Of a stretch of 64,000 nt of DNA, positions 1 through 64,000 are shown one piece after another. The stretch is from Haladaptatus sp. ZSTT2 (lineage in GTDB: Archaea; Halobacteriota; Halobacteria; Halobacteriales; Halococcaceae), in the NCBI RefSeq assembly GCF_037081775.1, contig NZ_JBAMHQ010000001.1, positions 1,364,001-1,428,000 of the forward strand, given 5' to 3'. The stretch's first letter is position 1. Each line of letters begins with the position of its first letter. The translations under genes and the position numbers were made by a program. The notes below the pieces were generated by a model. That model did not search any database, was not told where the DNA came from, and saw only the letters and a program-made list of their open reading frames with translations.

Positions 1-554
1 TCGATAGCCTGGTCGATGACGGCCGGTGTCTTCGAATCTGCGCCCTCACCCTCTGCGAGGTATTCGTGGACGTCGTTTCCGAGTTCGACGAGACGGTTCG
101 TAACCGACCGGAGCGTCGAGTTGTCGTTGAACACCTTCCAGCACTTCGCGAGCGGCCCCGACATGAGATTTCCCGGGAGTACCTCGAAGAAGTTGTCCTG
201 GACGTCGAACCCACTAGTGAGACCCGTGTAGGGCGTAATCCACGCGTTCGAGGTGAAACATGCGGTCGAATATCCCTCGTTCGAGAGCGTTTCGGCGAGG
301 GTTATCGAGTCCGTGAGATAGGGCGTCTCTTGGCTGGCGCCATGCTGACTCGGGTACTTGCCCGTGAACAGCGAGGCGTGAACCGGAAGCGTCCACGGCG
401 CAGGCGAAACGGCCTGGTCGAAGACGACTGCGTTCGATGCAAACTGTTCGAGGTTCGGTGACGTCGAACAGTTGGCGTTGTACACGGACAGTGCGTCCTT
501 CCGAACGGTGTCCATTACGACGATGAGTACGTTTTTGTTAGTTTTTTCTGACAT
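1..554 (-). CDS. Sulfatase / alkaline-phosphatase-superfamily hydrolase, N-terminal part
   Basis: The gene runs off the left edge, so only the first 184 codons are visible. The start (MSEKTNKNVLIVVMDTVR) lies 21 nt after the stop of the membrane glycosyltransferase gene, so the two probably share a transcript. Residues 8-18 carry the metal-binding VMDTVRKD motif of sulfatase-like enzymes. Around residue 56 is the block APWTLPVHASLFTGKYPSQHG, which in true sulfatases holds the C/S-x-P-S-R formylglycine site. Here the Cys/Ser is absent and Thr sits close to the nucleophile position. That suggests a phosphohydrolase, phosphotransferase or lyase-like member rather than a formylglycine sulfatase. 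No signal peptide is seen, so it probably acts in the cytoplasm or is membrane-attached through the missing part. The substrate is unknown; the context suggests surface glycan metabolism. Confidence 0.85.
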   Translation of the reverse strand, partial: MSEKTNKNVLIVVMDTVRKDALSVYNANCSTSPNLEQFASNAVVFDQAVSPAPWTLPVHASLFTGKYPSQHGASQETPYLTDSITLAETLSNEGYSTACFTSNAWITPYTGLTSGFDVQDNFFEVLPGNLMSGPLAKCWKVFNDNSTLRSVTNRLVELGNDVHEYLAEGEGADSKTPAVIDQAI

Positions 555-575
555 GATTACTCTCTGGCAACGTTG

Positions 576-2438
576 TTAGTGTTCTTTGATTCCGGCAGGG
601 TGGTCGGACGGGATACGAGGGGCGAAGGCGGGTGACTCAACCTGCTGGTGAGTCGTCGAAGTGGTGGCGTCGTCTGTCACCCGGAAAATCACCACACCCT
701 CGTTCTCGTAGGCCAGCGTGTAGCCATCCGCCTCATTGAGCGAGGCGCGAAGACTGTTCGATGGCGCGGTTTCCATACCGCGGACGGTGTAGTCGTCGGT
801 CGGTACGTAGACGTAGTTCGGTTGCACGTTCGCCTGTTCGATGGAGTGGCTCACACACGCCGCGTCGGTACACGTCGAAGCGTCGATGAACTGGCTCAGT
901 TGGGCGTCGTACGCCTCAGGCCCCTTCCATTCGACACCCCACGGTCCAGTGGTGATTGCACGGTCGGTTGACTGCGGGAACCACTCGGCCGCGTCCCCCA
1001 TCACGAGGAACTGAGACGTTGGCTCCGTGTTCTCCGCTGCCCACGTCATCGCTGCGGCGTCATTGTCGTCGATGAAAGCTGGGAGAGACGAACTCCCCCC
1101 GTGGGTATCGAGCTCACTTGCAGCGTAGAGGACGCCACCGCTCAGACACGCTACTCCAAGGACAAGCAAGACGACGAATTCGAGATGGCCTCGCTTGATT
1201 CGAGGAGGAGTGATGTCCGAAAGCGTCGGAAGGAGGAATTCGTAGACGAGTACCGCGACGAAAATCGAGTGAATCAGGTAGGCAAACCGATGTTGTGAGA
1301 TGACGGTGACGCTCAACAGGAGCCAACCAAGGAGGAAGCCAAGCACTCGAGGATACGGGAGCGAACTGAACACCGGGAGAGTGGCATGCTCTTTGCGAAT
1401 TTCCTCGATATGGTCTGAAACGATTGCCGCGAATTTCGATTGTGACTCCTCATCGACGATGAAAGAGGCAACCGCTCCAATTGCGAGCATAACACCACAG
1501 ATGAGCTGGAGAAGTCCCACCGTGCCGAGGCCAACTATCCACGGTCCAAGGCTGATAAGATCTCCTGAGTGCGTTCCACTAGCCACTTCGAGTCCACCCG
1601 GAAGCAACAGAGGGCGAACCCAGCCGAAGACGTTCGGAACTTTCTGGGCCAGGCCGCCATGGGTCCCCGCGGCACCGGAGAACACTGCAGTTCCGTGCGT
1701 GGCAAGTATCTGCCCCCACCAAACAAAGGTGAGGGCGATGCCACCACAGCCGACGATTGCGCCGTCTTTGAGACCCTCGATGGTGCGAGAGAATCCAGCG
1801 AACAGACAGAGATAGCTCAGGACGAAAAAGACCGTGTAGGTGGGATGAGTCAGTATGGTGAGCGAGAACAATGCAAGCGAGACGACCAGCCACTTGACAC
1901 GGCGGGTCTTGAAGAGCATGAGGCCAGTGTACAACCCAGTGACGAGAAACAGGAAAGCGGGTGCTCTGACGATACCGCCGGCCGACAAATGCCACTGTAA
2001 AATCGGCGGCGAGACCGCGACGACGAACGTCGCAAGGCCAGCCTGGCGGGCAGAGCCGAGCAGCTCGCGGACGAACAGGAAACAGGGCACGAGCGCGAGG
2101 GTTGTGACGAGTCCGGGGAGAACGCGGCTAATGAGAAGCGGGTTCACTCCAAACAGGTCTCGTATCGCCGCGACAACGTAGAACATCAACGGCGGATAGG
2201 CGAACGGAATCGGACTCGCATAATGGGGAATCGTTGCCGGGAGCGCGTAGCCGTGCTGGCTCACTTGCTCTGCCATGAGCAAGAACAGTCCGGCTCCGAA
2301 CGCCGGGTATGGGTGGGTTTTCAGATATACGAGGTAGACGGTGATTCCCGCCACAAGCGCGGGCAGGAGCCAGACGTATCCACTCTCGGCAGTGGAGTCG
2401 GTGAAGGCGTTCGTGATCTTTCGATTCGGGATGGCCAT
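576..2438 (-). CDS. Polytopic membrane protein, glycosyltransferase (GT39/ArnT-like) type
   Basis: 620 aa. By eye there are about ten or more hydrophobic segments in residues 20-430, followed by a soluble C-terminal domain (about 440-620). The first outer loop, after TM1, has the pattern common in polyprenyl-phosphate-sugar glycosyltransferases: an HGYALP block, then a PFAYPPLMFYVVAAI block leading into TM2. Such enzymes move a sugar from a lipid carrier to a protein, lipid or polymer on the outer membrane face. The downstream sulfatase-like gene is 21 nt away and the gene upstream encodes an arylsulfotransferase-like protein, which fits surface polysaccharide or glycoprotein work. The acceptor and donor cannot be told. 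A 10-bp sequence upstream is also present before the arylsulfotransferase-like gene (see 2523-2538). Family assignment rests on topology and loop pattern only. Confidence 0.65.
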   Translation of the reverse strand: MAIPNRKITNAFTDSTAESGYVWLLPALVAGITVYLVYLKTHPYPAFGAGLFLLMAEQVSQHGYALPATIPHYASPIPFAYPPLMFYVVAAIRDLFGVNPLLISRVLPGLVTTLALVPCFLFVRELLGSARQAGLATFVVAVSPPILQWHLSAGGIVRAPAFLFLVTGLYTGLMLFKTRRVKWLVVSLALFSLTILTHPTYTVFFVLSYLCLFAGFSRTIEGLKDGAIVGCGGIALTFVWWGQILATHGTAVFSGAAGTHGGLAQKVPNVFGWVRPLLLPGGLEVASGTHSGDLISLGPWIVGLGTVGLLQLICGVMLAIGAVASFIVDEESQSKFAAIVSDHIEEIRKEHATLPVFSSLPYPRVLGFLLGWLLLSVTVISQHRFAYLIHSIFVAVLVYEFLLPTLSDITPPRIKRGHLEFVVLLVLGVACLSGGVLYAASELDTHGGSSSLPAFIDDNDAAAMTWAAENTEPTSQFLVMGDAAEWFPQSTDRAITTGPWGVEWKGPEAYDAQLSQFIDASTCTDAACVSHSIEQANVQPNYVYVPTDDYTVRGMETAPSNSLRASLNEADGYTLAYENEGVVIFRVTDDATTSTTHQQVESPAFAPRIPSDHPAGIKEH

Positions 2439-2836
2439 GTGGAGGGGTCAGTGGTGCTTGGCTCGCTACCGAAACGGGAACCGTACAATGGGGTATCGAT
2501 GGGATACAAATGGCATGGTACGATTGTTGCATGAGTTGCAACCGATTCCTTTGCGGAAATAACCCAGAATCCCGAACTCTCACGCAGAATATAATGACTA
2601 CTGAGAACCCCACAATTAGCCGTATTCGGCGGTGAGCAGGAATTCAGTGTGTGAAATAGAACATTATCCCGATTCTAATGTATGCTAACCCCCAATTTTC
2701 ACCGTCGAAACGCTGGCTGTCAACCAACTCAACGATTGGTGGGAAGTTCCGGGACACAGACTGCGTCAGCAACGGAGGTGGCCGAGCGAGTGCTGTGGGG
2801 TATAATCGTTCCAATTGACAGGAAAAACGGAAGCGG
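2439..2836. other. Intergenic region upstream of the glycosyltransferase gene
   Basis: 398 nt between two minus-strand genes. I see no credible small gene. It holds the minus-strand promoter area for the glycosyltransferase: an AT-rich TATA-like stretch near 2503-2511 and, just upstream of it, the ATTGTTGCAT element at 2523-2532 described separately. The part from 2640 to 2836 is more AT-rich than its surroundings and has no feature I can name. Confidence 0.5.
2523..2538 (-). promoter_or_regulatory. ATTGTTGCAT-nn-GTTG element, copy 1
   Basis: On the plus strand this reads ATTGTTGCAT-GA-GTTG. It lies about 85-100 nt upstream of the glycosyltransferase start and about 12 nt upstream of a TATA-like stretch. 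The same 10-mer followed by two other bases and GTTG occurs in the same orientation upstream of the arylsulfotransferase-like gene (4313-4328). A shared activator site is an inference from the matching sequence and similar placement. Confidence 0.4.
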
Positions 2837-4264
2837 TTACGTTATAGAATCGTGATCGCGCTCTGCACGACGGTCACGAACTACCCAGAAGACTTCTGTA
2901 CCCACCCAGGCGAGACAGGCGAGTACGCCGAGGAGGAGTCCGAGGATTTCGACGAATCCCATCCACACTGGCGTGATGTACATGAGTCCGTTGAGATACT
3001 TCCCAGGAATTAATCCCTTGAGACCAATGAGCGCCTTTCCGGTCACAGACGAGGAGTGCGATTTGAGACCGAGTTTGGAGGCGCTTTGCCCGCCGGCGCT
3101 TTCGTCACCGGTTCCCAGCCGTTCTGCCTCGTACGGGAAGGCGATGTTCACACTCCAAACGATTTTGCCGTTCTCATCAACCTCGAAGACGCGGTCTGCG
3201 TTCGAGTCGGTAATGAGGGTGTTACCGTTCGGGAGGCGGTCTGCGTCTCGTGGCCACTGCATCCTCGCGTCCTGCCACAACCACGTTTGCGTCCACTCGC
3301 CGTTTTCGCGCTGGTACTCGACGATACGGTTGTTCTCAGAGTCTGCGACTACTACTGCTGGGCCACCCCGGGTTTCTGGAATGTAGTCCGGATTGTGCTG
3401 CTCGTAGAGAATGTCGTGGTTATCGTCTGACCCAAGAGTCAAATTCTCAATTGCACCCTCTTTGTTCAGGAAGATTACCTCGTCGTGGTTGCGCATATCG
3501 ACCATGATGCGACCATCGTCTAGAATCTCCACGTCGTTGATGTGGGTCCAGTCTTTCGGATACGGTCCACCAGAGCTGGTTTCGTGAACCTCGGTCGCGT
3601 TCCACGTCCACTCAATATCGTCCGTCTCTGTGTTCACGACGAACACACGGTCGAGGTAGATGTCGGCGACGACAAGGCGGTTCTCGTCGAGACGATCGAC
3701 GTCGTGATAGCGTGTCGCCTCTTTCCCAGGCGTGAACTGCGTCCAAACTGTTGTCACCTCGCCGGTTGTAAGGTTGACTCGTTCGACACCGTTCAAGGTG
3801 CACGCCTCCGTTCCGTGGACGCGCTCGTAGTGGTCCCACGTCTCTTGGTCTACGCCATAGCTATCCGCATCCCATTCGGTCGGACAGTCACCGTCTTCGA
3901 AGTGGTGGGAAAAGGAGTACTCGACCGTTGTGTCGGTCTCCGGAACTGGGTCTACGTCCCAGTATCTGTCATGGGTCCCGTTGTAGTACAACGTCGTCCC
4001 GTCTGGATTGAACGCGACCAGTTCCGAGGTTGCCCGGTGGCCCTCGGTTGGATTCCCTTCCCACTGATTCGAGTCGGCGGCGATAACGGTGATACCATCG
4101 GACTCTGGGGCAATCTGTGCCGACATATCCGGTGCCCCCGACTCATCGAGATGGTTTTCGAACGAACCGCTGTTCGACGACGTTGCTGCTCCGTAGCCAA
4201 CAGTGAGAACCGACACTGCGAGCAGGACGGTGAAGAAGATTCGGAGTGGTCGTTTTGAACGCAT
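2837..4264 (-). CDS. Arylsulfotransferase (ASST)-like secreted/membrane-anchored beta-propeller protein
   Basis: 475 aa. The N-terminus is a signal peptide or signal anchor (residues 8-26). The body has repeated propeller blades with motifs typical of the ASST family, such as HINDVEILDDGRIMVDMRN and RDADRLPNGNTLITDSNADRVFEV. Residues about 425-455 form a C-terminal TM helix followed by an Arg-rich cytoplasmic tail, so the propeller should face outside. Family members move sulfate between phenolic compounds, but many haloarchaeal relatives are uncharacterised. His residues are present in the blades (HINDVE, HNPDY), but I cannot confirm the catalytic His. The start is supported by a TATA box at 4299-4305, about 35 nt upstream. 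The neighbours are surface-glycan-type genes. Confidence 0.8.
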   Translation of the reverse strand: MRSKRPLRIFFTVLLAVSVLTVGYGAATSSNSGSFENHLDESGAPDMSAQIAPESDGITVIAADSNQWEGNPTEGHRATSELVAFNPDGTTLYYNGTHDRYWDVDPVPETDTTVEYSFSHHFEDGDCPTEWDADSYGVDQETWDHYERVHGTEACTLNGVERVNLTTGEVTTVWTQFTPGKEATRYHDVDRLDENRLVVADIYLDRVFVVNTETDDIEWTWNATEVHETSSGGPYPKDWTHINDVEILDDGRIMVDMRNHDEVIFLNKEGAIENLTLGSDDNHDILYEQHNPDYIPETRGGPAVVVADSENNRIVEYQRENGEWTQTWLWQDARMQWPRDADRLPNGNTLITDSNADRVFEVDENGKIVWSVNIAFPYEAERLGTGDESAGGQSASKLGLKSHSSSVTGKALIGLKGLIPGKYLNGLMYITPVWMGFVEILGLLLGVLACLAWVGTEVFWVVRDRRAERDHDSIT

Positions 4265-4298
4265 GGAGGGAGGTATTGGAACCGAAGATAAGCGCCCG

Positions 4299-4328
4299 TA
4301 TATAACTGAACAATTGTTGCATCGGTTG
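4299..4328 (-). promoter_or_regulatory. TATA box and upstream ATTGTTGCAT element, copy 2
   Basis: On the minus strand, a TATATAC-type box (4299-4305) lies about 35 nt before the arylsulfotransferase-like start, predicting a very short leader. Directly upstream at 4313-4328 is ATTGTTGCAT-CG-GTTG (plus-strand reading), matching copy 1 at 2523-2538 in the 10-mer and the trailing GTTG. Placement just upstream of TATA is where haloarchaeal activators usually bind. Confidence 0.5.
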
Positions 4329-4465
4329 TGGACGGAAACAGTGCCGCCTGCTGACCGAAAACAACCGTCGTCGCGCAGGTGAAATCGAGTCGTGTGTGTG
4401 ACCGACAGGGGCGAACAGGAGTTGTTACTCGCTCGACGGACGCAGCGTCGGGGGTGATCTCAAGC

Positions 4466-5590
4466 CTACTCAGTGTTTGTCGAGGAACCGAATGGAGTTG
4501 GTTCCGATGGCGGGTGTTTCGGAATCGGCTCCTGTTCATGTTCACCGCTGTTTGGTGCGGTACGGACGATTGATGGTTCCTCGCCCGGCAGACAGATGAG
4601 ATTTTCACGTCCAATGGTGATTTTGATGACCGATCCGTTGTCTGCCATGGTTGAAAGAAGGCGGCTCACTTTCGACTTAGACCAATCAGTCTTCGAGACG
4701 ATGGATGACTGATTCATCCGCCCTTCATTGCGTTCGAGGAGCTGTTCAACGCGTGCCTCATCCGAGTAGATTGTCTCTGGTTTCGGGTCTGACAAGTTGT
4801 TGTCCGCTACCTCTGAGACATCTTCTGTGGCTGGTCCCGAACGATTCGCGCGGTTTTCCCAAACACCTCCAAGCAGCGAGCGAACCGCCACCAACTCGTC
4901 GATAATGCGAACAAACCCAATCCGACGGTTCGAAATACTCACCGAGAGGACGACTCCAAAGAGGAAGCCTGCAAGTGTTCCGGGAACAGTAATTGGGGAG
5001 AGCCAATCGTTCGGATTGCCACCGAGACTCAATTCACTCTGGTCGCTCAAGAAATCGCCATCCGAATCGGTCACTAGCGGGTTGGAGTTGATTCGGTTGA
5101 CTTCGGCACTGTCGGTCAGCCCATCGCCGTCCGTGTCAGGGAGCGTCGGAACCGTCCCTTGTTCGTTTTCTTCGCCATCGCTGAGTCCGTCACCATCGCT
5201 ATCTGCGGCGGTTGGATCGGTCGACCCCGCCAGTTCAGTCGCATCTCCGAGTCCATCACCATCAGAATCCGCACTCAGCGGGTCAGTGCCTCGATTCCGT
5301 TCGACACCGTCACTCACTCCGTCTCCATCGGTATCGCTCTCGCTTGGGTTTGTGCCAAGGCGTACCTCAGCGATACCACTTAATCCATCCCCGTCAATGT
5401 CGGTTGTTCCCGAAGTTGGGTCGAGAGATACGAGCGATGTTTCGGTGGTCTGCAGTGCGTCCGAGGTATCTGAGAGGTCTGCAGGGGTTGGAATCTGTTC
5501 GTTAGCAACCGCTGTCGATGGTAGCGCGGCGAGGGCTACGAGAACGACTGCCAACAAGAGTGTGTGTTTGAGTGTGGTACGAGGAGGCAT
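4466..5590 (-). CDS. Signal peptide / six thrombospondin-type-3-like Ca repeats / TM / cytoplasmic winged helix
   Basis: 374 aa from the ATG at 5590. An in-frame ATG at 5641 is less likely because it lies upstream of the predicted transcription start. Residues 7-29 form a signal peptide (LLLAVVLVALAALP...AVA). Residues 64-195 hold six DxDGDG-type loops (DIDGDG, DTDGDG, DSDGDG, DSDGDG, DTDGDG, DSDGDF) of the thrombospondin type 3 / calcium-binding class. A TM helix follows at about 198-219, then NRR, placing the rest inside the cell. Residues about 285-350 are a winged helix (GRMNQSSIVSKTDWSKSKVS, then IGRENLICLP) almost identical in pattern to those at 6518-7528 and 25622-26713. The architecture implies an outside cation-binding sensor coupled to inside DNA binding; that role is inference. 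Confidence 0.8.
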   Translation of the reverse strand: MPPRTTLKHTLLLAVVLVALAALPSTAVANEQIPTPADLSDTSDALQTTETSLVSLDPTSGTTDIDGDGLSGIAEVRLGTNPSESDTDGDGVSDGVERNRGTDPLSADSDGDGLGDATELAGSTDPTAADSDGDGLSDGEENEQGTVPTLPDTDGDGLTDSAEVNRINSNPLVTDSDGDFLSDQSELSLGGNPNDWLSPITVPGTLAGFLFGVVLSVSISNRRIGFVRIIDELVAVRSLLGGVWENRANRSGPATEDVSEVADNNLSDPKPETIYSDEARVEQLLERNEGRMNQSSIVSKTDWSKSKVSRLLSTMADNGSVIKITIGRENLICLPGEEPSIVRTAPNSGEHEQEPIPKHPPSEPTPFGSSTNTE

Positions 5591-5652
5591 TTGCAAATTG
5601 CCGTAAAATGGTGTAGTAACCACGTTATACGTTTTGGCCAAAGTTCGGGTAA

Positions 5653-5668
5653 GTATATATTTAAAGCA
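5653..5668 (-). promoter_or_regulatory. Promoter of the Ca-repeat/winged-helix gene
   Basis: The stretch reads TTAAATATATAC on the minus strand. It predicts transcription start near 5630, between the two possible ATGs (5641 and 5590). This is the main reason for choosing the 5590 start. Confidence 0.5.
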
Positions 5669-5862
5669 AAATTTTTGGGAAATACTAGACAGTACTGTAA
5701 GTATGTTTGGTTAACACGTCTGCAAACGGTTCAGTTTGGTGGTGGATAAATCCACCAGGCACGGTATATGGCTGCGCGTACGTCTTGCAGGTCACCGCAA
5801 GCCAACCAGTACACGAACTGACGTGCTCGCTTCCACGAAGGCGGGTGCAATGGAGTGGAACG

Positions 5863-6426
5863 TCAGCGACGGGGTTTGAACGTGGCCCGAAGGTCTTGGT
5901 CGTCGAGGGTGGTGGCCGTGTCCGAAAGCTCGTTTCGAAGCTGTAACAGCTCCGCTTCGAGTCCTGCGTACTCCTCGCTCGCTTCGAGTTCCTCGGGAGG
6001 TTTGGTCGCCTCCAGCGTCGCTTTTTTCGAGGCGAGTGCGAGGAACTCCTGCATCTGCTGGTCGTACGTAGCGCGCCGTGAGAGTGCTTGTACGGTGTCG
6101 AGGAGTGTCTCAGGCGACGACACGGGCTTTCTGAGATAGGCATCGAAGCCGAGGTCGAGGATGTCGAAGTCGGGTTCGACCCCGGTAATCATCACGACGC
6201 GACAGTCGAGGTCGCGGTCGGTGATGGTTTCGAGTACGGCTTCACCGTCCATATTCGGCATTCGGCGGTCGAGAAGCACGATGTCGACGCTCTCGTCGAG
6301 TTGTTCGAGTGCTTCTTTGCCGCTGTACGTGGGTCGCACCGTGTACGTTTCCGATAACCACTGGGCAAACGCATCAACGATGGAACGTTCGTCGTCAACA
6401 ATAAGTACAGTCTCTTGGGTGGACAT
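5863..6426 (-). CDS. Response regulator: receiver domain plus HalX domain
   Basis: 187 aa. The receiver domain (1-115) has the acidic pair D11-D12, the phospho-acceptor D53 in VLLDRRMPNMDG, T81 and K100 in LRKP. The C-terminal part (about 120-185) is a charged helical segment of the HalX type, known almost only from haloarchaea and found without an obvious DNA-binding motif. No histidine kinase is adjacent; the upstream gene on the same strand (6518-7528) is a winged-helix protein 91 nt away. HalX output function is unknown. A partner kinase must be encoded elsewhere; the kinase at 40231 is a distant possibility with no direct evidence. Confidence 0.92.
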   Translation of the reverse strand: MSTQETVLIVDDERSIVDAFAQWLSETYTVRPTYSGKEALEQLDESVDIVLLDRRMPNMDGEAVLETITDRDLDCRVVMITGVEPDFDILDLGFDAYLRKPVSSPETLLDTVQALSRRATYDQQMQEFLALASKKATLEATKPPEELEASEEYAGLEAELLQLRNELSDTATTLDDQDLRATFKPRR

Positions 6427-6517
6427 TATTCTGCGGATGTAGCTACGGTGTTCGTGTGCGATGCAGTGAGACGGTTCTCGACGAACCGCGGTCTCGAGCG
6501 TGGACTACCAACGGCCA

Positions 6518-7528
6518 TCACGGAGCGTTTTGCATGTTCGCGGGTTCATACCCCGCAAGGAAAACAACGTTTTCACGGCCGATTCGAACGCGTGTGATGG
6601 TTCCTTCACCCTCCAGTTTCGAGAGTTTGCGGCTCACCGTGGACTTAGACCACGCTGTGGCGTTGGCGATGTCGGTCTGTTTCATTCGCCCACCGGATTC
6701 GGTGAGCAACTGACAGATACGACTCGAAGCGCTCATCAGGTCAACGTCGATTGGCCGTTCGCCCGAGGCGGCGTCCGTCGACGCGGACTCTCCGGCCGCG
6801 TCTGCTGTGTCGTCGGTGGCAGCGTGACTGGCTCCAAGGCTCGAAAGCCGGGTTATGACACGGTTGAGCGCACCGAACAACCCTTCATCGTCGTCGGTGA
6901 CAGCAGCGTCGCCAGCCCCCGCGTACGTCTCGACGACGCGCCAGCGACCGTCGTGGAGTTCGACAACAGCGTCAAAGAGCGACTTCAGGGTATTGACGGT
7001 CTGTGCGTCGTGAATCTCGGGGTCCATCTGGTAGAAGCCGAGTGCCGAAGGCTGCACCCGGTGGGTGAGAAGGTGGAGATAGCGAAACGCGGTGTCGAAA
7101 TCGACGTACTCGAGTAAGATGCTGAGCGTCTGGACGGAAACGATCGACTGTCGGTCGGTGTGTTGCCATCGCGAGAGGTGTTCGGTCACCGGTGCGATGA
7201 TATCCATCGGGTCACACGGGTCTACCTTCAACACCGATGTCGCCGCAAGCGCCGCTGAGTCGCCGCGTGGGTCGTTTGCAACGTTGGCCCCGTTTGCGTG
7301 AATGAACGTGAGCGCCGACGGAAGGTCGCCAACGGTTCGTTGCCAGTCGGCAATCCACGTTTCGGGCGGTTGGGTGTACGTGATGGCCACGATGTTCGTC
7401 TCAGCGGGCGCACTCATCGCGGTCAACAGTTCGAGGAAGGCATCGTTACCAGCAGGCGTGAGCGGCGAGAGCACGAGCACGTTCGACGCACCAGCGAGCT
7501 TCGAGTCGTCGAGGGCGTCAGTAGTCAT
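6518..7528 (-). CDS. Haloarchaeal regulator: RecA-like N-terminal domain (DUF7504-like) plus winged helix
   Basis: 336 aa from the ATG at 7528. The frame stays open to 7630 with other ATGs, but the conserved start of the domain is ASNVLVLSPLTPAGNDAFLELL. Residues 1-190 resemble a degenerate P-loop/RecA-like fold (beta strand VLVLSPL, later ISVQTLSILLEYVDFDTAFRYL), as in a haloarchaeal family I believe is DUF7504. Residues about 265-330 are a winged helix (GRMKQTDIANATAWSKSTVSRKLS, then IGRENVVFLAGYEP) matching the one at the end of 4466-5590. There are no TM segments, so this version is soluble. It probably regulates transcription; target and signal are unknown. It lies upstream of the HalX response regulator on the same strand. 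Confidence 0.75.
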   Translation of the reverse strand: MTTDALDDSKLAGASNVLVLSPLTPAGNDAFLELLTAMSAPAETNIVAITYTQPPETWIADWQRTVGDLPSALTFIHANGANVANDPRGDSAALAATSVLKVDPCDPMDIIAPVTEHLSRWQHTDRQSIVSVQTLSILLEYVDFDTAFRYLHLLTHRVQPSALGFYQMDPEIHDAQTVNTLKSLFDAVVELHDGRWRVVETYAGAGDAAVTDDDEGLFGALNRVITRLSSLGASHAATDDTADAAGESASTDAASGERPIDVDLMSASSRICQLLTESGGRMKQTDIANATAWSKSTVSRKLSKLEGEGTITRVRIGRENVVFLAGYEPANMQNAP

Positions 7529-7741
7529 GCACGCTCCTGTGGGTGCGACTGCGAAGTGGGTCGGGGTAGTTTCACGAGGAACAGACTCCATCGAACACCG
7601 GCGAGGCGGGTCCAGGGTGGGAGGCGCCACGCGAGCACTGGCTCATCGGTGGCTGTGCTCTACAGAGCACGGTTGTTCGGGAGGGAGCGACGGACGGGTG
7701 CACGGATATCGTTGTCCAACGCACGTAATGTGCAATAAATA

Positions 7742-7762
7742 ACTTTGTGGTAACAACAAAGT
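7742..7762. repeat. 7-bp inverted repeat, candidate operator
   Basis: ACTTTGT, a 7-nt spacer (GGTAACA), then ACAAAGT: perfect arms in an AT-rich region between divergent regulator genes. It is about the size of a dimeric winged-helix operator. Function is inferred from position only. Confidence 0.35.
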
Positions 7763-8020
7763 AATATCAATAATTTAACTACATGACTCGAGGGGCGAAC
7801 GTGGGAAATGCGAGAAGCCGGAGGCGACAGAACCACGAAGTGACGCCAGAGAACCCATCAATTAAACAACAAATTGGTGCGATTCGAGCGACAGAGGGGC
7901 CACAAAAACAACCAATATTTTTGATGTGTGTCTGACGGAGCTCAGAAAACCACCGGACTGCACCGATGTTAATATCTCCTAGCAGGATATAATTTTATCC
8001 AAAGTATTTGCGAGAAAACA

Positions 8021-8040
8021 TTATATGTGGGGTTCACATA
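8021..8040 (+). promoter_or_regulatory. TATA box overlapping a TATGTG/CACATA dyad
   Basis: TTATATGTG at 8021-8029 is a good TATA box about 28 nt ahead of the ATG at 8053, so the mRNA is probably leaderless. TATGTG (8024-8029) and CACATA (8035-8040) form a perfect 6-bp dyad with a 5-nt spacer, overlapping the TATA box. A regulator bound here would block initiation; autoregulation by the HTH-like product is possible. Confidence 0.45.
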
Positions 8041-8052
8041 GTAAGGCCTACC

Positions 8053-8496
8053 ATGAGTCTCGCGCTCACGAGGGAACTGACGGTGGAGGTGTACATGCGG
8101 GCGTTCGTGCCGTGGGAAGCACAACAGCGCCAGCGGAAGATGGTCGAAACACTGCGCGACCACGCAGAAAGCGACGCACTCAGCGAGGTGTCGGTGAACC
8201 TGTGGAGCAGTCGCGTCGGCGTCGGTGACGACTCAGCAGAAGAGACACTCGAAACGGTCGCAGAAATCGAGGCGACACTCGAAGGGACGGACTACTCGAT
8301 GGAACCGTTCTTCAAGACGCGCCCGGGGCGCAAACACGAACAGGAGAAACTCACCCTGCCCATCATGTGCGTGTTGGTGCGCGACGGAGACGATATTTGC
8401 GGCGTCTACCCCTGCTCGAAGCCAGGCGGCACCGAGAGCGTGCCCGACCTTCTCGACAAGCTTGCGAACGAGCAAGCGCTTTCGAATCTCGCGTAA
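8053..8496 (+). CDS. Haloarchaeal HTH_63-like small protein
   Basis: 147 aa from the ATG at 8053. Pattern: a beta strand (LTRELTVEVYMRAF), a helix (WEAQQRQRKMVETLRDHAES), SEVSVNLWSSRVGV, MEPFFKTRPG, then LTLPIMCVLVRDGDDICGVYPCSKPGG. This matches a family common in haloarchaea and usually labelled as an HTH domain protein; that label is from memory. It has no recognition helix obvious by eye. Two Cys (in IMCVL and YPCS) could be redox or metal sites, but this is not shown. It has its own leaderless promoter and is followed by argS, which has a separate promoter. Confidence 0.7.
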   Translation: MSLALTRELTVEVYMRAFVPWEAQQRQRKMVETLRDHAESDALSEVSVNLWSSRVGVGDDSAEETLETVAEIEATLEGTDYSMEPFFKTRPGRKHEQEKLTLPIMCVLVRDGDDICGVYPCSKPGGTESVPDLLDKLANEQALSNLA

Positions 8497-8502
8497 AACC
8501 CG

Positions 8503-8515
8503 TTTTCTTATACCG
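8503..8515 (+). promoter_or_regulatory. argS promoter (TATA box)
   Basis: TTTTCTTATACCG, with the TTATA core about 26 nt upstream of the argS ATG at 8536. This predicts a leaderless argS mRNA. Confidence 0.5.
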
Positions 8516-8535
8516 ACCGCTTCTAAACTCTGGGT

Positions 8536-10284
8536 ATGTTCCTCTCATTTCGGACAGACGTGCAAGCGGCCCTGTCCGACGCGCTCGCCAGTCTTGACCT
8601 GCCGACAGACGATCTCGGCATCGAAGAGCCACCGGAAGACGTAGACGCCGTCCTCGCATCGAGCGTGTCGTTTCGCCTCGCAAGCGAAGTGGGTGCACCG
8701 CCGCCGAAAATCGCCCAAGACATCGCAGACGCCATCGACACCGACCCCTACGAATATCTCGATTCGGTACAAACCCTCGGCCCCTATGTGAACTTTCTCC
8801 CGACCGAGGCGTACTACGCGGGAACCATCGATGCCGCCCAGAGCGACGAGTACGGACGCTTAGCACCGACCGGCGACACGGTCGTCGTCGAGCACACGAG
8901 CGCCAATCCGTCTGGGCCGATTCACGTCGGCCGGGCGCGCAACCCCATCATCGGTGACTCGCTGCGGCGCATCCTCGATTTCGCCGGCAACGACGTCGAG
9001 ACCCACTACTACGTGAACGACGCTGGCCGCCAGATGGCCGTGTTCACGTGGGCCTACGAGACGTTTGACGAAGACGATTTACCGGAGCAACCGGCCCGCG
9101 ACAGCCCCGAATACGACCTCGTTCGCTACTACCGCAAGGGCAATGCGTTCTTAGAAGACGCCGCCCCGGACGAAGTCGAGGAGGCGGAAGCCGAAATCGC
9201 AACCATCCTCCAAGGCATCGAAGAGGGTGACGAAGACACCTACGAGCGCGTCCAGTACGTCGTGGACACCGTCCTCGGTGGGATGCAAAACACCCTCAAT
9301 CGCCTCCCCGCCGAGTTCGACCGGTTCGTCAAGGAAACCGAGTTCATGCGCGACGGCTCGTGTGACGACGTGGTCTCCCGGCTCAAAGAATCTGAATACG
9401 CCGTGTTCGAAGACGACGCGTGGCAACTCGAACTCGACGACTTTGGCATCGAGAAGAACCTCGTCTTCCTGCGCTCTGATGGCACCTCACTCTACACGAC
9501 GCGCGACCTCGCCCACCACGAGTGGAAGTTCCAGAACTTCGACCGCGCGGTGACGCTGCTCGGCGAAGATCACAAACTGCAGGCAGACCAGCTCGCCTGT
9601 GCCCTCGAAATTCTCGGCAACGACACGAGCCAACTCCAGTCGATTCACTACTCGTGGGTCAACCTCCCCGAAGGCGGCATGAGCACCCGCAAAGGCACGG
9701 GCATCGACTTAGACGACCTTCTCGACGAGGCAATCAGCCGCGCCCGCGACGAGGTCGAAGCCCGCATCGACACCCGCCTGCGCGACAACGAACTCACCGA
9801 GGAGGACATCCAGCGCATCGCAGAACAGGTCGGCATCGGCGCGGTTCGCTACGACATCGTCTCGAAACAGCCAACCAAGGGAATCACCTTCGAGTGGGAA
9901 CAGGCGCTCGACTTCGAAGCCCAGAGCGCACCCTACGTCCAGTACGTCCACGCGCGCACGTGTGGCATCCTCGATGAAGCCGACGTGCAAACAGCCATCG
10001 ACGCGAGCGTGCTGACCGCCGAGGCAGAACGCGCCTTGCTCCGCCAGATTGCGCGCTTCCCGGCCGTCATCGAAGAGGCGGCAGACGAACTCCGCCCGCA
10101 CATCGTCGCCACCTACACCCGCGAGTTCGCAGAGGCGTTCAACCGCTTCTACCGCGAGTGCCCGGTGCTCAAAGAAGAAGACGAATCGGTACGCACAGCG
10201 CGCCTCGCGCTGGTCGCGGCGTCACGGACGACCATCGCAAACGCGCTGTCGGTGCTCGGCATCGCCGCGCCGACCTCGATGTAA
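8536..10284 (+). CDS. argS: Arginyl-tRNA synthetase
   Basis: 582 aa, usual length. Charges tRNA-Arg with arginine using ATP in the cytoplasm. The class I signature 1 is HVGR at residues 130-133, preceded by [11 protein letters not shown]. The KMSKS-like loop is MSTRKG at 382-387. The N-terminal additional domain (1-110) and the C-terminal helical anticodon-binding domain (about 450-582, ending [10 protein letters not shown]) are both present. Convergent with the 36-aa membrane protein gene; the stops are 8 nt apart. The start is supported by a well-placed TATA box. Confidence 0.97.
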
Positions 10285-10291
10285 GCGCGGT

Positions 10292-10402
10292 TCAGCCGAG
10301 GAAACTGCCACCCGCGCCAAGGAGTACGAGGGCCCCAAAGCCGAGGGCCATGACCAGGAACAGCAGTATCCAACTCAGTCGGACGGACTCATTTTTTGCC
10401 AT
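10292..10402 (-). CDS. Small single-TM protein, 36 aa
   Basis: Starts MAKNESVRLSWILLFLVMAL and ends GGSFLG. A short polar N-terminus is followed by one hydrophobic helix (about residues 10-31), a typical small membrane protein. It lies 39 nt downstream of the minD-like gene on the same strand, so co-transcription is likely. Function unknown. It is short, but the reading frame, clean TM profile and tight fit between argS and minD support it. Confidence 0.6.
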   Translation of the reverse strand: MAKNESVRLSWILLFLVMALGFGALVLLGAGGSFLG

Positions 10403-10441
10403 ATGCGTCTGTGGGGACAGGGGTTGCTTAGATGTTTTCTT

Positions 10442-11467
10442 TCAGCCGAACAGCCGGGCGAGCCGCGAAAACAGGCCGGATGACCTGTCATTCTCCGCGT
10501 CAGTCTCGGTCGCCGTCTGTGGGTTTTCCCCGTCAAGTGGGTCGGTGTCTGACTCGGCTGGGGTGTCACGTTCCGGGGTCGCTTCGGCGTCGAGTGGGTC
10601 TGTGTCCAACGAATCGTCAGTCGCCTCCTCGGCGTCGGGGATGACGGTTTCAGCAGGCGCGGTCAGTTCGGCAATCGGTGGGTCGGCCGTTTCCTCGCTC
10701 GCTTCGTCGCCGCCGTCTGCCTCGACTGCCTCCTTGGCCTCGTCTGCAGGCTGCGTCTCGGTCTCGAAGAGGTGGGCAAGCAACGCCTCGTAGGCGTCTT
10801 TCGCCGGACCGGACACCGAGGACAGCGGTTCGTCCGCGCCGAGTGCGGCGGTGACCGCGGGGTCGTTCGGGATGGCTGCACACACAGGATAGCCGAGTTG
10901 TGCCTCGATTTCGTCGGTCGAAAGCCCGTGGTCACCCGCCATCGTGACGACCACGCCACTGACGGTGCCGTCGAGGCGTTCGGTGAGTGCTGCGGTTTTC
11001 GCCGTGTCACCGACTGCGACCGGAAGCGGCGTAGTGACGAGGACGGTTTTCGTCGCAAGGCGAAGGGGGATTGCCCCTTCATGGGTAAGTCCCGCGCCCG
11101 TATCGACGACCACGTAGTCGAACTCCGTGGCGAGGTCGATGAGCACCGCCCCGAGGCGACTCGGGACGGCTGCTGCATAGCCATCGAGGGCGGCGTCGCC
11201 GGGGACGATGGGAAGGCCGGTCGGACCTTCGGTAATCGTGTCAGCAAGCGATGCCTCGCCCGCGAGTACGTCGTGGAGCGTCGGGCCGGTCACGTCGATG
11301 CCACAGAGTTGTCCGAGATTTGCCATTTCGAGGTCGGCGTCGACGACGACCACGTCGTGGCCAGCGTCGTGGGCCAAGAGGCCACAGAAAACGGCCGTCG
11401 TTGTTTTACCAACGCCGCCTTTGCCGCCTGCCACTGCGTATATTTCCCCTGTCATGTCGCGTGTCAT
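10442..11467 (-). CDS. minD: MinD/ParA-family ATPase with acidic linker and C-terminal amphipathic segment
   Basis: 341 aa. The deviant Walker A motif is GGKGGVGKTTT (K16 and K21). VVVVDADLEMANLG follows as the switch I-type region, and YVVVDTGAG is Walker B. Residues 1-225 are the ATPase domain. Residues about 235-325 are an acidic, Ala/Glu/Asp/Pro-rich linker, and the last residues (SSGLFSRLARLFG) form a basic amphipathic helix like a membrane-targeting sequence. Haloarchaea carry several MinD homologues that position or polarise surface and motility machinery; which paralogue this is cannot be told. The ATG at 11455 is an alternative start; a TATA box at 11488-11494 predicts transcription start around 11464. 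Followed by a small membrane protein gene. Confidence 0.88.
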   Translation of the reverse strand: MTRDMTGEIYAVAGGKGGVGKTTTAVFCGLLAHDAGHDVVVVDADLEMANLGQLCGIDVTGPTLHDVLAGEASLADTITEGPTGLPIVPGDAALDGYAAAVPSRLGAVLIDLATEFDYVVVDTGAGLTHEGAIPLRLATKTVLVTTPLPVAVGDTAKTAALTERLDGTVSGVVVTMAGDHGLSTDEIEAQLGYPVCAAIPNDPAVTAALGADEPLSSVSGPAKDAYEALLAHLFETETQPADEAKEAVEADGGDEASEETADPPIAELTAPAETVIPDAEEATDDSLDTDPLDAEATPERDTPAESDTDPLDGENPQTATETDAENDRSSGLFSRLARLFG

Positions 11468-11861
11468 ACCTACCCACGGCGAAGGTGAATATAACAGTTG
11501 TTGATACTACGGGTTTTGCAACCAATGACGAGGAAGTCGGAACCGTCGTCGTCAAAGCCCAAGAGACGCAGACGGCAGAACCGACCTAGTCAGCCAAGGC
11601 GTTGACGACCGTGACGCCAGCCGCCGAAGACGGCGGAATAAACCCGCTGTTTATCGGTCTCATTGCCCTCCTGTTGGTGGCCGGACTGGTCAGCGTCTAC
11701 TGGCGGCGGCGAGACGACGAGCAGTGACGGGGCGCTAAAGCGACGAACACCACCCACGATTTTTCTCGGCACGTTGCCACAGAGACGGCGCACGACCGGC
11801 AGCGACGCGGCCGCGTGACGGGTCAAAGGTTACTTACGCGGCCGCAGGGTTATCATAGATA
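11468..11861. other. Gap between minD-like gene and prf1
   Basis: 394 nt between divergent genes. Contents: the minus-strand promoter of the minD-like gene (TATA near 11488-11494), the envelope-protein remnant at 11484-11727, and the prf1 promoter (GGTTACTTA near 11827-11836, about 28 nt ahead of the ATG). Confidence 0.5.
11484..11727 (+). pseudogene. Remnant of a C-terminally anchored surface protein
   Basis: One plus-strand frame reads as the tail of a haloarchaeal envelope protein: VNITVVDTTGFATNDEEVG, then TVVVKAQETQTAEPT, a TAG stop at 11587-11589, then in the same frame TTVTPAAEDGG, a TM segment (NPLFIGLIALLLVAGLVSVY) and WRRRDDEQ-stop. Beta-strand end, Thr/Pro/Glu linker, TM helix and basic tail is the normal order for such anchors. 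There is no N-terminal part, and the frame is cut by the stop, so it looks like a decayed gene. A short peptide from GTG at 11611 (38 aa, one TM) could still be made. Confidence 0.45.
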
Positions 11862-13106
11862 ATGAGCAGGCAGGGAGAAGAGATGGATGACCGCCGAAAA
11901 TACGAGTTCCAGAAGGTCATCGAGGAGCTAGACGAGTACTCTGGTTCCGGGACACAACTCGTCACCATCTACGTTCCAGAAGACAAGCAGATTAGTGACG
12001 TCGTCGCCCACGTCACCCAGGAGCACAGCGAGGCGGCAAACATCAAGTCAAAGCAGACGCGGACTGCGGTCCAAGACGCCCTCACCAGCATCAAAGACCG
12101 GCTTCGCTACTACGATGTCTACCCGCCGGACAACGGCATCGTGCTGTTCTCAGGGGCCATCGACGCCGGTGGTGGCCAGACCGACATGGTCACGAAAGTG
12201 CTAGAAAGTCCCCCAGAACCCGTCGAATCGTTCCGGTATCACTGTGACTCGGCGTTCTTGACCGAGCCGCTCAGTGATATGCTCGTGGACAAGGGCCTCA
12301 TCGGCCTCATCGTCTTAGACCGCCGCGAAGCGACCGTTGGCTGGCTCAAGGGCAAGCGCATCGAGGCGGTCAAATCAGCCTCATCGCTCGTCCCCGGCAA
12401 ACAGCGCAAAGGTGGCCAGTCCGCCCAACGTTTCGCCCGGCTGCGCCTCGAAGCTATCGACAACTTCTATCAGGAAGTCGCAGGCATGGCAGACGACCTG
12501 TTCGTCCCCTACCGCCACGACATGGACGGCGTCCTCGTCGGCGGTCCCTCGCCCACGAAAGACGAGTTCTTAGACGGCGACTACCTCCACCACGAGATTC
12601 AACAGATCGTCATCGACAAGTTCGACGTGTCGTACACCGACGAGAGTGGCCTGCGCGAACTCGTAGACGCCGCCCAAGACTCGCTCGCAGACCACGAAGT
12701 GATGAAGGACAAGTCCCAGATGGACGAGTTCTTCAAGGAACTCCACGAGGGCGACCTCGCAACCTACGGGTTCGACGCCACCCGGCGCAACCTCATCATG
12801 GGGTCGGTCGACCGACTCCTCATCAGCGAAGACCTTCGCAAAGACGTCGTGACCTACGAGTGCAGTGATGGGACAGAAGAGTACGAGCTCTTAGACCGGC
12901 GAAAGAACACGCCGACCCACAAATGCGACGACGGCAGCGAAGCTGAGGCCACAACCCGCGAAGACGCCATCGAACACCTCATGTCCATCGCAGAAGAGCG
13001 CGGGACGGAAACCAAGTTCATCTCGACGGACTTCGAAGAAGGCGACCAACTGCTCCACGCCTTCGGTGGCATCGCGGGCATTCTCCGCTACGCGACCGGC
13101 GTCTAA
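11862..13106 (+). CDS. prf1: Peptide chain release factor aRF1
   Basis: 414 aa, usual archaeal length. Recognises all three stop codons at the ribosomal A site and triggers peptide release. The stop-codon reading motif NIKS is at residues 60-63; the catalytic GGQ is at 184-186 within GKQRKGGQSAQRFARLR. The C-terminal domain includes a Cys-containing segment (TYECSDGTEEYELL, then THKCDDGSE), as in aRF1. The start at 11862 is supported by a TATA-like box about 28 nt upstream; ATG codon 8 is an alternative. Own transcription unit. Confidence 0.97.
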   Translation: MSRQGEEMDDRRKYEFQKVIEELDEYSGSGTQLVTIYVPEDKQISDVVAHVTQEHSEAANIKSKQTRTAVQDALTSIKDRLRYYDVYPPDNGIVLFSGAIDAGGGQTDMVTKVLESPPEPVESFRYHCDSAFLTEPLSDMLVDKGLIGLIVLDRREATVGWLKGKRIEAVKSASSLVPGKQRKGGQSAQRFARLRLEAIDNFYQEVAGMADDLFVPYRHDMDGVLVGGPSPTKDEFLDGDYLHHEIQQIVIDKFDVSYTDESGLRELVDAAQDSLADHEVMKDKSQMDEFFKELHEGDLATYGFDATRRNLIMGSVDRLLISEDLRKDVVTYECSDGTEEYELLDRRKNTPTHKCDDGSEAEATTREDAIEHLMSIAEERGTETKFISTDFEEGDQLLHAFGGIAGILRYATGV

Positions 13107-13202
13107 GCGCCGTCTCCTGCCTGTTTTCTCACGATTTTCGGCCGACTACGGTGGGTTCCAGAACTTAGTTATGCGTACACGGGTAACATCGGCCACGAAC
13201 AG

Positions 13203-13991
13203 ATGGCGTCAAGTGAACCCCCGGAAGCCGTAGTGTCAGTCCTGACCCGTCGGAGCGAGCTACTGGAGGTTACACTCGGCGAGCCATTGGAGAAACCCGG
13301 CCTCGTAGACGCGCTCAATGTCTCGCGCTCTACGGTCGACCGCGGGCTGCGCGAACTCATGACCCACGGCTTCGTCGAACGCGTCGACGACGGCTTTACC
13401 GCCACGCTCGCAGGCCGTCTCGCCATCGATGTCTACGCCGAGTTCATCGACGACTCTGCGACCATAAACGAGGTGAAACGCCTCCTAGCACACCTCCCCG
13501 CAGACGTGCCTATCACGACCGACCTGCTCTCTTCGTGTACGGTGTACGAAGCAACCCCACCCGCAGCCCACAAACCCATAAACTACCTCGAAGCTCAACT
13601 CCGTGAGGCGAACACGCATCGCGGCGTGACCCACACCGTCTCCCAATCGAGTACGCTGAACTGGTTTCTCGAATGCATCGAAAACGGGTTGGACGCAGAG
13701 AAGATTCACCGGGCCGAACTGCTCGACTATTTCCAAAACGACAACCGCGAACACATGGAGCGGATGGTCGCAACCGGCAACTTCCGCGTGCTCCAAGTCG
13801 ATACCGTCCCCTTTGGCCTCGCCATCACGACCCACGACGACGGCACCCAGGTGAGCGTCGTCATCTACAACAAAAGCGGTAGCATGGAGGGCGTCATCGC
13901 GAACGATACCCGCGAGGCCTACGAGTGGGCCATGCGCTACTACGAATCACTGCGCGACGAGGCCATCGACATCACCGACCAGTTTCGTTAA
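13203..13991 (+). CDS. Winged-helix regulator with FilR1-like (DUF1724) C-terminal domain
   Basis: 262 aa. Residues about 8-75 form a winged helix (LVDALNVSRSTVDRGLRELM, then GFVERVDDGFTATLAGRLA). Residues about 100-260 match the C-terminal domain of a large archaeal regulator family (FilR1/DUF1724 type), with TLNWFLECIENGL, RVLQVDTVPFGLAI and a C-terminal EAYEWAMRYYESLRDEA. The ligand is unknown. A TATA-like box lies near 13164-13172. Its stop codon overlaps that of the convergent zinc-ribbon gene. Confidence 0.85.
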   Translation: MASSEPPEAVVSVLTRRSELLEVTLGEPLEKPGLVDALNVSRSTVDRGLRELMTHGFVERVDDGFTATLAGRLAIDVYAEFIDDSATINEVKRLLAHLPADVPITTDLLSSCTVYEATPPAAHKPINYLEAQLREANTHRGVTHTVSQSSTLNWFLECIENGLDAEKIHRAELLDYFQNDNREHMERMVATGNFRVLQVDTVPFGLAITTHDDGTQVSVVIYNKSGSMEGVIANDTREAYEWAMRYYESLRDEAIDITDQFR

Positions 13992-14386
13992 TCGAGGAAC
14001 TGTTCGAGTTGCGTCTGCCTGCCCCGAAGGTCTGTTTCTGCGGAAATATCCGGGTCGCGGGCGAGCCTATCTAACACCAACAGCGGGTCGGTGCCGGTTC
14101 GTTCGACGCGTTCTACGAGCCGTTCGATTTCCGCGCGATTCACCGCGAGCGACGAGAGCAACCCGAGAAGCAACGCCATCGGAATCGCCGCGCCGCGAAG
14201 CGTCGGAAACTCCCGGCTGATGGCCGAAAAATCGGGGTCGTCGTCGGGTTCGTCTGCCGGAGAGAGGGTGAGACACGACGTACAGAGCGCGACGACCGGC
14301 TCTTCGCCCGCAACGCAGTCTCTGAGGTCTGCGGGCACGTCGAAGGCAACGACCGGCGCGCCACAGCGTGGGCAATCCATAGCCAC
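13988..14386 (-). CDS. Zinc-ribbon protein, DUF6276-like
   Basis: 132 aa. The N-terminus has MDCPRCGAPVVAF, then LCTSC about 30 residues later: a four-Cys zinc ribbon. A helical middle (GAAIPMALLLGLLSSLAV) and a charged C-terminal helix follow. It resembles a haloarchaeal family I recall as DUF6276; function unknown. It lies 39 nt downstream of atpD on the same strand, so it may be read through from the ATP synthase operon. Its stop overlaps the stop of the convergent regulator by 4 nt. Confidence 0.75.
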   Translation of the reverse strand: MAMDCPRCGAPVVAFDVPADLRDCVAGEEPVVALCTSCLTLSPADEPDDDPDFSAISREFPTLRGAAIPMALLLGLLSSLAVNRAEIERLVERVERTGTDPLLVLDRLARDPDISAETDLRGRQTQLEQFLD

Positions 14387-14425
14387 GGCTTGTCGCGGTG
14401 GGATAAAAGAGAATGGGATACGCCG

Positions 14426-15106
14426 TTAGTCGTCTGCGGGCAACGCCGCTGCTTCGGCTTCGGCGCGTTCTGCCTTCTCTTCTTCTTCTTTCTTCGCTTT
14501 GATCTTCTTCAGCCGGAAGATCTCTTCGCGCTCTTGTTCTTCGAGTTTCTGCTCGATGTAGTCTTGGGCCTCGTAGAGCTCCGGGAGGAGCTTGAATTCG
14601 AGGGCGTTGACACGGCGCTTGGTCGTCTCGATCTCGTCGAGCATCTTCTTCATCGCCGTCTCCACTTCGGCGGCGAGGATGATGCTTTCGAGCAGTTCCT
14701 CGTACGCCTCTGCGGCTTCGTCGATGCGAGCGCTGGTTCCGAGTACACCGTAGCCACGCTGGTCGAGCGTCTTTCTGACGCGCGACGACTCGATTTGTGG
14801 CACCACGACGCCCATGATGTTCTTCGATTGGGTCGTGATTTCCGGGTGCTCTTTGAGTGCAGCAGCAGCCCCACGAACCGCAACGTCGCCCTCCATTGCG
14901 CGGGCCATGTTGATGGTTCGCTGTGCGTGCTGGTAGTTGTCCTCGACGCCCGCGCGCACGTCACGCGCCTGGTCGAGGATGTCCATGAACTCCATGATGA
15001 GGCCGTCACGCTTCTTTTCGAGCGTGCCGTGGCCTCGCTCGGAGAGGTCGATGCGATCTTCGATCGCCATCAGGTTTTTCCGAGTTGGTTTGACGTCAGT
15101 GGCCAT
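14426..15106 (-). CDS. atpD: A-type ATP synthase subunit D (central stalk)
   Basis: 226 aa. Forms the rotating central shaft between the A3B3 head and the membrane ring. Long N- and C-terminal coiled-coil helices flank a short middle region. The start [19 protein letters not shown] and the [15 protein letters not shown] motif are typical. The C-terminal tail is Lys/Glu/Ala-rich. Last structural gene of the operon, 24 nt after atpB. Confidence 0.95.
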
Positions 15107-15130
15107 TGTAGACTCCTCCGGGTGTGACCC

Positions 15131-16536
15131 TTATGCCTCCGCCTCGATGGCGTCTGCTTCCTCGTAGTACTTTTCGATGAGCTCTTCGTCGATACGGTTG
15201 AGTTCGTCTTTTGGCAGCATCGACAGCAGGTTCCAGCCAACGTTGAGGGTTTCCTCAATCGAGCGGTTGGTGTGGTAGCCCTGCTGGATGAACTCGTTTT
15301 CGAAGCGCTCTGCGAAGTCGAGGTACTTGTTGTCGCGCTCACTGAGTGCCTCGCGGCCCACAATGTTCACGAGGTCACGAAGGTCTTCACCCTCTGCGTA
15401 CGCCGCGTACATCTGGTCTGAAACGTCGGCGTGGTCGTCGCGGGTGAGCCCCTCGCCAATCCCGTCGTCCATCAGCCGCGAGAGCGATGGGAGCACGTTC
15501 ACCGGTGGCTCGATACCCTGACTGTTCAGGTCACGGTCCATCATAATCTGGCCTTCGGTGATGTAGCCAGTTAGGTCGGGAATTGGGTGCGTGTCGTCGT
15601 CACCCGGCATCGTGAGAATCGGAATCTGCGTCACGGAGCCTTCACGACCCTTGATGCGGCCTGCACGCTCATAGAGCGTGGCAAGGTCTGTGTACATGTA
15701 CCCTGGGTAGCCACGACGGCCCGGCACCTCTTCGCGTGCCGCACCGATTTCGCGCAGTGCCTCACAGTAGTTGGTCATGTCCGTGAGGATAACGAGGACG
15801 TGGTAGCCCTTGTCGAACGCGAGGTACTCTGCGGTGGTGAGTGCGAGGCGTGGCGTGACCGTCCGCTCGACTGCGGGGTCGTCTGCCAGGTTCATGAAGA
15901 CCACAGAGCGTTCGAGTGCACCCGTGCGCTCGAAGTCTTCCATGAACTCGTTTGCCTCTTCTGCGGTGATACCCATCGCACCGAAGATGACGGCGAACTC
16001 GGTGCCTTCGCCTTCGTCGCCTGCTTCCTCAGGCACGGTTGCCTGACGAGCAATCTGGAGTGCGAGGTCGTTGTGTGGCAGCCCGGATGCCGAGAAAATC
16101 GGCAGTTTCTGGCCACGCACGAGGGTGTTCATGCCGTCAACCGAGGAGACACCCGTCTGGATGAACTCCTCTGGGTACTCACGCGAGTACGGGTTGATTG
16201 CCTCACCCACGATGTCGCGGCGCTCTTCGGGGACGATGTCCGGGCCGCCGTCGATTGGCTTCCCCGACCCGTCCATGACGCGCCCGAGGAGGTCTTCGGT
16301 GACCGGCATCTTCATCGTCTCGCCAAGGAAGCGGACGGAGGCCTGACGGTTCAGGCCGGTGGTGCCCTCGAAGACCTGGATGGCCACGATACCCGTGCTC
16401 GATTCGAGCACCTGCCCACGCTTTATCTCGCCGTCAGGTGTCTCGATTTCGACGATTTCGTCGTACCCAATCGGTTCGTCGACTTCGACGAACACCAGCG
16501 GGCCACTGATTTCGGTGATTGTCTGGTACTCTTTCA

Positions 16537-16537
<1 letters not shown>
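15131..16537 (-). CDS. atpB: A-type ATP synthase subunit B (non-catalytic head subunit)
   Basis: 468 aa. Alternates with subunit A in the head and carries the non-catalytic nucleotide site, so it has no classic Walker A loop. Diagnostic blocks are [47 protein letters not shown]-type [40 protein letters not shown] and [12 protein letters not shown]. The start overlaps the stop of atpA by one base (TAATG), indicating coupled translation. Confidence 0.97.
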
Positions 16538-18297
<1,760 letters not shown>

Positions 18298-18300
18298 GGT

Positions 18301-18624
18301 TTAGTCTTGCTCCATCAGGTCGATACCGATAGCCCGCTTGATCTTATCGCGGAGGCCGCCACTGCCGGCGCCACCTCCGAGGGTCACGAGCGTCGGTTCA
18401 ACGCTTGTTTCGACGTCGTTGCGAACGTTGCGCGAGAGGTGCTCAAGGTCTGGGTCGTGCATCACGATGATGCCGACGTCCTCGTCTGCGAGGATGCGCT
18501 CGACGGCGTCGTCGAGGTTCGCCTCTTTGTCCTCTTCTGCGACGTTCTCGAACTTGCGGACACCCGCAAGCCGAAAGCCCGTCGTGAACTCGGGGCTTCC
18601 AATGACGGCAATTTCCTGGCTCAT
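18301..18624 (-). CDS. atpF: A-type ATP synthase subunit F
   Basis: 107 aa. Small stalk subunit that sits on the D shaft and can regulate rotation. The start MSQEIAVIGSPEFTTGFRLAGV and the middle IIVMHDPDLEHL are standard. Overlaps atpC by 4 nt (ATGA). Confidence 0.95.
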   Translation of the reverse strand: MSQEIAVIGSPEFTTGFRLAGVRKFENVAEEDKEANLDDAVERILADEDVGIIVMHDPDLEHLSRNVRNDVETSVEPTLVTLGGGAGSGGLRDKIKRAIGIDLMEQD

Positions 18625-19682
18625 TGTATCACCAGTTCGTCTTCAATTTCGTCTGCTTCGAGTCCTGCCTCAAGGCCGCGCGAGATGGCGCGGATGTTCT
18701 CGACCTCGCGCTCTTTGGCGAGGATGTACGCGAGCACCGGACACACCGACAGCGGGAAGGCGTGGCTCAGGTGGTCTGAGTATTCGAGAAGTGCGCCGTC
18801 GAGCGCGTGCTCGAACGCGATGAGGCTGTCTGCGGTTTCGAGGTCGTCGAGCGCCGCAGAAAGGTCGTCGCCGTACGGACTATCGCGGATGCGCGCGACC
18901 AGTTCGTCGGTGTTACTGACGAGTTGGCGCAGTTCCGACCCAGAGAACAACCGGCCGCCCTCGATGAAGTATTCAGAGGGGTCTACGTCCGCACCACTTC
19001 GGGCGAGCCGAAGCGCGTTGCGGACGTTGCGGAAGTCGATCTCTGCGCGGAGGAACTCGACGTAGAGTCCCGTTGCGCGGTCTGGTTCTGGTGGCAGCGC
19101 GTTCACCAACGTCCCGTAGAACGCACGGTCGATGGCGTTTTCGAGGGGGACAAGCACGCCTTTCTCTTCGTACTCAGCGTACGCGGCAGCGAGTGGCTTG
19201 CCGAAAATCGTCCCCGAAAGCAGTTCAACGACGTCCTCGATTTCGCCTGCGTCGGTGAGACGCGAGAGGAACTCCTCGCTGAACTCTCCTGCACGGACAA
19301 GGTCAGCCTCAACGTCTTCGCGGCCTGCGTCCGAGTAGATGCCGCGGATGATCGTCTTGACGTTCCAGGCGTCGAACTTGCGGAGGTAACGTGCGATGTA
19401 GTCGTAGAGTTTGCCGTCCGCCCAGCGAAGCAGGTCGTTGAAGTGCTTCGCTAAGTTGCGGTTGAGCGCGAATTCGATGAGGTCGACCCCGCTGAATCGG
19501 GAGCCGAGCGCGTTCATCTCGTCTTCGTACTCGGTTTCCTCCATAAAGCGCGCAATCTCTCCCGGTCCCATCCGGACGAGTTTGCGGTAGTCCTCTTCGC
19601 TGAACAGCGATGCCCGGCGCGACCGAACACGTGCAGTGACGTACTCGTAGTTTGAACTGGTGTCGGTCACCCGTGCCTTCAT
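18621..19682 (-). CDS. atpC: A-type ATP synthase subunit C
   Basis: 353 aa. Cap that links the central shaft (D-F) to the membrane c-ring. All-helical with three similar repeats. Key blocks are NYEYVTARVRSRRASLF at the start, VKTIIRGIY, and a C-terminal CPVLAYILAKEREVENIRAI. Overlaps atpE by 4 nt and atpF by 4 nt. Confidence 0.95.
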   Translation of the reverse strand: MKARVTDTSSNYEYVTARVRSRRASLFSEEDYRKLVRMGPGEIARFMEETEYEDEMNALGSRFSGVDLIEFALNRNLAKHFNDLLRWADGKLYDYIARYLRKFDAWNVKTIIRGIYSDAGREDVEADLVRAGEFSEEFLSRLTDAGEIEDVVELLSGTIFGKPLAAAYAEYEEKGVLVPLENAIDRAFYGTLVNALPPEPDRATGLYVEFLRAEIDFRNVRNALRLARSGADVDPSEYFIEGGRLFSGSELRQLVSNTDELVARIRDSPYGDDLSAALDDLETADSLIAFEHALDGALLEYSDHLSHAFPLSVCPVLAYILAKEREVENIRAISRGLEAGLEADEIEDELVIQ

Positions 19683-20257
19683 TGGTCGAATAACCGTTCG
19701 CTTGTTTCTTTCAGGTTGTTCTCCCAGACGCGGTCGAGCACCGAGTCAAACGTGTTGTTGACCCGAATGCGCGACGCCTCGCTTTCGAGGACGACGCCAC
19801 CGAGGCAGTCGTACTCGCCTTCGTAGGTGTAGCCGTAGTCGTCTGCGAGGGTTTCGAGCAGGGCAGCGTCGTCGGCACGGCCGTAGACCGTGACGGTGTC
19901 GCTGTCGTCGAACTCGGTGCTCGCGTCTTCGAGCAGCTCGCGGGTGAGCTCCTCACGCGTGTCGCCTTCGAGGTCGGCAACGGCGTCCTCGACATCCGTG
20001 CGAACCTGCGCAAGGACGTTGCGGCGTGCTTCGAGGCGCTTTTGTTTGGCCTCAAGCTTCGCACTCGACAGCTTCTGCTCTCGCATCTGCTTGATTTCGC
20101 GCTCTACTTCCCGTTCTTGTTCGTCGAGAATCTCCGCGGCATCGGATTCGGCCTCAGAGACAAGCTCTTCGGCACGCTCCTCGCCCTCTGCGCGTATGTT
20201 TTCCGCACGCGCGCGGGCTTCTTCCCGGATATCCTCAACAACTGTCTCGAGACTCAT
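19679..20257 (-). CDS. atpE: A-type ATP synthase subunit E (peripheral stalk)
   Basis: 192 aa. Forms the peripheral stalk with subunit H. The N-terminal half is a long Glu/Arg/Ala-rich helix (EDIREEARARAENIRAEGEE), and the C-terminal globular domain ends with LGGVVLESEASRIRVNNTFD. Starts 20 nt after atpK and overlaps atpC. Confidence 0.95.
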   Translation of the reverse strand: MSLETVVEDIREEARARAENIRAEGEERAEELVSEAESDAAEILDEQEREVEREIKQMREQKLSSAKLEAKQKRLEARRNVLAQVRTDVEDAVADLEGDTREELTRELLEDASTEFDDSDTVTVYGRADDAALLETLADDYGYTYEGEYDCLGGVVLESEASRIRVNNTFDSVLDRVWENNLKETSERLFDQ

Positions 20258-20277
20258 GGGTGAAAGAGAAGGGGTGT

Positions 20278-20541
20278 TTAGACCACGAACACGACAACGA
20301 GTGCGAGAATCACGAGCGTCTCAGGGAGAACCGTGAGAATCAGCCCGCGACCGAACATCTCGTCGTCTTCTGCGATGGCGCCGACTGCAGCCGCGCCAAT
20401 ACCGCGCTCTGCGTAGCCTGCACCGAATGCGGCGAGACCGACAGCGAGGGCAGCAGCCGCGGTTGGGGGGATGGCTGCGACAGCCTCAGTGCTTCCTTCT
20501 TGCAGTACGACGCTCATCAGTGTCATGATAGTTTCGAACAT
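20278..20541 (-). CDS. atpK: A-type ATP synthase subunit K (proteolipid c-ring subunit)
   Basis: 87 aa. Membrane rotor ring subunit with two TM helices: an Ala/Gly-rich first helix (AAALAVGLAAFGAGYAERGIG) and a second (GLILTVLPETLVILALVVVFVV). The ion-binding carboxylate is the Glu in LPETLVIL. No Na+-type ligand pattern is obvious, so proton coupling is assumed. Lies 11 nt after atpI. Confidence 0.95.
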   Translation of the reverse strand: MFETIMTLMSVVLQEGSTEAVAAIPPTAAAALAVGLAAFGAGYAERGIGAAAVGAIAEDDEMFGRGLILTVLPETLVILALVVVFVV

Positions 20542-20552
20542 TTGTGGTTTAC

Positions 20553-22694
20553 TTAGTCCTCAGTGGTGTACGTTCTCTCGTAGCCGAACGGTTGGTACTT
20601 CTCCCCACCGCCTTCATAAAACTTCCCAAAGAACTCGACATACTCCAGACGCACGGCCTGTAGACCGGCGCTGGTGATGCCAAGCACGAGCACGAGCAGG
20701 TGCCCGATGACGAGGATGAGAAGTCCGGCGATGGCGCCGAGTAATAGCTCAGTTGGCGAGGAACCGTTGAGCATCCCGGCGAACATTACTTCTTCTGCAG
20801 GGATCTCCGACAGCGCGTGTTCGCTGAAGAAGATGAGGTGGAATTCGCCCTCGTGGACGTACGCGCCGAACACGAGCAGGTTCACCACGAATGCCATGCC
20901 CGCCTTTGCGAGCAGCACTGCGGCGATACGCGTGTACGACAGGACGTTCACGACGACGTTCAGGCTTTCGAGGAGGCCAATGGCACCCTCACCAGCCAGC
21001 AGCATCACGAGGCCGATGCCTGCGATGCCGAGCATTGCGAGGCCGACGGTCTCAGAGAAACCGCCAAAGCCGAGCGCGAACGGTTCGCCGTTGAACACGG
21101 TGAACATGAACGGTGGTTTCGAATCGGCGGCGTGGTGGCTGAAAATCCAGCCCCAGACGCCAGCCATCAGGACAATCCACGACCCCTTCTCTAAGACGGC
21201 GTGTTTGACGCCGTGTGAGAGGTAGTCGATGAAGCCGAAAATGTACCCGATGGTCATGTGGGCAAGTCCGAGCAGCAGGCTCAGGACGAGCCACGTCGAG
21301 GCGTACTCAGCGTAGTGTGGCTGGAGCCCCTTGTGGATTGGCGGGTGTCCGGCCCAGACGATCTCGCCGAGTTGGTGTAACCCGAAGATTTCGCCGTACA
21401 GGATACCGAACAGCGCCGTGAAGCCACCGGCCCACATCGCGATGCCGCCGAGGCTTTTGACGACCTCGTTTTCGAAGCGGCTGTAAATGAGGTAGCCAAG
21501 GCCCATGTAGATCAGCCCGTAGCCAAGGTCCCCAATCATGAAGCCGAAGAAGGCCGGGAAGGTCAGGAACAGGATGACCGTTGGGTCGAGTTCCGTGTAC
21601 TTCGGCCGGTTGATGACACCCGTGAGCGCTTCGAACGGCTTCACCGTGCCAGCAGGGTTGTCCTGAATGACAGGCGGGTTGCCGTGGCTCATGGTCGTGC
21701 CACCGTCGGTGGCCGCCGCACCAGCGCCGGACGTTGCCGGTTCCGAGGCGTGTGCGTGGCCGTCTTCGTCGTAGTCTGCGCGTTCGAGTTCGTCGATTTC
21801 GACGTGATCGTCGACGGCGTTCTTGAGCGCGCTTGCGAACGACGAGTAGTGCTCGGTTGGCACCCAGCCTTCCGCGACGAACGCGTTTTCGGTGGTCGCG
21901 AACGTCAGGGGTGCCTCGCGTTTTTGCACGTCAATCGAGAGGCGCTCTTCTGCGGCGAGCAGGAAGCCTGCCGCTTCGAGCTTCAGACTCTCAATGTCGC
22001 TCTCGACACCGTTCAGCTTCGAGCGAAGCTGTTGGGCACGGTGACGGAGTTCTTCGACGTACTCCTCTGGACTGCCTTCTGCGTCAGGGACGTCGAGCGG
22101 CGTGAACGCGTTGCCAACGAGAATGTCGTCGAGCGACGCCTCGTCTTCGAGGCGCGCGACGACGGCGATTGCTTTCTCGTTCGAGTACAGCTCGAACGCG
22201 GTAATCTCGTCTGACTCGACGAGGGCGCGTTCGACGGCGTCGCGCTTGCCTTCACCGACGACAACGGACACCGAGTCGTAGCCTGAGAGCAGGTCCAAGT
22301 CGATGCCGAGGGCGGCGAAGGGCGCCATCGTGCTGATTCGGTCTTCGACCGCGCGTAACTCATCGCGGAGTTCGTCGCGTCGGTCGTCGAGCGTGTTCAC
22401 TTCGGTTCGAATCTCTTCGAGTTCGTCCTCGAGGGCATCGTCGGTGACGATGCGAGTCGGACCGGCATCCGCCTCGTCTACGTCTAAGATGCTCTGAATC
22501 GACCGAACAGTGACGAGCTTTTCCGACGCGTCGTCTGCCCCCGAAACCGGGTCGCCGGGAGCAAAGCCGTCCCATGCACCATCGTACTCAGAGAGGTGCA
22601 CCATGTTCAGGTCGTGGACTGTCTCGATGACCTCGCCCATTACGGACTTTGAGCCGGTCACCGAGACACGGCTCATCTGTTTAGGTCTGAGCAT
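20553..22694 (-). CDS. atpI: A-type ATP synthase subunit I (membrane stator a-subunit)
   Basis: 713 aa. The N-terminal cytoplasmic half (1-360) has coiled coils; the C-terminal half has about seven or eight TM helices (from LFLTFPAFFGFMIGDLGYGLIY onward) that form the ion half-channels. VVNVLSYTRIAAVLLAKAGMA carries the essential Arg. A 40-residue Ala/Gly/Asp-rich insert (about 310-350) sits just before the membrane part. With the start at 22694 it overlaps atpH by 14 nt. The ATG at 22676 (MSRVSVTGSK) gives the family's usual N-terminus and no overlap, and is equally likely. Confidence 0.95.
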   Translation of the reverse strand: MLRPKQMSRVSVTGSKSVMGEVIETVHDLNMVHLSEYDGAWDGFAPGDPVSGADDASEKLVTVRSIQSILDVDEADAGPTRIVTDDALEDELEEIRTEVNTLDDRRDELRDELRAVEDRISTMAPFAALGIDLDLLSGYDSVSVVVGEGKRDAVERALVESDEITAFELYSNEKAIAVVARLEDEASLDDILVGNAFTPLDVPDAEGSPEEYVEELRHRAQQLRSKLNGVESDIESLKLEAAGFLLAAEERLSIDVQKREAPLTFATTENAFVAEGWVPTEHYSSFASALKNAVDDHVEIDELERADYDEDGHAHASEPATSGAGAAATDGGTTMSHGNPPVIQDNPAGTVKPFEALTGVINRPKYTELDPTVILFLTFPAFFGFMIGDLGYGLIYMGLGYLIYSRFENEVVKSLGGIAMWAGGFTALFGILYGEIFGLHQLGEIVWAGHPPIHKGLQPHYAEYASTWLVLSLLLGLAHMTIGYIFGFIDYLSHGVKHAVLEKGSWIVLMAGVWGWIFSHHAADSKPPFMFTVFNGEPFALGFGGFSETVGLAMLGIAGIGLVMLLAGEGAIGLLESLNVVVNVLSYTRIAAVLLAKAGMAFVVNLLVFGAYVHEGEFHLIFFSEHALSEIPAEEVMFAGMLNGSSPTELLLGAIAGLLILVIGHLLVLVLGITSAGLQAVRLEYVEFFGKFYEGGGEKYQPFGYERTYTTED

Positions 22695-23013
22695 GAACCG
22701 CCTCCTCGAAGGATTCGACGACGAAGGAAACGACGTCGTCTACCCGCGACTGCGCGCGTTCTTCGAGGGCCTCACGTTCCGCTTCACCTGCTGCGAGAAT
22801 CTCCTTGCGTTCGGCTTCGAGTTCCGATTCCGCCGTTGCAAGTCGTTGCTCTTCAAGCTCGCGGGCCTCCTCGTGGGCCTCTTCGCGAATTGCTTCTGCA
22901 CGCTCGCGTGCCTCTGCAATACGCTCTTTGCGCGCGGTCTCGGCCTGTTCGACAATTTCATCGGCCTCCCGCTCGGCCTCTTTGATTCGGTCGAGAACCT
23001 CTGGCCTAGCCAT
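22681..23013 (-). CDS. atpH: A-type ATP synthase subunit H (peripheral stalk)
   Basis: 110 aa from the ATG at 23013 (MARPEVLDRIKEAEREADEI). Nearly one continuous coiled coil rich in Glu, Arg and Ala; pairs with subunit E in the peripheral stalk. First gene of the operon. The frame stays open upstream to 23037, but the promoter position favours 23013. Confidence 0.93.
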   Translation of the reverse strand: MARPEVLDRIKEAEREADEIVEQAETARKERIAEARERAEAIREEAHEEARELEEQRLATAESELEAERKEILAAGEAEREALEERAQSRVDDVVSFVVESFEEAVHAQT

Positions 23014-23042
23014 TCTTATATCAGCCGAACGTTGCACAAGCG

Positions 23043-23051
23043 CCTATATGG
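23043..23051 (-). promoter_or_regulatory. ATP synthase operon promoter
   Basis: CCATATAGG on the minus strand, about 34 nt before the atpH ATG. It predicts transcription start near 23020 and a leader of only a few bases. It is the only promoter I see for the nine-gene operon. Confidence 0.45.
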
Positions 23052-23164
23052 TAGTTGCGAATACGATTCGCGTACGCACGGGGGCGTGGGAAACGTCCCC
23101 ACACGCGTGTCGTGTCAGTAGACAATCCGCAGAGTTATGCCCCACCCTTCCCTAGCCTCGCGCA

Positions 23165-23788
23165 ATGGGAGTCCTCGAGCACAAGGCCCGTGCCCGCCTG
23201 TTTTACAAGTATCTCTCGAAGGTGTACGACCAGGTGAACCCGTACATCTGGAACGAGGACATGCGCGCCGAGGCCCTCGAACTGATTGACATCCAAGACG
23301 GCGACCGCGTGCTCGACGTTGGCTGTGGCACCGGCTTCGCCACCGAAGGTCTCCTCCAGTACACGGACGACGTCCACGGCTTAGACCAGAGCATCCACCA
23401 ACTCGAAAAGGCGTGGGCGAAACTCGGCAAACACGAGACCGTCAAGTTCTATCGCGGCGACGCAGAACGGCTGCCGTTCCGCGACGGCCAGTTCGACAAG
23501 GTGTGGTCGTCCGGCTCTATCGAATACTGGCCAGAGCCGGTCAAAGCCCTCCGCGAAATTCGCCGCGTCGTCAAGCCCGGTAACAAGGTGCTCATCGTCG
23601 GCCCGAACCACCCACAGAACTTCGTCATGGGCAAGCTCGCAGACGCGATGATGCTCTTTTACGACGAGGCAGAGGCAGACCGCATGTTCAGCGAAGCCGG
23701 CTTCGTCGACATCGAGCACACGCTAATGGGGCCACAGTACAGCCCCGAAATCGCCATCGTCACCGTCGCGCGCGCACCCGAGAAGTAG
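23165..23788 (+). CDS. SAM-dependent methyltransferase, VTE3-like (quinone/benzoquinol type)
   Basis: 207 aa. SAM-binding motif I is VLDVGCGTGFATEGL. The protein matches the plant VTE3 (MPBQ/MSBQ methyltransferase) pattern closely: YLSKVYDQVNPYIWNEDMR, GDAERLPF, SGSIEYWPEPVKALREIRRV, VLIVGPNHP, and MLFYDEAEADRMFSEAGF. Plant VTE3 methylates prenylated benzoquinols and is reported to be archaeal in origin. In haloarchaea a likely substrate is a (demethyl)menaquinone-type quinol, but this is inference. Divergent from the ATP synthase operon, fitting a role in respiration. There are no TM segments. Confidence 0.8.
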   Translation: MGVLEHKARARLFYKYLSKVYDQVNPYIWNEDMRAEALELIDIQDGDRVLDVGCGTGFATEGLLQYTDDVHGLDQSIHQLEKAWAKLGKHETVKFYRGDAERLPFRDGQFDKVWSSGSIEYWPEPVKALREIRRVVKPGNKVLIVGPNHPQNFVMGKLADAMMLFYDEAEADRMFSEAGFVDIEHTLMGPQYSPEIAIVTVARAPEK

Positions 23789-23791
23789 CCC

Positions 23792-24247
23792 TTAGACCAC
23801 CACCTCCGCAACCGCAACCGTCGCGTTTTCGCTTGTCACTCGCACCGTCACCACATCACCCGGAGCGATGGCTGGGCGATTCGTCGCCGCGAGAGTGAGC
23901 GTCGCCTGCTCCCCCGCAGACCACGCAGTGTTCGAAGCGACGTTGAACGGGCCGGTCGGCCCGCTCTCGAAGCCCGGAGCCGCGAAAAACGGAACCGGTG
24001 GCTGGTGTGTGAGTGGCGTGCCGTTGACCAGAATCTGAATCGAAAGCGCCCGCACCGACAGCGTATCGCCACCGCGATGGACGAGCGTGAACTCACCAGC
24101 GGTGTTCACCTGCACGTCGAGCACCGCCTGGGGCGTCGGGTCGGGTGGGACGTGAAGCAAACTCGCCCCGACGAACCCGGCGCTCACGACCGTGAGCAAG
24201 CAGAGCAACACAACACCGAGGACGGGTGAGGTTCCACGACGAGACAC
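23792..24247 (-). CDS. Type IV pilin-like protein (archaeal Pilin_N)
   Basis: 151 aa. The N-terminus MSRRGTSPVLGVVLLCLLTV is a class III (prepilin peptidase) signal: basic residues, then SPVLGV and a hydrophobic helix. Cleavage would fall close to the G-T/S-P region. The rest is beta-rich with a C-terminal VTVRVTSENATVAVAEVVV, as in haloarchaeal pilins. Probably an adhesion or minor pilin subunit. Lies 31 nt after the coiled-coil secreted protein gene, likely one transcript. Stops 3 nt from the convergent methyltransferase gene. Confidence 0.75.
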   Translation of the reverse strand: MSRRGTSPVLGVVLLCLLTVVSAGFVGASLLHVPPDPTPQAVLDVQVNTAGEFTLVHRGGDTLSVRALSIQILVNGTPLTHQPPVPFFAAPGFESGPTGPFNVASNTAWSAGEQATLTLAATNRPAIAPGDVVTVRVTSENATVAVAEVVV

Positions 24248-24278
24248 ACCGTCGCTGGGTGCGTATTCGGTGATAAAC

Positions 24279-25472
24279 CTACGCGAGTTGGAGTTGGACA
24301 GAGTTCCCGCCTACGGAGGCGACGAGCGTGCCACCACTACGCGGTTGGATGAGCCACGTCGTCCCGTCTTCGCCGGTCGTTCCGATCTGCTGGCCATCGA
24401 TGGTGAGGGTGGCGTCGACCGGATCGCCCGTGCTCGCATCGACGAGCGTGACGTTCATTGGCCCGCTTGGATGGGTCGTTTCGACGGTGAGCGTGAGCCC
24501 GTCATCGCCGCTGATCATCGGCGCGTTCGTCGGAATCTCATCGAGGTCTTTCGTCTGTGTTTCGTAGAACACGTCGCCCGTGCCGCCGTCGAGATAGCTC
24601 CGGAGCGTGCCGTGGATGTGGGGCAGTTCGATGGGGTAGACGCCAACGAAGCCGAATTCGAGTGAGCCGTAGTTCCGGCCACGGCTGTGGTTGACCGCCC
24701 ACGGGTGCAGTTCTTCTGCGCGCTCTTCGACGCGGTCTAAATTACCGCTGTACTGGTCTGAGGCGTCGGGGTCTCTCGCGGTCGGAATCGAAACCTCGCG
24801 GACGTACTCGTCGCCCGCAATCGTCGCGAAGACGACGCCCGTATCGGAGGTCTCTACGTACACCGTCCGCGGCGTGGCGCGTCCCTCGACGACGAGCGAG
24901 GAGTGCTCGCGGACGGGGCCACGCAGTTCGAGCAGTGAAACCTGTAATCCACGAAGGCCCTTCTCAATACGCGTGTCTTGGATATCGTTCGCGGCGGCTT
25001 CGAGCGAATCGAGACGGTCTTCGAGCGAATCCGCAACGAGCGCGATGGCGGCGAGTTCGCGCACGAGTTCGTCGGTCGTGAGCGTGCCGCTGTTGTACGC
25101 AGCGAGCGCGTCATGCTTTCGCTGTTCGAGTGCCGACACGGCTGCGGTGAGCTGGTCGAGTTCGCTCTGGAGAATCGAGCGTTGTTCTGCAGTCCCGCTC
25201 GCGACGGCGAGGCGTTCTTCGAGCGACAGCGCACCCCATCGCGCGTGGAGGCCCTCGTTTTGCGCGTCGAGCGCCGCGCCCACGTCGAGCGAGGCGGTGC
25301 CGTAGCCGGTGCGTTCGAGGTCTTCTGCGGCAATCGTGAGATAGGCAGTGGTGTTGTTGGCGGGAACGATTGGCGCAATTTGAGTGTTATGCTGCCCGCC
25401 GGCGGGCACGGCAACGGCGCTGGCTGAGACGACAACGACCAGCGCGAGAGTGAACGCGAGAGTGCGACGCAT
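24279..25472 (-). CDS. Secreted coiled-coil protein of unknown function
   Basis: 397 aa. Sec signal peptide at residues 1-27 (LAFTLALVVVVSASAVAVPAGG). Residues about 85-180 are helical and coiled-coil-like (LQSELDQLTAAVSALEQRKHDAL, DSLEDRLDSLEAA). The C-terminal half is beta-rich, with an Ig/carboxypeptidase-regulatory-like end (MNVTLVDASTGDPVDATLTIDGQ). No C-terminal TM. I do not recognise the family with certainty; similar haloarchaeal proteins carry DUF names. A TATA-like box (25496-25504) about 28 nt upstream suggests a leaderless mRNA. Divergent from the membrane winged-helix gene at 25622. Confidence 0.7.
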   Translation of the reverse strand: MRRTLAFTLALVVVVSASAVAVPAGGQHNTQIAPIVPANNTTAYLTIAAEDLERTGYGTASLDVGAALDAQNEGLHARWGALSLEERLAVASGTAEQRSILQSELDQLTAAVSALEQRKHDALAAYNSGTLTTDELVRELAAIALVADSLEDRLDSLEAAANDIQDTRIEKGLRGLQVSLLELRGPVREHSSLVVEGRATPRTVYVETSDTGVVFATIAGDEYVREVSIPTARDPDASDQYSGNLDRVEERAEELHPWAVNHSRGRNYGSLEFGFVGVYPIELPHIHGTLRSYLDGGTGDVFYETQTKDLDEIPTNAPMISGDDGLTLTVETTHPSGPMNVTLVDASTGDPVDATLTIDGQQIGTTGEDGTTWLIQPRSGGTLVASVGGNSVQLQLA

Positions 25473-25621
25473 CTGTATCTATCTATCCGCTGGCAGTACA
25501 AAAAGTCAGTTGAAGCTTCGTCACGGCGAGAGCGAGCGTCTGAGCAGGGCCGAGACCGTTTAAAGCGGCCTGAGACGTTTTATATTGGATAGAAAGCGTT
25601 TTGCCCCCGTGCTGAGCAGAA

Positions 25622-26713
25622 ATGGGTATGCGGTCACGCGTCGCCGCGATCTGTGCCCTCCTGGTCATGCTCAGTGTTGCGGTGTCCGGAGCGGTTGCCA
25701 CTAGTTCTGGGCTGGGAGCCACCGCCCTCCAAGCGGAACCGGCGAACGAAGGCGTGACGATGACGATTGACCTCCAGCCAAACGGCGACGCACGCTGGGA
25801 GGTCTCGACTGAGTTCAGTCTCGACTCAGAAAACGAGACGAAAGCGTTCGAGACGCTTGCCGCCGAGTTCGAAGACGGGAACTCAGACGTTGGTTTCTCG
25901 GTCGATATCTTCAAGCGAGCGAGTAAGGCAGCGAGCGAGCACACTGGCCGTGAGATGGCCATCGAGGGCGTCGCTCGCAGCCACAGCGTCGAAAATCAGA
26001 CGGGGCGGCTGACGCTCATTTTCACGTGGACGAACTTCGCAACCGTCAGCGACGATAACTACCGCGTGGGCGATGCGTTCAACACGTCGAGCGGGACGTG
26101 GCTCCCCGAGCTTCGAGCCGACCAACAGCTCGTGATGTTGCCACCAGAGGCCTTTGCGGTGAGCAGTGCGCCGATTGGCTTTCGAAACGAGACGCTGCGC
26201 TGGGAAGGGCCGGTCACGTTCACCGCAGAGGACCTCGAAGTGACCTACCGCCCCGCAGACGTAGACACCCAAACGCCAGGGCCGGAGCGGAACGATTTCG
26301 CGCTCGTTGGTCTCGGCGTCCTCGCGCTCGCGGTGCTCGCGCTTGCCGTGTACATGTGGTACGTCCGGCGAGAAGACGACCCACCAGCGCCCACGGCGAG
26401 CGCGAACGGCGGTGATAGCGACCTAGAGACGGTGGAGACAACCCCGGACGATGAGCCAGCCACCGAGCCTGTAGAGCCGGACGAAGACGTAGACCTCGAC
26501 TTGCTGAGCGACGAAGAGCGCGTCGAACGGCTCTTGCGAGCAGAAGGCGGGCGCATGAAGCAGGCGACCATCGTCAAGGAAACCGGGTGGTCGAACGCGA
26601 AGGTCTCCCAACTGCTCTCTGCGATGGATGAGGACGGCCAAATCGAAAAGCTGCGGATTGGCCGGGAGAACCTCATCAGCCTGCCCGAACAGGATACAGA
26701 CGCAGAAGATTAA
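25622..26713 (+). CDS. Membrane-anchored winged-helix regulator with extracellular domain (DUF7345/DUF7343-like)
   Basis: 363 aa; ATG codon 3 is an alternative start. Signal peptide at residues 5-30. The outer domain (about 35-220) is beta-rich with several N-glycosylation sequons (NET, NQT, NTS). TM helix at about 228-249 (FALVGLGVLALAVLALAVYMWYV), then RRE and an acidic linker. Residues about 300-355 are a winged helix (GRMKQATIVKETGWSNAKVS, IGRENLISLP) matching 4466-5590 and 6518-7528. Predicted topology is N-out, C-in: a one-component transmembrane transcription factor. The outer signal is unknown. I believe these domains correspond to DUF7345 and DUF7343, from memory. Confidence 0.8.
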   Translation: MGMRSRVAAICALLVMLSVAVSGAVATSSGLGATALQAEPANEGVTMTIDLQPNGDARWEVSTEFSLDSENETKAFETLAAEFEDGNSDVGFSVDIFKRASKAASEHTGREMAIEGVARSHSVENQTGRLTLIFTWTNFATVSDDNYRVGDAFNTSSGTWLPELRADQQLVMLPPEAFAVSSAPIGFRNETLRWEGPVTFTAEDLEVTYRPADVDTQTPGPERNDFALVGLGVLALAVLALAVYMWYVRREDDPPAPTASANGGDSDLETVETTPDDEPATEPVEPDEDVDLDLLSDEERVERLLRAEGGRMKQATIVKETGWSNAKVSQLLSAMDEDGQIEKLRIGRENLISLPEQDTDAED

Positions 26714-26733
26714 ATTCCACGTCATGTGCATGC

Positions 26734-26746
26734 CGTTTTGAAAACG
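26734..26746. promoter_or_regulatory. 13-nt palindrome at the etf promoter
   Basis: CGTTTT-G-AAAACG, a perfect palindrome ending just where a TATA-like CGTTTAACC begins (26745-26753), about 31 nt upstream of the etfB start. It is well placed for a repressor or activator of etfBA. Confidence 0.4.
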
Positions 26747-26779
26747 TTTAACCAGCGCAGGAAGCCATTTAGAGTGAGC

Positions 26780-27574
26780 ATGAAAGTCCTTGTCACCGTA
26801 AAGGAGGTGGCAGAAGTCGAAGACGAGTTCGAAATTGACGGACTCAAAATCGACGAGCGCTACCTTGACTACGACTTGAACGAGTGGGACGACTACGCGG
26901 TCGAAGAGGGTGTCCAAATCGCGGAGGAAAACGACGATGTCGAAGTCGTTACCGTCACGATTGGCCCAGAACGCGCAGAGGAGACCATCCGAATGGCCCT
27001 CGCCAAAGGCGCAGACCGCGCCATCCGTGTCTGGGACGACTCCCTCGAAGCGGCTGACTTCATTGACGTCGCCACCAAGACCGACATCCTCGCCGCCGTG
27101 GTCGAGGAAGAACAACCAGACCTCATCCTGTCCGGTGTGCAGGCTGGCGACGACGCCTTCGGCGCGACCGGCGTCTCGCTCGCAGACGCCATCGGGTTCG
27201 AGTGGGCGGCCGTCGTGAACGCCCTCGACCTCGACGTCGAAAGCGGCGTGGCCCACCTCCGCCGCGAACTCGAAGGCGGCATCGAGGAACTCGCAGACGT
27301 CGAGATTCCAGCCGTCCTCACCATCCAGACGGGTATCAACGAACCGCGCTACGCCTCGCTCCGTGGCATCCGCCAGGCCCAGAGCAAGGAGATTGCGCCA
27401 AAAAGTCTCGGTGACCTCGGCCTCGACGCCTCGGTCACGGAGAGCGAGATTACCCTCACCTCCATGTACGAACCAGAGTCCGAGAGCGACGCCACCATCT
27501 GGGAAGGCAGCGCAGACGAGACCGCTGGGAAACTTGCTGAGTTCCTCCGCGACAAAGGAGTTGGTCAGGCATGA
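26780..27574 (+). CDS. etfB: Electron transfer flavoprotein subunit beta
   Basis: 264 aa from the ATG at 26780 (MKVLVTVKEVAEVEDEFEID), the family's normal start. Partners with etfA, taking electrons from acyl-CoA or other dehydrogenases and passing them to an ETF:quinone oxidoreductase. Signatures are NEWDDYAVEEGVQIAEE, VTVTIGPERAEETIRMALAKGADRAI and the signature block ILSGVQAGDDAFGATGVSLADAI. Overlaps etfA by 4 nt (ATGA). No fixC/fixX or dehydrogenase gene is next to it. Confidence 0.95.
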   Translation: MKVLVTVKEVAEVEDEFEIDGLKIDERYLDYDLNEWDDYAVEEGVQIAEENDDVEVVTVTIGPERAEETIRMALAKGADRAIRVWDDSLEAADFIDVATKTDILAAVVEEEQPDLILSGVQAGDDAFGATGVSLADAIGFEWAAVVNALDLDVESGVAHLRRELEGGIEELADVEIPAVLTIQTGINEPRYASLRGIRQAQSKEIAPKSLGDLGLDASVTESEITLTSMYEPESESDATIWEGSADETAGKLAEFLRDKGVGQA

Positions 27575-28527
27575 GCGGTGACGTACTCGCCATCACCGAA
27601 CACCGCCGCGGCGACCTCCGCGATGTGAGCTACGAACTCATCGCGGCTGGCCGCCAGCTCGCAGACGCCCTCGGCGGCGACCTCCACCTCGCCGTCATCT
27701 CGGGTGAGGTCTCCGACTTCGCAGACCAGCTCAACCGCGACGGCGTGGACGCCATCCACACCGTAGACGAAGGCGAAGAGTTCAACCACGACGTGTACAC
27801 GCAGGTCATCACGCAGCTCTACGACGAGCTCCAGCCCGGTGCGGTCGTGATGCCGAACTCCGTAAACGGCCTCGACTACGCCCCGGCCGTCGCAAACCGC
27901 TTAGACCTGCCGCTGGTCACCGACGCCATCGATTTCTCGGCGGACGGAACCCTTTCGGTCACCCGCGAACAGTACGGCTCGAAGGTCGAGACGACCGTGG
28001 AAGTCGACGCAGACCACGTCGCACTCACCATCCGGCCCGGCGAGTGGCCAGCCGCAGAAGGCACGGGCGAGGCAGAGATCGCCGCCTTCGACGCGACCAT
28101 CGACGAGTCCGCCGTCAAATCGACCGTCACTGGCTTCGAAGAAGTCGGCGGCGGCGACGTCGACATCACGGAAGCGGACATCCTCGTCTCCGTTGGCCGT
28201 GGTATCAAAGAAGAGGAGAACATCGAACTCGTCCAAGCGCTCGCAGACGCCCTCGGTGCGACGCTCTCCTCCTCGCGCCCGATTGTGGACAACGGCTGGC
28301 TGCCAAAGAACCGGCAGGTCGGCCAGTCCGGCAAAGTCGTCACGCCCGACGTCTACATCGCCATCGGCATCTCCGGGGCAGTCCAGCACGTTGCTGGGAT
28401 GAAAGGGTCTGACACCATCATCGCCATCAACACCGACCCGAACGCACCAATCTTCGACATCGCCGACTACGGTATCGTCGACGACCTGTTCGACGTGGTG
28501 CCGGCGCTGACCGAGCAGTTCGAGTAA
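27571..28527 (+). CDS. etfA: Electron transfer flavoprotein subunit alpha
   Basis: 318 aa. Binds FAD through the C-terminal domain: [58 protein letters not shown] and [20 protein letters not shown]. The N-terminal domain pairs with etfB. Translationally coupled to etfB. Confidence 0.96.
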
Positions 28528-28544
28528 GCGCCCTCGATTTTCCG

Positions 28545-28563
28545 TTTTTTCTCGTCGCAAAAA
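28545..28563. terminator. T-tract terminators between convergent etfA and amidase genes
   Basis: The plus strand has a T6 run at 28545-28550, 18 nt after the etfA stop. The A-run near 28559-28563 gives a T5 tract on the minus strand, downstream of the amidase. Both fit archaeal oligo-T termination. Confidence 0.4.
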
Positions 28564-28587
28564 GAGCGAACAGCGCCAGGTGTGCTC

Positions 28588-30093
28588 TCAGTCGTCGAGC
28601 GGCGGCGCGGTTGCCGGTGGTTCTCTCGTGTCTGCGACCTGCTCAAACGCGTAGGCGAGCGAGAGGAGCGTTGCTTCGTCGTACGGTTTGCCGATGAGTT
28701 CCACGCCTGCCGGGTGGCCGTCGGGTGACAGTCCAGCGGGGACGGACACCGCACAGAGGCCAGACTGAGAGGCGAGGACGGTGTTCGTCGGGAAAGTCAG
28801 TGTGTCGAGTTCGCCAGCTTCGATGGCGTCGGCCGTCGGTGGGATGACCTGTGCGTCCGGGCACAGCAGCACGTCGAGGTCGTTTTCGGCGTAGACGTTC
28901 AGCACGTCGCGCTGGAACTTGAGTTGGGCGGCGACGCTTTTCCAGTAGCCCGGTTCGGCTTCCGGGTCGTCGGGGCCGTCTTCTGCGATACCGATGAACA
29001 GGTCAAGGATGTCGTGGTACTGGCCGGAGTCGTAGAGTTCGGCGACCGAATCGACGGGCGCGTCGTCGCGGGCGGCGAAGAAGGCGTTGAGGTCGCGCTT
29101 CGACTGGAGGATGTAGAGCGACGTGGCGTCTAAGTGCTCGTCTAAGTTCGGAATTGCCACCGAGTCCACGATGGTCGCGCCCGCCTCGCGCATCGTTTCG
29201 ATTGCTGCATCGACGAGCGCGGTGACCGGGCCGCTGTCCGGGTCGTCCGCCGCGCCGAACGCATCGCGCAGGACGCCGATTCGAGCGCCAGACAGTGCAT
29301 CCGTGTCCAGTTGGTCGGTGTACGAGCCAGCGTCGTCAGTGAGTTCGGTGACGGCGGTGTACTCGTCGGTTTCGTCGTAGCCAACGGCGACGTCTAAGAC
29401 GACGGCGAGTTCTTTTGCGCCTCGCGCCATCGGGCCGGGCGTGTCCTGTGAGACGACGAGCGGCGACATTCCATTGCGACTCAGCAGGCCCGGCGTCACG
29501 CGGATGCCAAACAGGTTGTTGTAGGCGGATGGAAGGCGAATCGACCCGCCCGTGTCCTCGCCGATACCGACCGCGCCGAGGTTGGCGGCGACCGCCGCGC
29601 CGGTGCCACTGGAGGAACCGCCGGGGTCGCGGGCTACGTCGTAGGGGTTCTTCGTCCGGCCGTTGACCGAGGAGTAGCCGAACCACGAGGTTGCCCAATC
29701 AGGAAGATTGGTTTTGGCGAGGATGACGGCTCCGGCATCCTCCAGTTTCGTGATGAGCGTGGCATTGGTTGCGGGCTGGTAGTCTGCGAACGCCTCCGAG
29801 CCGAACGTCGTCGTGATGTCTGCTGTCTCGACTTGGTCTTTGACGACGAACGGGATGCCGTGGAGTGGCCCAACGAGTCCATCCTCCGCGAACGCCGCGT
29901 CGAGTTCGTCGGCGCGTTCGGTGGCGTGCGGGTTGACGGTGATAATCGAGTTGAGTGCGGGGCCCTTGGCGTCGTAGGCGTCGATTCGAGCGAGGTAGCG
30001 CTCTACGAGTTCCCGGCAGGTGAGGGCGTCTGCATTGTAGGCGGCGTGGATGTCGTCAATCGTTGTTTCAACGACATCGAAATCGGAGGACAT
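28588..30093 (-). CDS. Amidase-signature hydrolase
   Basis: 501 aa. The Ser-cisSer-Lys triad is visible: K85 in FVVKDQ, S160 in GGSSSGTG and S184 in DTGGSIRLP. The GatA-type core is complete. It hydrolyses an amide or ester bond. It is not the glutamyl-tRNA amidotransferase subunit by context (no gatB/C nearby), and its N-terminus (DDIHAAYNADALTCRELVERYL) and length fit the stand-alone amidases. Substrate unknown. Divergent from the isoprenyl synthase gene. Confidence 0.9.
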   Translation of the reverse strand: MSSDFDVVETTIDDIHAAYNADALTCRELVERYLARIDAYDAKGPALNSIITVNPHATERADELDAAFAEDGLVGPLHGIPFVVKDQVETADITTTFGSEAFADYQPATNATLITKLEDAGAVILAKTNLPDWATSWFGYSSVNGRTKNPYDVARDPGGSSSGTGAAVAANLGAVGIGEDTGGSIRLPSAYNNLFGIRVTPGLLSRNGMSPLVVSQDTPGPMARGAKELAVVLDVAVGYDETDEYTAVTELTDDAGSYTDQLDTDALSGARIGVLRDAFGAADDPDSGPVTALVDAAIETMREAGATIVDSVAIPNLDEHLDATSLYILQSKRDLNAFFAARDDAPVDSVAELYDSGQYHDILDLFIGIAEDGPDDPEAEPGYWKSVAAQLKFQRDVLNVYAENDLDVLLCPDAQVIPPTADAIEAGELDTLTFPTNTVLASQSGLCAVSVPAGLSPDGHPAGVELIGKPYDEATLLSLAYAFEQVADTREPPATAPPLDD

Positions 30094-30247
30094 AGTGTTT
30101 CAAGGTGAACGTTTCTGAGCGAGGAGCATAGTCGTTCGTTCACCGGAGAGAAACGGTGTGTTCGAGACGAATGTTCGGCACAGCCGTTCGTCCAGGCTGT
30201 CCGAAGAACCGTCACGTACTTTTTTCGTCCACCCTCAGTTCCCAGTA

Positions 30248-31090
30248 ATGGAGTATCTGGAGCGCCGACGCGAGATGGTCGAGTCACGGTTGGAGGAGGT
30301 GCTCGACGATATCGAGCCACCGGCGCTCGCCGCGCAGATGCAACACGTCACGCTCTCTGGAGGCAAGCGCGTCCGCCCGATGGTGACGGTGCTGTCGTGT
30401 GAGGCCGTTGGCGGCCGGGCAGAGGACGCCGTAGACTTCGGTGTCGGCATCGAACTCGTCCACAACGCCTCGCTCGTGGTCGACGACATCATCGACGATT
30501 CCGACATCCGCCGGGGGGTCACGAGCGCGTGGGCTGAGTTCGGCTACGGCCCGTCGATTATCGCCTCCGACGGCTTGCTCGGCGAGGCGTTTTCGCTGTT
30601 TTCGAGCAATGGCCGCGCCATGGAAGCCGTCTCCGAGTCGATGGTCGAACTCGGTGAGGGCGAGGCGACGGAACTCGTCGCCAAACCCGAGAACGAAGCC
30701 GAGTACATGGTACTCGCGCGTCGGAAAACCGGGTCGCTGTTCCGGGCCGCCGCCGAGTTGGGCGCAATCGCCGCGAAAGCCGACGAGGAAACGGTCACCG
30801 CGTTTGGCGAGTACGCAGAGAAGGTGGGGATTGCCTTCCAAATCCGCGACGACGTGCTCGACGCGGTGGCAGACGCAGAGGAACTCGGCAAGCCAACGGG
30901 CATCGACGCCGAGATGGACCGCCCCTCACTCGTCCAGATTACGGAACTCACCCCCGAGGAAGCGAACGAACGGGCGCGCGCCCACTCTGACGCCGCCCTC
31001 GACGCACTCGACCGCGTGAACGCCGCTGATTCGCAAGCCCTCGACTATCTGCGGGACTTAGCCGAGTTCGTCGTCGTCCGCGAGCGATGA
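30248..31090 (+). CDS. Short-form trans-isoprenyl diphosphate synthase
   Basis: 280 aa from the ATG at 30248 (MEYLERRREMVESRLEEVL). The first Asp-rich motif is DDIIDD (79-84), the second DDVLD, with LSGGKRVRP near residue 37. Condenses isopentenyl diphosphate onto allylic diphosphates. The residue five before the first Asp motif is Ala74, a small residue that usually permits C20 or longer products, so a GGPP or longer synthase for membrane lipids or quinone tails is plausible. Shorter than the usual 330-350-aa IdsA. Overlaps the GrpB gene by 4 nt. Confidence 0.88.
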   Translation: MEYLERRREMVESRLEEVLDDIEPPALAAQMQHVTLSGGKRVRPMVTVLSCEAVGGRAEDAVDFGVGIELVHNASLVVDDIIDDSDIRRGVTSAWAEFGYGPSIIASDGLLGEAFSLFSSNGRAMEAVSESMVELGEGEATELVAKPENEAEYMVLARRKTGSLFRAAAELGAIAAKADEETVTAFGEYAEKVGIAFQIRDDVLDAVADAEELGKPTGIDAEMDRPSLVQITELTPEEANERARAHSDAALDALDRVNAADSQALDYLRDLAEFVVVRER

Positions 31091-31599
31091 CCCTCGGTTT
31101 ACGACGGGGAACGGTCGAATTGCACCCCCACGACCCGGCGTGGCTGGAGGCGTTTTCGATAGCCGCCCGCGAGCTACGCTCGCTCATTGGCGATGAAATC
31201 GAACGCATCGAACACGTCGGGAGCACGGCGATTCCCGGCTTGCCCGCGAAACCCATTCTCGACGTGGTCGTGGTCGTCACCGAGTTGGAACGAGCCAAGA
31301 AGTTAGTGCCCAAAATCCAGAGCCTCGGCTACGAGTTCAAGCCCGACGACCCACTCGATGGCCGCCTGTTTTTCGTCCGCGGTCCTGAGGAGAGTCGCAC
31401 CCACCACCTCGCCGTGGTCGAAGCCGGGAGCGAGTCGCTCGGCGAATACGTGAACTTTCGAGCTGCATTACTCGCAGACCCTGAATTGGTCAAGGAGTAT
31501 GCGGAATTGAAACGAGACCTCGCAGAACAATACACAGACGACCGAGAGACGTACACAGAGAGGAAGGCCGAGTTCATCCAGTCGGTACTCGAATCGTAA
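31087..31599 (+). CDS. GrpB family (UPF0157) nucleotidyltransferase-like protein
   Basis: 170 aa. Typical blocks: VELHPHDPAWLEAF, IEHVGSTAIPGLPAKPILDVVVVV, LFFVRG and RTHHLAVVEAGS. This is a nucleotidyltransferase-like fold of uncertain role; some members are linked to dephospho-CoA kinase. Translationally coupled to the isoprenyl synthase (ATGA overlap), which is odd functionally and may be only compact packing. Confidence 0.88.
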   Translation: MTLGLRRGTVELHPHDPAWLEAFSIAARELRSLIGDEIERIEHVGSTAIPGLPAKPILDVVVVVTELERAKKLVPKIQSLGYEFKPDDPLDGRLFFVRGPEESRTHHLAVVEAGSESLGEYVNFRAALLADPELVKEYAELKRDLAEQYTDDRETYTERKAEFIQSVLES

Positions 31600-31656
31600 G
31601 TAACCTCGAAGGACTGTGAGCGAACGACGTGAGCGAGCAGGAGCGAGTGCGACTAC

Positions 31657-31675
31657 CACGATGCGGAGCATCGTG
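31657..31675. repeat. 8-bp hairpin in the GrpB 3' region
   Basis: CACGATGC-GGA-GCATCGTG, a perfect 8-bp stem with a 3-nt loop, in a GAGCGA-rich intergenic stretch between convergent genes. Confidence 0.5.
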
Positions 31676-31696
31676 ACTGGAGCACGCAGCGTTTTG

Positions 31697-31745
31697 GTCG
31701 AGCTTTTACCCGGGAGGCGAAGCCGACCGGCAGTAAAAGGTCGTC
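31697..31745. terminator. Long hairpin with T/A-rich arms between convergent genes
   Basis: GTCGAGCTTTTAC (31697-31709) and GTAAAAGGTCGTC (31733-31745) pair with two mismatches and enclose a GGCGAAGCC-containing loop. The arms supply T runs on both strands, so this could end both the GrpB transcript and the minus-strand 95-aa gene. The hairpin at 35615-35658 has the same organisation. Confidence 0.45.
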
Positions 31746-32032
31746 TAGTACTCTTCGCGCTCGATTTCCGCCAGATGGGCCTCGATTTCTGGGTACTCTG
31801 AGGTGTCGATGTAGCCACAGATGCCGCCGCCGTAGAACGAATCGGGGATTTCCGGGCCGGAGAGCAACATTCGTGGGTCGCCATCGACGTGGTTCACCTT
31901 GTCAAGCGGGATGACGCGGGCGAGGCGTGGCTCTTTTCGCAGGCACACCACCACGCTCTCTTGGACGAGAACGCAGTCGAACTCCTGTGGCTCGTACTCA
32001 TCGACTTCGTAGACAGTGGGTCTCATGCTCAT
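31745..32032 (-). CDS. Conserved-looking small acidic protein, 95 aa
   Basis: Starts MSMRPTVYEVDEYEPQEFD; codon 3 is an alternative start. Mixed alpha/beta with a middle LVQESVVVCLRKEPRLARVI, a PDSFYGGGICGYIDT loop and an acidic helix at the end. There are two Cys and no TM. Not a family I can name. 44 nt downstream of the DUF373 gene on the same strand, with a TATTTA-like box between, so it may have its own promoter. Confidence 0.65.
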   Translation of the reverse strand: MSMRPTVYEVDEYEPQEFDCVLVQESVVVCLRKEPRLARVIPLDKVNHVDGDPRMLLSGPEIPDSFYGGGICGYIDTSEYPEIEAHLAEIEREEY

Positions 32033-32076
32033 GGGAGAGTGTTAGGCGGCCAACCAGTAAATAGTCTCTTAGGGTT

Positions 32077-33162
32077 TCAGGCTTCGACGGGGCGAGTGAG
32101 GTGAGTTTCTGCCACCGCAAACGCGAGCGTAGAGGCGAGCGCGAGGAGTGTGCCGCCGGTGAGCGCCGCCGCGAGAAACGAGAGTGAGACGAGCCCGAGG
32201 AAGTAGGCGCTCACGGCGTGGAGGACGATGGCGATGGCGAGGACGTAAAACGGCGCGTTCAGATAGCGCCACTTGAACGTCGAATCGAGGTACTCGTCGG
32301 TCACGCGCCCGAGACTCGTCGTGATGCCCGCGGCGGCGAACCACCGGACTGCGCCGTAAAGAAGCGCCGCGATGACGTAGAGGGCGTTTGGCTGGCCACC
32401 GGGCGTCGCCGTCTCGATGCGATTCAACATCTCCATGCCGCTCACGCCGCCGATGAGGAGGAGGGTGCCCGCGACGACGTAGGCGATGAGCGTGACCCGC
32501 CCGGCGTAGAGGCCGCGACGCAAGCGGTCTGCCCAGCGGTCGATGGCCTCCTCCAAACCGAGGCCGCGAAAGAGGACGTACAGGCCGAGCAGGCCGGAGG
32601 TGACGCCGAACACCGACCCCGGCAGGTTGAGCGAGTCGGCGAGGATGGCGAGCGGATAGATGAGCAGGAGAATCCCGAGCGGGACGAGAATCGTCCCTCG
32701 GGTTTCGGGGTCGTTCAGCACCTGCTTGATGGTGTAGTACATCGACTCTAAGTCCTGGGCTTGACGGACGATGACCCGGCGGACGCCGTCGATGCGCACC
32801 CGCGAGCGGATGACGGGAATCACCGACTCGTCCTGTGCGCCGTCGGTGACGACGAGCGCGCGGATGTCCTCGCCCGTCGAGAGGCTTGCGAGGACGGTAT
32901 CGACTTCCTCACCGACTTTCCGGTTTGCGGCGATGTCGCTGCCTTCGAGGCCGGTGACGGCGGCGACTTCGACGGTCTCGTCTTCGATGTTGTCGAGGAT
33001 GTGAATGCCTTCGAACAGGACGTTCACGTCCGAGTCCTCGGGGTCTGCCGTGGCGAGTGCAACCGCGGCGGCTTCGACGGCGTCTCTGCCGATAACCGGG
33101 GTCTGGAGCCCCGTCTTTCGGCCGAGGTCGTCGTCCAAGTCGATGCACAAGACGAGCAGCAT
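32077..33162 (-). CDS. DUF373 family membrane protein
   Basis: 361 aa. The soluble N-terminal domain (1-150) starts LLVLCIDLDDDLGRKTGLQTPVIGR and includes GLEGSDIAANRKVGEEVD and LVVTDGAQDESVIPVI, all typical of DUF373. About six TM helices fill residues 160-355. Found across archaea; function unknown. A TATA-like box at 33187-33196 lies about 29 nt ahead of the ATG, so a leaderless mRNA is likely. Confidence 0.92.
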   Translation of the reverse strand: MLLVLCIDLDDDLGRKTGLQTPVIGRDAVEAAAVALATADPEDSDVNVLFEGIHILDNIEDETVEVAAVTGLEGSDIAANRKVGEEVDTVLASLSTGEDIRALVVTDGAQDESVIPVIRSRVRIDGVRRVIVRQAQDLESMYYTIKQVLNDPETRGTILVPLGILLLIYPLAILADSLNLPGSVFGVTSGLLGLYVLFRGLGLEEAIDRWADRLRRGLYAGRVTLIAYVVAGTLLLIGGVSGMEMLNRIETATPGGQPNALYVIAALLYGAVRWFAAAGITTSLGRVTDEYLDSTFKWRYLNAPFYVLAIAIVLHAVSAYFLGLVSLSFLAAALTGGTLLALASTLAFAVAETHLTRPVEA

Positions 33163-33205
33163 TATCGAAGGCTAGGAGAGACTGCCGTATAACTGTTTTC
33201 TGGCG

Positions 33206-34516
33206 CTATTTGGTCACGTCCGGTTCGGTCACCGGCGAGGTGTTTTTCTCGTCTGTTCGCGCGAGGTGGAGCGCGATAACGAGCACCGGGAGCAAGAGGA
33301 GGCCACCGAGGGCAAACGGCGACCAGTAGCCAATCGCGGCGTAGATACCGCCCATCAGGACGGGGCCGAACGTGCGCGCGAGACTCCCCGATCCTTGGGT
33401 CAGTCCGAGGGCGCTCCCCTGCCGGTCTGCGCTCGCGTTCTGGGAGACGAGCGTCGTAAGCGAGACGTTGACGACGCCGTTACCGAGCGAGAGCACCGCG
33501 AGAACGGCAAGCAGGCCGAGCAGTTGCTTGGTCAAGAATGGCTCGACGCTGGTGAGACTCGGAAACAGCGCTTCCCCGACGAGCGGCGCCGCCGGAATCC
33601 CGAACAGCGCAATCGTGAGCAGGGCGGTTCCAGCAACCGCGAGCCGGCTCTCGGTGTAGCGTTTGGTCAGCCGACCAATGAGCACGCCTTGGACGAGGAC
33701 GCCGAGGACGCCAATGTAGGTGAGCAGGAGGGCGCTCTGTGACTCTGAGTAGCCGTAGATGTCCGCGACGAAGGGGATGAACATGATTTGCACACCCGAG
33801 AAGGCAAACGAGATGAGGAAAAACGCGATGAGCAGCCCGCGGACGTTCTCGTTGGTCATGGCGCTTTTGAGCTGTGTGAACTGCGATTCGTAGGCACTGG
33901 GCGTGTCCGTGAGGGCGCGCGATTCGGGGAGGAATCGGTAGGCGACGAGGAAGTTGAGGAGCGCGAGGAACGCCGCGACAAAACTCGGCAGCGAGAACTG
34001 GTTGATGTCGAGCCACGGGATGAGGTTCTGGAAGAAGTCCACGACGACCTGAAACGTGAACACTGCACCGATGCCCGGGCCGAAGATGAACCCAAGGCCG
34101 AAGGCCGCGCCGAGGAGGCCAAGGCTCTTCGCGCGCTCTTCGGGCGGGGTCACGTCCGCGACATAGGCTTGGGCAGCGGCGATGTTTCCGCCCATTGCGC
34201 CCGCGAGCATGCGCGAGACAAACAGTAGAAGGAGGCCTTCTGCGAGGCCGAACAGCGTCCATGCGATGGCGCTCCCGAGCACCGAAAGGAGGATGACGGG
34301 GCGACGCCCCCGGCGATCTGAGAGCTGGCCGAGGATGGGTGCGAAGATGAACTGCATCGCCGAATAGGAGGCCGCGAGCAGGCCAATGACGAGCTCGTCT
34401 GCGCCGAACGCGCGGACGTAAAACGGCAGGATAGGGATGATGATGCCAAAGCCAAGCAGGTCGAGAAAGACCACCGCGAAGACGATACTGATAGTGCGCC
34501 GAGAGCGAGCAGCCAT
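33206..34516 (-). CDS. MFS transporter (TetA/multidrug type)
   Basis: 436 aa from the ATG at 34516 ([20 protein letters not shown]). The open frame continues upstream, but a TATA-like box at 34541-34548, 28 nt before this ATG, fixes the start. Twelve TM helices by eye. Motif A is [33 protein letters not shown] at TM1 is the TetA-like opening. Probably a proton-coupled drug or metabolite exporter. Confidence 0.9.
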
Positions 34517-34604
34517 TACATTGATGCACGTCAACAAGCCTGATAAATCGTCCGCGCAAGTCGCACAGTTTTTAGGGCTCGACAGGCAAGAGAGCCGATA
34601 ACGG

Positions 34605-35597
34605 ATGATTTCGAAGGGCTGCGAACAGTGCGCCAAGGGGGGCAAAATGGTGCTGTTCGTCTATGGATACTGTGACCAGCGAGACTGCTTCTACTGTCCG
34701 CTTGGGGAGAATCGCAAGAACGTGACCCAGGTGTACGCAAACGAGCGGCAGGTCGAGTCCGACGAAGACATCATCACCGAAGCAAAGCGGATGGACGCCC
34801 TCGGCACTTCGATTACTGGTGGCGAACCACAGGAGGCGATGGACAAGACGTGTCGCTACCTGCGCCTGCTCAAAGACGAGTTCGGCGAGGACCACCACAC
34901 CCACCTCTACACCGGCATCACTGGCGGGCGCGAGAACATGCGCCGACTCGCCGAAGCAGGCTTAGACGAGATTCGCTTTCACCCACCGTACGAACTCTGG
35001 GGCGACATGCACGGCACCGAATGGGAGGAGATTCTCTACATCGCCCGCGAAGAAGGCCTCACCCCCGCCTTCGAGATTCCGGGCATCCGCGCCGAACGCG
35101 AGTTCATCGACTTCTTAGATGAGGGCGCGGCCGACTTCTGTAACATCAACGAGTTCGAGATGAGCGAGGGTAACTACGAGCGCATGCAGCAGGAAGGCTA
35201 CGAACTGCGCGAAGGCCACATGAGCGCCGTCGAAGGCTCCCACGACATCTTAGAAGAGATGGCCTCCCACCCGAAGGTGTACTTCTGTACCTCGGTGTTC
35301 AAAGACGCCGCCCAACACCGCAACCGCCTGAAGCGCATGGCCAAGAACCTCCGCCGAGAGTTCGACGACGTGACCGACGACGGCACGCTCGTCTACGGCA
35401 AGACGTGGATTACGCCCGCCGAACTCGAAGCCCTCGGCGTCCCCGAGGAGTTCTACACCGTAAAAGAGAGTCACGTCGAACTCGCGTGGTGGCTTTTAGA
35501 GGAGATGGTTCAGGAAGGCGACGTGGAGAAAGGCGAGATTATCGAGCAGTATCCGACAGTTGACGGAACGGTTGTCGAACGTACCCCCCTCGCCTAA
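34605..35597 (+). CDS. Radical SAM protein, COG2108-like, with CX4CX2C cluster motif
   Basis: 330 aa. The 4Fe-4S/SAM motif is C23-x4-C28-x2-C31 (YCDQRDCFYCPLG), one residue longer than the classic CX3CX2C. Two more Cys (C6, C9) precede it. TSITGGEPQEAMDKT provides the GGE SAM-binding motif. The family is known in archaea as pyruvate-formate-lyase-activase-like but uncharacterised (COG2108, from memory). The substrate is unknown. Single-gene unit followed by a strong hairpin at 35615-35658. Confidence 0.85.
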   Translation: MISKGCEQCAKGGKMVLFVYGYCDQRDCFYCPLGENRKNVTQVYANERQVESDEDIITEAKRMDALGTSITGGEPQEAMDKTCRYLRLLKDEFGEDHHTHLYTGITGGRENMRRLAEAGLDEIRFHPPYELWGDMHGTEWEEILYIAREEGLTPAFEIPGIRAEREFIDFLDEGAADFCNINEFEMSEGNYERMQQEGYELREGHMSAVEGSHDILEEMASHPKVYFCTSVFKDAAQHRNRLKRMAKNLRREFDDVTDDGTLVYGKTWITPAELEALGVPEEFYTVKESHVELAWWLLEEMVQEGDVEKGEIIEQYPTVDGTVVERTPLA

Positions 35598-35614
35598 ACG
35601 ACCGGATTTTTGGT

Positions 35615-35658
35615 CCAGCTTTTTGCAAGTGAGCGAAGCGAGCGCCGTAAAAAGCTGG
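35615..35658. terminator. Hairpin with 10-bp arms around a GAGCGAAGCGAGC core
   Basis: CCAGCTTTTT (35615-35624) and AAAAAGCTGG (35649-35658) are exact inverted repeats enclosing GTGAGCGAAGCGAGCGCC. It follows the radical SAM stop by 18 nt and provides T runs, so it is a likely terminator. It shares layout and core sequence with the element at 31697-31745. Confidence 0.5.
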
Positions 35659-35751
35659 GAGAGGGCGATTGTCGAGCCGCTGCTACTGACGGAGTCTGGC
35701 TAGTCTCGTTCTCCTGACTCTCTTGTCTTCCCGGAGTTATACAGACGCAAG

Positions 35752-35775
35752 CGTTTAGACTGCGGACTCTAAACG
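35752..35775. promoter_or_regulatory. 8-bp dyad in the TRAM-Tfx promoter
   Basis: CGTTTAGA, an 8-nt spacer, then TCTAAACG: perfect arms. TTTAGA in the left arm lies about 28 nt before the ATG at 35784 and can serve as TATA; GTTATAC at 35737-35743 is an alternative. Either way the dyad covers the core promoter or start site. The Tfx-family DNA-binding protein encoded in the same operon is an obvious candidate to bind it. Confidence 0.45.
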
Positions 35776-35783
35776 TAGGCCAT

Positions 35784-36230
35784 ATGCCCGACTGTCCACT
35801 CGCGGATGAATGCCCCAAGTTCAGTGAACACATCCAGGGGATGGGGTGCCAGCATTACGGGGACAAAGGCGGGGCTGAGTGGTGTAGCCACTACAATCAG
35901 CCAATCCGCGACCTGAAGTCACAGCCGGTGAAAATCGGCGAGGAAGTCATCGTCGACGTCACCGACATCCACGAGAGTGGGGCCGGTGTGGGCCGGACGG
36001 AAGACGGCTTTATCATTTTCGTAGACGGCGTCCTTCCCGACGCCCGCGCTCGGGTGAAGATTACGAAGGTACGGTCGAACCACGCTCGCGCAGACCCACT
36101 CGAACGATTGCCGATGGAGCCGGAAGAAGAAGCAGACGAAGCAGAGGTAGAAGATGACGACGACGGCGGATACAGCAAGCCAAAACGTCCCGAGCGTCTT
36201 GGCAGCCGCGACAATTTCTGGGGCAGCTAA
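35784..36230 (+). CDS. Cys-rich N-terminus plus TRAM domain protein
   Basis: 148 aa. The N-terminus has C4, C10, C22 and C34 (MPDCPLADECPKF, GMGCQHYG, WCSHY), probably a metal-binding cap. Residues about 48-105 are a TRAM domain (GEEVIVDVTDIHESGAGVGR, GFIIFVDGVLPDARARVKIT), a small RNA-binding beta-barrel. The tail is acidic. Archaeal TRAM proteins are proposed RNA chaperones. Lies 12 nt ahead of the Tfx gene, one operon. Confidence 0.88.
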   Translation: MPDCPLADECPKFSEHIQGMGCQHYGDKGGAEWCSHYNQPIRDLKSQPVKIGEEVIVDVTDIHESGAGVGRTEDGFIIFVDGVLPDARARVKITKVRSNHARADPLERLPMEPEEEADEAEVEDDDDGGYSKPKRPERLGSRDNFWGS

Positions 36231-36242
36231 GTTCTGAAAGCG

Positions 36243-36719
36243 ATGAGCGACGACCCAACACTCAACGTTGCCGCGCTGCTCGACCGCATTGGATTCGACC
36301 CCGAAAAGAGCATTCTCACCCGCCGACAAGCGGAGGTGCTCGCGCTGCGCGAACAGGGCGAAGCCCAGGCCACCATCGCAAATCTTCTCGGGACGTCGCG
36401 GGCGAACGTCTCAAGCATCGAATCGAGCGCGCGGTCGAACATCGAGAAAGCCCGCGAGACTGTCGCGTTCGCCGAAACGCTCCGTGCGCCGGTGCAGATT
36501 ACGGTCGAAGCGGGAACTGACCTCTACGACGTGCCCGCGCAGGTGTACGGTGCGTGCGACGATGCGGGCGTGAAGGTCGGCCACACCGCCCCCGAACTCA
36601 TGAAAGTCGTCGGAGACGAGGCGGGCGACGCCGTGACCGGCCGACAGGTGGTCAAACCACTCCTGATTGGCGTGACTCACGAGGGTGTCGTCCGCGTCCG
36701 CCGCGCCGAGCAGTCATAG
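36243..36719 (+). CDS. Tfx family DNA-binding protein
   Basis: 158 aa. The N-terminal helix-turn-helix LTRRQAEVLALREQGEAQATIANLLGTSRANVSSIE is the Tfx hallmark, followed by helical and beta parts (APVQITVEAGTDLYDVPAQVY). Tfx in methanogens binds upstream of the molybdenum formylmethanofuran dehydrogenase operon. Here the target is unknown, and the operon's own dyad at 35752-35775 is a candidate. 12 nt after the TRAM gene. Confidence 0.93.
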   Translation: MSDDPTLNVAALLDRIGFDPEKSILTRRQAEVLALREQGEAQATIANLLGTSRANVSSIESSARSNIEKARETVAFAETLRAPVQITVEAGTDLYDVPAQVYGACDDAGVKVGHTAPELMKVVGDEAGDAVTGRQVVKPLLIGVTHEGVVRVRRAEQS

Positions 36720-36758
36720 AGGGAAAACGCGTTGGCACTGGCCGCCGTGTGGCCGAGT

Positions 36759-37544
36759 ATGGACTTTGGAATTGCTGGAGACAGCGCGCTTGTAACGGCG
36801 AGTTCGAGTGGCCTCGGACTGGCGAGCGCCATCGCCCTCGCAGAGGAGGGTGCGAACGTCGCCATCTGTAGTCGGGACGACGCTCGACTTGCCGCGGCAG
36901 AAAAACGAGTCGACCAAGCCGGACGCGGAGACGTCCTTGCGGTCGAAGCCGACATCACCGACCCCGACCACGTCAAGGCGTTCGTCGAGCAGACCGTTGC
37001 CGAGTTCGGCGGCCTCGACCACGTCGTCACATCGGCGGGCGGCCCGCCCTCTGGCCCCTTCCTCGACACGCTCGAACGCGACTGGTACGTTGCCTACGAC
37101 ATGCTCGTGATGAGTGCCGTCTGGACGGCGAAAGCCGTCCAGCCACACCTCGAACAGAGTGGGGCGGGCACGTTCGTCGCCATCACCTCGCTCAGCGTCC
37201 GCGAGCCGGTCGAAGGGCTCGTGCTCTCGAACTCGGTGCGAAAGGCGGTCATCGGCCTCGTCAAGACGCTCTCGCGGGAGTTTGCCCCCGAGATTCGAGT
37301 GAACGCCGTGCTCCCCGGCGCACACGAGACGGCACGGTTTACCGAACTCATCGAGCAGGGTGTCGAACGCGGCGACCTTGCAGATTACGAAGAAGGCCTC
37401 GAAAACTGGGCCGAAGACATCCCGCTCAACCGCATCGGTGACCCCCGAGAATTGGGCGACGTGGTGGCGTTCCTCTCCAGTGAGCGGTCGAGCTACGTGA
37501 CCGGCGTCTCGCTGCCAATCGACGGCGGCAAACTTCGGAGTTAG
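36759..37544 (+). CDS. Short-chain dehydrogenase-like protein lacking the catalytic Tyr
   Basis: 261 aa from the ATG at 36759. The Rossmann motif is TASSSGLGLASAIAL, and SAGGPPSG replaces the usual NNAG. In the active site, ITSLSVREPVEGLVLSNSVRKAV keeps the Ser and Lys but has Asn where YxxxK needs Tyr. The same LSNSVR pattern occurs in a known subgroup of atypical SDRs usually annotated as FabG-like. Activity and substrate are uncertain. 39 nt after the Tfx gene; its stop overlaps that of the convergent guanylyltransferase gene. Confidence 0.85.
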   Translation: MDFGIAGDSALVTASSSGLGLASAIALAEEGANVAICSRDDARLAAAEKRVDQAGRGDVLAVEADITDPDHVKAFVEQTVAEFGGLDHVVTSAGGPPSGPFLDTLERDWYVAYDMLVMSAVWTAKAVQPHLEQSGAGTFVAITSLSVREPVEGLVLSNSVRKAVIGLVKTLSREFAPEIRVNAVLPGAHETARFTELIEQGVERGDLADYEEGLENWAEDIPLNRIGDPRELGDVVAFLSSERSSYVTGVSLPIDGGKLRS

Positions 37545-38521
37545 AAGCGCCCGGCTGCTTTGAGCTGTGAGACGAGTTCTCGCACCGCCTGCGCCTTTGC
37601 TTTTGGCACGACGAGCACGCGATTGTCGAAGGCGACGACCACAAGGTCTGAAACGCCGACCACGCTCACGTGTGCGTCGTCCGTGACGACGACCGAGTCC
37701 GTCGTATCGACCAGCGACACGTCCCCGAGCACAGCGTTGCCCGCCGCATCGGCGTCGAGAATCCGCCCGAGCGCGTCCCACGCACCCAAGTCGTCCCACT
37801 CGAAGGTTGCGGGCACGACCGTCGCGCGAGCGGTTCGTTCGAGTACGGCGTAGTCGATGCTCACCGGTTCGACGGCGTCGAACTCGTGTGGATTTTCGAC
37901 CAGCGGAGCGAGCGGCGTGTCTCTGGCTTCGCGGAGCAGGGCATCGGGCGTCCACGCGAACATCCCGGCGTTCCAGAGAAAGCCGTCTGCGACGTAGTTC
38001 GTGGCGGTTTCGGCATCCGGTTTTTCGTGAAACGAGGCCACGTCGAAGTAGTCGCCGTGGTCCGCTCCCGGTTCGATGTAGCCGTAGCCGGTGGCCGGGC
38101 GCGTTGGCTCGATGCCGATAGTGACGAGCGACCCGGTTTCGGCGGCGACGCGGGCGGCTGTGGTCGCGGTTTCTGCAAAGTCGCCAGTGATGTGGTGGTC
38201 GCTCGGGACGCAAAAGAGCACGCAGTCACCGACCTGCTCGCGGATGCGTGCGGCCGCGTAGACGAGCGCGGGGCCGGTGTCTTTGGGTTCTGGTTCGGTG
38301 AGCACGGCGGCTTCGGGCGCGTGCTCGTGAATCTCGTCTGCGAACGCCTCGCGCGTGAGGACGTAGAGTTCGTCGGCAAAGGAGAGTCGGTCGACGGTTT
38401 GGGCGAGCAGCGAACCGTCACCGAAGTCGAGAAACTGTTTGGGGCGGTGGCTCCGACTCGCGGGGTAGAGTCGTGTGCCCGTGCCGCCTGCGAGGACGAG
38501 CGCGACGAGAGGCCGAGTCAT
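37541..38521 (-). CDS. Mannose-1-phosphate guanylyltransferase
   Basis: 326 aa. Makes GDP-mannose from mannose-1-phosphate and GTP. The signature is LAGGTGTRLYPASRSHRPKQFL; later blocks are EPEPKDTGPALVYAAARI, VPSDHHI, FHEKPDAETATNYV and WNAGMFAW. The C-terminal isomerase domain of bifunctional ManC is absent. It supplies sugar for glycoproteins or glycolipids. 62 nt upstream (minus-strand sense) lies an acyltransferase gene of the envelope-polysaccharide type. Confidence 0.93.
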   Translation of the reverse strand: MTRPLVALVLAGGTGTRLYPASRSHRPKQFLDFGDGSLLAQTVDRLSFADELYVLTREAFADEIHEHAPEAAVLTEPEPKDTGPALVYAAARIREQVGDCVLFCVPSDHHITGDFAETATTAARVAAETGSLVTIGIEPTRPATGYGYIEPGADHGDYFDVASFHEKPDAETATNYVADGFLWNAGMFAWTPDALLREARDTPLAPLVENPHEFDAVEPVSIDYAVLERTARATVVPATFEWDDLGAWDALGRILDADAAGNAVLGDVSLVDTTDSVVVTDDAHVSVVGVSDLVVVAFDNRVLVVPKAKAQAVRELVSQLKAAGRF

Positions 38522-38583
38522 GCGAGAACGTCAACGCGGAGGGCGAAAAGTCCTACCGGCTCACCTTCAATCACCTGCCGACC

Positions 38584-39711
38584 TCACTCGTTCGAGAGTC
38601 GGCTTCGAACCGAAAGCCCGCCGCGTGACCGGAGGCGACTAAGCCATGGAATGTGACCGCCCTCAGGGTCTATGACACCCAGCCTCGCCATGGCGAGATA
38701 GGTTCCAAGCGCAAGCACGTAGACGAGTGGCGTGATGGTCAGTTGCCAGAGCAGGGTCGAGGGAAGGGGAAACCCAATCACCGGAATCCAGAACTGCTTC
38801 GTCGCGTGGAGCAAGTGAAATACCGGCAGGTGAAGGAGGTAAATTCCGAGCGCATGTCGGCCCACCGTGGGTAGAATCGTATTCTTCCCCAGCTGTGGGT
38901 TCGAGAGCGCGTACGCGAAGATTGCGAGAACGAGGAGTACGGTGGAGATGGTGTACTCCGTCAGATAGACCGTCTGCGTGAGCACGTTCTCACCGATGAT
39001 GTAACCAATGGCGTACTGCTCTATGAGTTGGGCGCCAAGGAAGAAGCCGACTGCGCCGAGATACAGATGGCTGTGGTTCTCCTTTGGTGTCCACTCCGTT
39101 GTTCTGATTGTGTATCCGAGTGCGACGTAGAAGAAGCCAAAGAAGAGAGCGTCTCGGATGCGGAACGGAACGTCCAGAACCATCGGATAGTTCATGCTGA
39201 GGATGCCGACGACGTGAAAGAGTGCGGCGACCGGCAACAGATAGCGAATCTTGTTGAATTTGACGAATCCCGAGACGAGTACGATGGAGAAAAACAATGC
39301 CGAGAGGAACCACAGCGGGACGGCCTGTGCGTCACCGTAGTACAGGAGGGAGGCTGGAGAGAAGTTGAAAAGGGCATCGCTGAGTTCACTCATCACAGAG
39401 GAACCGACGATGGCCGCGACTGCAACTGCGGCTGTGACAGAGACGAGTTTCCCAAACACAAAGATTGAACCGAGTTTCCGACCGGTTCCCCTGACGATGG
39501 AGTTGACACTGGTGGTGTGCAACTTCGCCCCCAGAAAGAAGCCGGACGTGACGAAAAAGAACGGCACGTCGAATTGGCCGATAGTATCCAACACGAAAAA
39601 GACGAGATTTCCGTGCGTTCCAAAGCCGCGAAATGGCTGCACGTGCGCGATAGTAATGAAGAAAATAGCGAGTGCTCGCAGTGTGTCGATGCTGTGAATA
39701 CGTTCTCTCAT
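38584..39711 (-). CDS. Membrane acyltransferase (acyltransferase-3 family)
   Basis: 375 aa from the ATG at 39711 (MRERIHSIDTLRALAIFFIT). Ten or so TM helices. The motif RIHSIDTLRALAI at the start and ITIAHVQPF with the catalytic-type His are typical of OafA/WecH-like enzymes that acetylate surface sugars. The upstream region is AT-rich. Adjacent to the GDP-mannose synthesis gene on the same strand. Confidence 0.85.
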   Translation of the reverse strand: MRERIHSIDTLRALAIFFITIAHVQPFRGFGTHGNLVFFVLDTIGQFDVPFFFVTSGFFLGAKLHTTSVNSIVRGTGRKLGSIFVFGKLVSVTAAVAVAAIVGSSVMSELSDALFNFSPASLLYYGDAQAVPLWFLSALFFSIVLVSGFVKFNKIRYLLPVAALFHVVGILSMNYPMVLDVPFRIRDALFFGFFYVALGYTIRTTEWTPKENHSHLYLGAVGFFLGAQLIEQYAIGYIIGENVLTQTVYLTEYTISTVLLVLAIFAYALSNPQLGKNTILPTVGRHALGIYLLHLPVFHLLHATKQFWIPVIGFPLPSTLLWQLTITPLVYVLALGTYLAMARLGVIDPEGGHIPWLSRLRSRGGLSVRSRLSNE

Positions 39712-40230
39712 TGGTTTCAAAAGGTGTACTGAAACGTCACGCACCCCTATTTAAAAGGAGCACGATTCACAAGGAGAAGTTATCAGTTTAGATGTATCAA
39801 GAATTGTGCCATAGAGACACACCCAAACCAGAAGACTGCTATCGAATACCATACGCAAATAGATTCAGCGCACGCGATTTATCACGATTTGCTTATGGTT
39901 TCGAAGGTAGCTTCGAGACAGCCTCGTGCTCCACACTTCCCGGACAGAGCGGCGCAAACGTGCCAACAGCGTCAGTCCGCGCCAACAGCGACGTTTTCAG
40001 TCAAACTGACGCGACGGCCGCAAGAAGACTCGCTTGACGTACCGAGACCGTCGCCACGTCCATGGTATCAAATTCGGTGTCACGGCCTTGAGACGGGGTG
40101 ATTGCTGCTCCAGCCATTTGCTGAGGGAGGAGGATGACAGAAGTGTCAAATCGTCCAACCCCGGAATTTGTCAAAAATTGTGTTTTAATGGATAGTCTTT
40201 ACTAATTGGTTAGTGATAGCATTCAACACA
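39712..40230. other. Gap between acyltransferase and histidine kinase genes
   Basis: 519 nt between divergent genes, AT-rich at both ends (39712-39850 and 40140-40230). No gene is supported. The minus-strand frames across 39890-40100 read vaguely protein-like but are broken by stops and I cannot assign them. TTTTAATGG near 40182-40190 may be the kinase promoter. Confidence 0.4.
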
Positions 40231-41781
40231 ATGGGGCAGAAGCTGAATGCGAGTGGACTCGTCGTCGCCGGTATTGGCTTCTTTCTCACCCGATTCACCG
40301 TCACGCTCGCACTGTTCGAGAACCCCGTCCAATTCTATCTCGCAGGTGTGTTGCCACTGACGCTCGGCCTCGGGTTGGCCGCCTTCGGCGTCGCACTGGC
40401 CGTTTCCGACATCGAACCAGCGCTGGCTCGGACGACGGCGCGCTGGTGTGTCATCGGTGCGGGAACGATGTTGATTCTCGTCATCCTGACGCTGTTAGGC
40501 AGGTCCCCCGATGGTATCCCTAGCGTGACGGTGATTCGGTCGCAGGCATATCTGTCGAACTTCCTCATCGGCGGGAGCGTCGGGGGAACCCTCACCGGTT
40601 TGTACGCGGCACGAACCCACCGACAGCGCGGGGAACTAGAACAACAGACCAACCGCCTCGTGATACTCAACCGGCTGCTTCGCCACGAGGTACTCAACTC
40701 GGTGACGGTGATTCGCGGGTACGCGAAGATGAGCAGGGACGAGCATTCGGGGGTTCAGAACGTAATCGAAAAGCGGCTGACTGCCATCGAGCGGACGATA
40801 GACGAGGTGAAATATCTCACCCGACGAGCGGGGCAGACCGATGGGTCGATGGAACGCATCGACATAGAACAATCCTTGCAGCAGAGCGTCAAGGCTGTAA
40901 CCAGCCGTCATCCCGAGGCGAGGATTACCATCGAGTCGATTCCAGAACACGCGAAGGTGGTGGCAGACGAACAGCTCGCGCAGGTGTTCACGCACCTTCT
41001 CGAAAATGCAGTCGTCCACGGCCACGATGAGACTCCCACCGTCGAGGTGGCGGTGACGAGAAACAGCGTTCGGGTGTCCGTGAGAGACGATGGCCCTGGG
41101 CTTCCAGAAAGCCAACAGGCATTGCTTGAGACCGCCGCTATCGAGGAGTTCGACGACCCGACGACCGGCTTCGGGCTGAAAATCGTTCGCCTCCTCGTCG
41201 AGAACTACCGAGGAACGATAGAGACTGAGAGTGGAGCGCGTGGGACGAAGGTAACCATCGCCCTCCCCCGTGCCAACGAAGCGGCTGCGGGGCTGGAACC
41301 AAGCAAAACGGGCGGCGACATCGTACGCCCGACCATCCAGCACCTGCTCGTGACGCTCGTGGCGTCGGTGGCTGCGGGCGTGGTGTTCGGCATCGCGGCG
41401 CTACTACTCGGCCGGTCGGTCGCAGGCATCGGCGTCTTTTACGGGAGCGTAAACGGTGTCATCGGCTGGCTCACCCACGAGTTCCACAGCATCGTCTTCG
41501 GGTTCGTCTTCGTCAATCTCGTCTCGATGGCCCCAGAACGCTATCGAACCAGCGTTCCTGCCTACGTTGCCATCGGAGCTGTGTGGGGGCTCGTCCTCTG
41601 GGTCGTCGCCGCCGGGATTATCGCGCCGATTTGGTTGCGACTCCTCGGAATCGCGGCACCGATTCCAAACCTCACGTTCTGGTCGTTCGTGGCACATCTC
41701 GTCTGGGGAGTCTCGCTTGGCGCGCTCACCGCATGGGGATACAAGTACCTCACCGTGAGGGTGCAATCCGGTGAAAAGTAG
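40231..41781 (+). CDS. Sensor histidine kinase with an extra C-terminal membrane domain
   Basis: 516 aa from the ATG at 40231; GTG at 40213 is possible. N-terminal membrane domain with four TM helices (residues about 8-125). The phospho-acceptor His is H152 in LLRHEVLNSVTVIRGYA. The ATPase domain has the N box HLLENAVVHG, G1 RDDGPGLP and a GFGLKIVRLLVENYRG G2 block. Residues about 367-510 then form another four-TM domain (LLVTLVASVAAGVVFGIAAL ... WGLVLWVVAAGIIAPIWLRL ... FVAHLVWGVSLGALTAWGY). This domain also exists as separate small haloarchaeal membrane proteins. No response regulator is adjacent. Confidence 0.88.
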   Translation: MGQKLNASGLVVAGIGFFLTRFTVTLALFENPVQFYLAGVLPLTLGLGLAAFGVALAVSDIEPALARTTARWCVIGAGTMLILVILTLLGRSPDGIPSVTVIRSQAYLSNFLIGGSVGGTLTGLYAARTHRQRGELEQQTNRLVILNRLLRHEVLNSVTVIRGYAKMSRDEHSGVQNVIEKRLTAIERTIDEVKYLTRRAGQTDGSMERIDIEQSLQQSVKAVTSRHPEARITIESIPEHAKVVADEQLAQVFTHLLENAVVHGHDETPTVEVAVTRNSVRVSVRDDGPGLPESQQALLETAAIEEFDDPTTGFGLKIVRLLVENYRGTIETESGARGTKVTIALPRANEAAAGLEPSKTGGDIVRPTIQHLLVTLVASVAAGVVFGIAALLLGRSVAGIGVFYGSVNGVIGWLTHEFHSIVFGFVFVNLVSMAPERYRTSVPAYVAIGAVWGLVLWVVAAGIIAPIWLRLLGIAAPIPNLTFWSFVAHLVWGVSLGALTAWGYKYLTVRVQSGEK

Positions 41782-41810
41782 CAAACGTAGTTGGTGTCAC
41801 CAGTGTCGTC

Positions 41811-42104
41811 TCACCACGTTTCGATGATGCCTTCGCGGATGTCTTCAAGACAGCCCTGACAGTCCACGCTCTCTGCGTCGAAACAGTGTGGGCGCTGGTC
41901 GGCGTCGAGGGTGACGGTGCGGCGTTCGGCGTAGCGTCGGCAGACGAGGTTCATCTCGCGGCCACCGTCCGTCTCTGATGAGTCGGTGTATCGACCGCGG
42001 TTGCCCCGCCCTTCGCGGTACTCGTGGCGTGCCCGCCCCATCTGGCGGCCCGCCTTGCGAAACTGCTGGCGGATGAGTCGTTCGATGCGCCGCCGATTGC
42101 TCAT
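41811..42104 (-). CDS. Small Cys-containing basic protein, DUF7091-like
   Basis: 97 aa. A basic helical N-terminus (RRRIERLIRQQFRKAGRQMG) is followed by LVCRRYAERRTVTLD, HCFDAESVDCQGCLEDI: four Cys and a His that could bind zinc. It resembles a haloarchaeal family I recall as DUF7091. Function unknown; nucleic-acid binding would fit the charge pattern. Convergent with the kinase gene. Confidence 0.7.
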   Translation of the reverse strand: MSNRRRIERLIRQQFRKAGRQMGRARHEYREGRGNRGRYTDSSETDGGREMNLVCRRYAERRTVTLDADQRPHCFDAESVDCQGCLEDIREGIIETW

Positions 42105-42195
42105 GGTCGGTGATTGGGCACGGAGCTACAAAGCGTCACGGGGCGGAGAACTTGTGCAGTGCACTTCCTCTCGGTTTCGAGCGATGCACTTCGGC

Positions 42196-42348
42196 TCATC
42201 GCCATGGCCCATCGGAGAAGGACCAACTGTCCAGATTCATCGACCCGCCGCCGACGATGTACGCGAGGAGGAGCGCGATGATGGCGAACCCGATGATTAT
42301 CAGGAATTTGACGAGGGAAGCGGGAATGATGTCAATCACGGGGAACAT
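42196..42348 (-). CDS. Small single-TM protein, 50 aa
   Basis: Starts MFPVIDIIPASLVKFLIIIG and ends SDGPWR. One strong TM helix (about 12-33) is followed by a short Gly/Ser/Trp tail. Not embedded in another credible gene; the frame is open further upstream, but that part does not look protein-like. Function unknown. Confidence 0.55.
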   Translation of the reverse strand: MFPVIDIIPASLVKFLIIIGFAIIALLLAYIVGGGSMNLDSWSFSDGPWR

Positions 42349-42571
42349 GGCCAGTGCTCCCACATCCTGTTTCGATGATAATAGGTTTTCATGTGCCCGT
42401 TCAGCATTCGAGCTGCACGGGACAACGCTTTTGGGTCTGCTCCATGAGGTGTCAAACAGGTACCCGATGCTCGTTTCTACCTGTTTCTGACTGGATTCAC
42501 GCTCGGTCTGCCGAGTTGGCTGCATCCCGTCTGCGCACGTACCGTTTTCAGACCGAGTCACAACCACCACT

Positions 42572-43111
42572 ATGTCACGAACACCGTATCTGCAGACCGA
42601 ACGCCTCGAGCTTCGACCCGTCACCCGCGACGACGAGGCGTTCCTCAATTCCCACCTGAACCACCCGAAAATCCGCCAGCACATCAGCATCTTCCACACG
42701 CCGTACAGCGAGATGGAACAGGCAGACTCCTACGAGGAGTTCCACACCGGCGACAACGTCGTCTCGCTCGTCCTCTGGGACGGCGACGAGCGCGTTGGCC
42801 ACGCTGGCCTCATGCCCTTCATCGACCGGAACAAACTCGGCAACCTCGGCTACTGGATTGCACCCGAGTACTGGGGGAAGGGCTACGCCACCGAAGCTAC
42901 CGAGGCAATCATCCAGTTCGGCTTCGACGAACTCGGCCTCCACCGCATCGACGCCTGGATAGAAGCCCCGAACGAAGGCTCTCGGCGCGTCGTCGAAAAG
43001 CTCGGCTTCACTCACGAAGGCACCAAGCGAAAGTCCGAATTCACCGGCGGCGAGTGGGTCGACCAAGTCATCTACGGCCTACTCGCCTCTGAGTGGGAAC
43101 CGGAGGCTTAA
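42572..43111 (+). CDS. GNAT acetyltransferase, RimJ/RimL-like
   Basis: 179 aa. Acetyl-CoA-dependent N-acetyltransferase, possibly acting on a protein N-terminus or small amine. Opening YLQTERLELRPVTRDDEAFL; the acetyl-CoA loop is YWGKGYATEATEAII; LGLHRIDAWIEAPNEGSRRV and VEKLGFTHEG are hallmark RimJ/RimL blocks. Single-gene unit. Confidence 0.92.
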   Translation: MSRTPYLQTERLELRPVTRDDEAFLNSHLNHPKIRQHISIFHTPYSEMEQADSYEEFHTGDNVVSLVLWDGDERVGHAGLMPFIDRNKLGNLGYWIAPEYWGKGYATEATEAIIQFGFDELGLHRIDAWIEAPNEGSRRVVEKLGFTHEGTKRKSEFTGGEWVDQVIYGLLASEWEPEA

Positions 43112-43163
43112 GTCCCAAAACGGAATCGCACGAGGGAATCACTTTCAGCCCACTCACCTAACC

Positions 43164-43170
43164 TTTTATA
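43164..43170 (+). promoter_or_regulatory. rpa3 promoter TATA box
   Basis: TTTTATA. It predicts transcription start near 43192-43195, exactly where a 10-codon upstream reading frame begins, leaving about 37 nt before the rpa3 ATG. Confidence 0.55.
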
Positions 43171-43191
43171 CCATCGGGAACCAACCGTCGT

Positions 43192-43224
43192 ATGTCTCCC
43201 ATTGAAAACAGGCGGAGACAGTGA
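43192..43224 (+). CDS. Candidate leaderless upstream ORF (10 aa) in the rpa3 leader
   Basis: ATG at the predicted mRNA 5' end encodes MSPIENRRRQ, then TGA, 6 nt before the rpa3 ATG. Haloarchaea start translation efficiently at a 5'-terminal ATG, so this could be translated and could control rpa3. GTCTCC (43194-43199) and GGAGAC (43214-43219) form a 6-bp hairpin within it. Existence as a made peptide is inference. Confidence 0.35.
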   Translation: MSPIENRRRQ

Positions 43225-43230
43225 AACCCC

Positions 43231-44163
43231 ATGACAGATGTGCACCAGCACGCAGTAGAGATACACGAGCAGTTTTCAGACAAACTAGAGCTGACGGTCG
43301 AAGACGTAGAGGAACGTCTCGAAAAACTCGTCGGCGAGTACAAGGTTCCCATCGACGAGGCACGCCGCAGCGTCACGAGTCACTACCTTGACGAAGCGGG
43401 CATGGAGCGCGAAGACCTCCGTGGCTCCGGTGGCAACCAAGAAATGCAGATTTCGGAGGTGGACGAACCCGAACAGTGGCTCGACCTGACCGCGAAGGTC
43501 GTCGACCTCTGGGACCCGGGCCACGAGTCCATCGGGCAAGTTGGCTTGCTCGGTGACCCGACCGGCACCATCAAGTTCACGAAGTGGGCGAAATCCGACC
43601 TCCCCGCTCTCGAAGAAGGGAAGGTCTACCGCTTTTCGAACGTGGTGTCCGACGAGTACCAGGGCCGATTCTCGGTCAAGCTCAACCGGACGACCGGCAT
43701 CGAGGAACTCGACGAGGACCTCGAAGTCGGCGACAACGAATCCGAAATCGAAGGCGCGATGGTGGACATCCAGAGCGGCAGCGGACTCATCAAGCGATGC
43801 CCCGAGGAGGATTGCACGCGCGTCCTCCAGAACGGACGCTGTTCAGAACACGGCGAGGTCGAAGGCGAGTTCGACCTCCGCATCAAAGGCGTCGTGGACG
43901 ACGGTATGACCGTCCACGAGACCATCTTCAACAAAGAAGCCACCGAGGAACTGACCGGCATCACCTTAGAGAAGGCAAAGGAGATGGCGATGGACGCACT
44001 CGACACGACGATTGTCGCAGACGAGATGCGCGAGAAAGTCCTCGGACGCTACTACCGCATCAGCGGCCCGACGCTCGGCCGCTACGTCCTAGCGAACGAC
44101 TTCGAAGAATTGACCGGCCCAGTCGATGCCGAAGCAGTCCTCATCAAAGCGAGGTCGATGTAA
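43231..44163 (+). CDS. rpa3: Replication protein A, Rpa3 type
   Basis: 310 aa. Single-stranded DNA-binding protein for replication and repair. N-terminal helical region (1-65), OB-fold(s) in about 70-290 (WLDLTAKVVDLWDPG, GQVGLLGDPTGTIKFTKWAK, YRFSNVVSDEYQGRFSVKLN), and a zinc finger CPEEDCTRVLQNGRCSEHG. Length and the following rpap gene match the Rpa3-Rpap3 pair of Haloferax. 2 nt upstream of rpap3. Confidence 0.92.
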   Translation: MTDVHQHAVEIHEQFSDKLELTVEDVEERLEKLVGEYKVPIDEARRSVTSHYLDEAGMEREDLRGSGGNQEMQISEVDEPEQWLDLTAKVVDLWDPGHESIGQVGLLGDPTGTIKFTKWAKSDLPALEEGKVYRFSNVVSDEYQGRFSVKLNRTTGIEELDEDLEVGDNESEIEGAMVDIQSGSGLIKRCPEEDCTRVLQNGRCSEHGEVEGEFDLRIKGVVDDGMTVHETIFNKEATEELTGITLEKAKEMAMDALDTTIVADEMREKVLGRYYRISGPTLGRYVLANDFEELTGPVDAEAVLIKARSM

Positions 44164-44165
44164 CC

Positions 44166-44759
44166 ATGAGTTCCGCACCAACCCGAGAAGTCGCTCGACG
44201 GGTTTTCGCCCGCGAGTTCAACGACGCTGGCTACACATTCAAAGAATCGGACGACGAACGCGCCCCAGTCTACCTGCTGCTCCCGACGGGCGAACGCGCA
44301 AACCGCGTGTTCATCGTCGGCACGCTCACCGAGAAAGAAGACGTCGGTGAGGACAGCGAGTACTGGCGCGGCCGCGTCGTTGACCCAACCGGGACGTTCT
44401 TCGTCTACGCTGGGCAGTACCAGCCAGAAGCCGCGAGCGTCCTCCGCGACGTGGAAGCACCCGCCTACGTTGCGATTGCGGGCAAGCCACGCACCTACGA
44501 GACGGACGATGGCTCGATTAACGTCTCCATCCGACCGGAGTCCATCTCCGTCGTCTCCGCCGAAACGCGCGACCGCTGGGTCGTCGAAACTGCAGAACGC
44601 ACGATGGACCGCATCGAAGCGTTCGACGACGAGACCAACGAGTACGCACGCATGGCAAAAGAGCAGTACGACCTGCCGGTCTCCCGCTACAAACAAGAAG
44701 TGCTCACCGCCCTCGAGAGCTTAGACGAGAGCGAAGCGCTCGAAGCCGACGCCGCGTAA
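44166..44759 (+). CDS. rpap3: Rpa-associated protein Rpap3 (COG3390)
   Basis: 197 aa from the ATG at 44166 (MSSAPTREVARRVFAREFND). It has an OB-fold with RVFIVGTLTEKEDVGED, YWRGRVVDPTGTFFVYAGQYQPEA and VAIAGKPRTYE, and a helical C-terminus (YARMAKEQYDLPVSRYKQEVLTALE). Forms a complex with Rpa3 in haloarchaea. Starts 2 nt after the rpa3 stop. Confidence 0.92.
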   Translation: MSSAPTREVARRVFAREFNDAGYTFKESDDERAPVYLLLPTGERANRVFIVGTLTEKEDVGEDSEYWRGRVVDPTGTFFVYAGQYQPEAASVLRDVEAPAYVAIAGKPRTYETDDGSINVSIRPESISVVSAETRDRWVVETAERTMDRIEAFDDETNEYARMAKEQYDLPVSRYKQEVLTALESLDESEALEADAA

Positions 44760-44975
44760 GCTCTCGACACACCTTGGCTGACACTGAGGCTGTGTCGAAA
44801 TTCGTTTCAATTTTCTCAGACTTGTCCTCGAATTAGTTCCACGTGCATACAGGACGTATGCCCATGAGTCGCTCTTGGGAAACGTGTCCGAAGTGCCCTA
44901 TTCGCTCTCAACTCCACTCTGCAGGTGGGCAACCTAGCCGCCGTCCAACGGTAGCGCTGAATTCGTGAGCGCTGT

Positions 44976-46265
44976 TTACTTCTCGCTCGTTGAGCCGGTG
45001 ATGAGTGACCAGCCACCTTCCACGATGTTGAGCGTCACCAGCAAGCTGGCCACAAGCCCGAGGAACACGACAGGCTCTATGGGTTGATTCACGATGGACA
45101 GGGTGACGAGCGCCGCGACCCCCAGCCGGAGAACCACCGACCGGTCTCTCACCGGGTCGAACGTCGTCCGGTGGACAGCGATGGTCCCGAGGAGGTAGGT
45201 GACAACGCCGGCCACGAGCACCGCCGCGCGGTTCCAGTCAAGCGCATGTCCTGCCGCCGCGGCTTCGACGGTGAACGCGATGCCGATACCGGCAGCGACG
45301 ATTCCAACATAGACCAAGTAGTGGCTCAGGACGTGTAGTAGCGAGTACTCGCGGACACGTGACCACGCCCCTTTGTCCTCGATGAACGCCCGGTGGAGGA
45401 ACCATTCATCGACGTGACGGAAATAGGTCCACCACAAGGTCAAGACCACGATGAACCCAAATCCAGCGACGAGCCCGGATCTGAATCCCCAGTCAGTACC
45501 CGAGGTTCCCACGGCGATCGCGATGACGGTCTCCCCCAAGACGAGGATGGTGAACAGGCCGAGCCGTTCGGAGTAGTGAGAGGTGGGTTTCGGTATGGCC
45601 TCACTCCCGACGTAAACGACGGTGGTCGTCGCCAGACCGACCACGAAGGAGAGCCCCCAGATGACGAACCGCCAGGGCTCGGCAACGAGCAGCGATGATG
45701 CCCAGACCATGGCACTCGCCGATGTCGAGAGCACGACCGCTCTCGTGAACGGCCGTAAATCTGGGAGACTAACCCATGCCCTGAGGTACATACCGATCAT
45801 GAGAACTCTGAGCAGGAGGTACGCCAGCACAAAGGCATCCGAGCCACCGCGGAGGGCGTCGTGAATGGTTGCCGTGAGAATGATAACACCCAACATGGTC
45901 GCGGCCATCCCGAGCCGGTGGAGCAGGTCGTCGGTATCGAACTGATCGGCGTAGAGCGTGAAGCCCAACCAGGTGTAGAGAACGATGAAGAACAAGCCGG
46001 CAAACCCGAGGAACCCACCGACGCTCGGGTCATCATGGAGGAGTCCACCGAGTTCGGCAATGGCCGCAACGTAGACGAGATCGAAGAAGAGTTCGAGCCA
46101 CGTCGCATGTCGGGTAGTGGCGGTGGTGTGAACGCGTGGAGGCACGCTGATTCTTCGCCACAACCGGACAACTGACGTCCCGAGCTGGCGAGCTGCCTGT
46201 CGCAGCGCCATTGACTCGGTACGCGGCTTGCCTACTGTCTCCTCCGGGGGCATCTGGGGACTCAT
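44976..46265 (-). CDS. LtrA-family membrane protein (low temperature requirement A)
   Basis: 429 aa; ATG codon 19 is an alternative start. Family signature TWLELFFDLVYVAAIAELG at residues 55-73, and SERLGLFTILVLGETVIAIAVG. About twelve TM helices. Function is poorly known across bacteria and archaea. First gene of the accessory region that follows. The 216 nt between rpap3 and this gene's stop hold nothing I can support. Confidence 0.88.
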   Translation of the reverse strand: MSPQMPPEETVGKPRTESMALRQAARQLGTSVVRLWRRISVPPRVHTTATTRHATWLELFFDLVYVAAIAELGGLLHDDPSVGGFLGFAGLFFIVLYTWLGFTLYADQFDTDDLLHRLGMAATMLGVIILTATIHDALRGGSDAFVLAYLLLRVLMIGMYLRAWVSLPDLRPFTRAVVLSTSASAMVWASSLLVAEPWRFVIWGLSFVVGLATTTVVYVGSEAIPKPTSHYSERLGLFTILVLGETVIAIAVGTSGTDWGFRSGLVAGFGFIVVLTLWWTYFRHVDEWFLHRAFIEDKGAWSRVREYSLLHVLSHYLVYVGIVAAGIGIAFTVEAAAAGHALDWNRAAVLVAGVVTYLLGTIAVHRTTFDPVRDRSVVLRLGVAALVTLSIVNQPIEPVVFLGLVASLLVTLNIVEGGWSLITGSTSEK

Positions 46266-46392
46266 CTCTGGCGATTAATGACTGTAGTAATGGTCACCAG
46301 ACAGGATAACTCCGTGGTACGATGACACACGCGATGCGAAGACCGTGCGAGACGAATGCGCTGACACTCGTCTAGCCGAATTTATCTGGTTT

Positions 46393-46749
46393 TTACAACT
46401 CTTCGCGGCTGAGTTTCACGCGGCGCTCCTCGAACTCCTCGTCGGAGAGCTCACCGCGTGCGTACGCCGCGCGCAACTCCTCCATTGCGGGATTTCGAGA
46501 CGCCTGCGATTCAGTTACGCGGCGGAAGACGAGGTAGCCCCCACCGAGCAGAACGAGGAGAAAGACCAGTGGGACGAACATTCCAACGAGTGGCCACCAG
46601 CCGCTGGTCGTCCCGTATCCGCCCATCATTCCGCCGTAGCCCATCATCCCGCCGAATGCCAGCCCCATCATGAGCAAGGGCAGGACAATGATTGCCCCGA
46701 GGATGAGGAGGACGATAGTCGTGGTGTCGAGTCGATTAGATGACGACAT
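46393..46749 (-). CDS. SHOCT-domain membrane protein with Met/Gly-rich loop
   Basis: 118 aa. Two TM helices (about 12-31 and 52-75) separated by a GGMMGYGGMMGGYGTTSGWW loop rich in Met, Gly and Tyr. The C-terminal SHOCT motif is MEELRAAYARGELSDEEFEERR. Predicted N-in/C-in, loop outside, which puts the Met cluster outside the cell. 6 nt after the DUF302 gene. Paralogue of 47257-47607. Role unknown; metal-linked by context. Confidence 0.85.
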   Translation of the reverse strand: MSSSNRLDTTTIVLLILGAIIVLPLLMMGLAFGGMMGYGGMMGGYGTTSGWWPLVGMFVPLVFLLVLLGGGYLVFRRVTESQASRNPAMEELRAAYARGELSDEEFEERRVKLSREEL

Positions 46750-46755
46750 CGCTAT

Positions 46756-47172
46756 TTACACCGCCGACGCGGATTCGAGTTCGTCAGCAATACTGTCTAG
46801 GACGCGCTTGAACCGGTCGTGAACCTCGGTCGCAATCGAGTCGAGCGCCTCGTTGTCAGCAATGCCGACAAGCTGTTGCGGATCGACCGCGCTAACCACA
46901 ACCTCGCCATCGTCGGTTTCGTAGACGATAACGTTGCAGGGGAGAAGTGCACCGAGTTCGATATCTTCGGTTAGCCCCTCAAGCGCGAGCCCCGGATTGC
47001 ACGCCCCGAGGATGCGGTACTGTCGAAATTCTTCGCCGAGTTTTGCTTCGAACGTTGCCTGCACGTCGATATCGCAGAGGACGCCGAATCCTTCGTCTTT
47101 GAGCGCGTCAATCGTCGTCTCGACTACCTGGTCGAACGCACCGGCCACGGATGCCTGTATTGTGTATTCCAC
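46756..47172 (-). CDS. DUF302 protein
   Basis: 138 aa. The whole length is one DUF302 domain: DQVVETTIDALKDEGFGVLCDIDVQATF, YRILGACNPGLALEGL, LLPCNVIVYETDDGEVVVSAVDP. There are three Cys: one in GVLCDIDV, one in GACNP and one in LLPCNV. DUF302 proteins often sit in metal or sulfur operons; function unknown. Between two SHOCT genes on the same strand. Confidence 0.92.
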   Translation of the reverse strand: MEYTIQASVAGAFDQVVETTIDALKDEGFGVLCDIDVQATFEAKLGEEFRQYRILGACNPGLALEGLTEDIELGALLPCNVIVYETDDGEVVVSAVDPQQLVGIADNEALDSIATEVHDRFKRVLDSIADELESASAV

Positions 47173-47256
47173 ACAATACTCAACACGGTTGCGGGACTTA
47201 ACTGTGGGGTTTCGACGAGGTTAGCCCGAATGGAATTCGAGACGACACCTGCGGAA

Positions 47257-47607
47257 CTATCCGGCACGTTCCAGCTGTTCACGCCGCCGTTCGAATTCAT
47301 CGTCTGAGAGGTCACCGCGGGCGTAGCGTTCTCGAAGAATCGACAGCGGATCTTCGCTGCGTCCAGCTTCTCGACGCTTCCCGAGCATGACGACGAGGGA
47401 GAGTGGAATTGCGAGCAACAGCCCAATCCAGAGGAGTCCCCAGAGACCCATCGCCCCGCCAAAAACTCCCCAACCACCACCCATCATTCCGCCCCCGGGG
47501 CTCCCGCCCATGGCAGCCGCCGTGCCAGTCGTCGCGACCAGCAGTGGGACGGCGAGCATCCCCAGTCGACGAGCCGTGCGTCCGATGTGAGCAGTGAGTT
47601 GCGTCAT
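47257..47607 (-). CDS. SHOCT-domain membrane protein with signal-like N-terminus
   Basis: 116 aa. A hydrophobic N-terminus (LGMLAVPLLVATTGTAAAMGG) is followed by a Gly/Met stretch (SPGGGMMGGGWGVFGGAMG), a TM helix (LLWIGLLLAIPLSLVVMLG) and the C-terminal SHOCT motif ILRERYARGDLSDDEFERRRE. Similar plan to 46393-46749. Upstream of DUF302 by 84 nt. Confidence 0.85.
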   Translation of the reverse strand: MTQLTAHIGRTARRLGMLAVPLLVATTGTAAAMGGSPGGGMMGGGWGVFGGAMGLWGLLWIGLLLAIPLSLVVMLGKRREAGRSEDPLSILRERYARGDLSDDEFERRREQLERAG

Positions 47608-47664
47608 TAGGTTGTGTGTGTGAGTTGCAGTGTTGGATTGAAACGAGCGAATCGAATTGAACGG

Positions 47665-47961
47665 TTAGCAGTGACCCTGTCCGTACATGCGGCCGTCGTG
47701 GCCGTTTTCAGTCATGCCCTGTGCCATCTCGTCAACGGACACACCCATGTGCGATTCCATCCACTGGACGGCACCAGGGCCCATGTGGTCGGTCATCTGC
47801 GCTTCCATCCAGGCCACCCAGCCGTCAGCGGTTGCGTCGGAGTGGGGTGCGTCGTCTGCAGTCGTGTCGTTGCCGTGTGCGCTGACCACGGGAGCGGCGA
47901 ACGCGAGTGCGACGAGTGCGAGCGCCACGAGCAGCCAGCGGCCGAGTTTGAAGTTGGTCAT
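47665..47961 (-). CDS. Secreted Met/His-rich small protein
   Basis: 98 aa from the ATG at 47961 (MTNFKLGRWLLVALALVALA). Signal peptide to about residue 28 (PVVSAHG). The mature part is rich in Met, His and Asp (MEAQMTDHMGPGAVQWMESHMG, MTENGHDGRMYGQGHC) and ends in HC. Seven or more Met and five or more His in about 70 residues suggest binding of soft or borderline metals such as Cu; this is inference. First of a run of four same-strand genes to 46393. Confidence 0.75.
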   Translation of the reverse strand: MTNFKLGRWLLVALALVALAFAAPVVSAHGNDTTADDAPHSDATADGWVAWMEAQMTDHMGPGAVQWMESHMGVSVDEMAQGMTENGHDGRMYGQGHC

Positions 47962-48125
47962 TGTGTTTCTCCTCGAGTACTCGTAGGGCGACTCAGGGGT
48001 TATCACGATGGGTGTGAACCCACCGAGGAAATCGTCCGAGAGCGTGTATAGACCGTTCTAATCGTTTTTTAGGAATAGAATCGTTCATGCCCACTGAAAT
48101 CATCGGGGTTGGCCTGAATCAGGCG

Positions 48126-48287
48126 TTACCGAGCGATTCGGCGCTTGAGAGTCGCCAGTAATCCGGGCTGCGTCCTCGACCTCTGCACTGAGTCGCTGCG
48201 GTGGGATTTCTCGGTTCCCGACTCGTCGGCGTCGAGCCGCGCCGCTTCGTAGTCCGCAATCATGTGGGCGACGTGGCGATTACACAT
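48126..48287 (-). CDS. Small hypothetical protein, 53 aa
   Basis: ATG at 48287: MCNRHVAHMIADYEAARLDA, then a polar Ser/Arg-rich region and a basic end (LLATLKRRIAR). A CxxxH pair at the start could bind metal. No homologue recognised. Upstream is AT-balanced with no clear promoter. It could be spurious. Confidence 0.4.
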   Translation of the reverse strand: MCNRHVAHMIADYEAARLDADESGTEKSHRSDSVQRSRTQPGLLATLKRRIAR

Positions 48288-48623
48288 AGGAGTAGATACG
48301 ACGCCCACCTACAAAACTGGTCGACTTGCCTTGTTGGAACTCTCAGCAGGTGAGATACGTTAGCGATTGTGCTGCATACAGCGTGCATATCGGTCACACA
48401 ACTTCGTTGGACATGGTGGTACGTACAGGCGACGGACCACTTTCATTTCTCTGCCGGTCGTTCCTGCGGTTTCCGTTCGAGAGAGGGAGGGGCGAACGTT
48501 GCCTGCCCGGAACGTACCGAAGGTACCATGGAGCAAGTGACGTGCGAAGAGCGTTCAGAAATCGAGATTCGTAATCCGAATCTGAGAAGCACAAGTTATC
48601 GCGTATCCCCGTGATAAGAGGAT
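48288..48623. other. Gap upstream of the ferredoxin-CDGSH gene
   Basis: 336 nt, no supported gene. The right end holds two inverted repeats: AGATTCG-TAATC-CGAATCT (48565-48583) and TTATC...GATAA (48596-48617), both just before the ATG at 48624. Confidence 0.5.
48565..48583. promoter_or_regulatory. 7-bp dyad upstream of the CDGSH gene
   Basis: AGATTCG, spacer TAATC, CGAATCT: perfect arms 41-59 nt ahead of the start codon. A second dyad, TTATC at 48596-48600 with GATAA at 48613-48617, follows. Their position around the expected core promoter suggests operator sites. Confidence 0.4.
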
Positions 48624-49280
48624 ATGGAAGAGGACGTCTACGAATACGATGACCGAGACATCACTGTCAGTTACGACCTGAAGCGGTGTATCCACGCACG
48701 CGAGTGTGTCAAAGGTCTTTCAGAGGTGTTCGATCCCGACCGACGTCCGTGGATCATGCCGGAAAACGCTGCTGCCGACGAAATCGCCGAGGTCATTACC
48801 CGGTGTCCAACCGGTGCACTTCACTTCGATCGGAAGGACGGCGGTTGGAAGGAGAAGACGCCAGCGGAGAACACCGTCACCGTCTCGACCAACGGTCCGA
48901 TCTATTTCCATGGAGACGTCAAGGTGACCGACGAAGCCGGAACGGTGTTGCTCTCGGACACACGCGTCGCGTTCTGTCGATGTGGTGCGTCGGAGAACAA
49001 ACCACTCTGTGACAACACCCACCTGAATATCAACTTCGAGGCACCGGGTACGGTCAGCGGAACCTCGGACTCCGAGGCATCTCCTGCGGGTGAACTGTAC
49101 GTCACCTTGACGCAGAACGGCCCACTGCACGTAAAAGGAGGGTTCAAGATTGACGGTCCGGACGACGGCTCAACCTACACGGATGATGACGCGTGGCTGT
49201 GTCGCTGCGGCGGGTCGGCGAACAAACCGTTCTGTGACAACACCCACGAAAAAATCGGTTTCACGACCGAGGACATCTGA
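48624..49280 (+). CDS. Ferredoxin-like domain plus two CDGSH iron-sulfur domains
   Basis: 218 aa. Residues 15-68 are a Fer4_19-type ferredoxin domain with C22, C28 and C61 (CIHARECVKG, RCPTGAL). CDGSH domain 1: C118-x-C120, C129, H133 (CRCGASENKPLCDNTH). CDGSH domain 2: C193-x-C195, C204, H208 (CRCGGSANKPFCDNTH). Each CDGSH domain holds a 2Fe-2S cluster with 3 Cys and 1 His. Likely an electron-transfer or redox-sensing protein in the cytoplasm. The partner is unknown. Convergent with an MFS gene. Confidence 0.92.
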   Translation: MEEDVYEYDDRDITVSYDLKRCIHARECVKGLSEVFDPDRRPWIMPENAAADEIAEVITRCPTGALHFDRKDGGWKEKTPAENTVTVSTNGPIYFHGDVKVTDEAGTVLLSDTRVAFCRCGASENKPLCDNTHLNINFEAPGTVSGTSDSEASPAGELYVTLTQNGPLHVKGGFKIDGPDDGSTYTDDDAWLCRCGGSANKPFCDNTHEKIGFTTEDI

Positions 49281-49298
49281 CTGGAACACGACTGCATG

Positions 49299-50612
49299 TC
49301 ACCCTCTTCTTGACGCTTCGAGGGAGTCAAGACCCTCAGCGTCAGTGATACCACCTGTCCTCCGAGAGAGTAACCAACCACCCAGGCCACTGGCAAACCC
49401 GAGGACGCCCGCGGCGAGCAAGAGTGACTGGTACCCCCAGAAAGGTGCGAGGCTGGCGAATAGCACCGGTGCGAGCGTGCGTCCGAGGAAGGTAGTACTG
49501 TTGCGGAGGCTCAATGCCTCGGCTCGAAACTCGACCGGAACGAACTCGCTGACGTCGTCGTCGATCGCCGGAAGGACGAGACCCCACCCGGCGCCGAAGA
49601 CGAAGCTGGCGAGACCGACGCTCGTCGGCGAGTTGGCGAGCCACGCGGCGACGAGCCCCACGCTCGCGAAAGCAAATCCGAGGACGATGATTGCGTCGTC
49701 CGACAGGTGTTTGACGAGTCGACCGGACTGTGAGGCGGCCACAGTCGACGCGACGAGCGCGGCCGTGACGACGACGCCAATACCGACGGGCCCGACGGCA
49801 AACGCGCTGTCCAGGAGGAATGGAATCGCAGTGACCACTGCCCCGAAGAGCAACAGCTCAATCATGAAGGCAGACCCATACAGGAGGGTAGCCTCCCGGG
49901 CTGAGAGCGCCCTAATAACCTCACGGAAGGATCCGAAGCCGTGGGTCACGTGTTCGACCGACGGCTCCGTCAGCGCGAGAGCCGCAAAAAGGGCCACAGG
50001 AAGTCCGAGGAGGTACAGCAAAAAAGGGGCGTTCCAAGAACTGGTCGCGAGTGCCCCACCGACAAGCGGGAAGACGGCAGCCCCCGCGGAGAGGACCGCC
50101 GTGTTCGCCCCAAGCACCGCGCTCCGCTGAACTCCCGCGAAGGTGTCACCGATCAGCGTGACGGTCGTGATGAAAATACCGGCCGCGGCCGTCCCCTGGA
50201 TGACCCGAAGCACCAGCGCGATCGAGTAGCTTGGGGTGAACGCGATGGCCGCCCCAGCCAGACTGAAACCTACGAGTGACGGTATCAACACCCGCCGCCG
50301 ACCGATTCTGTCCTCAAGGAGGCCGATGAGGGGCGAGAAGAGGATGCCCGTCACGAAGTAAGACGAGATGACGAGGCTCGTCTCCGCGTCAGTGAGTGCG
50401 AATCGCTCTTGGATGACGGGAAGCCCGGGAGTGATGAGCGCGACACCGAGTGGCGCAAGGAGTGTACTTGCGAAGACTACACGCACGGTCGGAGATTGCC
50501 ACGGAACCGATGTACGATGCTTCTCGCTGATCCATTCTTTCAGGTGTCGACCCATCGATAGCGACGCGTCGACCATGGAACCACGTGGGTGATTCGACGC
50601 GTTAGATTTCAT
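49299..50612 (-). CDS. MFS transporter
   Basis: 437 aa. Twelve TM helices by eye; motif A is GLLEDRIGRRRVLIPS. An N-terminal hydrophilic extension of about 40 residues precedes TM1 (VFASTLLAPLGVALITPGLPVI), so a start at ATG codon 13 or 20 is possible. Exporter of the drug/H+ type; substrate unknown. Stops 18 nt from the CDGSH gene. Confidence 0.88.
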   Translation of the reverse strand: MKSNASNHPRGSMVDASLSMGRHLKEWISEKHRTSVPWQSPTVRVVFASTLLAPLGVALITPGLPVIQERFALTDAETSLVISSYFVTGILFSPLIGLLEDRIGRRRVLIPSLVGFSLAGAAIAFTPSYSIALVLRVIQGTAAAGIFITTVTLIGDTFAGVQRSAVLGANTAVLSAGAAVFPLVGGALATSSWNAPFLLYLLGLPVALFAALALTEPSVEHVTHGFGSFREVIRALSAREATLLYGSAFMIELLLFGAVVTAIPFLLDSAFAVGPVGIGVVVTAALVASTVAASQSGRLVKHLSDDAIIVLGFAFASVGLVAAWLANSPTSVGLASFVFGAGWGLVLPAIDDDVSEFVPVEFRAEALSLRNSTTFLGRTLAPVLFASLAPFWGYQSLLLAAGVLGFASGLGGWLLSRRTGGITDAEGLDSLEASRRG

Positions 50613-50924
50613 AGAGCGTATACGACGGGTCGGGAAATATCCCTATCTTCGACACGCTACGAAGCATGGTTCACCGGCTACGGCACTCAAAGAAATTGAC
50701 TGAGAAGACCAGGCGAGCTGCGCTATGCGCTACGGATGGGTGCACACGGTATCTATTTCTATTATCGGCTGTTTCAGCCGCTTCGAGCGATAGTGGACAC
50801 GCACCCTCGGAGGTGTGGAGGCACCATGTCAGGTTAAGCCAGAACGGTGTCGCTGAGTACAGCGGGGAGCCTCTTGACCCCCGTTGCATCTAGCTTGATG
50901 GTAGTTGGTATCGATTGACTGACC
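50613..50924. other. Gap between MFS and ferritin-fold genes
   Basis: 312 nt between divergent genes. No convincing small gene and no strong dyad. The promoter of the ferritin-fold gene is not obvious by eye. Confidence 0.4.
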
Positions 50925-52025
50925 ATGGTGATTGACACGAGACAGAGCCTGCAAGAACACCTCCAGTGGGCCATCCAAGTTGAACTGTCGACCATCCCGA
51001 CGTACCTCTACGCGATGTACTCCATCGACGACAGGGGCTCAGATCCGTATATCCTCATCAGGAGTGTCGTCGTCGAGGAAATGCTCCACGCGGCGCTCGC
51101 CGCCAACCTCCTGGTTGCAGTCGGGGGGACTCCTCGATTCTACGACGAGGATGTGATGCCGTCGTACCCGATGGACCTCCCACACCACGACCCACCGATA
51201 CGGATGAATCTCGAACGGTGCACCACAGACTTTATTGAGCGGGTTTGCTTGCCAATCGAGCACCCTCGCGAGGTCGGCAGCCTCCCAGAAGACGACAACT
51301 ACGACACCATCGGGCAGTTCTATCTCGCCGTCGAGCAGGCCATCGAGTACCTCGACGAGCGGGAGTCGCTGTTCGCGAACCCGCGGGTGGAGCGACAGAT
51401 GATGGACCCAGAGTACTACGCTCCGATCGAATTCGACGACGTGGAGAGCGGGGGGCTCCACCCTATCGACGACCTCGACAGCGCCTGTCGAGCGATCGAG
51501 ACGGTCATCCACCAAGGTGAAGGGGTGAGAGACGAACACTGGGCGGATCCCCACCACCACGAGATGACCCACTACTACAAGTTCAAGAAGATCGCCGACG
51601 GTACATTCTCGTTAGGAGACGTCCGTCCCGTACTTGAAAACCCCACAGCTGACGACTTCTCGCCAGCGTTGCATCCCGTCTTGGATCTGTTCAACGCAGC
51701 GTACAGCTACACGTACGTCCTCATGGACGAAATCTACGCCACGACCGATCGGGACCGGAAAGACAAACTGGTCAACGACCTGTATACGGTCATGTCGGGC
51801 GTCCTCTCGCAACTGGCTCGCTTTCTCACGACCTGTCCCGCATCCAATGGTGGCGAGGAGCGGGCAGGGCCGACGTTCGAATTCTACCGCTTCGAAGAGG
51901 GGTCGACACCGGCGACTCACATTCGAAGACTGACCACGTCAGTCGTGAGAAAGTACGGTGAACTTGCCACCCTCAACGGGATGGTAGAAAGCCTGCACAC
52001 GATACCTCGCCGGTCGGCCGAGTGA
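50925..52025 (+). CDS. Ferritin-fold (PF12902, VioB/iminophenyl-pyruvate dimer synthase-like) protein
   Basis: 366 aa. The opening LQEHLQWAIQVELSTIPTYLYAMYSI is the hallmark of the VioB C-terminal ferritin-like domain. A likely metal ligand is E20, with E52 and H55 in the ExxH motif VVVEEMLHAALAANLLVAVGG. The second helical half has YLAVEQAIEYLDE, AIETVIHQGEG and HYYKFKKIADG. In violacein and rebeccamycin pathways this fold joins two imine-pyruvates. Here there is no N-terminal VioB half and no partner oxidase nearby, so the reaction may differ. Confidence 0.85.
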   Translation: MVIDTRQSLQEHLQWAIQVELSTIPTYLYAMYSIDDRGSDPYILIRSVVVEEMLHAALAANLLVAVGGTPRFYDEDVMPSYPMDLPHHDPPIRMNLERCTTDFIERVCLPIEHPREVGSLPEDDNYDTIGQFYLAVEQAIEYLDERESLFANPRVERQMMDPEYYAPIEFDDVESGGLHPIDDLDSACRAIETVIHQGEGVRDEHWADPHHHEMTHYYKFKKIADGTFSLGDVRPVLENPTADDFSPALHPVLDLFNAAYSYTYVLMDEIYATTDRDRKDKLVNDLYTVMSGVLSQLARFLTTCPASNGGEERAGPTFEFYRFEEGSTPATHIRRLTTSVVRKYGELATLNGMVESLHTIPRRSAE

Positions 52026-52244
52026 CCGCCACGTTATGTCTCCCACTCTCGTACGGTTACCTCTACTTTCAGCCTGCGGCGGTGCAATCCTGTCACCTGA
52101 ACCTCTCGTCAGAATCTATCACTGACGACAGTCGTCTCCCGCCTCCACGCTACACCACCGATCGAGGGTGCGAGTGAGTCGTGATGACGCGTTGTCCCGC
52201 ACCGTCATCCAGCTTCGCCGATTGGGTATGCAGCAGCTAGTGAC

Positions 52245-52649
52245 TCAGTACGTCCGATGGGAGACCGAGCCAACCTCAATGCGGACGAGGACGTTCTCCG
52301 ACCACGCGTCGTCTTCGACCCCGTACTTCTGGTTGATTCGCGTATTGGCCGCTCGGATTTCGTCTTCATCTTCGACGACCGTCGCCGTCCCTCGCACGGT
52401 CACCATCCACTCGGGGATGCCCTCGTGGTCCTGCTCGAAGGAGAGAGACACGTAGGGGTTCTTCCGGATGTTGGCGAGTTTGACCCCCGTTGTGAGTATC
52501 TCGATGACGCCGCTTTCGTACCGATACCAGAGCGGTGCCGAGTGGGGCCGACCGTCGGCACACGTCGCCAGGTGTGCGACGACCAGTTCGTCCGTGAGGA
52601 GACCCTCAACCTCCGGGGGGACGTCTCCATGAGAACGAATACGGTTCAT
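52245..52649 (-). CDS. PPOX-class flavin/F420-binding split-barrel protein
   Basis: 134 aa. Pyridoxamine-5'-phosphate-oxidase-like split barrel: LTDELVVAHLATCADGRPHSAPLWYRY, VKLANIRKNPYVSLSFEQ and VTVRGTATVVEDEDE are the standard blocks of small F420- or FMN-dependent reductases in halophilic archaea and actinobacteria. Substrate unknown. The 219 nt on its 3' side (52026-52244) and the 250 nt on its 5' side hold no supported gene. Confidence 0.88.
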   Translation of the reverse strand: MNRIRSHGDVPPEVEGLLTDELVVAHLATCADGRPHSAPLWYRYESGVIEILTTGVKLANIRKNPYVSLSFEQDHEGIPEWMVTVRGTATVVEDEDEIRAANTRINQKYGVEDDAWSENVLVRIEVGSVSHRTY

Positions 52650-52899
52650 GGGGTTCGTACACGTCGTCTCAGTGCAAAAACGTCTCGTCGGGGCTCGTCA
52701 CCGTTCACTCCCGCACAGTCAGCGGGTGCCGAGATGAGAGTGGCACCCGAGAAGGCGAGAAACGTCCGCCAAGTGAGGAGGCTCTTCATGCTGGACGAAG
52801 CTGCTCGAGTGGAAAGATATGTGGTCATACAACTAACGCCAGGTAATGATACCCGTTAGTACAGTCAACGTGGCAGTTGTTTTGCAGAGATGGATGCAG

Positions 52900-53502
52900 T
52901 CATTCACCGACTGTGTGCTGAGATTGCTGCAGGTCATCACTCGGATAAATCCGATACGTCCGCCCCTGCCGTTCACGGTACAATAGGCCGCGTTTCTCGA
53001 GGGCACTGACCGTTTGACTCACCTTGCTCTTGGAGAAGTCTGAACGATCCCGTAGTTCAATCTGTGTGATACCGGGCGAGGAGAGCACCGGTTCGAGAAT
53101 CCGGCGTTCGTCATCCGGCAGGAGGTCGAGGACACGAGCGCGAGGTTGTTCTTCTGGATTTTTCGCGCCAGTCGAGTGAACCTCACTCTGCGGTGCGCCA
53201 TCGCCCTCCTCGCTGGCCGTGTTCGGGGACTCGTTCAGCGGTTGGGCACTTGCCTCAGCTCCGGAGCGGTCGTCACGGACGGTGAGATAGAGGCCACCGA
53301 TGACAGCGGTGACGAGCAATGTCCCAAGGACGTACCAGAGCGGGTTCGTTCCGTGAACCAATCCCATCGACGTGCCCATCATCGACCCCATCTCTTCGAA
53401 CGCTCGTTGCTGCTGATACGCCTGCCAGCTAAGCGCACCACCGACGAGGAGAACGGCAGCGATGAGAAGTCCAACGACTGTGTCGGCACGGCGTCGGTTC
53501 AT
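52900..53502 (-). CDS. Two-TM winged-helix regulator with Met-rich outer loop
   Basis: 200 aa from the ATG at 53502 (MNRRRADTVVGLLIAAVLLV). TM1 about 8-25, TM2 about 54-73, with a basic RRR before TM1, so the loop 26-53 is outside. That loop holds EEMGSMMGTSMGLVHG: four Met and one His in about 15 residues. An acidic linker follows, then a winged helix at about 130-195 (ITQIELRDRSDFSKSKVSQTVSALEKRGLLYRERQGRTYRIY). It looks like a one-component membrane transcription factor. Divergent from the CopZ-like/metal ATPase genes, so a copper-responsive regulator is a reasonable inference. Confidence 0.8.
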   Translation of the reverse strand: MNRRRADTVVGLLIAAVLLVGGALSWQAYQQQRAFEEMGSMMGTSMGLVHGTNPLWYVLGTLLVTAVIGGLYLTVRDDRSGAEASAQPLNESPNTASEEGDGAPQSEVHSTGAKNPEEQPRARVLDLLPDDERRILEPVLSSPGITQIELRDRSDFSKSKVSQTVSALEKRGLLYRERQGRTYRIYPSDDLQQSQHTVGE

Positions 53503-53619
53503 CCATCCCACCTCGATCTGCCGGGGTACTCGTTCATATCTACACGTTGGCGAGACAGCGGTGTAGCAGTTGTGATTGGGAGGGGCAATACTCAGGGAGA
53601 TGGCGAACGCAGTCTACAC

Positions 53620-53632
53620 TCCCTTCAAGGGA
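53620..53632. promoter_or_regulatory. 13-nt palindrome in the regulator-CopZ intergenic region
   Basis: TCCCTT-C-AAGGGA, perfect, about 118 nt upstream of the regulator start and 175 nt upstream of the CopZ start. Rather far from either TATA box, so a role as operator is uncertain. Confidence 0.3.
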
Positions 53633-53776
53633 AAGTCGGGGAGTGCCATCGCCCCATTCAACACGGGCTAAAGCGGCCCACCGTTCACACGCAGGCTGGC
53701 AAACGCATCACGGCTGGAATGGCTTCGATTTCAAAGCTAGTGTACCCTACAACCACGTATTCAAAGGGAAAACGCC

Positions 53777-53784
53777 GATAAAAG
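53777..53784 (+). promoter_or_regulatory. CopZ promoter TATA box
   Basis: GATAAAAG centred about 27 nt before the ATG at 53807; predicts a leaderless mRNA for the chaperone-ATPase unit. Confidence 0.5.
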
Positions 53785-53806
53785 TGGGGCGCGTACGTAT
53801 TCCTGT

Positions 53807-54004
53807 ATGACGACGACCATCACCGTAGAGGGGATGTCCTGTGGCCACTGTGAACAGACCGTAACAGACGCGCTTCGAAGCGTCTCTGGCGTGACCGATG
53901 CCACTGCCGACCGTGAGACTGGGCAGGCAAGCGTCGATGGCGATGCCGACGTCTCAGCCCTCGTACAGGCCGTCGAGGACGCTGGCTACACTGCCCACGC
54001 CTGA
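53807..54004 (+). CDS. CopZ-like metal chaperone (HMA domain)
   Basis: 65 aa. One heavy-metal-associated domain with the metal site GMSCGHC (residues 9-15). It would carry Cu(I) to the ATPase encoded 84 nt downstream. The sequence is acidic, as expected for a haloarchaeon. No extra domains. Confidence 0.95.
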   Translation: MTTTITVEGMSCGHCEQTVTDALRSVSGVTDATADRETGQASVDGDADVSALVQAVEDAGYTAHA

Positions 54005-54088
54005 GACCGCACAGAACGTTCGCGGACAATCACCCCGGTCGTTCTCTTTCGAATTACCTCAACCGCTCAGTGTCAGGGTTCGGACAGA

Positions 54089-56332
54089 ATGATGTGGGGC
54101 GGCACCAATACACAAGCTATGAGCAATCATCCAGATGACGAGCACTCCGGACACGCATCACACGAGCATGCGACTCACGACCCGCCAGGCGAGACCAGCA
54201 CCAAACCGGAACGAACGGACGACAATACGCACCACGCGCACGAAGCGCAGTCAGGGCACAGCCACACCGAGATTGAACACGGGAACACCGACGAAGTCGA
54301 GCACCCCCACGACGCACGCCATGGTGGGCACATTGACGAGGGGAGCCACATGGCGCACACAGATCACACCGGCCACGAACGGATGTTCCGCCGCCGATTC
54401 TGGGTGTCGCTCGTTCTCTCGATTCCAGTCATCTTCTTCAGCGAATTCATTCAGGATGTCTTTGGCTACACGGCACCGATATTCCCGGGCAGTATCTGGA
54501 TCACGCCCGTCCTCTCTGTGATTATCTTCGCCTACGGTGGCGTGCCGTTCCTCTCGATGGCCCGGACGGAATTCGAGAATCGTGAGCCGGGAATGATGCT
54601 GCTGATCTCGCTGGCCATCACCGTCGCGTTCGGCTACTCGCTCGCCAGCCTCGTCCTCCCGGGGACGACGCCCTTTTTCTGGGAACTCGTCACCCTCATC
54701 GACATCATGCTGCTTGGCCACTGGATGGAAATGCGCTCGGTTCGCCAAGCCTCCGGTGCGCTTGACGAACTGGCCAAACTCATGCCCGATACCGCAGAAC
54801 GCCTCACCGAGAGTGGTGAGACAGAGGACGTTCCCGTTTCCGAACTGTCCGCGGGCGATGTCGTCCTCGTCCGTCCCGGTGCCTCCGTTCCTGCGGACGG
54901 CGAGGTCGTGGAGGGCGAGTCATCGGTAGACGAATCGATGATCACCGGCGAATCTCGGCCGGTTGACAAGGAACTCGGATCAGAGGTCGTCGCTGGCACA
55001 GTCAACCAGGACGGGAGTCTTCGAGTTCGCGTGACGAAGACCGGTGACGAGACCGCCCTCGCGGGCATTATGCGGCTGGTCGACGAAGCGCAGCGATCAA
55101 AATCCCGAACCCAGTTGCTTGCCGACCGCGCAGCAGGCTGGCTGTTCTACATCGCACTCGCTGTCGCGGCCATTACGGCTGTCGCCTGGGTACTCGCCAC
55201 TGGGTTCAACCTCACCGTTCTCGAACGCGTCGTGACCGTCCTCGTCATCGCCTGTCCCCACGCCCTTGGACTCGCTGTCCCGCTCGTCGTTGCGATTAAT
55301 ACCTCCACCGCCGCCCAGAATGGAATGCTCATCCGCGACCGCATCGCCATGGAAGAAGCCCGGAATCTGGATACGGTCATGTTCGACAAAACGGGCACGC
55401 TCACGAAAGGCGAGCAGGGCGTCGTCGCCGTTGAGACGGCAGGCGACTGGGATGAACAACGAGCGTTGGCGGTGGCCGCTGGCGTCGAAGGTGACTCCGA
55501 ACACATGATTGCCCGCGCCATCCGAAACGCCGCCGCCGAACGTGAGGTCCAACGAGCCAGCGTCTCGAACTTCGAGAACCTCCGTGGCCTCGGTGTCAGA
55601 GCGACCGTCGACGGTGAAACGGTCCATCTCGGCGGCCCAAATCTAATCGAAAAACTCGGCATCAAGCGGTCCGCCGAAATCAGTTCATTTGCCAACGACG
55701 CTGGCGCGAACGCCCACACGGTCATCTATCTCATCCGCGAGGAGTCCGAGATCGTAGCAGCGTTCGCCCTCGCAGACGTAATTCGCGAAGAGAGTCGGCA
55801 GGCCATCGAGGCGCTGCACGGAATGGGCATCGAGGTGGCGATGCTGACCGGTGACTCCGAAGCCGTCGCGAAAGCGGTTGCCGAGGAACTCGGCATCGAC
55901 CAGTACTTCGCGGAAGTGCTGCCCGAGGAGAAAGACACGAAAGTAGCCCAACTCCAAGCCGAGGGGAAGCTGGTTGCGATGGTCGGCGACGGCGTCAACG
56001 ACGCGCCCGCGCTTACGCGAGCCGACGTTGGCATCGCCATCGGGTCGGGAACCGACGTCGCCATCGAATCGGGCGATATCATCCTCGTCGACAACAATCC
56101 GATGGACGTAGTGCGCCTCATTCGACTGTCGAAGGCGAGCTACCGGAAGATGCAAGAGAATCTCGTGTGGGCAACCGGCTACAACGTGTTCGCGCTCCCG
56201 CTCGCTGCCGGGATTCTTGCCCCCATTGGGATTTTACTGTCGCCAGCCATCGGCGCGGTGTTCATGTCGCTCTCGACCATCATCGTCGCCATCAACGCCC
56301 GGCGACTCAAGGGGGTCGACCTCACGGCATGA
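54089..56332 (+). CDS. Heavy-metal P-type ATPase, CPH (P1B-3, CopB-like) with His-rich N-terminus
   Basis: 747 aa; ATG codons 2 and 11 are alternative starts. Residues 14-98 are a His-rich tail with about 20 His in place of HMA domains. Then eight TM helices with the metal site C389-P390-H391 in [15 protein letters not shown], which defines P1B-3 (CopB) pumps for Cu. TGES actuator motif, phosphorylation site D433 in DKTGTLTKG, and [11 protein letters not shown] are intact. In the nucleotide domain the usual HP of SEHPIA reads H472-M473 (SEHMIARAI). Exports metal at ATP cost. ATGA overlap with the next gene. Confidence 0.93.
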
Positions 56333-57408
56333 CACTCAGTGCAGTTTCAGTCGGTGGACACACAATCGATGCAGGGGAAAAGCGAACATTTCGCTTTGCG
56401 TGTAGTGAGACGTATCACGGCGACACGCTCGAACTTCCGGTGACGGTGATCAATGGCGAGTCCGAGGGCCCACGCGTCTTCCTGACCGCAGCCGTCCACG
56501 GCGACGAACTCAACGGTGTGAAAATCATCCAAGAAGTCGCAGACCGGTACGAGCCGGCAGACATTCACGGGGCGCTTGTCTGTCTCCACGTACTGAACGT
56601 CCCCGGCTTTCTCGCCCAGCAGCGCTACATCCCCATCTACGACGAAGACCTCAATCGCTCGTTCCCCGGTAACGCCCGAGGGACGATGGCAAAGCGGCTC
56701 GCAAATACGATTTACGAGGAGTTCATCTCGACGTGCGATCTCGGGCTTGACTTCCACACCTCGACGCGCAACCGCACGACGATGTACCACGTCCGTGCAG
56801 ACATGCATGACCCGGCCGTCGAACGTCTTGCCCGGGCGTTCGGCACGAGTATAATTCTCGACGGCAAAGGGTCTCGTGGGACGCTCCGACGCGTGGCCTG
56901 CAATGCCGGAATCCCGACGGTCACCGTCGAGATGGGGCGCTCACACCGTTTCCAAACGGCGCATCTCGACCGGGCACTCCACTGCATCGCGAGCGTCCTC
57001 GCCGAATACGAGGTCTTACCGGACAGACCTGTCTCCTGGCCCGGTTGGACCCGCGTGGTCGCCCGAAATAGTGAGAAAACGTGGCTCCGCGCCGAAACCG
57101 GCGGCCTCGTCGAGATGGAGTGGGGGCCACACCCACTCGTCGAGAAGGGTGCGCCACTATTTTCAATCTCTGATCACTTCAAGCAGAGCGTCGAGACGAT
57201 TCGTGCGCCATCGACCGGGCTCGTCGTTGGCGTCCTCGAAAATGCGGTCGCGTACCCGGGCCACCCGCTGTGTCACTTCGTGAGCGTCGACGAGAAAACC
57301 GCCGACATCATCCGCGACGATATCGAACGAGGCGTGTTCGACATCTACCGAGAAGGCGGCTTCCAGTGGCCTGAACCTCGATGGTACGCAGAATACGGCC
57401 ACAAATAG
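56329..57408 (+). CDS. Succinylglutamate desuccinylase/aspartoacylase-family zinc hydrolase
   Basis: 359 aa from the ATG at 56329, which overlaps the ATPase stop (ATGA). Zinc ligands are visible in [19 protein letters not shown] (HxxE) and in LGLDFHTS (second His). [21 protein letters not shown] carries the NRSFPG substrate-carboxylate-binding motif. A C-terminal beta domain ([27 protein letters not shown]) follows. Family members remove acyl groups from amino acids. Why it is coupled to a metal pump is unclear. Confidence 0.92.
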
Positions 57409-57538
57409 CGTCCCAACTACGGTGTTGAATCCGATGGGACAACGTACCCGTTCGACCACCACCGTGCGACTACAATTGCTGCTGAAGTCCGTACGAAACG
57501 CACCGCCGAAATGTGGATTCAGGGTGCGCGAGACACGC

Positions 57539-58117
57539 TCACCGAGTCTCTGTGATGGTCAGATAGCCCAACACTGCGATGAGTGTGACTTGCGCCACTT
57601 TGTCGAGGAGGCCAAAGTTCTGGAGGTGTGGCATCCCTTCGAGAATCCAGAGTGGGATCTGAAGTGCGGTAAATACGATTCCTGCGAGATAGAGAGCGCG
57701 GCGATTGACTCCTGCAAAGAACAGGCCAATCCCCCCGAGAAAGCCCACTCCCGCGAGGAGCATCACTAGGGTCCCGTGTTCGAGGAATAAGTACAGGTGG
57801 ACGGCCGCACTGAAGACTGCGAGAAGCGCCCCAGCGTGATGTGCTCGAGAGATGTTAGTTGCAGCATGCGCGTCCATCCGTCGGTATGCAGGGACGGTGA
57901 CCACAGAGCCAAGGAGGAACAACCCCCCGACCAGTGCATACCAGCTACCCATTATCCCGCTCGAGTCGTGACCGTCCTCGCCAGCGTGACTCGCCGTTTC
58001 AGTGTGGTCGTCGCCATGTCCATCACCGTCTGCAAGGGCGACTCCCGATGGAACAACCAAGAGTGCGATACACAGGACGAGGAGGATTCGTCCGATTCGG
58101 CTCCAATTCAGTGCCAT
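57539..58117 (-). CDS. Membrane protein with His/Asp-rich outer segment
   Basis: 192 aa from the ATG at 58117 (MALNWSRIGRILLVLCIALL). Signal-like first helix, then GDGHGDDHTETASHAGEDGHDSSG (five His, six Asp), then about four more TM helices to residue 185. No enzyme motif. The acidic His segment outside the cell could bind metal cations; it fits the local theme. Convergent with the aspartoacylase-family gene. Confidence 0.75.
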   Translation of the reverse strand: MALNWSRIGRILLVLCIALLVVPSGVALADGDGHGDDHTETASHAGEDGHDSSGIMGSWYALVGGLFLLGSVVTVPAYRRMDAHAATNISRAHHAGALLAVFSAAVHLYLFLEHGTLVMLLAGVGFLGGIGLFFAGVNRRALYLAGIVFTALQIPLWILEGMPHLQNFGLLDKVAQVTLIAVLGYLTITETR

Positions 58118-58412
58118 ATCCCACCCCAAACGGGGCTATCTATTAGTTCAAAGAGGGGATTTTCAGCGGATGCAAAAACCCAGTCAATAATCAACCCGGA
58201 CCGCAGCCGCGAGGTTGCTAAGACCGTTGCTCAGTCATGCTAGATGGGCAGTTCACGGGTCGATTTGACGAGGTGCAATCACTGGACAGTACAACCCACA
58301 GGTCGCATCTCGAGGTACGCGACTTTTGCCATCCGCTCCACACTGAAAGCCGAGGTCCTAGCCGTGACGCTCCCATAATAGTAATGGCGTGCATGGCACA
58401 ACAGTGAACCCA

Positions 58413-58772
58413 ATGAGTCGAACAGGCACGTCCGACCAACAATTACTCGCCTTACTCGGGGATCGTGCTGTTCAGCGAATTCTCACCGCGACAGACAAAC
58501 ACCCGATGTCAGCGAGTATGCTCGAACAATCCTGCGATGCGTCGCTCACGACGATTTACCGGCGCATCGAAGAGCTTCGAGAGTTCGAACTGGTTCGCGA
58601 ACGGGTGAACGTCCACCCAAACGGGAATCACTACAAAACGTACGAAGCAAACCTCGAGCATCTTGGTGTCCACCTCACCGATGGAAAACTGGATGTAGAA
58701 GTCAAACACCGAGACGATGGGCCCGACAGATTTCGTGGCATTTGGGACGCCATGCAAGGAGGGCGAGACTGA
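58413..58772 (+). CDS. ArsR-like winged-helix regulator
   Basis: 119 aa from the ATG at 58413. The winged helix spans most of the protein: LLGDRAVQRILTATDKHPMSASMLEQSCDASLTTIYRRIEELREFELV, then the wing VNVHPNGNHYKTYEANLEHL. There is no obvious metal-binding Cys set (one Cys, in EQSCDAS). Its stop overlaps the next gene's ATG by 1 nt (TGATG). The winged-helix plus small 3-TM protein pairing recurs in haloarchaea and hints at signal passage from membrane to DNA. Confidence 0.85.
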   Translation: MSRTGTSDQQLLALLGDRAVQRILTATDKHPMSASMLEQSCDASLTTIYRRIEELREFELVRERVNVHPNGNHYKTYEANLEHLGVHLTDGKLDVEVKHRDDGPDRFRGIWDAMQGGRD

Positions 58773-59092
58773 TGCACATTGGCCTCGTCGTCGCCAAACT
58801 CCTTGTTGTGCTCATCGGCGTCCTCATTGCGCTCCAGGGATATCGTGCGTATCTCCGAGAAACTAACGCACGGATGCTCTTTGTTGCCGTTGGCTTCCTC
58901 CTCTTGAGCGTCGGGTCGGTGCTCGAAGGCATCTTCTACGATGTGCTCCACTTCTCGGTGTTTCTCGCTGGGATGATTCAAACGCTGTTCGTCGCACTCG
59001 GAATGGCACTCATTCTGTATTCGCTCTACATGACGACAGACGCAACCGATACTACAGCGCAAAAACCGGATACGCCCCACGAATCAACCTGA
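58772..59092 (+). CDS. Small three-TM protein coupled to the winged-helix gene (DUF7521-like)
   Basis: 106 aa (MHIGLVVAKLLVVLIGVLIA...). Three TM helices: about 4-22, 36-56 and 63-85. LQGYRAYLRETNARMLFVAVGFLLLSVG and LEGIFYDVL are typical of a haloarchaeal family I recall as DUF7521. Translationally coupled to the upstream regulator. Likely acts with it. Confidence 0.8.
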   Translation: MHIGLVVAKLLVVLIGVLIALQGYRAYLRETNARMLFVAVGFLLLSVGSVLEGIFYDVLHFSVFLAGMIQTLFVALGMALILYSLYMTTDATDTTAQKPDTPHEST

Positions 59093-59198
59093 ATCGACCG
59101 CTCAGAAGCGATAGCCAGTCTGGTTTACCACGAGCCACAATTCGACCGAAATGGAGTTTACACCACGGCTCTCGCTCCGCGTGCACCCTCGTCTGACA

Positions 59199-59211
59199 AA
59201 TAGTTAAATAG
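59199..59211 (+). promoter_or_regulatory. Promoter of the ribbon-helix-helix gene
   Basis: TAGTTAAATAG, with the AT core about 28 nt before the ATG at 59234; predicts a leaderless mRNA. Confidence 0.4.
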
Positions 59212-59233
59212 TCTGGACGTTGACCTTCGGGCA

Positions 59234-59659
59234 ATGGGCAACAAGAACAAAACCATCTCGTTTCGCGTCAACGAAGACGCCTTCGAGACGCTTCGGGAGA
59301 TAGCCGAAGAGCGCGATATCTCGTTGTCTGCGGTGTTTCGCGACTACGTCCAGACGCTCGTCGCCCACGATGGGCAAGTGCGCGTCGTCCCCGAACACGA
59401 ACTCGTAGACAAGACCTCAGACAAAACGACGTTCCCGCCACGCGTCGAAGTGCCAAAGAGCCTCATCCACGACCACGAACGCCTCGAACTCGAGAACAAA
59501 CACCTGCGCGACCAGCTCGACGACTACAAGCAGTACATCACGCAGCTCCACCAGAAAATCGACGAACTCAACCAAGAAGACGATGAGGAAGTCATCCTCC
59601 TCGACGACTTAGACGACGACTTAGACCACGACCACGGCGAAACGTTCCGCCTCAGCTAA
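59234..59659 (+). CDS. Ribbon-helix-helix protein with coiled coil and acidic tail
   Basis: 141 aa. The N-terminal RHH domain (NKTISFRVNEDAFETLREIA, RDISLSAVFRDYVQTLVAH) would bind DNA as a dimer. A coiled coil follows at about 77-117 (HERLELENKHLRDQLDDYKQYITQLHQKIDELN), and an Asp/Glu tail at the end (ILLDDLDDDLDHDHGE). Regulator or DNA-architecture protein; the target is unknown. Its end overlaps the convergent gene's end by 4 nt. Confidence 0.88.
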   Translation: MGNKNKTISFRVNEDAFETLREIAEERDISLSAVFRDYVQTLVAHDGQVRVVPEHELVDKTSDKTTFPPRVEVPKSLIHDHERLELENKHLRDQLDDYKQYITQLHQKIDELNQEDDEEVILLDDLDDDLDHDHGETFRLS

Positions 59660-60111
59660 CGCGACAAGTCACGCTTTGCCTGACTGAGTTTTGTTTCCAT
59701 CTCTCGATTGTTCTCAACCCCTGCGAGTTCTTCGGCCGCTTCGAGGGTGCGAACTGAGTCATCCAGAAACGAGAGAATGTCACCCGCATAGGCGTAGAGC
59801 ATGTAATCGTCTCCCATCACGTCCACAATCGAATCCGGGCCAAGCCCCTGCGCCCGCAGTTCGAGTAAATACGAGATGAACTTGCGTTCGGGATGGCCAC
59901 AGTACGGATTCGTCTCACAGCCACAATCCAGGAAGTCTTCGGCGAAGTCGAGGACGCGCTCCTGGGTCGCATCATCGAGTTTCATCAGCCCCTCGCCCTG
60001 GAAGAGAATGTCGAGGGTCGCCCCGCTAAACGCGCTCTTTGGGATGTTCGTTCCCAGTTGGGAGGCAATCTGGCGGTGGTTCTTCAGATAGATTTTGTCC
60101 GTGATGGCCAC
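59656..60111 (-). CDS. Conserved haloarchaeal protein, DUF5814-like
   Basis: 151 aa if started at GTG 60111 (VAITDKIYLKNHRQIASQLG); ATG 60141 would add ten residues. Middle block LDDATQERVLDFAEDFLDCGCETNPYCGHPERKFISYLLELRAQGLG carries a C-x-C-x5-C cluster. It resembles the region I know as DUF5814, which also occurs as part of haloarchaeal Ski2-type helicases. Here it stands alone. Function unknown; nucleic-acid related by association. Confidence 0.75.
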   Translation of the reverse strand: MAITDKIYLKNHRQIASQLGTNIPKSAFSGATLDILFQGEGLMKLDDATQERVLDFAEDFLDCGCETNPYCGHPERKFISYLLELRAQGLGPDSIVDVMGDDYMLYAYAGDILSFLDDSVRTLEAAEELAGVENNREMETKLSQAKRDLSR

Positions 60112-60208
60112 GCGTAGTCGGCCGTAGGCGGTTCGAGGCAAAAAGCCACACGGAGTCCGCCCGGAGTCGTAACGTATTTTAGCAAACCAGAATTAGAAAG
60201 AGATGCGT

Positions 60209-60282
60209 GTCCGGGTTGGGGTAGTGGACTATCCTTCAGCCTTGTGGAGGCTGAGACGCGGGTTCGATTCTCGCACCTGGAC
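60209..60282 (+). tRNA. tRNA-His (anticodon GTG)
   Basis: Acceptor stem TCCGGGT/ACCTGGA (one G-T pair), with an encoded extra G at -1 (60209) opposite C73 (60282), the identity element of tRNA-His. T8, D-stem GGGT/ATCC, anticodon stem CAGCC/GGCTG with loop TTGTGGA; the anticodon GTG is 60244-60246. T-arm GCGGG-TTCGATT-CTCGC. CCA is not encoded. A TATA-like GTATTTTAG at about 60173-60181 precedes it, and a T5 run follows at about 60291-60295. No intron. Confidence 0.95.
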
Positions 60283-60398
60283 CTGTCAGCTTTTTGATAC
60301 AAACTAAGAAGAAGAGAAGAGCGCCACGTCATGCGATTTTCACTCAATCACACTCCGATTAGCCTGAAAAGATACGCTGACATATGTTAGTTATTTAT

Positions 60399-61208
60399 TC
60401 ACACACTTCCTTGGAGTGAGCGGAGCTTTTCCCGCGAGATATGCCCGAAATCGGCTTTGCGATGGCATGACGGACACAGTGAAATCACGTTATCGAGGGT
60501 GTGAGCGTCAGCTCTGGAGTGGTCTTCAGATTCTACGAACCACCGAACGGGGACAATGTGATGCACGTCGGGGTTTCTCCCGAGTTCCCCTTTCCCGGTC
60601 CCGCAGTGTTTGCAGGCGTACTCATCTCGTTCGAGTGCCTGCTTCCGAACACGATTCCACCCTGTTCCGTAGTTCCCGAGTGAACCACCGTTCCAGTTTG
60701 GGTGTCCCTCACCGCGAAAGGATTGAGAAAGCCACTGGCGTCTGCACTCCTCACTGCAAACGACGACTTCGCCGATGTTGCTTGGGTATCGTTCGACTGT
60801 CTCAGTACAGACGTCACAGGGGACCGTGCGCTTCCCACCGGTCCAGCGAGGATTTTCAGAACCGCTCAGAGAGGGTGTCGTCTGCCACGAACCGTTTTGA
60901 ACACAGTCGGGACAGTACAGGCCCTTCTTCATCGAGGGGTAGTAGGTGAATGCTGCATCGCAGAGTCGGCAGGTGGCCTCCGATTTCCCGCCTTTGTAAT
61001 TCGGATTGTTTTCACCTGCGAAGGAAACGCCCTCGTCGTGGCACGCTTTCGAGCAGTATGCTTTCTCGTAGGGAGAATGAAAATCGGTTCCGCAGTGCTT
61101 GCAGGTGTTGTTCGGCAGTTTTTCTCCATGGCTTAGTGCATGATGTGCTTTCATACCACGGGAGGTAGAGAACATGCGACCGCAAGTGGGACACGGTGTG
61201 TCCGTCAT
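60399..61208 (-). CDS. HNH endonuclease with N-terminal C2H2 and Cys-cluster zinc fingers
   Basis: 269 aa. N-terminal C2H2 finger (CPTCGRMFSTSRGMKAHHALSH), then CKHCGTDF..YCSKACH, CRLCDAAF..YCPDC and CDVCTETV..VCSEEC paired clusters, with NPNYKGG/NPRWTGG/HPNWNGG repeats between them. The C-terminal HNH domain has CKHCG, DVHHIVPV, LDNVISLCPSCH. Such proteins are often encoded by mobile elements, homing systems or viruses. Just downstream of tRNA-His. Confidence 0.9.
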   Translation of the reverse strand: MTDTPCPTCGRMFSTSRGMKAHHALSHGEKLPNNTCKHCGTDFHSPYEKAYCSKACHDEGVSFAGENNPNYKGGKSEATCRLCDAAFTYYPSMKKGLYCPDCVQNGSWQTTPSLSGSENPRWTGGKRTVPCDVCTETVERYPSNIGEVVVCSEECRRQWLSQSFRGEGHPNWNGGSLGNYGTGWNRVRKQALERDEYACKHCGTGKGELGRNPDVHHIVPVRWFVESEDHSRADAHTLDNVISLCPSCHRKADFGHISREKLRSLQGSV

Positions 61209-61302
61209 TGCGAGCGTCTCCAGGTTTGGTGGTTGTTCGTAGTTGGTACTCTAGTTCGTTTGTCGTTTGTTACTTCCATCAGGAATCAGCAGGCTCGAGT
61301 CA

Positions 61303-61329
61303 ACGCGCCTGCACCCCTTGCAGGCGCGT
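61303..61329. repeat. 11-bp perfect hairpin
   Basis: ACGCGCCTGCA, loop CCCCT, TGCAGGCGCGT. A G+C-rich stem in an otherwise AT-richer 244-nt gap between two same-strand genes. It could end the rhomboid-like transcript or protect mRNA; it is not followed by a T run on either strand. Confidence 0.6.
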
Positions 61330-61452
61330 GAAAAACTGGCTCAAAGTCAAGGAGGGACGAGCAGTCCAAATACAATCAGGGAGGGTGTTATGACCCTCTG
61401 AGAGGCAGGATTGACTGAATAACTAGATGAAAAACGTGTACTCTACCAGATT

Positions 61453-62331
61453 TCAGAAAAAGGAATCGCGTATTTGGCTGGCGACCTCAACACACATCCC
61501 AAACACGATACCTGCCCCATGGGCGACGATATTCGTCCAACCACCCGTCTCGTTGACGATGTTCGCGGGGAGTGCTGAAGCGAATACAAGTACGCTCGCA
61601 ACTGCCGCAAACAAAATAACTCCACTCAACCGTCGATTGGATACTCCCCAACTGGAGAGTTTCGAAGGCGAAGCGACGTAGTCCGTTCTGGTAGCAGCGA
61701 ACACTCCGGCCAAGAGGAGTCCACCCATACTGACGACGGATACGCGGGCAGTCACTACACCGAGTCCGAGAAACAAGCACGAGCAATAGACTCCTATCGA
61801 GAGTAACCCGACTGGTTCTTCCTGTTCGCTTTCGAATGTTCGGAGTATGGACAGAATGAGGAACCCATCAAGTGCGCCGACGACGCCAGAGAACCCTCGA
61901 TCGTACTGAATCTGAAGATGCGTACTTTCGTTGAATACGAGGTAGCTGGTACTGCTCACGACCACGGGGCCAACCAGTAGAATGAGCAGAAAGCCAATCC
62001 AGAATCGTCGATTTTGGTCTCGGAACTTGTACAGGAGCCAGCAGGGGAATACAAGGATTGTATAGCCTACGAGATTGCCGAAGAGATGGGCGTCATCGGG
62101 CTGATGTTCGTGGACGAATGAGTTCGTCCAGAACGTGTGGAGAACTGGGTTCGTATGGTCGAGGGCAAGAGATAGCTGGAAGGAGGTTGGGGTGAGAAAG
62201 TAGACGGCGGCCAATAAGGCAGGTATTGAGAGCAGAGCCAGTATCTCTACGGTATCTTTGACGCCAATTTGGTTTCGATAAGATGTTGTCACCGACAACA
62301 AGTTGGAAAGGCATAGTAATAGTATTGTCAT
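61453..62331 (-). CDS. Rhomboid-like membrane serine protease
   Basis: 292 aa. Seven or so TM helices. Rhomboid landmarks: HLFGN (H82, N86) in the helix before the active site, catalytic-type S148 in RGFSGVVGAL, and H271 in IVAHGAGIVFGM. Ser-His dyads of this kind cut membrane proteins. The TTG/ATG start region is AT-rich, so the N-terminus is uncertain. Codon use is more AT-rich than in the core genes. Substrate unknown. Confidence 0.75.
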   Translation of the reverse strand: MTILLLCLSNLLSVTTSYRNQIGVKDTVEILALLSIPALLAAVYFLTPTSFQLSLALDHTNPVLHTFWTNSFVHEHQPDDAHLFGNLVGYTILVFPCWLLYKFRDQNRRFWIGFLLILLVGPVVVSSTSYLVFNESTHLQIQYDRGFSGVVGALDGFLILSILRTFESEQEEPVGLLSIGVYCSCLFLGLGVVTARVSVVSMGGLLLAGVFAATRTDYVASPSKLSSWGVSNRRLSGVILFAAVASVLVFASALPANIVNETGGWTNIVAHGAGIVFGMCVEVASQIRDSFF

Positions 62332-62448
62332 CTACACAGTCTATAGACTGAGTTAGCTTGTTGAGTCGCTCTGTGTGAATCAGTATCATTCAAGTATTCC
62401 GTTCATTCAACGAAAGTTACAAATCAATTTGCTACCATGTTTGGGAAT

Positions 62449-63510
62449 ATGGCAGTAGAGGTCAGCGCGGGAAATCTCAGAACCCGCATGCAAAATATTG
62501 ATCCGTACGAGTTCGAGCACTTCGTTGCTGAACTCTGGAAAGCACAGGGATGGGATACAGAGGTTTCACAGGCATCGAACGATATGGGCGTTGATATCAC
62601 CGCCTGGAAATTTGACGGCCTCGTTGACCAGAAAATCGTGATTCAAGCGAAACGGTACGCTGAGGACAACAAGATTGGTCGGCCAGCTATCCAACAGTAT
62701 CATTCGTTGAAGCAGCAAGATTCGGAGGTCGATGCGGCTGTGGTCGTCACGACGTCGTCGTACACAAGCTCAGCGAAAGACTGGGCAAATGAACACAATG
62801 TCAAACTCATCGACGGAGACGATTTAGTGAATCTGGTTCTCGACCAGCGACGTTACGATCTGCTCGATGAGTATGCTCCAACGCTGAGCGAGATTTCAGG
62901 CAGCCTGAACGGACAGGGCTCATCGGAGAAACAGCGCGAAACTCCATTACCGGATTTCCTCGCAACACAGGACCAACAACGAAAGGTTGCGGCAGGTGGG
63001 CTTATCGCTGGCCTCGTTCTCATTGTAAATCCGTGGAATACTGGCATTCCAATCGAGGTTCTTGGGACGCTGTTCGTTCTCGCATCGGGTGCAATCTTCC
63101 TCTATCCAGACCGCGTGTTCGAAGCCATCTTCCCGGAGCGAATCTTGCACCGCGAGTTCCTCAACGGAAGTGCGGTTGTAGAGCAGAGCGGCTCCGTGAG
63201 GTACGTCCCCGGCGATGACCGTGACTCAGTCTCGTTCGATGCATTCGAGGATACCTCCACCAAACGACAGCAGGCGCTCACGTACGCCGAATTGGATCAA
63301 GCGTACGAGGATGGAGTTCCAGTCGTTCCTCAAGGGAGTATCCCCACTGCAGTCGCTTCAGCGGGTGAACAATATATCGCGGCGTATCGCTTCGCCGTAC
63401 ACGATGAAGAGCCAGAGCGGATTGCAGCTGAAATGCAGCGGTCGCAGAAGGATGTGGTTGCTGATATCGCGGAGTTTGCGCATCTCTCGACTGGGAATTC
63501 AGTCCTCTAA
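62449..63510 (+). CDS. Mrr-type restriction endonuclease domain plus two membrane helices
   Basis: 353 aa from ATG 62449; ATG 62437 is an alternative. The Mrr_cat nuclease domain is about 12-130: E28 in FVAELW, D49 in DMGVDIT, Q66-x-K68 in IVIQAKRYA, then VVTTSSYTSSAKDWA and LIDGDDLVNLVL. Mrr enzymes cut modified or foreign DNA. After residue 175 come two TM helices (AAGGLIAGLVLIVNPW, VLGTLFVLASGAIFLYP) and a soluble C-terminal domain. The gene is AT-richer than the core. Confidence 0.85.
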   Translation: MAVEVSAGNLRTRMQNIDPYEFEHFVAELWKAQGWDTEVSQASNDMGVDITAWKFDGLVDQKIVIQAKRYAEDNKIGRPAIQQYHSLKQQDSEVDAAVVVTTSSYTSSAKDWANEHNVKLIDGDDLVNLVLDQRRYDLLDEYAPTLSEISGSLNGQGSSEKQRETPLPDFLATQDQQRKVAAGGLIAGLVLIVNPWNTGIPIEVLGTLFVLASGAIFLYPDRVFEAIFPERILHREFLNGSAVVEQSGSVRYVPGDDRDSVSFDAFEDTSTKRQQALTYAELDQAYEDGVPVVPQGSIPTAVASAGEQYIAAYRFAVHDEEPERIAAEMQRSQKDVVADIAEFAHLSTGNSVL

Positions 63511-63556
63511 GTCGAACTTCAAAAGCCAGTTTTCTGGAGAACCAACTGGATGAGTA

Positions 63557-64000
63557 TCACACGAGCTCATGGATTTCTCGATGCTTCTGTAACGCCTCAA
63601 CACTGGGTGTTGCCCGCGTGTCCGTAGGAAGTCCCACCGTCTCTCCTTCGTACTGTTTGAACTCGTGATACCCCTCGCACCCGGGTTCGTCTCGGACGAG
63701 GACCTCGTAGTCATCCGAGATAGAGAGCCACCCAGAATCGAATGCCCAGTGGTGTAATCGACAAAGCGCAATTCCATTCCGTGGGTCCTCAGAACCACCC
63801 TCGCTCTTTGGGTAGATGTGCGCAGCTTCAACTTCAAACCCTCCCTCCGGGCTTTCTCGCCTGCTCCCGCAGACGGCACAGGTATTATCGTAGGCTTCCG
63901 TAACCAACCGCCGAAATGCGGCGTCACGAGCTTTCCGCTTCTGTATCGTGTATCGGGTCTTGTCTTCGACAATTGTGGCTTCCGAATCAAGCGCATTCGC
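63557..64000 (-). CDS. HNH endonuclease, C-terminal part
   Basis: The frame stays open to the window edge, so the N-terminus is missing. Visible: YTIQKRKARDAAFRRLVTEAY, CAVCGSRRES, FEVEAAHIYPKSEGGSEDPRNGIALCRLHHWAFD, which is the HNH signature (AAH, N, H) of a restriction-like HNH family (the YDNTCAVCG/AAHI pattern). The stop is at 63557. It may be the nuclease subunit of a restriction or homing system continuing to the right. Confidence 0.85.
   Translation of the reverse strand, partial: ANALDSEATIVEDKTRYTIQKRKARDAAFRRLVTEAYDNTCAVCGSRRESPEGGFEVEAAHIYPKSEGGSEDPRNGIALCRLHHWAFDSGWLSISDDYEVLVRDEPGCEGYHEFKQYEGETVGLPTDTRATPSVEALQKHREIHELV

Follow-up and report, generated by a model that had tools for sequence, protein, structure and literature searches.

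Within a 64,000-nucleotide stretch of the haloarchaeon Haladaptatus sp. ZSTT2, here termed the window, a gene for a membrane protein with a DNA-binding domain lies back to back with genes for a copper chaperone and a copper-type ATPase. The locus raises the question of what this protein, termed REG, senses, and which gene it controls. An earlier note on this DNA proposed that REG is a copper sensor that controls its divergent neighbours. The observation itself is confirmed and its interpretation is supported in part; the target gene proposed there is probably not the right one.

REG and its Met/His loop

The REG open reading frame is present at 52900-53511 on the minus strand and encodes a haloarchaeal protein of about 200 amino acids. 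A GTG at 53511 is an alternative start, while the ATG at 53502 is probably the true one (gene at 52900-53502), because homologues align at M-N-R-R-R. The protein begins with two hydrophobic helices around a Met/His loop; an acidic, disordered linker then leads to a winged helix at the C terminus. In the AlphaFold model, the two helices occupy residues 3-39 and 54-83, the linker 83-117, and the winged helix 120-198. Confidence differs along this model, with a pLDDT of about 88-91 in the winged helix, a low value of about 52 in the loop, and an overall pTM of only 0.36.

The predicted winged helix-turn-helix DNA-binding domain is encoded at 52933-53145 (minus strand). In Pfam, residues 132-187 match DUF7343 (2.4e-9) and MarR_2 (3.7e-8), both above the curated cut-offs (37.3 bits against 27.6, and 33.8 against 27). 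MarR-family chains head the list of Foldseek matches to this domain, which is structurally similar to MarR repressors, and homologues of REG carry the label “MarR family transcriptional regulator” in public plasmid records. No match to solved structures was obtained by sequence profile, and nothing on DUF7343 was found in the open-licence literature searched. Comparison with known metalloregulator families (ArsR/SmtB, CopY, and Lrp-TRASH/CopR) gave only scores below cut-off, such as 24.9 bits for HTH_metalloreg (cut-off 55) and 14.9 for CopY_TcrY (cut-off 122), and Pfam detected no TRASH domain in REG. With a DNA-binding domain and predicted transmembrane helices in one protein, REG is, as modelled, a transmembrane one-component transcription regulator (TTR).

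The Met/His loop, EEMGSMMGTSMGLVHGTNP, is encoded at 53341-53397 (minus strand) between the two membrane helices and is conserved across almost the entire set of 58 distinct homologues. Residues M41, M44, M45, S48, M49, and H53 (numbered from the GTG) are each found in 91-98% of these. In 71 homologues, close and remote, the loop contains a mean of 5.5 Met and His per 25 residues, compared to 1.6% Met and His elsewhere. Distant homologues retain both residues in a reshuffled order, for example EMGGHMGDGAAAMHGTHP and GEMMGHAAVHGTNP, and their loops remain enriched. The excess in the REG of the window taken alone is modest (binomial p=0.003), and thus it is the conservation of the loop that carries the argument.

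Application of the positive-inside rule by eye suggests that the loop lies outside the cell with both termini inside, because the N terminus contains RRR and an Arg follows helix 2. Copper or silver is suggested as the metal because the genomic islands that contain REG also carry CopZ, the P1B-3 ATPase, a YHS permease, and a multicopper oxidase. Conservation and the copper-gene setting support a membrane regulator whose Met/His loop is predicted to face outwards. The description in the earlier note of a two-helix regulator with a Met/His loop and a winged helix is borne out by the reading frame, Pfam, AlphaFold, and loop conservation.

The divergent copper genes and their promoter

The divergent arrangement was also described correctly. 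On the plus strand, the unit at 53807-56332 begins with the HMA-domain copper chaperone CopZ (53807-54004; HMA match 3.5e-19) and continues with an ATPase (54089-56332). The latter is of the P1B-3 copper type, since it features a CPH motif at residue 382, the motif MSxSTxxVAxNA, and a His-rich N terminus with 20 His within the first 95 residues.

Direct control of this unit by REG through the interval 53512-53806, as the earlier note had proposed, is unlikely. Proximity does favour it: a P1B-3 gene lies less than 8 kb from REG in 19 of 133 REG copies, compared to about 0.6% expected by chance, and it is directly divergent from REG in the window and in three Haloferax-type genomes (G154, G188, and G243). 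However, REG is present in 144 of the 391 genomes of the class, over a third, and its co-occurrence with P1B-3 among them is weak (odds ratio 3.1). In 80 named REG loci, the commonest neighbour is not copZ. It is an ArsP-type permease gene with YHS/TRASH domains, which lies directly upstream in the same orientation (about 49 loci), followed by a secreted Met/His protein (43 loci) and then by SHOCT and DUF302 genes. In a genome of the same genus (G070), the order is P1B, copZ, SRPBCC, and a small membrane gene on one strand, and permease, REG, a small protein termed MCNRH, and the secreted protein HISMET on the other. Judged by gene order, direct contact between REG and copZ in the window is secondary, because in G070 the YHS permease gene sits between the two and this permease is missing from the window.

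The promoter of copZ points in the same direction. Expectation-maximisation on 15 non-redundant permease promoters identified a shared element, CTTTTGAATCCAAAGT, located about 83 bp ahead of the start (log-likelihood 98 vs 43-51 for shuffled input, n=15). The same element, a palindromic copper box, is found about 70 bp ahead of copZ in the window and in other islands. In the window it reads GCTTCGATTTCAAAGC and lies at 53722-53737 on the plus strand, 69 bp upstream of copZ; a second copper-box-like sequence, CCTTTGAATACGTGGT at 53752-53767 on the minus strand, is the best match in the 64-kb window and overlaps the likely BRE. A scan of the window with the core-promoter motif from the permease promoters gave no decisive matches.

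The box also precedes the ATPase gene in Haloferax, where the ATPase faces REG. In genomes without REG, it is found ahead of copA (68-71 bp), copZ, the YHS permease, and the Lrp/TRASH copper activator. The copA gene of the same genome as the window has the box 68 bp upstream and an Lrp/TRASH gene close by, at 451.4 kb of contig C1. It has been established that the Lrp/TRASH protein VNG1179C of Halobacterium regulates a copper ATPase and two metallochaperones (PMC3551603), and that CopR of Pyrococcus is an activator whose semi-palindromic binding site lies immediately upstream of the BRE (PMC7830388). The copZ promoter in the window has the features of this regulon, a semi-palindromic box at the same fixed spacing as at copA. 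Because the same box occurs in genomes without REG, it probably serves the Lrp/TRASH activator (CopR) rather than REG. The idea of a shared site through which REG would control copZ was dropped, as the strong copZ box recurs at the copA/TRASH loci of genomes that lack REG. Moreover, the palindrome found at the promoter of HISMET (see the next section) is absent from 53512-53806. On the simplest reading, the Lrp/TRASH activator and not REG probably governs copZ. The argument from adjacency is thereby corrected, with the neighbouring pump probably under a regulator other than REG.

The copper box, with a consensus near CTTTCGATTCCAAAG, was also seen 68-71 bp upstream of copA at loci L139, L141, L148, and L155 and at others, with this fixed spacing. 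It might serve for prediction of copper regulons in haloarchaea.

HISMET and the palindrome at its promoter

HISMET is encoded at 47665-47961 on the minus strand. It carries a signal peptide, the two Met/His motifs WMEAQMTDHMG and WMESHMG, and a C-terminal Cys that is kept in 32 of 32 distinct copies. Downstream of it lie a small SHOCT-domain membrane protein with the motif MMGGGWG (47257-47607, minus strand) and a DUF302 protein (46756-47172, minus strand).

HISMET occurs in 106 of the 391 genomes, and 103 of these 106 also have REG (Fisher odds ratio 204, p~5e-56), compared to odds ratios of 3.1 for the P1B-3 ATPase and 3.3 for the YHS permease. Genomes are treated as independent in these counts and p-values, although they have common ancestry and the islands are mobile across genera; what is informative is how the partners compare with one another. 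In 18 sampled genomes that have REG and are HISMET-negative by E-value, 15 encode a secreted Met/His-rich protein of diverged sequence immediately downstream of REG, and most of these proteins end in or near Cys. Judged by this near-exclusive co-occurrence, the real partner of REG is HISMET and not the copZ-ATPase unit.

In the window, REG is separated from MCNRH (48126-48290, minus strand), HISMET, and the SHOCT and DUF302 genes by CDGSH, MFS, ferritin-like, and PPOX genes at 48624-52649. At loci L037, L123, and L124, MCNRH is directly downstream of REG.

Several minor features of these islands were observed. The CDGSH, MFS, ferritin-like, and PPOX (F420-type) block, taken as 48400-52649, looks like an insertion or rearrangement. 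Loci L064-L080 and L082-L092, with REG at about position 6000, contain near-identical cassettes of permease, REG, HISMET, SHOCT, DUF302, and amidohydrolase genes in many haloarchaeal genera. One identical REG protein is common to 17 loci, which points to recent transfer, and the REG unit is often plasmid-borne. At 58389-59092 of the window, an HTH gene (HVO_A0261-like) and a DUF7521 membrane gene overlap, and the same pair is found in copper islands L036, L049, L050, and L057.

Met clusters can serve as redox targets, and metal at the REG loop is so far something we infer. REG might instead sense another envelope signal, such as membrane stress or oxidation of the loop Met by reactive chlorine or oxygen species, with HISMET as a response protein. 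This is improbable, since His is conserved along with Met in the loop, the partners are Met/His-rich and usually Cys-terminal, and the neighbours are copper genes. Copper or silver remains the preferred signal.

The promoters of HISMET genes have a TATA-like box followed by a palindrome, TATA-ACGTTCTCGAACGT, in common. In the window, this element reads TCTATACACGCTCTCGGACGATTTCC (48027-48052, minus strand) and is the candidate operator of REG. The palindrome at HISMET is the sole exact match in the 3.2-Mb genome. With a profile built from close loci, the top-scoring site of the entire 5.6-5.8-kb locus fell just downstream of REG in 16 of 18 distant loci, and the palindrome is on the strand of REG in 66 of the 80 named loci. 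It was not seen at other promoters of the islands. It was also not found upstream of REG itself, and thus autoregulation through it is not seen. The palindrome lies just after the TATA-like box, a position that suits a repressor released by metal.

From this distribution we infer that REG binds the palindrome, which could also be bound by another regulator. HISMET might then be a ligand or co-sensor of REG that delivers or withholds the loop metal, while a different factor occupies the palindrome. Near-exclusive pairing would suit a physical partner no less than a target gene, and the lack of a palindrome in front of REG fits this arrangement too. It is quite unlikely, however, as the palindrome stays with the REG-HISMET pair and no conserved regulator gene other than REG was seen alongside. 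Binding of the palindrome by REG is the reading followed below.

Other conserved elements were noted in these intergenic regions. A footprint upstream of REG, CCCAATCACAACTGCTACACCGCT (53557-53580, minus strand), may represent the REG core promoter or a site of autoregulation; it was set aside as an operator, since the islands contain no further copy of it and distant loci have not conserved it. A second conserved stretch, GTTCACACCCA...GATAAC, follows the palindrome and precedes the start of HISMET (47990-48026 in the window, and in distant loci); it may be a transcription start or a leader hairpin. Rfam contains no known RNA element that matches 46700-54200.

Proposed mechanism and relation to known systems

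The reading we lean towards, by a small measure, is that REG is a one-component envelope sensor of copper or silver that controls the secreted metal sponge HISMET through the palindrome. The extracytoplasmic Met/His loop would bind Cu(I) or Ag(I), and possibly Cu(II). The resulting change would pass via the two membrane helices to the cytoplasmic MarR-type winged helix, which would act on the HISMET promoter through the palindrome. On exposure to metal, the winged helix would release (or activate) this promoter, and the sponge would then be secreted. In its own genome, the target of REG would be HISMET, perhaps together with the SHOCT and DUF302 genes that follow (48052 to 46756, minus strand). 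The copZ and P1B-3 ATPase genes, though in the same island, would probably depend for activation on the cytoplasmic Lrp/TRASH activator, whose gene lies elsewhere in the genome.

The earlier note held that this sensor type was not known. That claim calls for caution: one-component regulators with transmembrane helices occur commonly in archaea (PMC10269533, PMC6396743), although the open-licence literature searched yielded no metal-sensing example. The TTRs surveyed (PMC10269533) also combine a DNA-binding domain with a membrane helix in one protein; they are mostly single-pass, and neither metal nor MarR is mentioned in the survey. Unlike most of them, REG has a short loop between two helices as its sole external part. 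Like REG, ArnR and ArnR1 of the archaeon Sulfolobus acidocaldarius are membrane-bound one-component regulators that combine an HTH domain with two transmembrane helices (PMC6396743). Their order is reversed, with an N-terminal HTH, a HAMP-like and a sensing domain, and C-terminal helices. They respond to nutrient limitation, and the available text describes no Met/His loop, the comparison being one of descriptions only. The DNA-binding domain fold is shared with MarR/DUF7343 proteins, of which the classical MarR members are soluble dimers without membrane helices.

In copper biology, a bacterial system resembles the REG-HISMET model in working principle only. A periplasmic Met triad and a His stretch of E. 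coli CusS take part in copper sensing (PMC10100754), and SilE of the sil system is a Met/His periplasmic metal sponge (PMC5008109). CusS/CusR and SilE thus share with the model envelope sensing of copper or silver, Met/His sensor residues, and a Met/His-rich sponge. CusS/CusR, however, is a Gram-negative two-component phosphorelay, while REG has no kinase and carries its own DNA-binding domain. CopR (VNG1179C/HVO_1752; Lrp/AsnC-TRASH) is likewise an archaeal regulator in a copper setting, with an upstream semi-palindromic box that serves copper ATPase and chaperone genes (PMC3551603, PMC7830388). Unlike REG, it is cytoplasmic, senses through its TRASH domain, and is encoded elsewhere in the genome.

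The archaeal copper regulators in the literature searched, of the CopR type, sense in the cytoplasm. REG, if the model is true, would detect metal outside the cell without a CusS-like kinase. Chances appear evenly balanced that REG and HISMET form a two-gene unit widespread among haloarchaea, with a single membrane protein that senses external copper or silver through its short Met/His loop and directly controls the gene of a secreted Met/His/Cys sponge, as an archaeal one-protein counterpart of CusRS plus SilE. REG, HISMET, and the candidate operator are together short enough for testing in a genetically tractable haloarchaeon.

The metal may not be the same throughout the family. Distant chromosomal forms of REG have His-rich partners, which could suit Zn, Ni, or Cu(II). 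At loci L172-L185, distant REG forms are paired with secreted His-repeat proteins (with GEHHAEH repeats, for example), and a different metal preference may follow.
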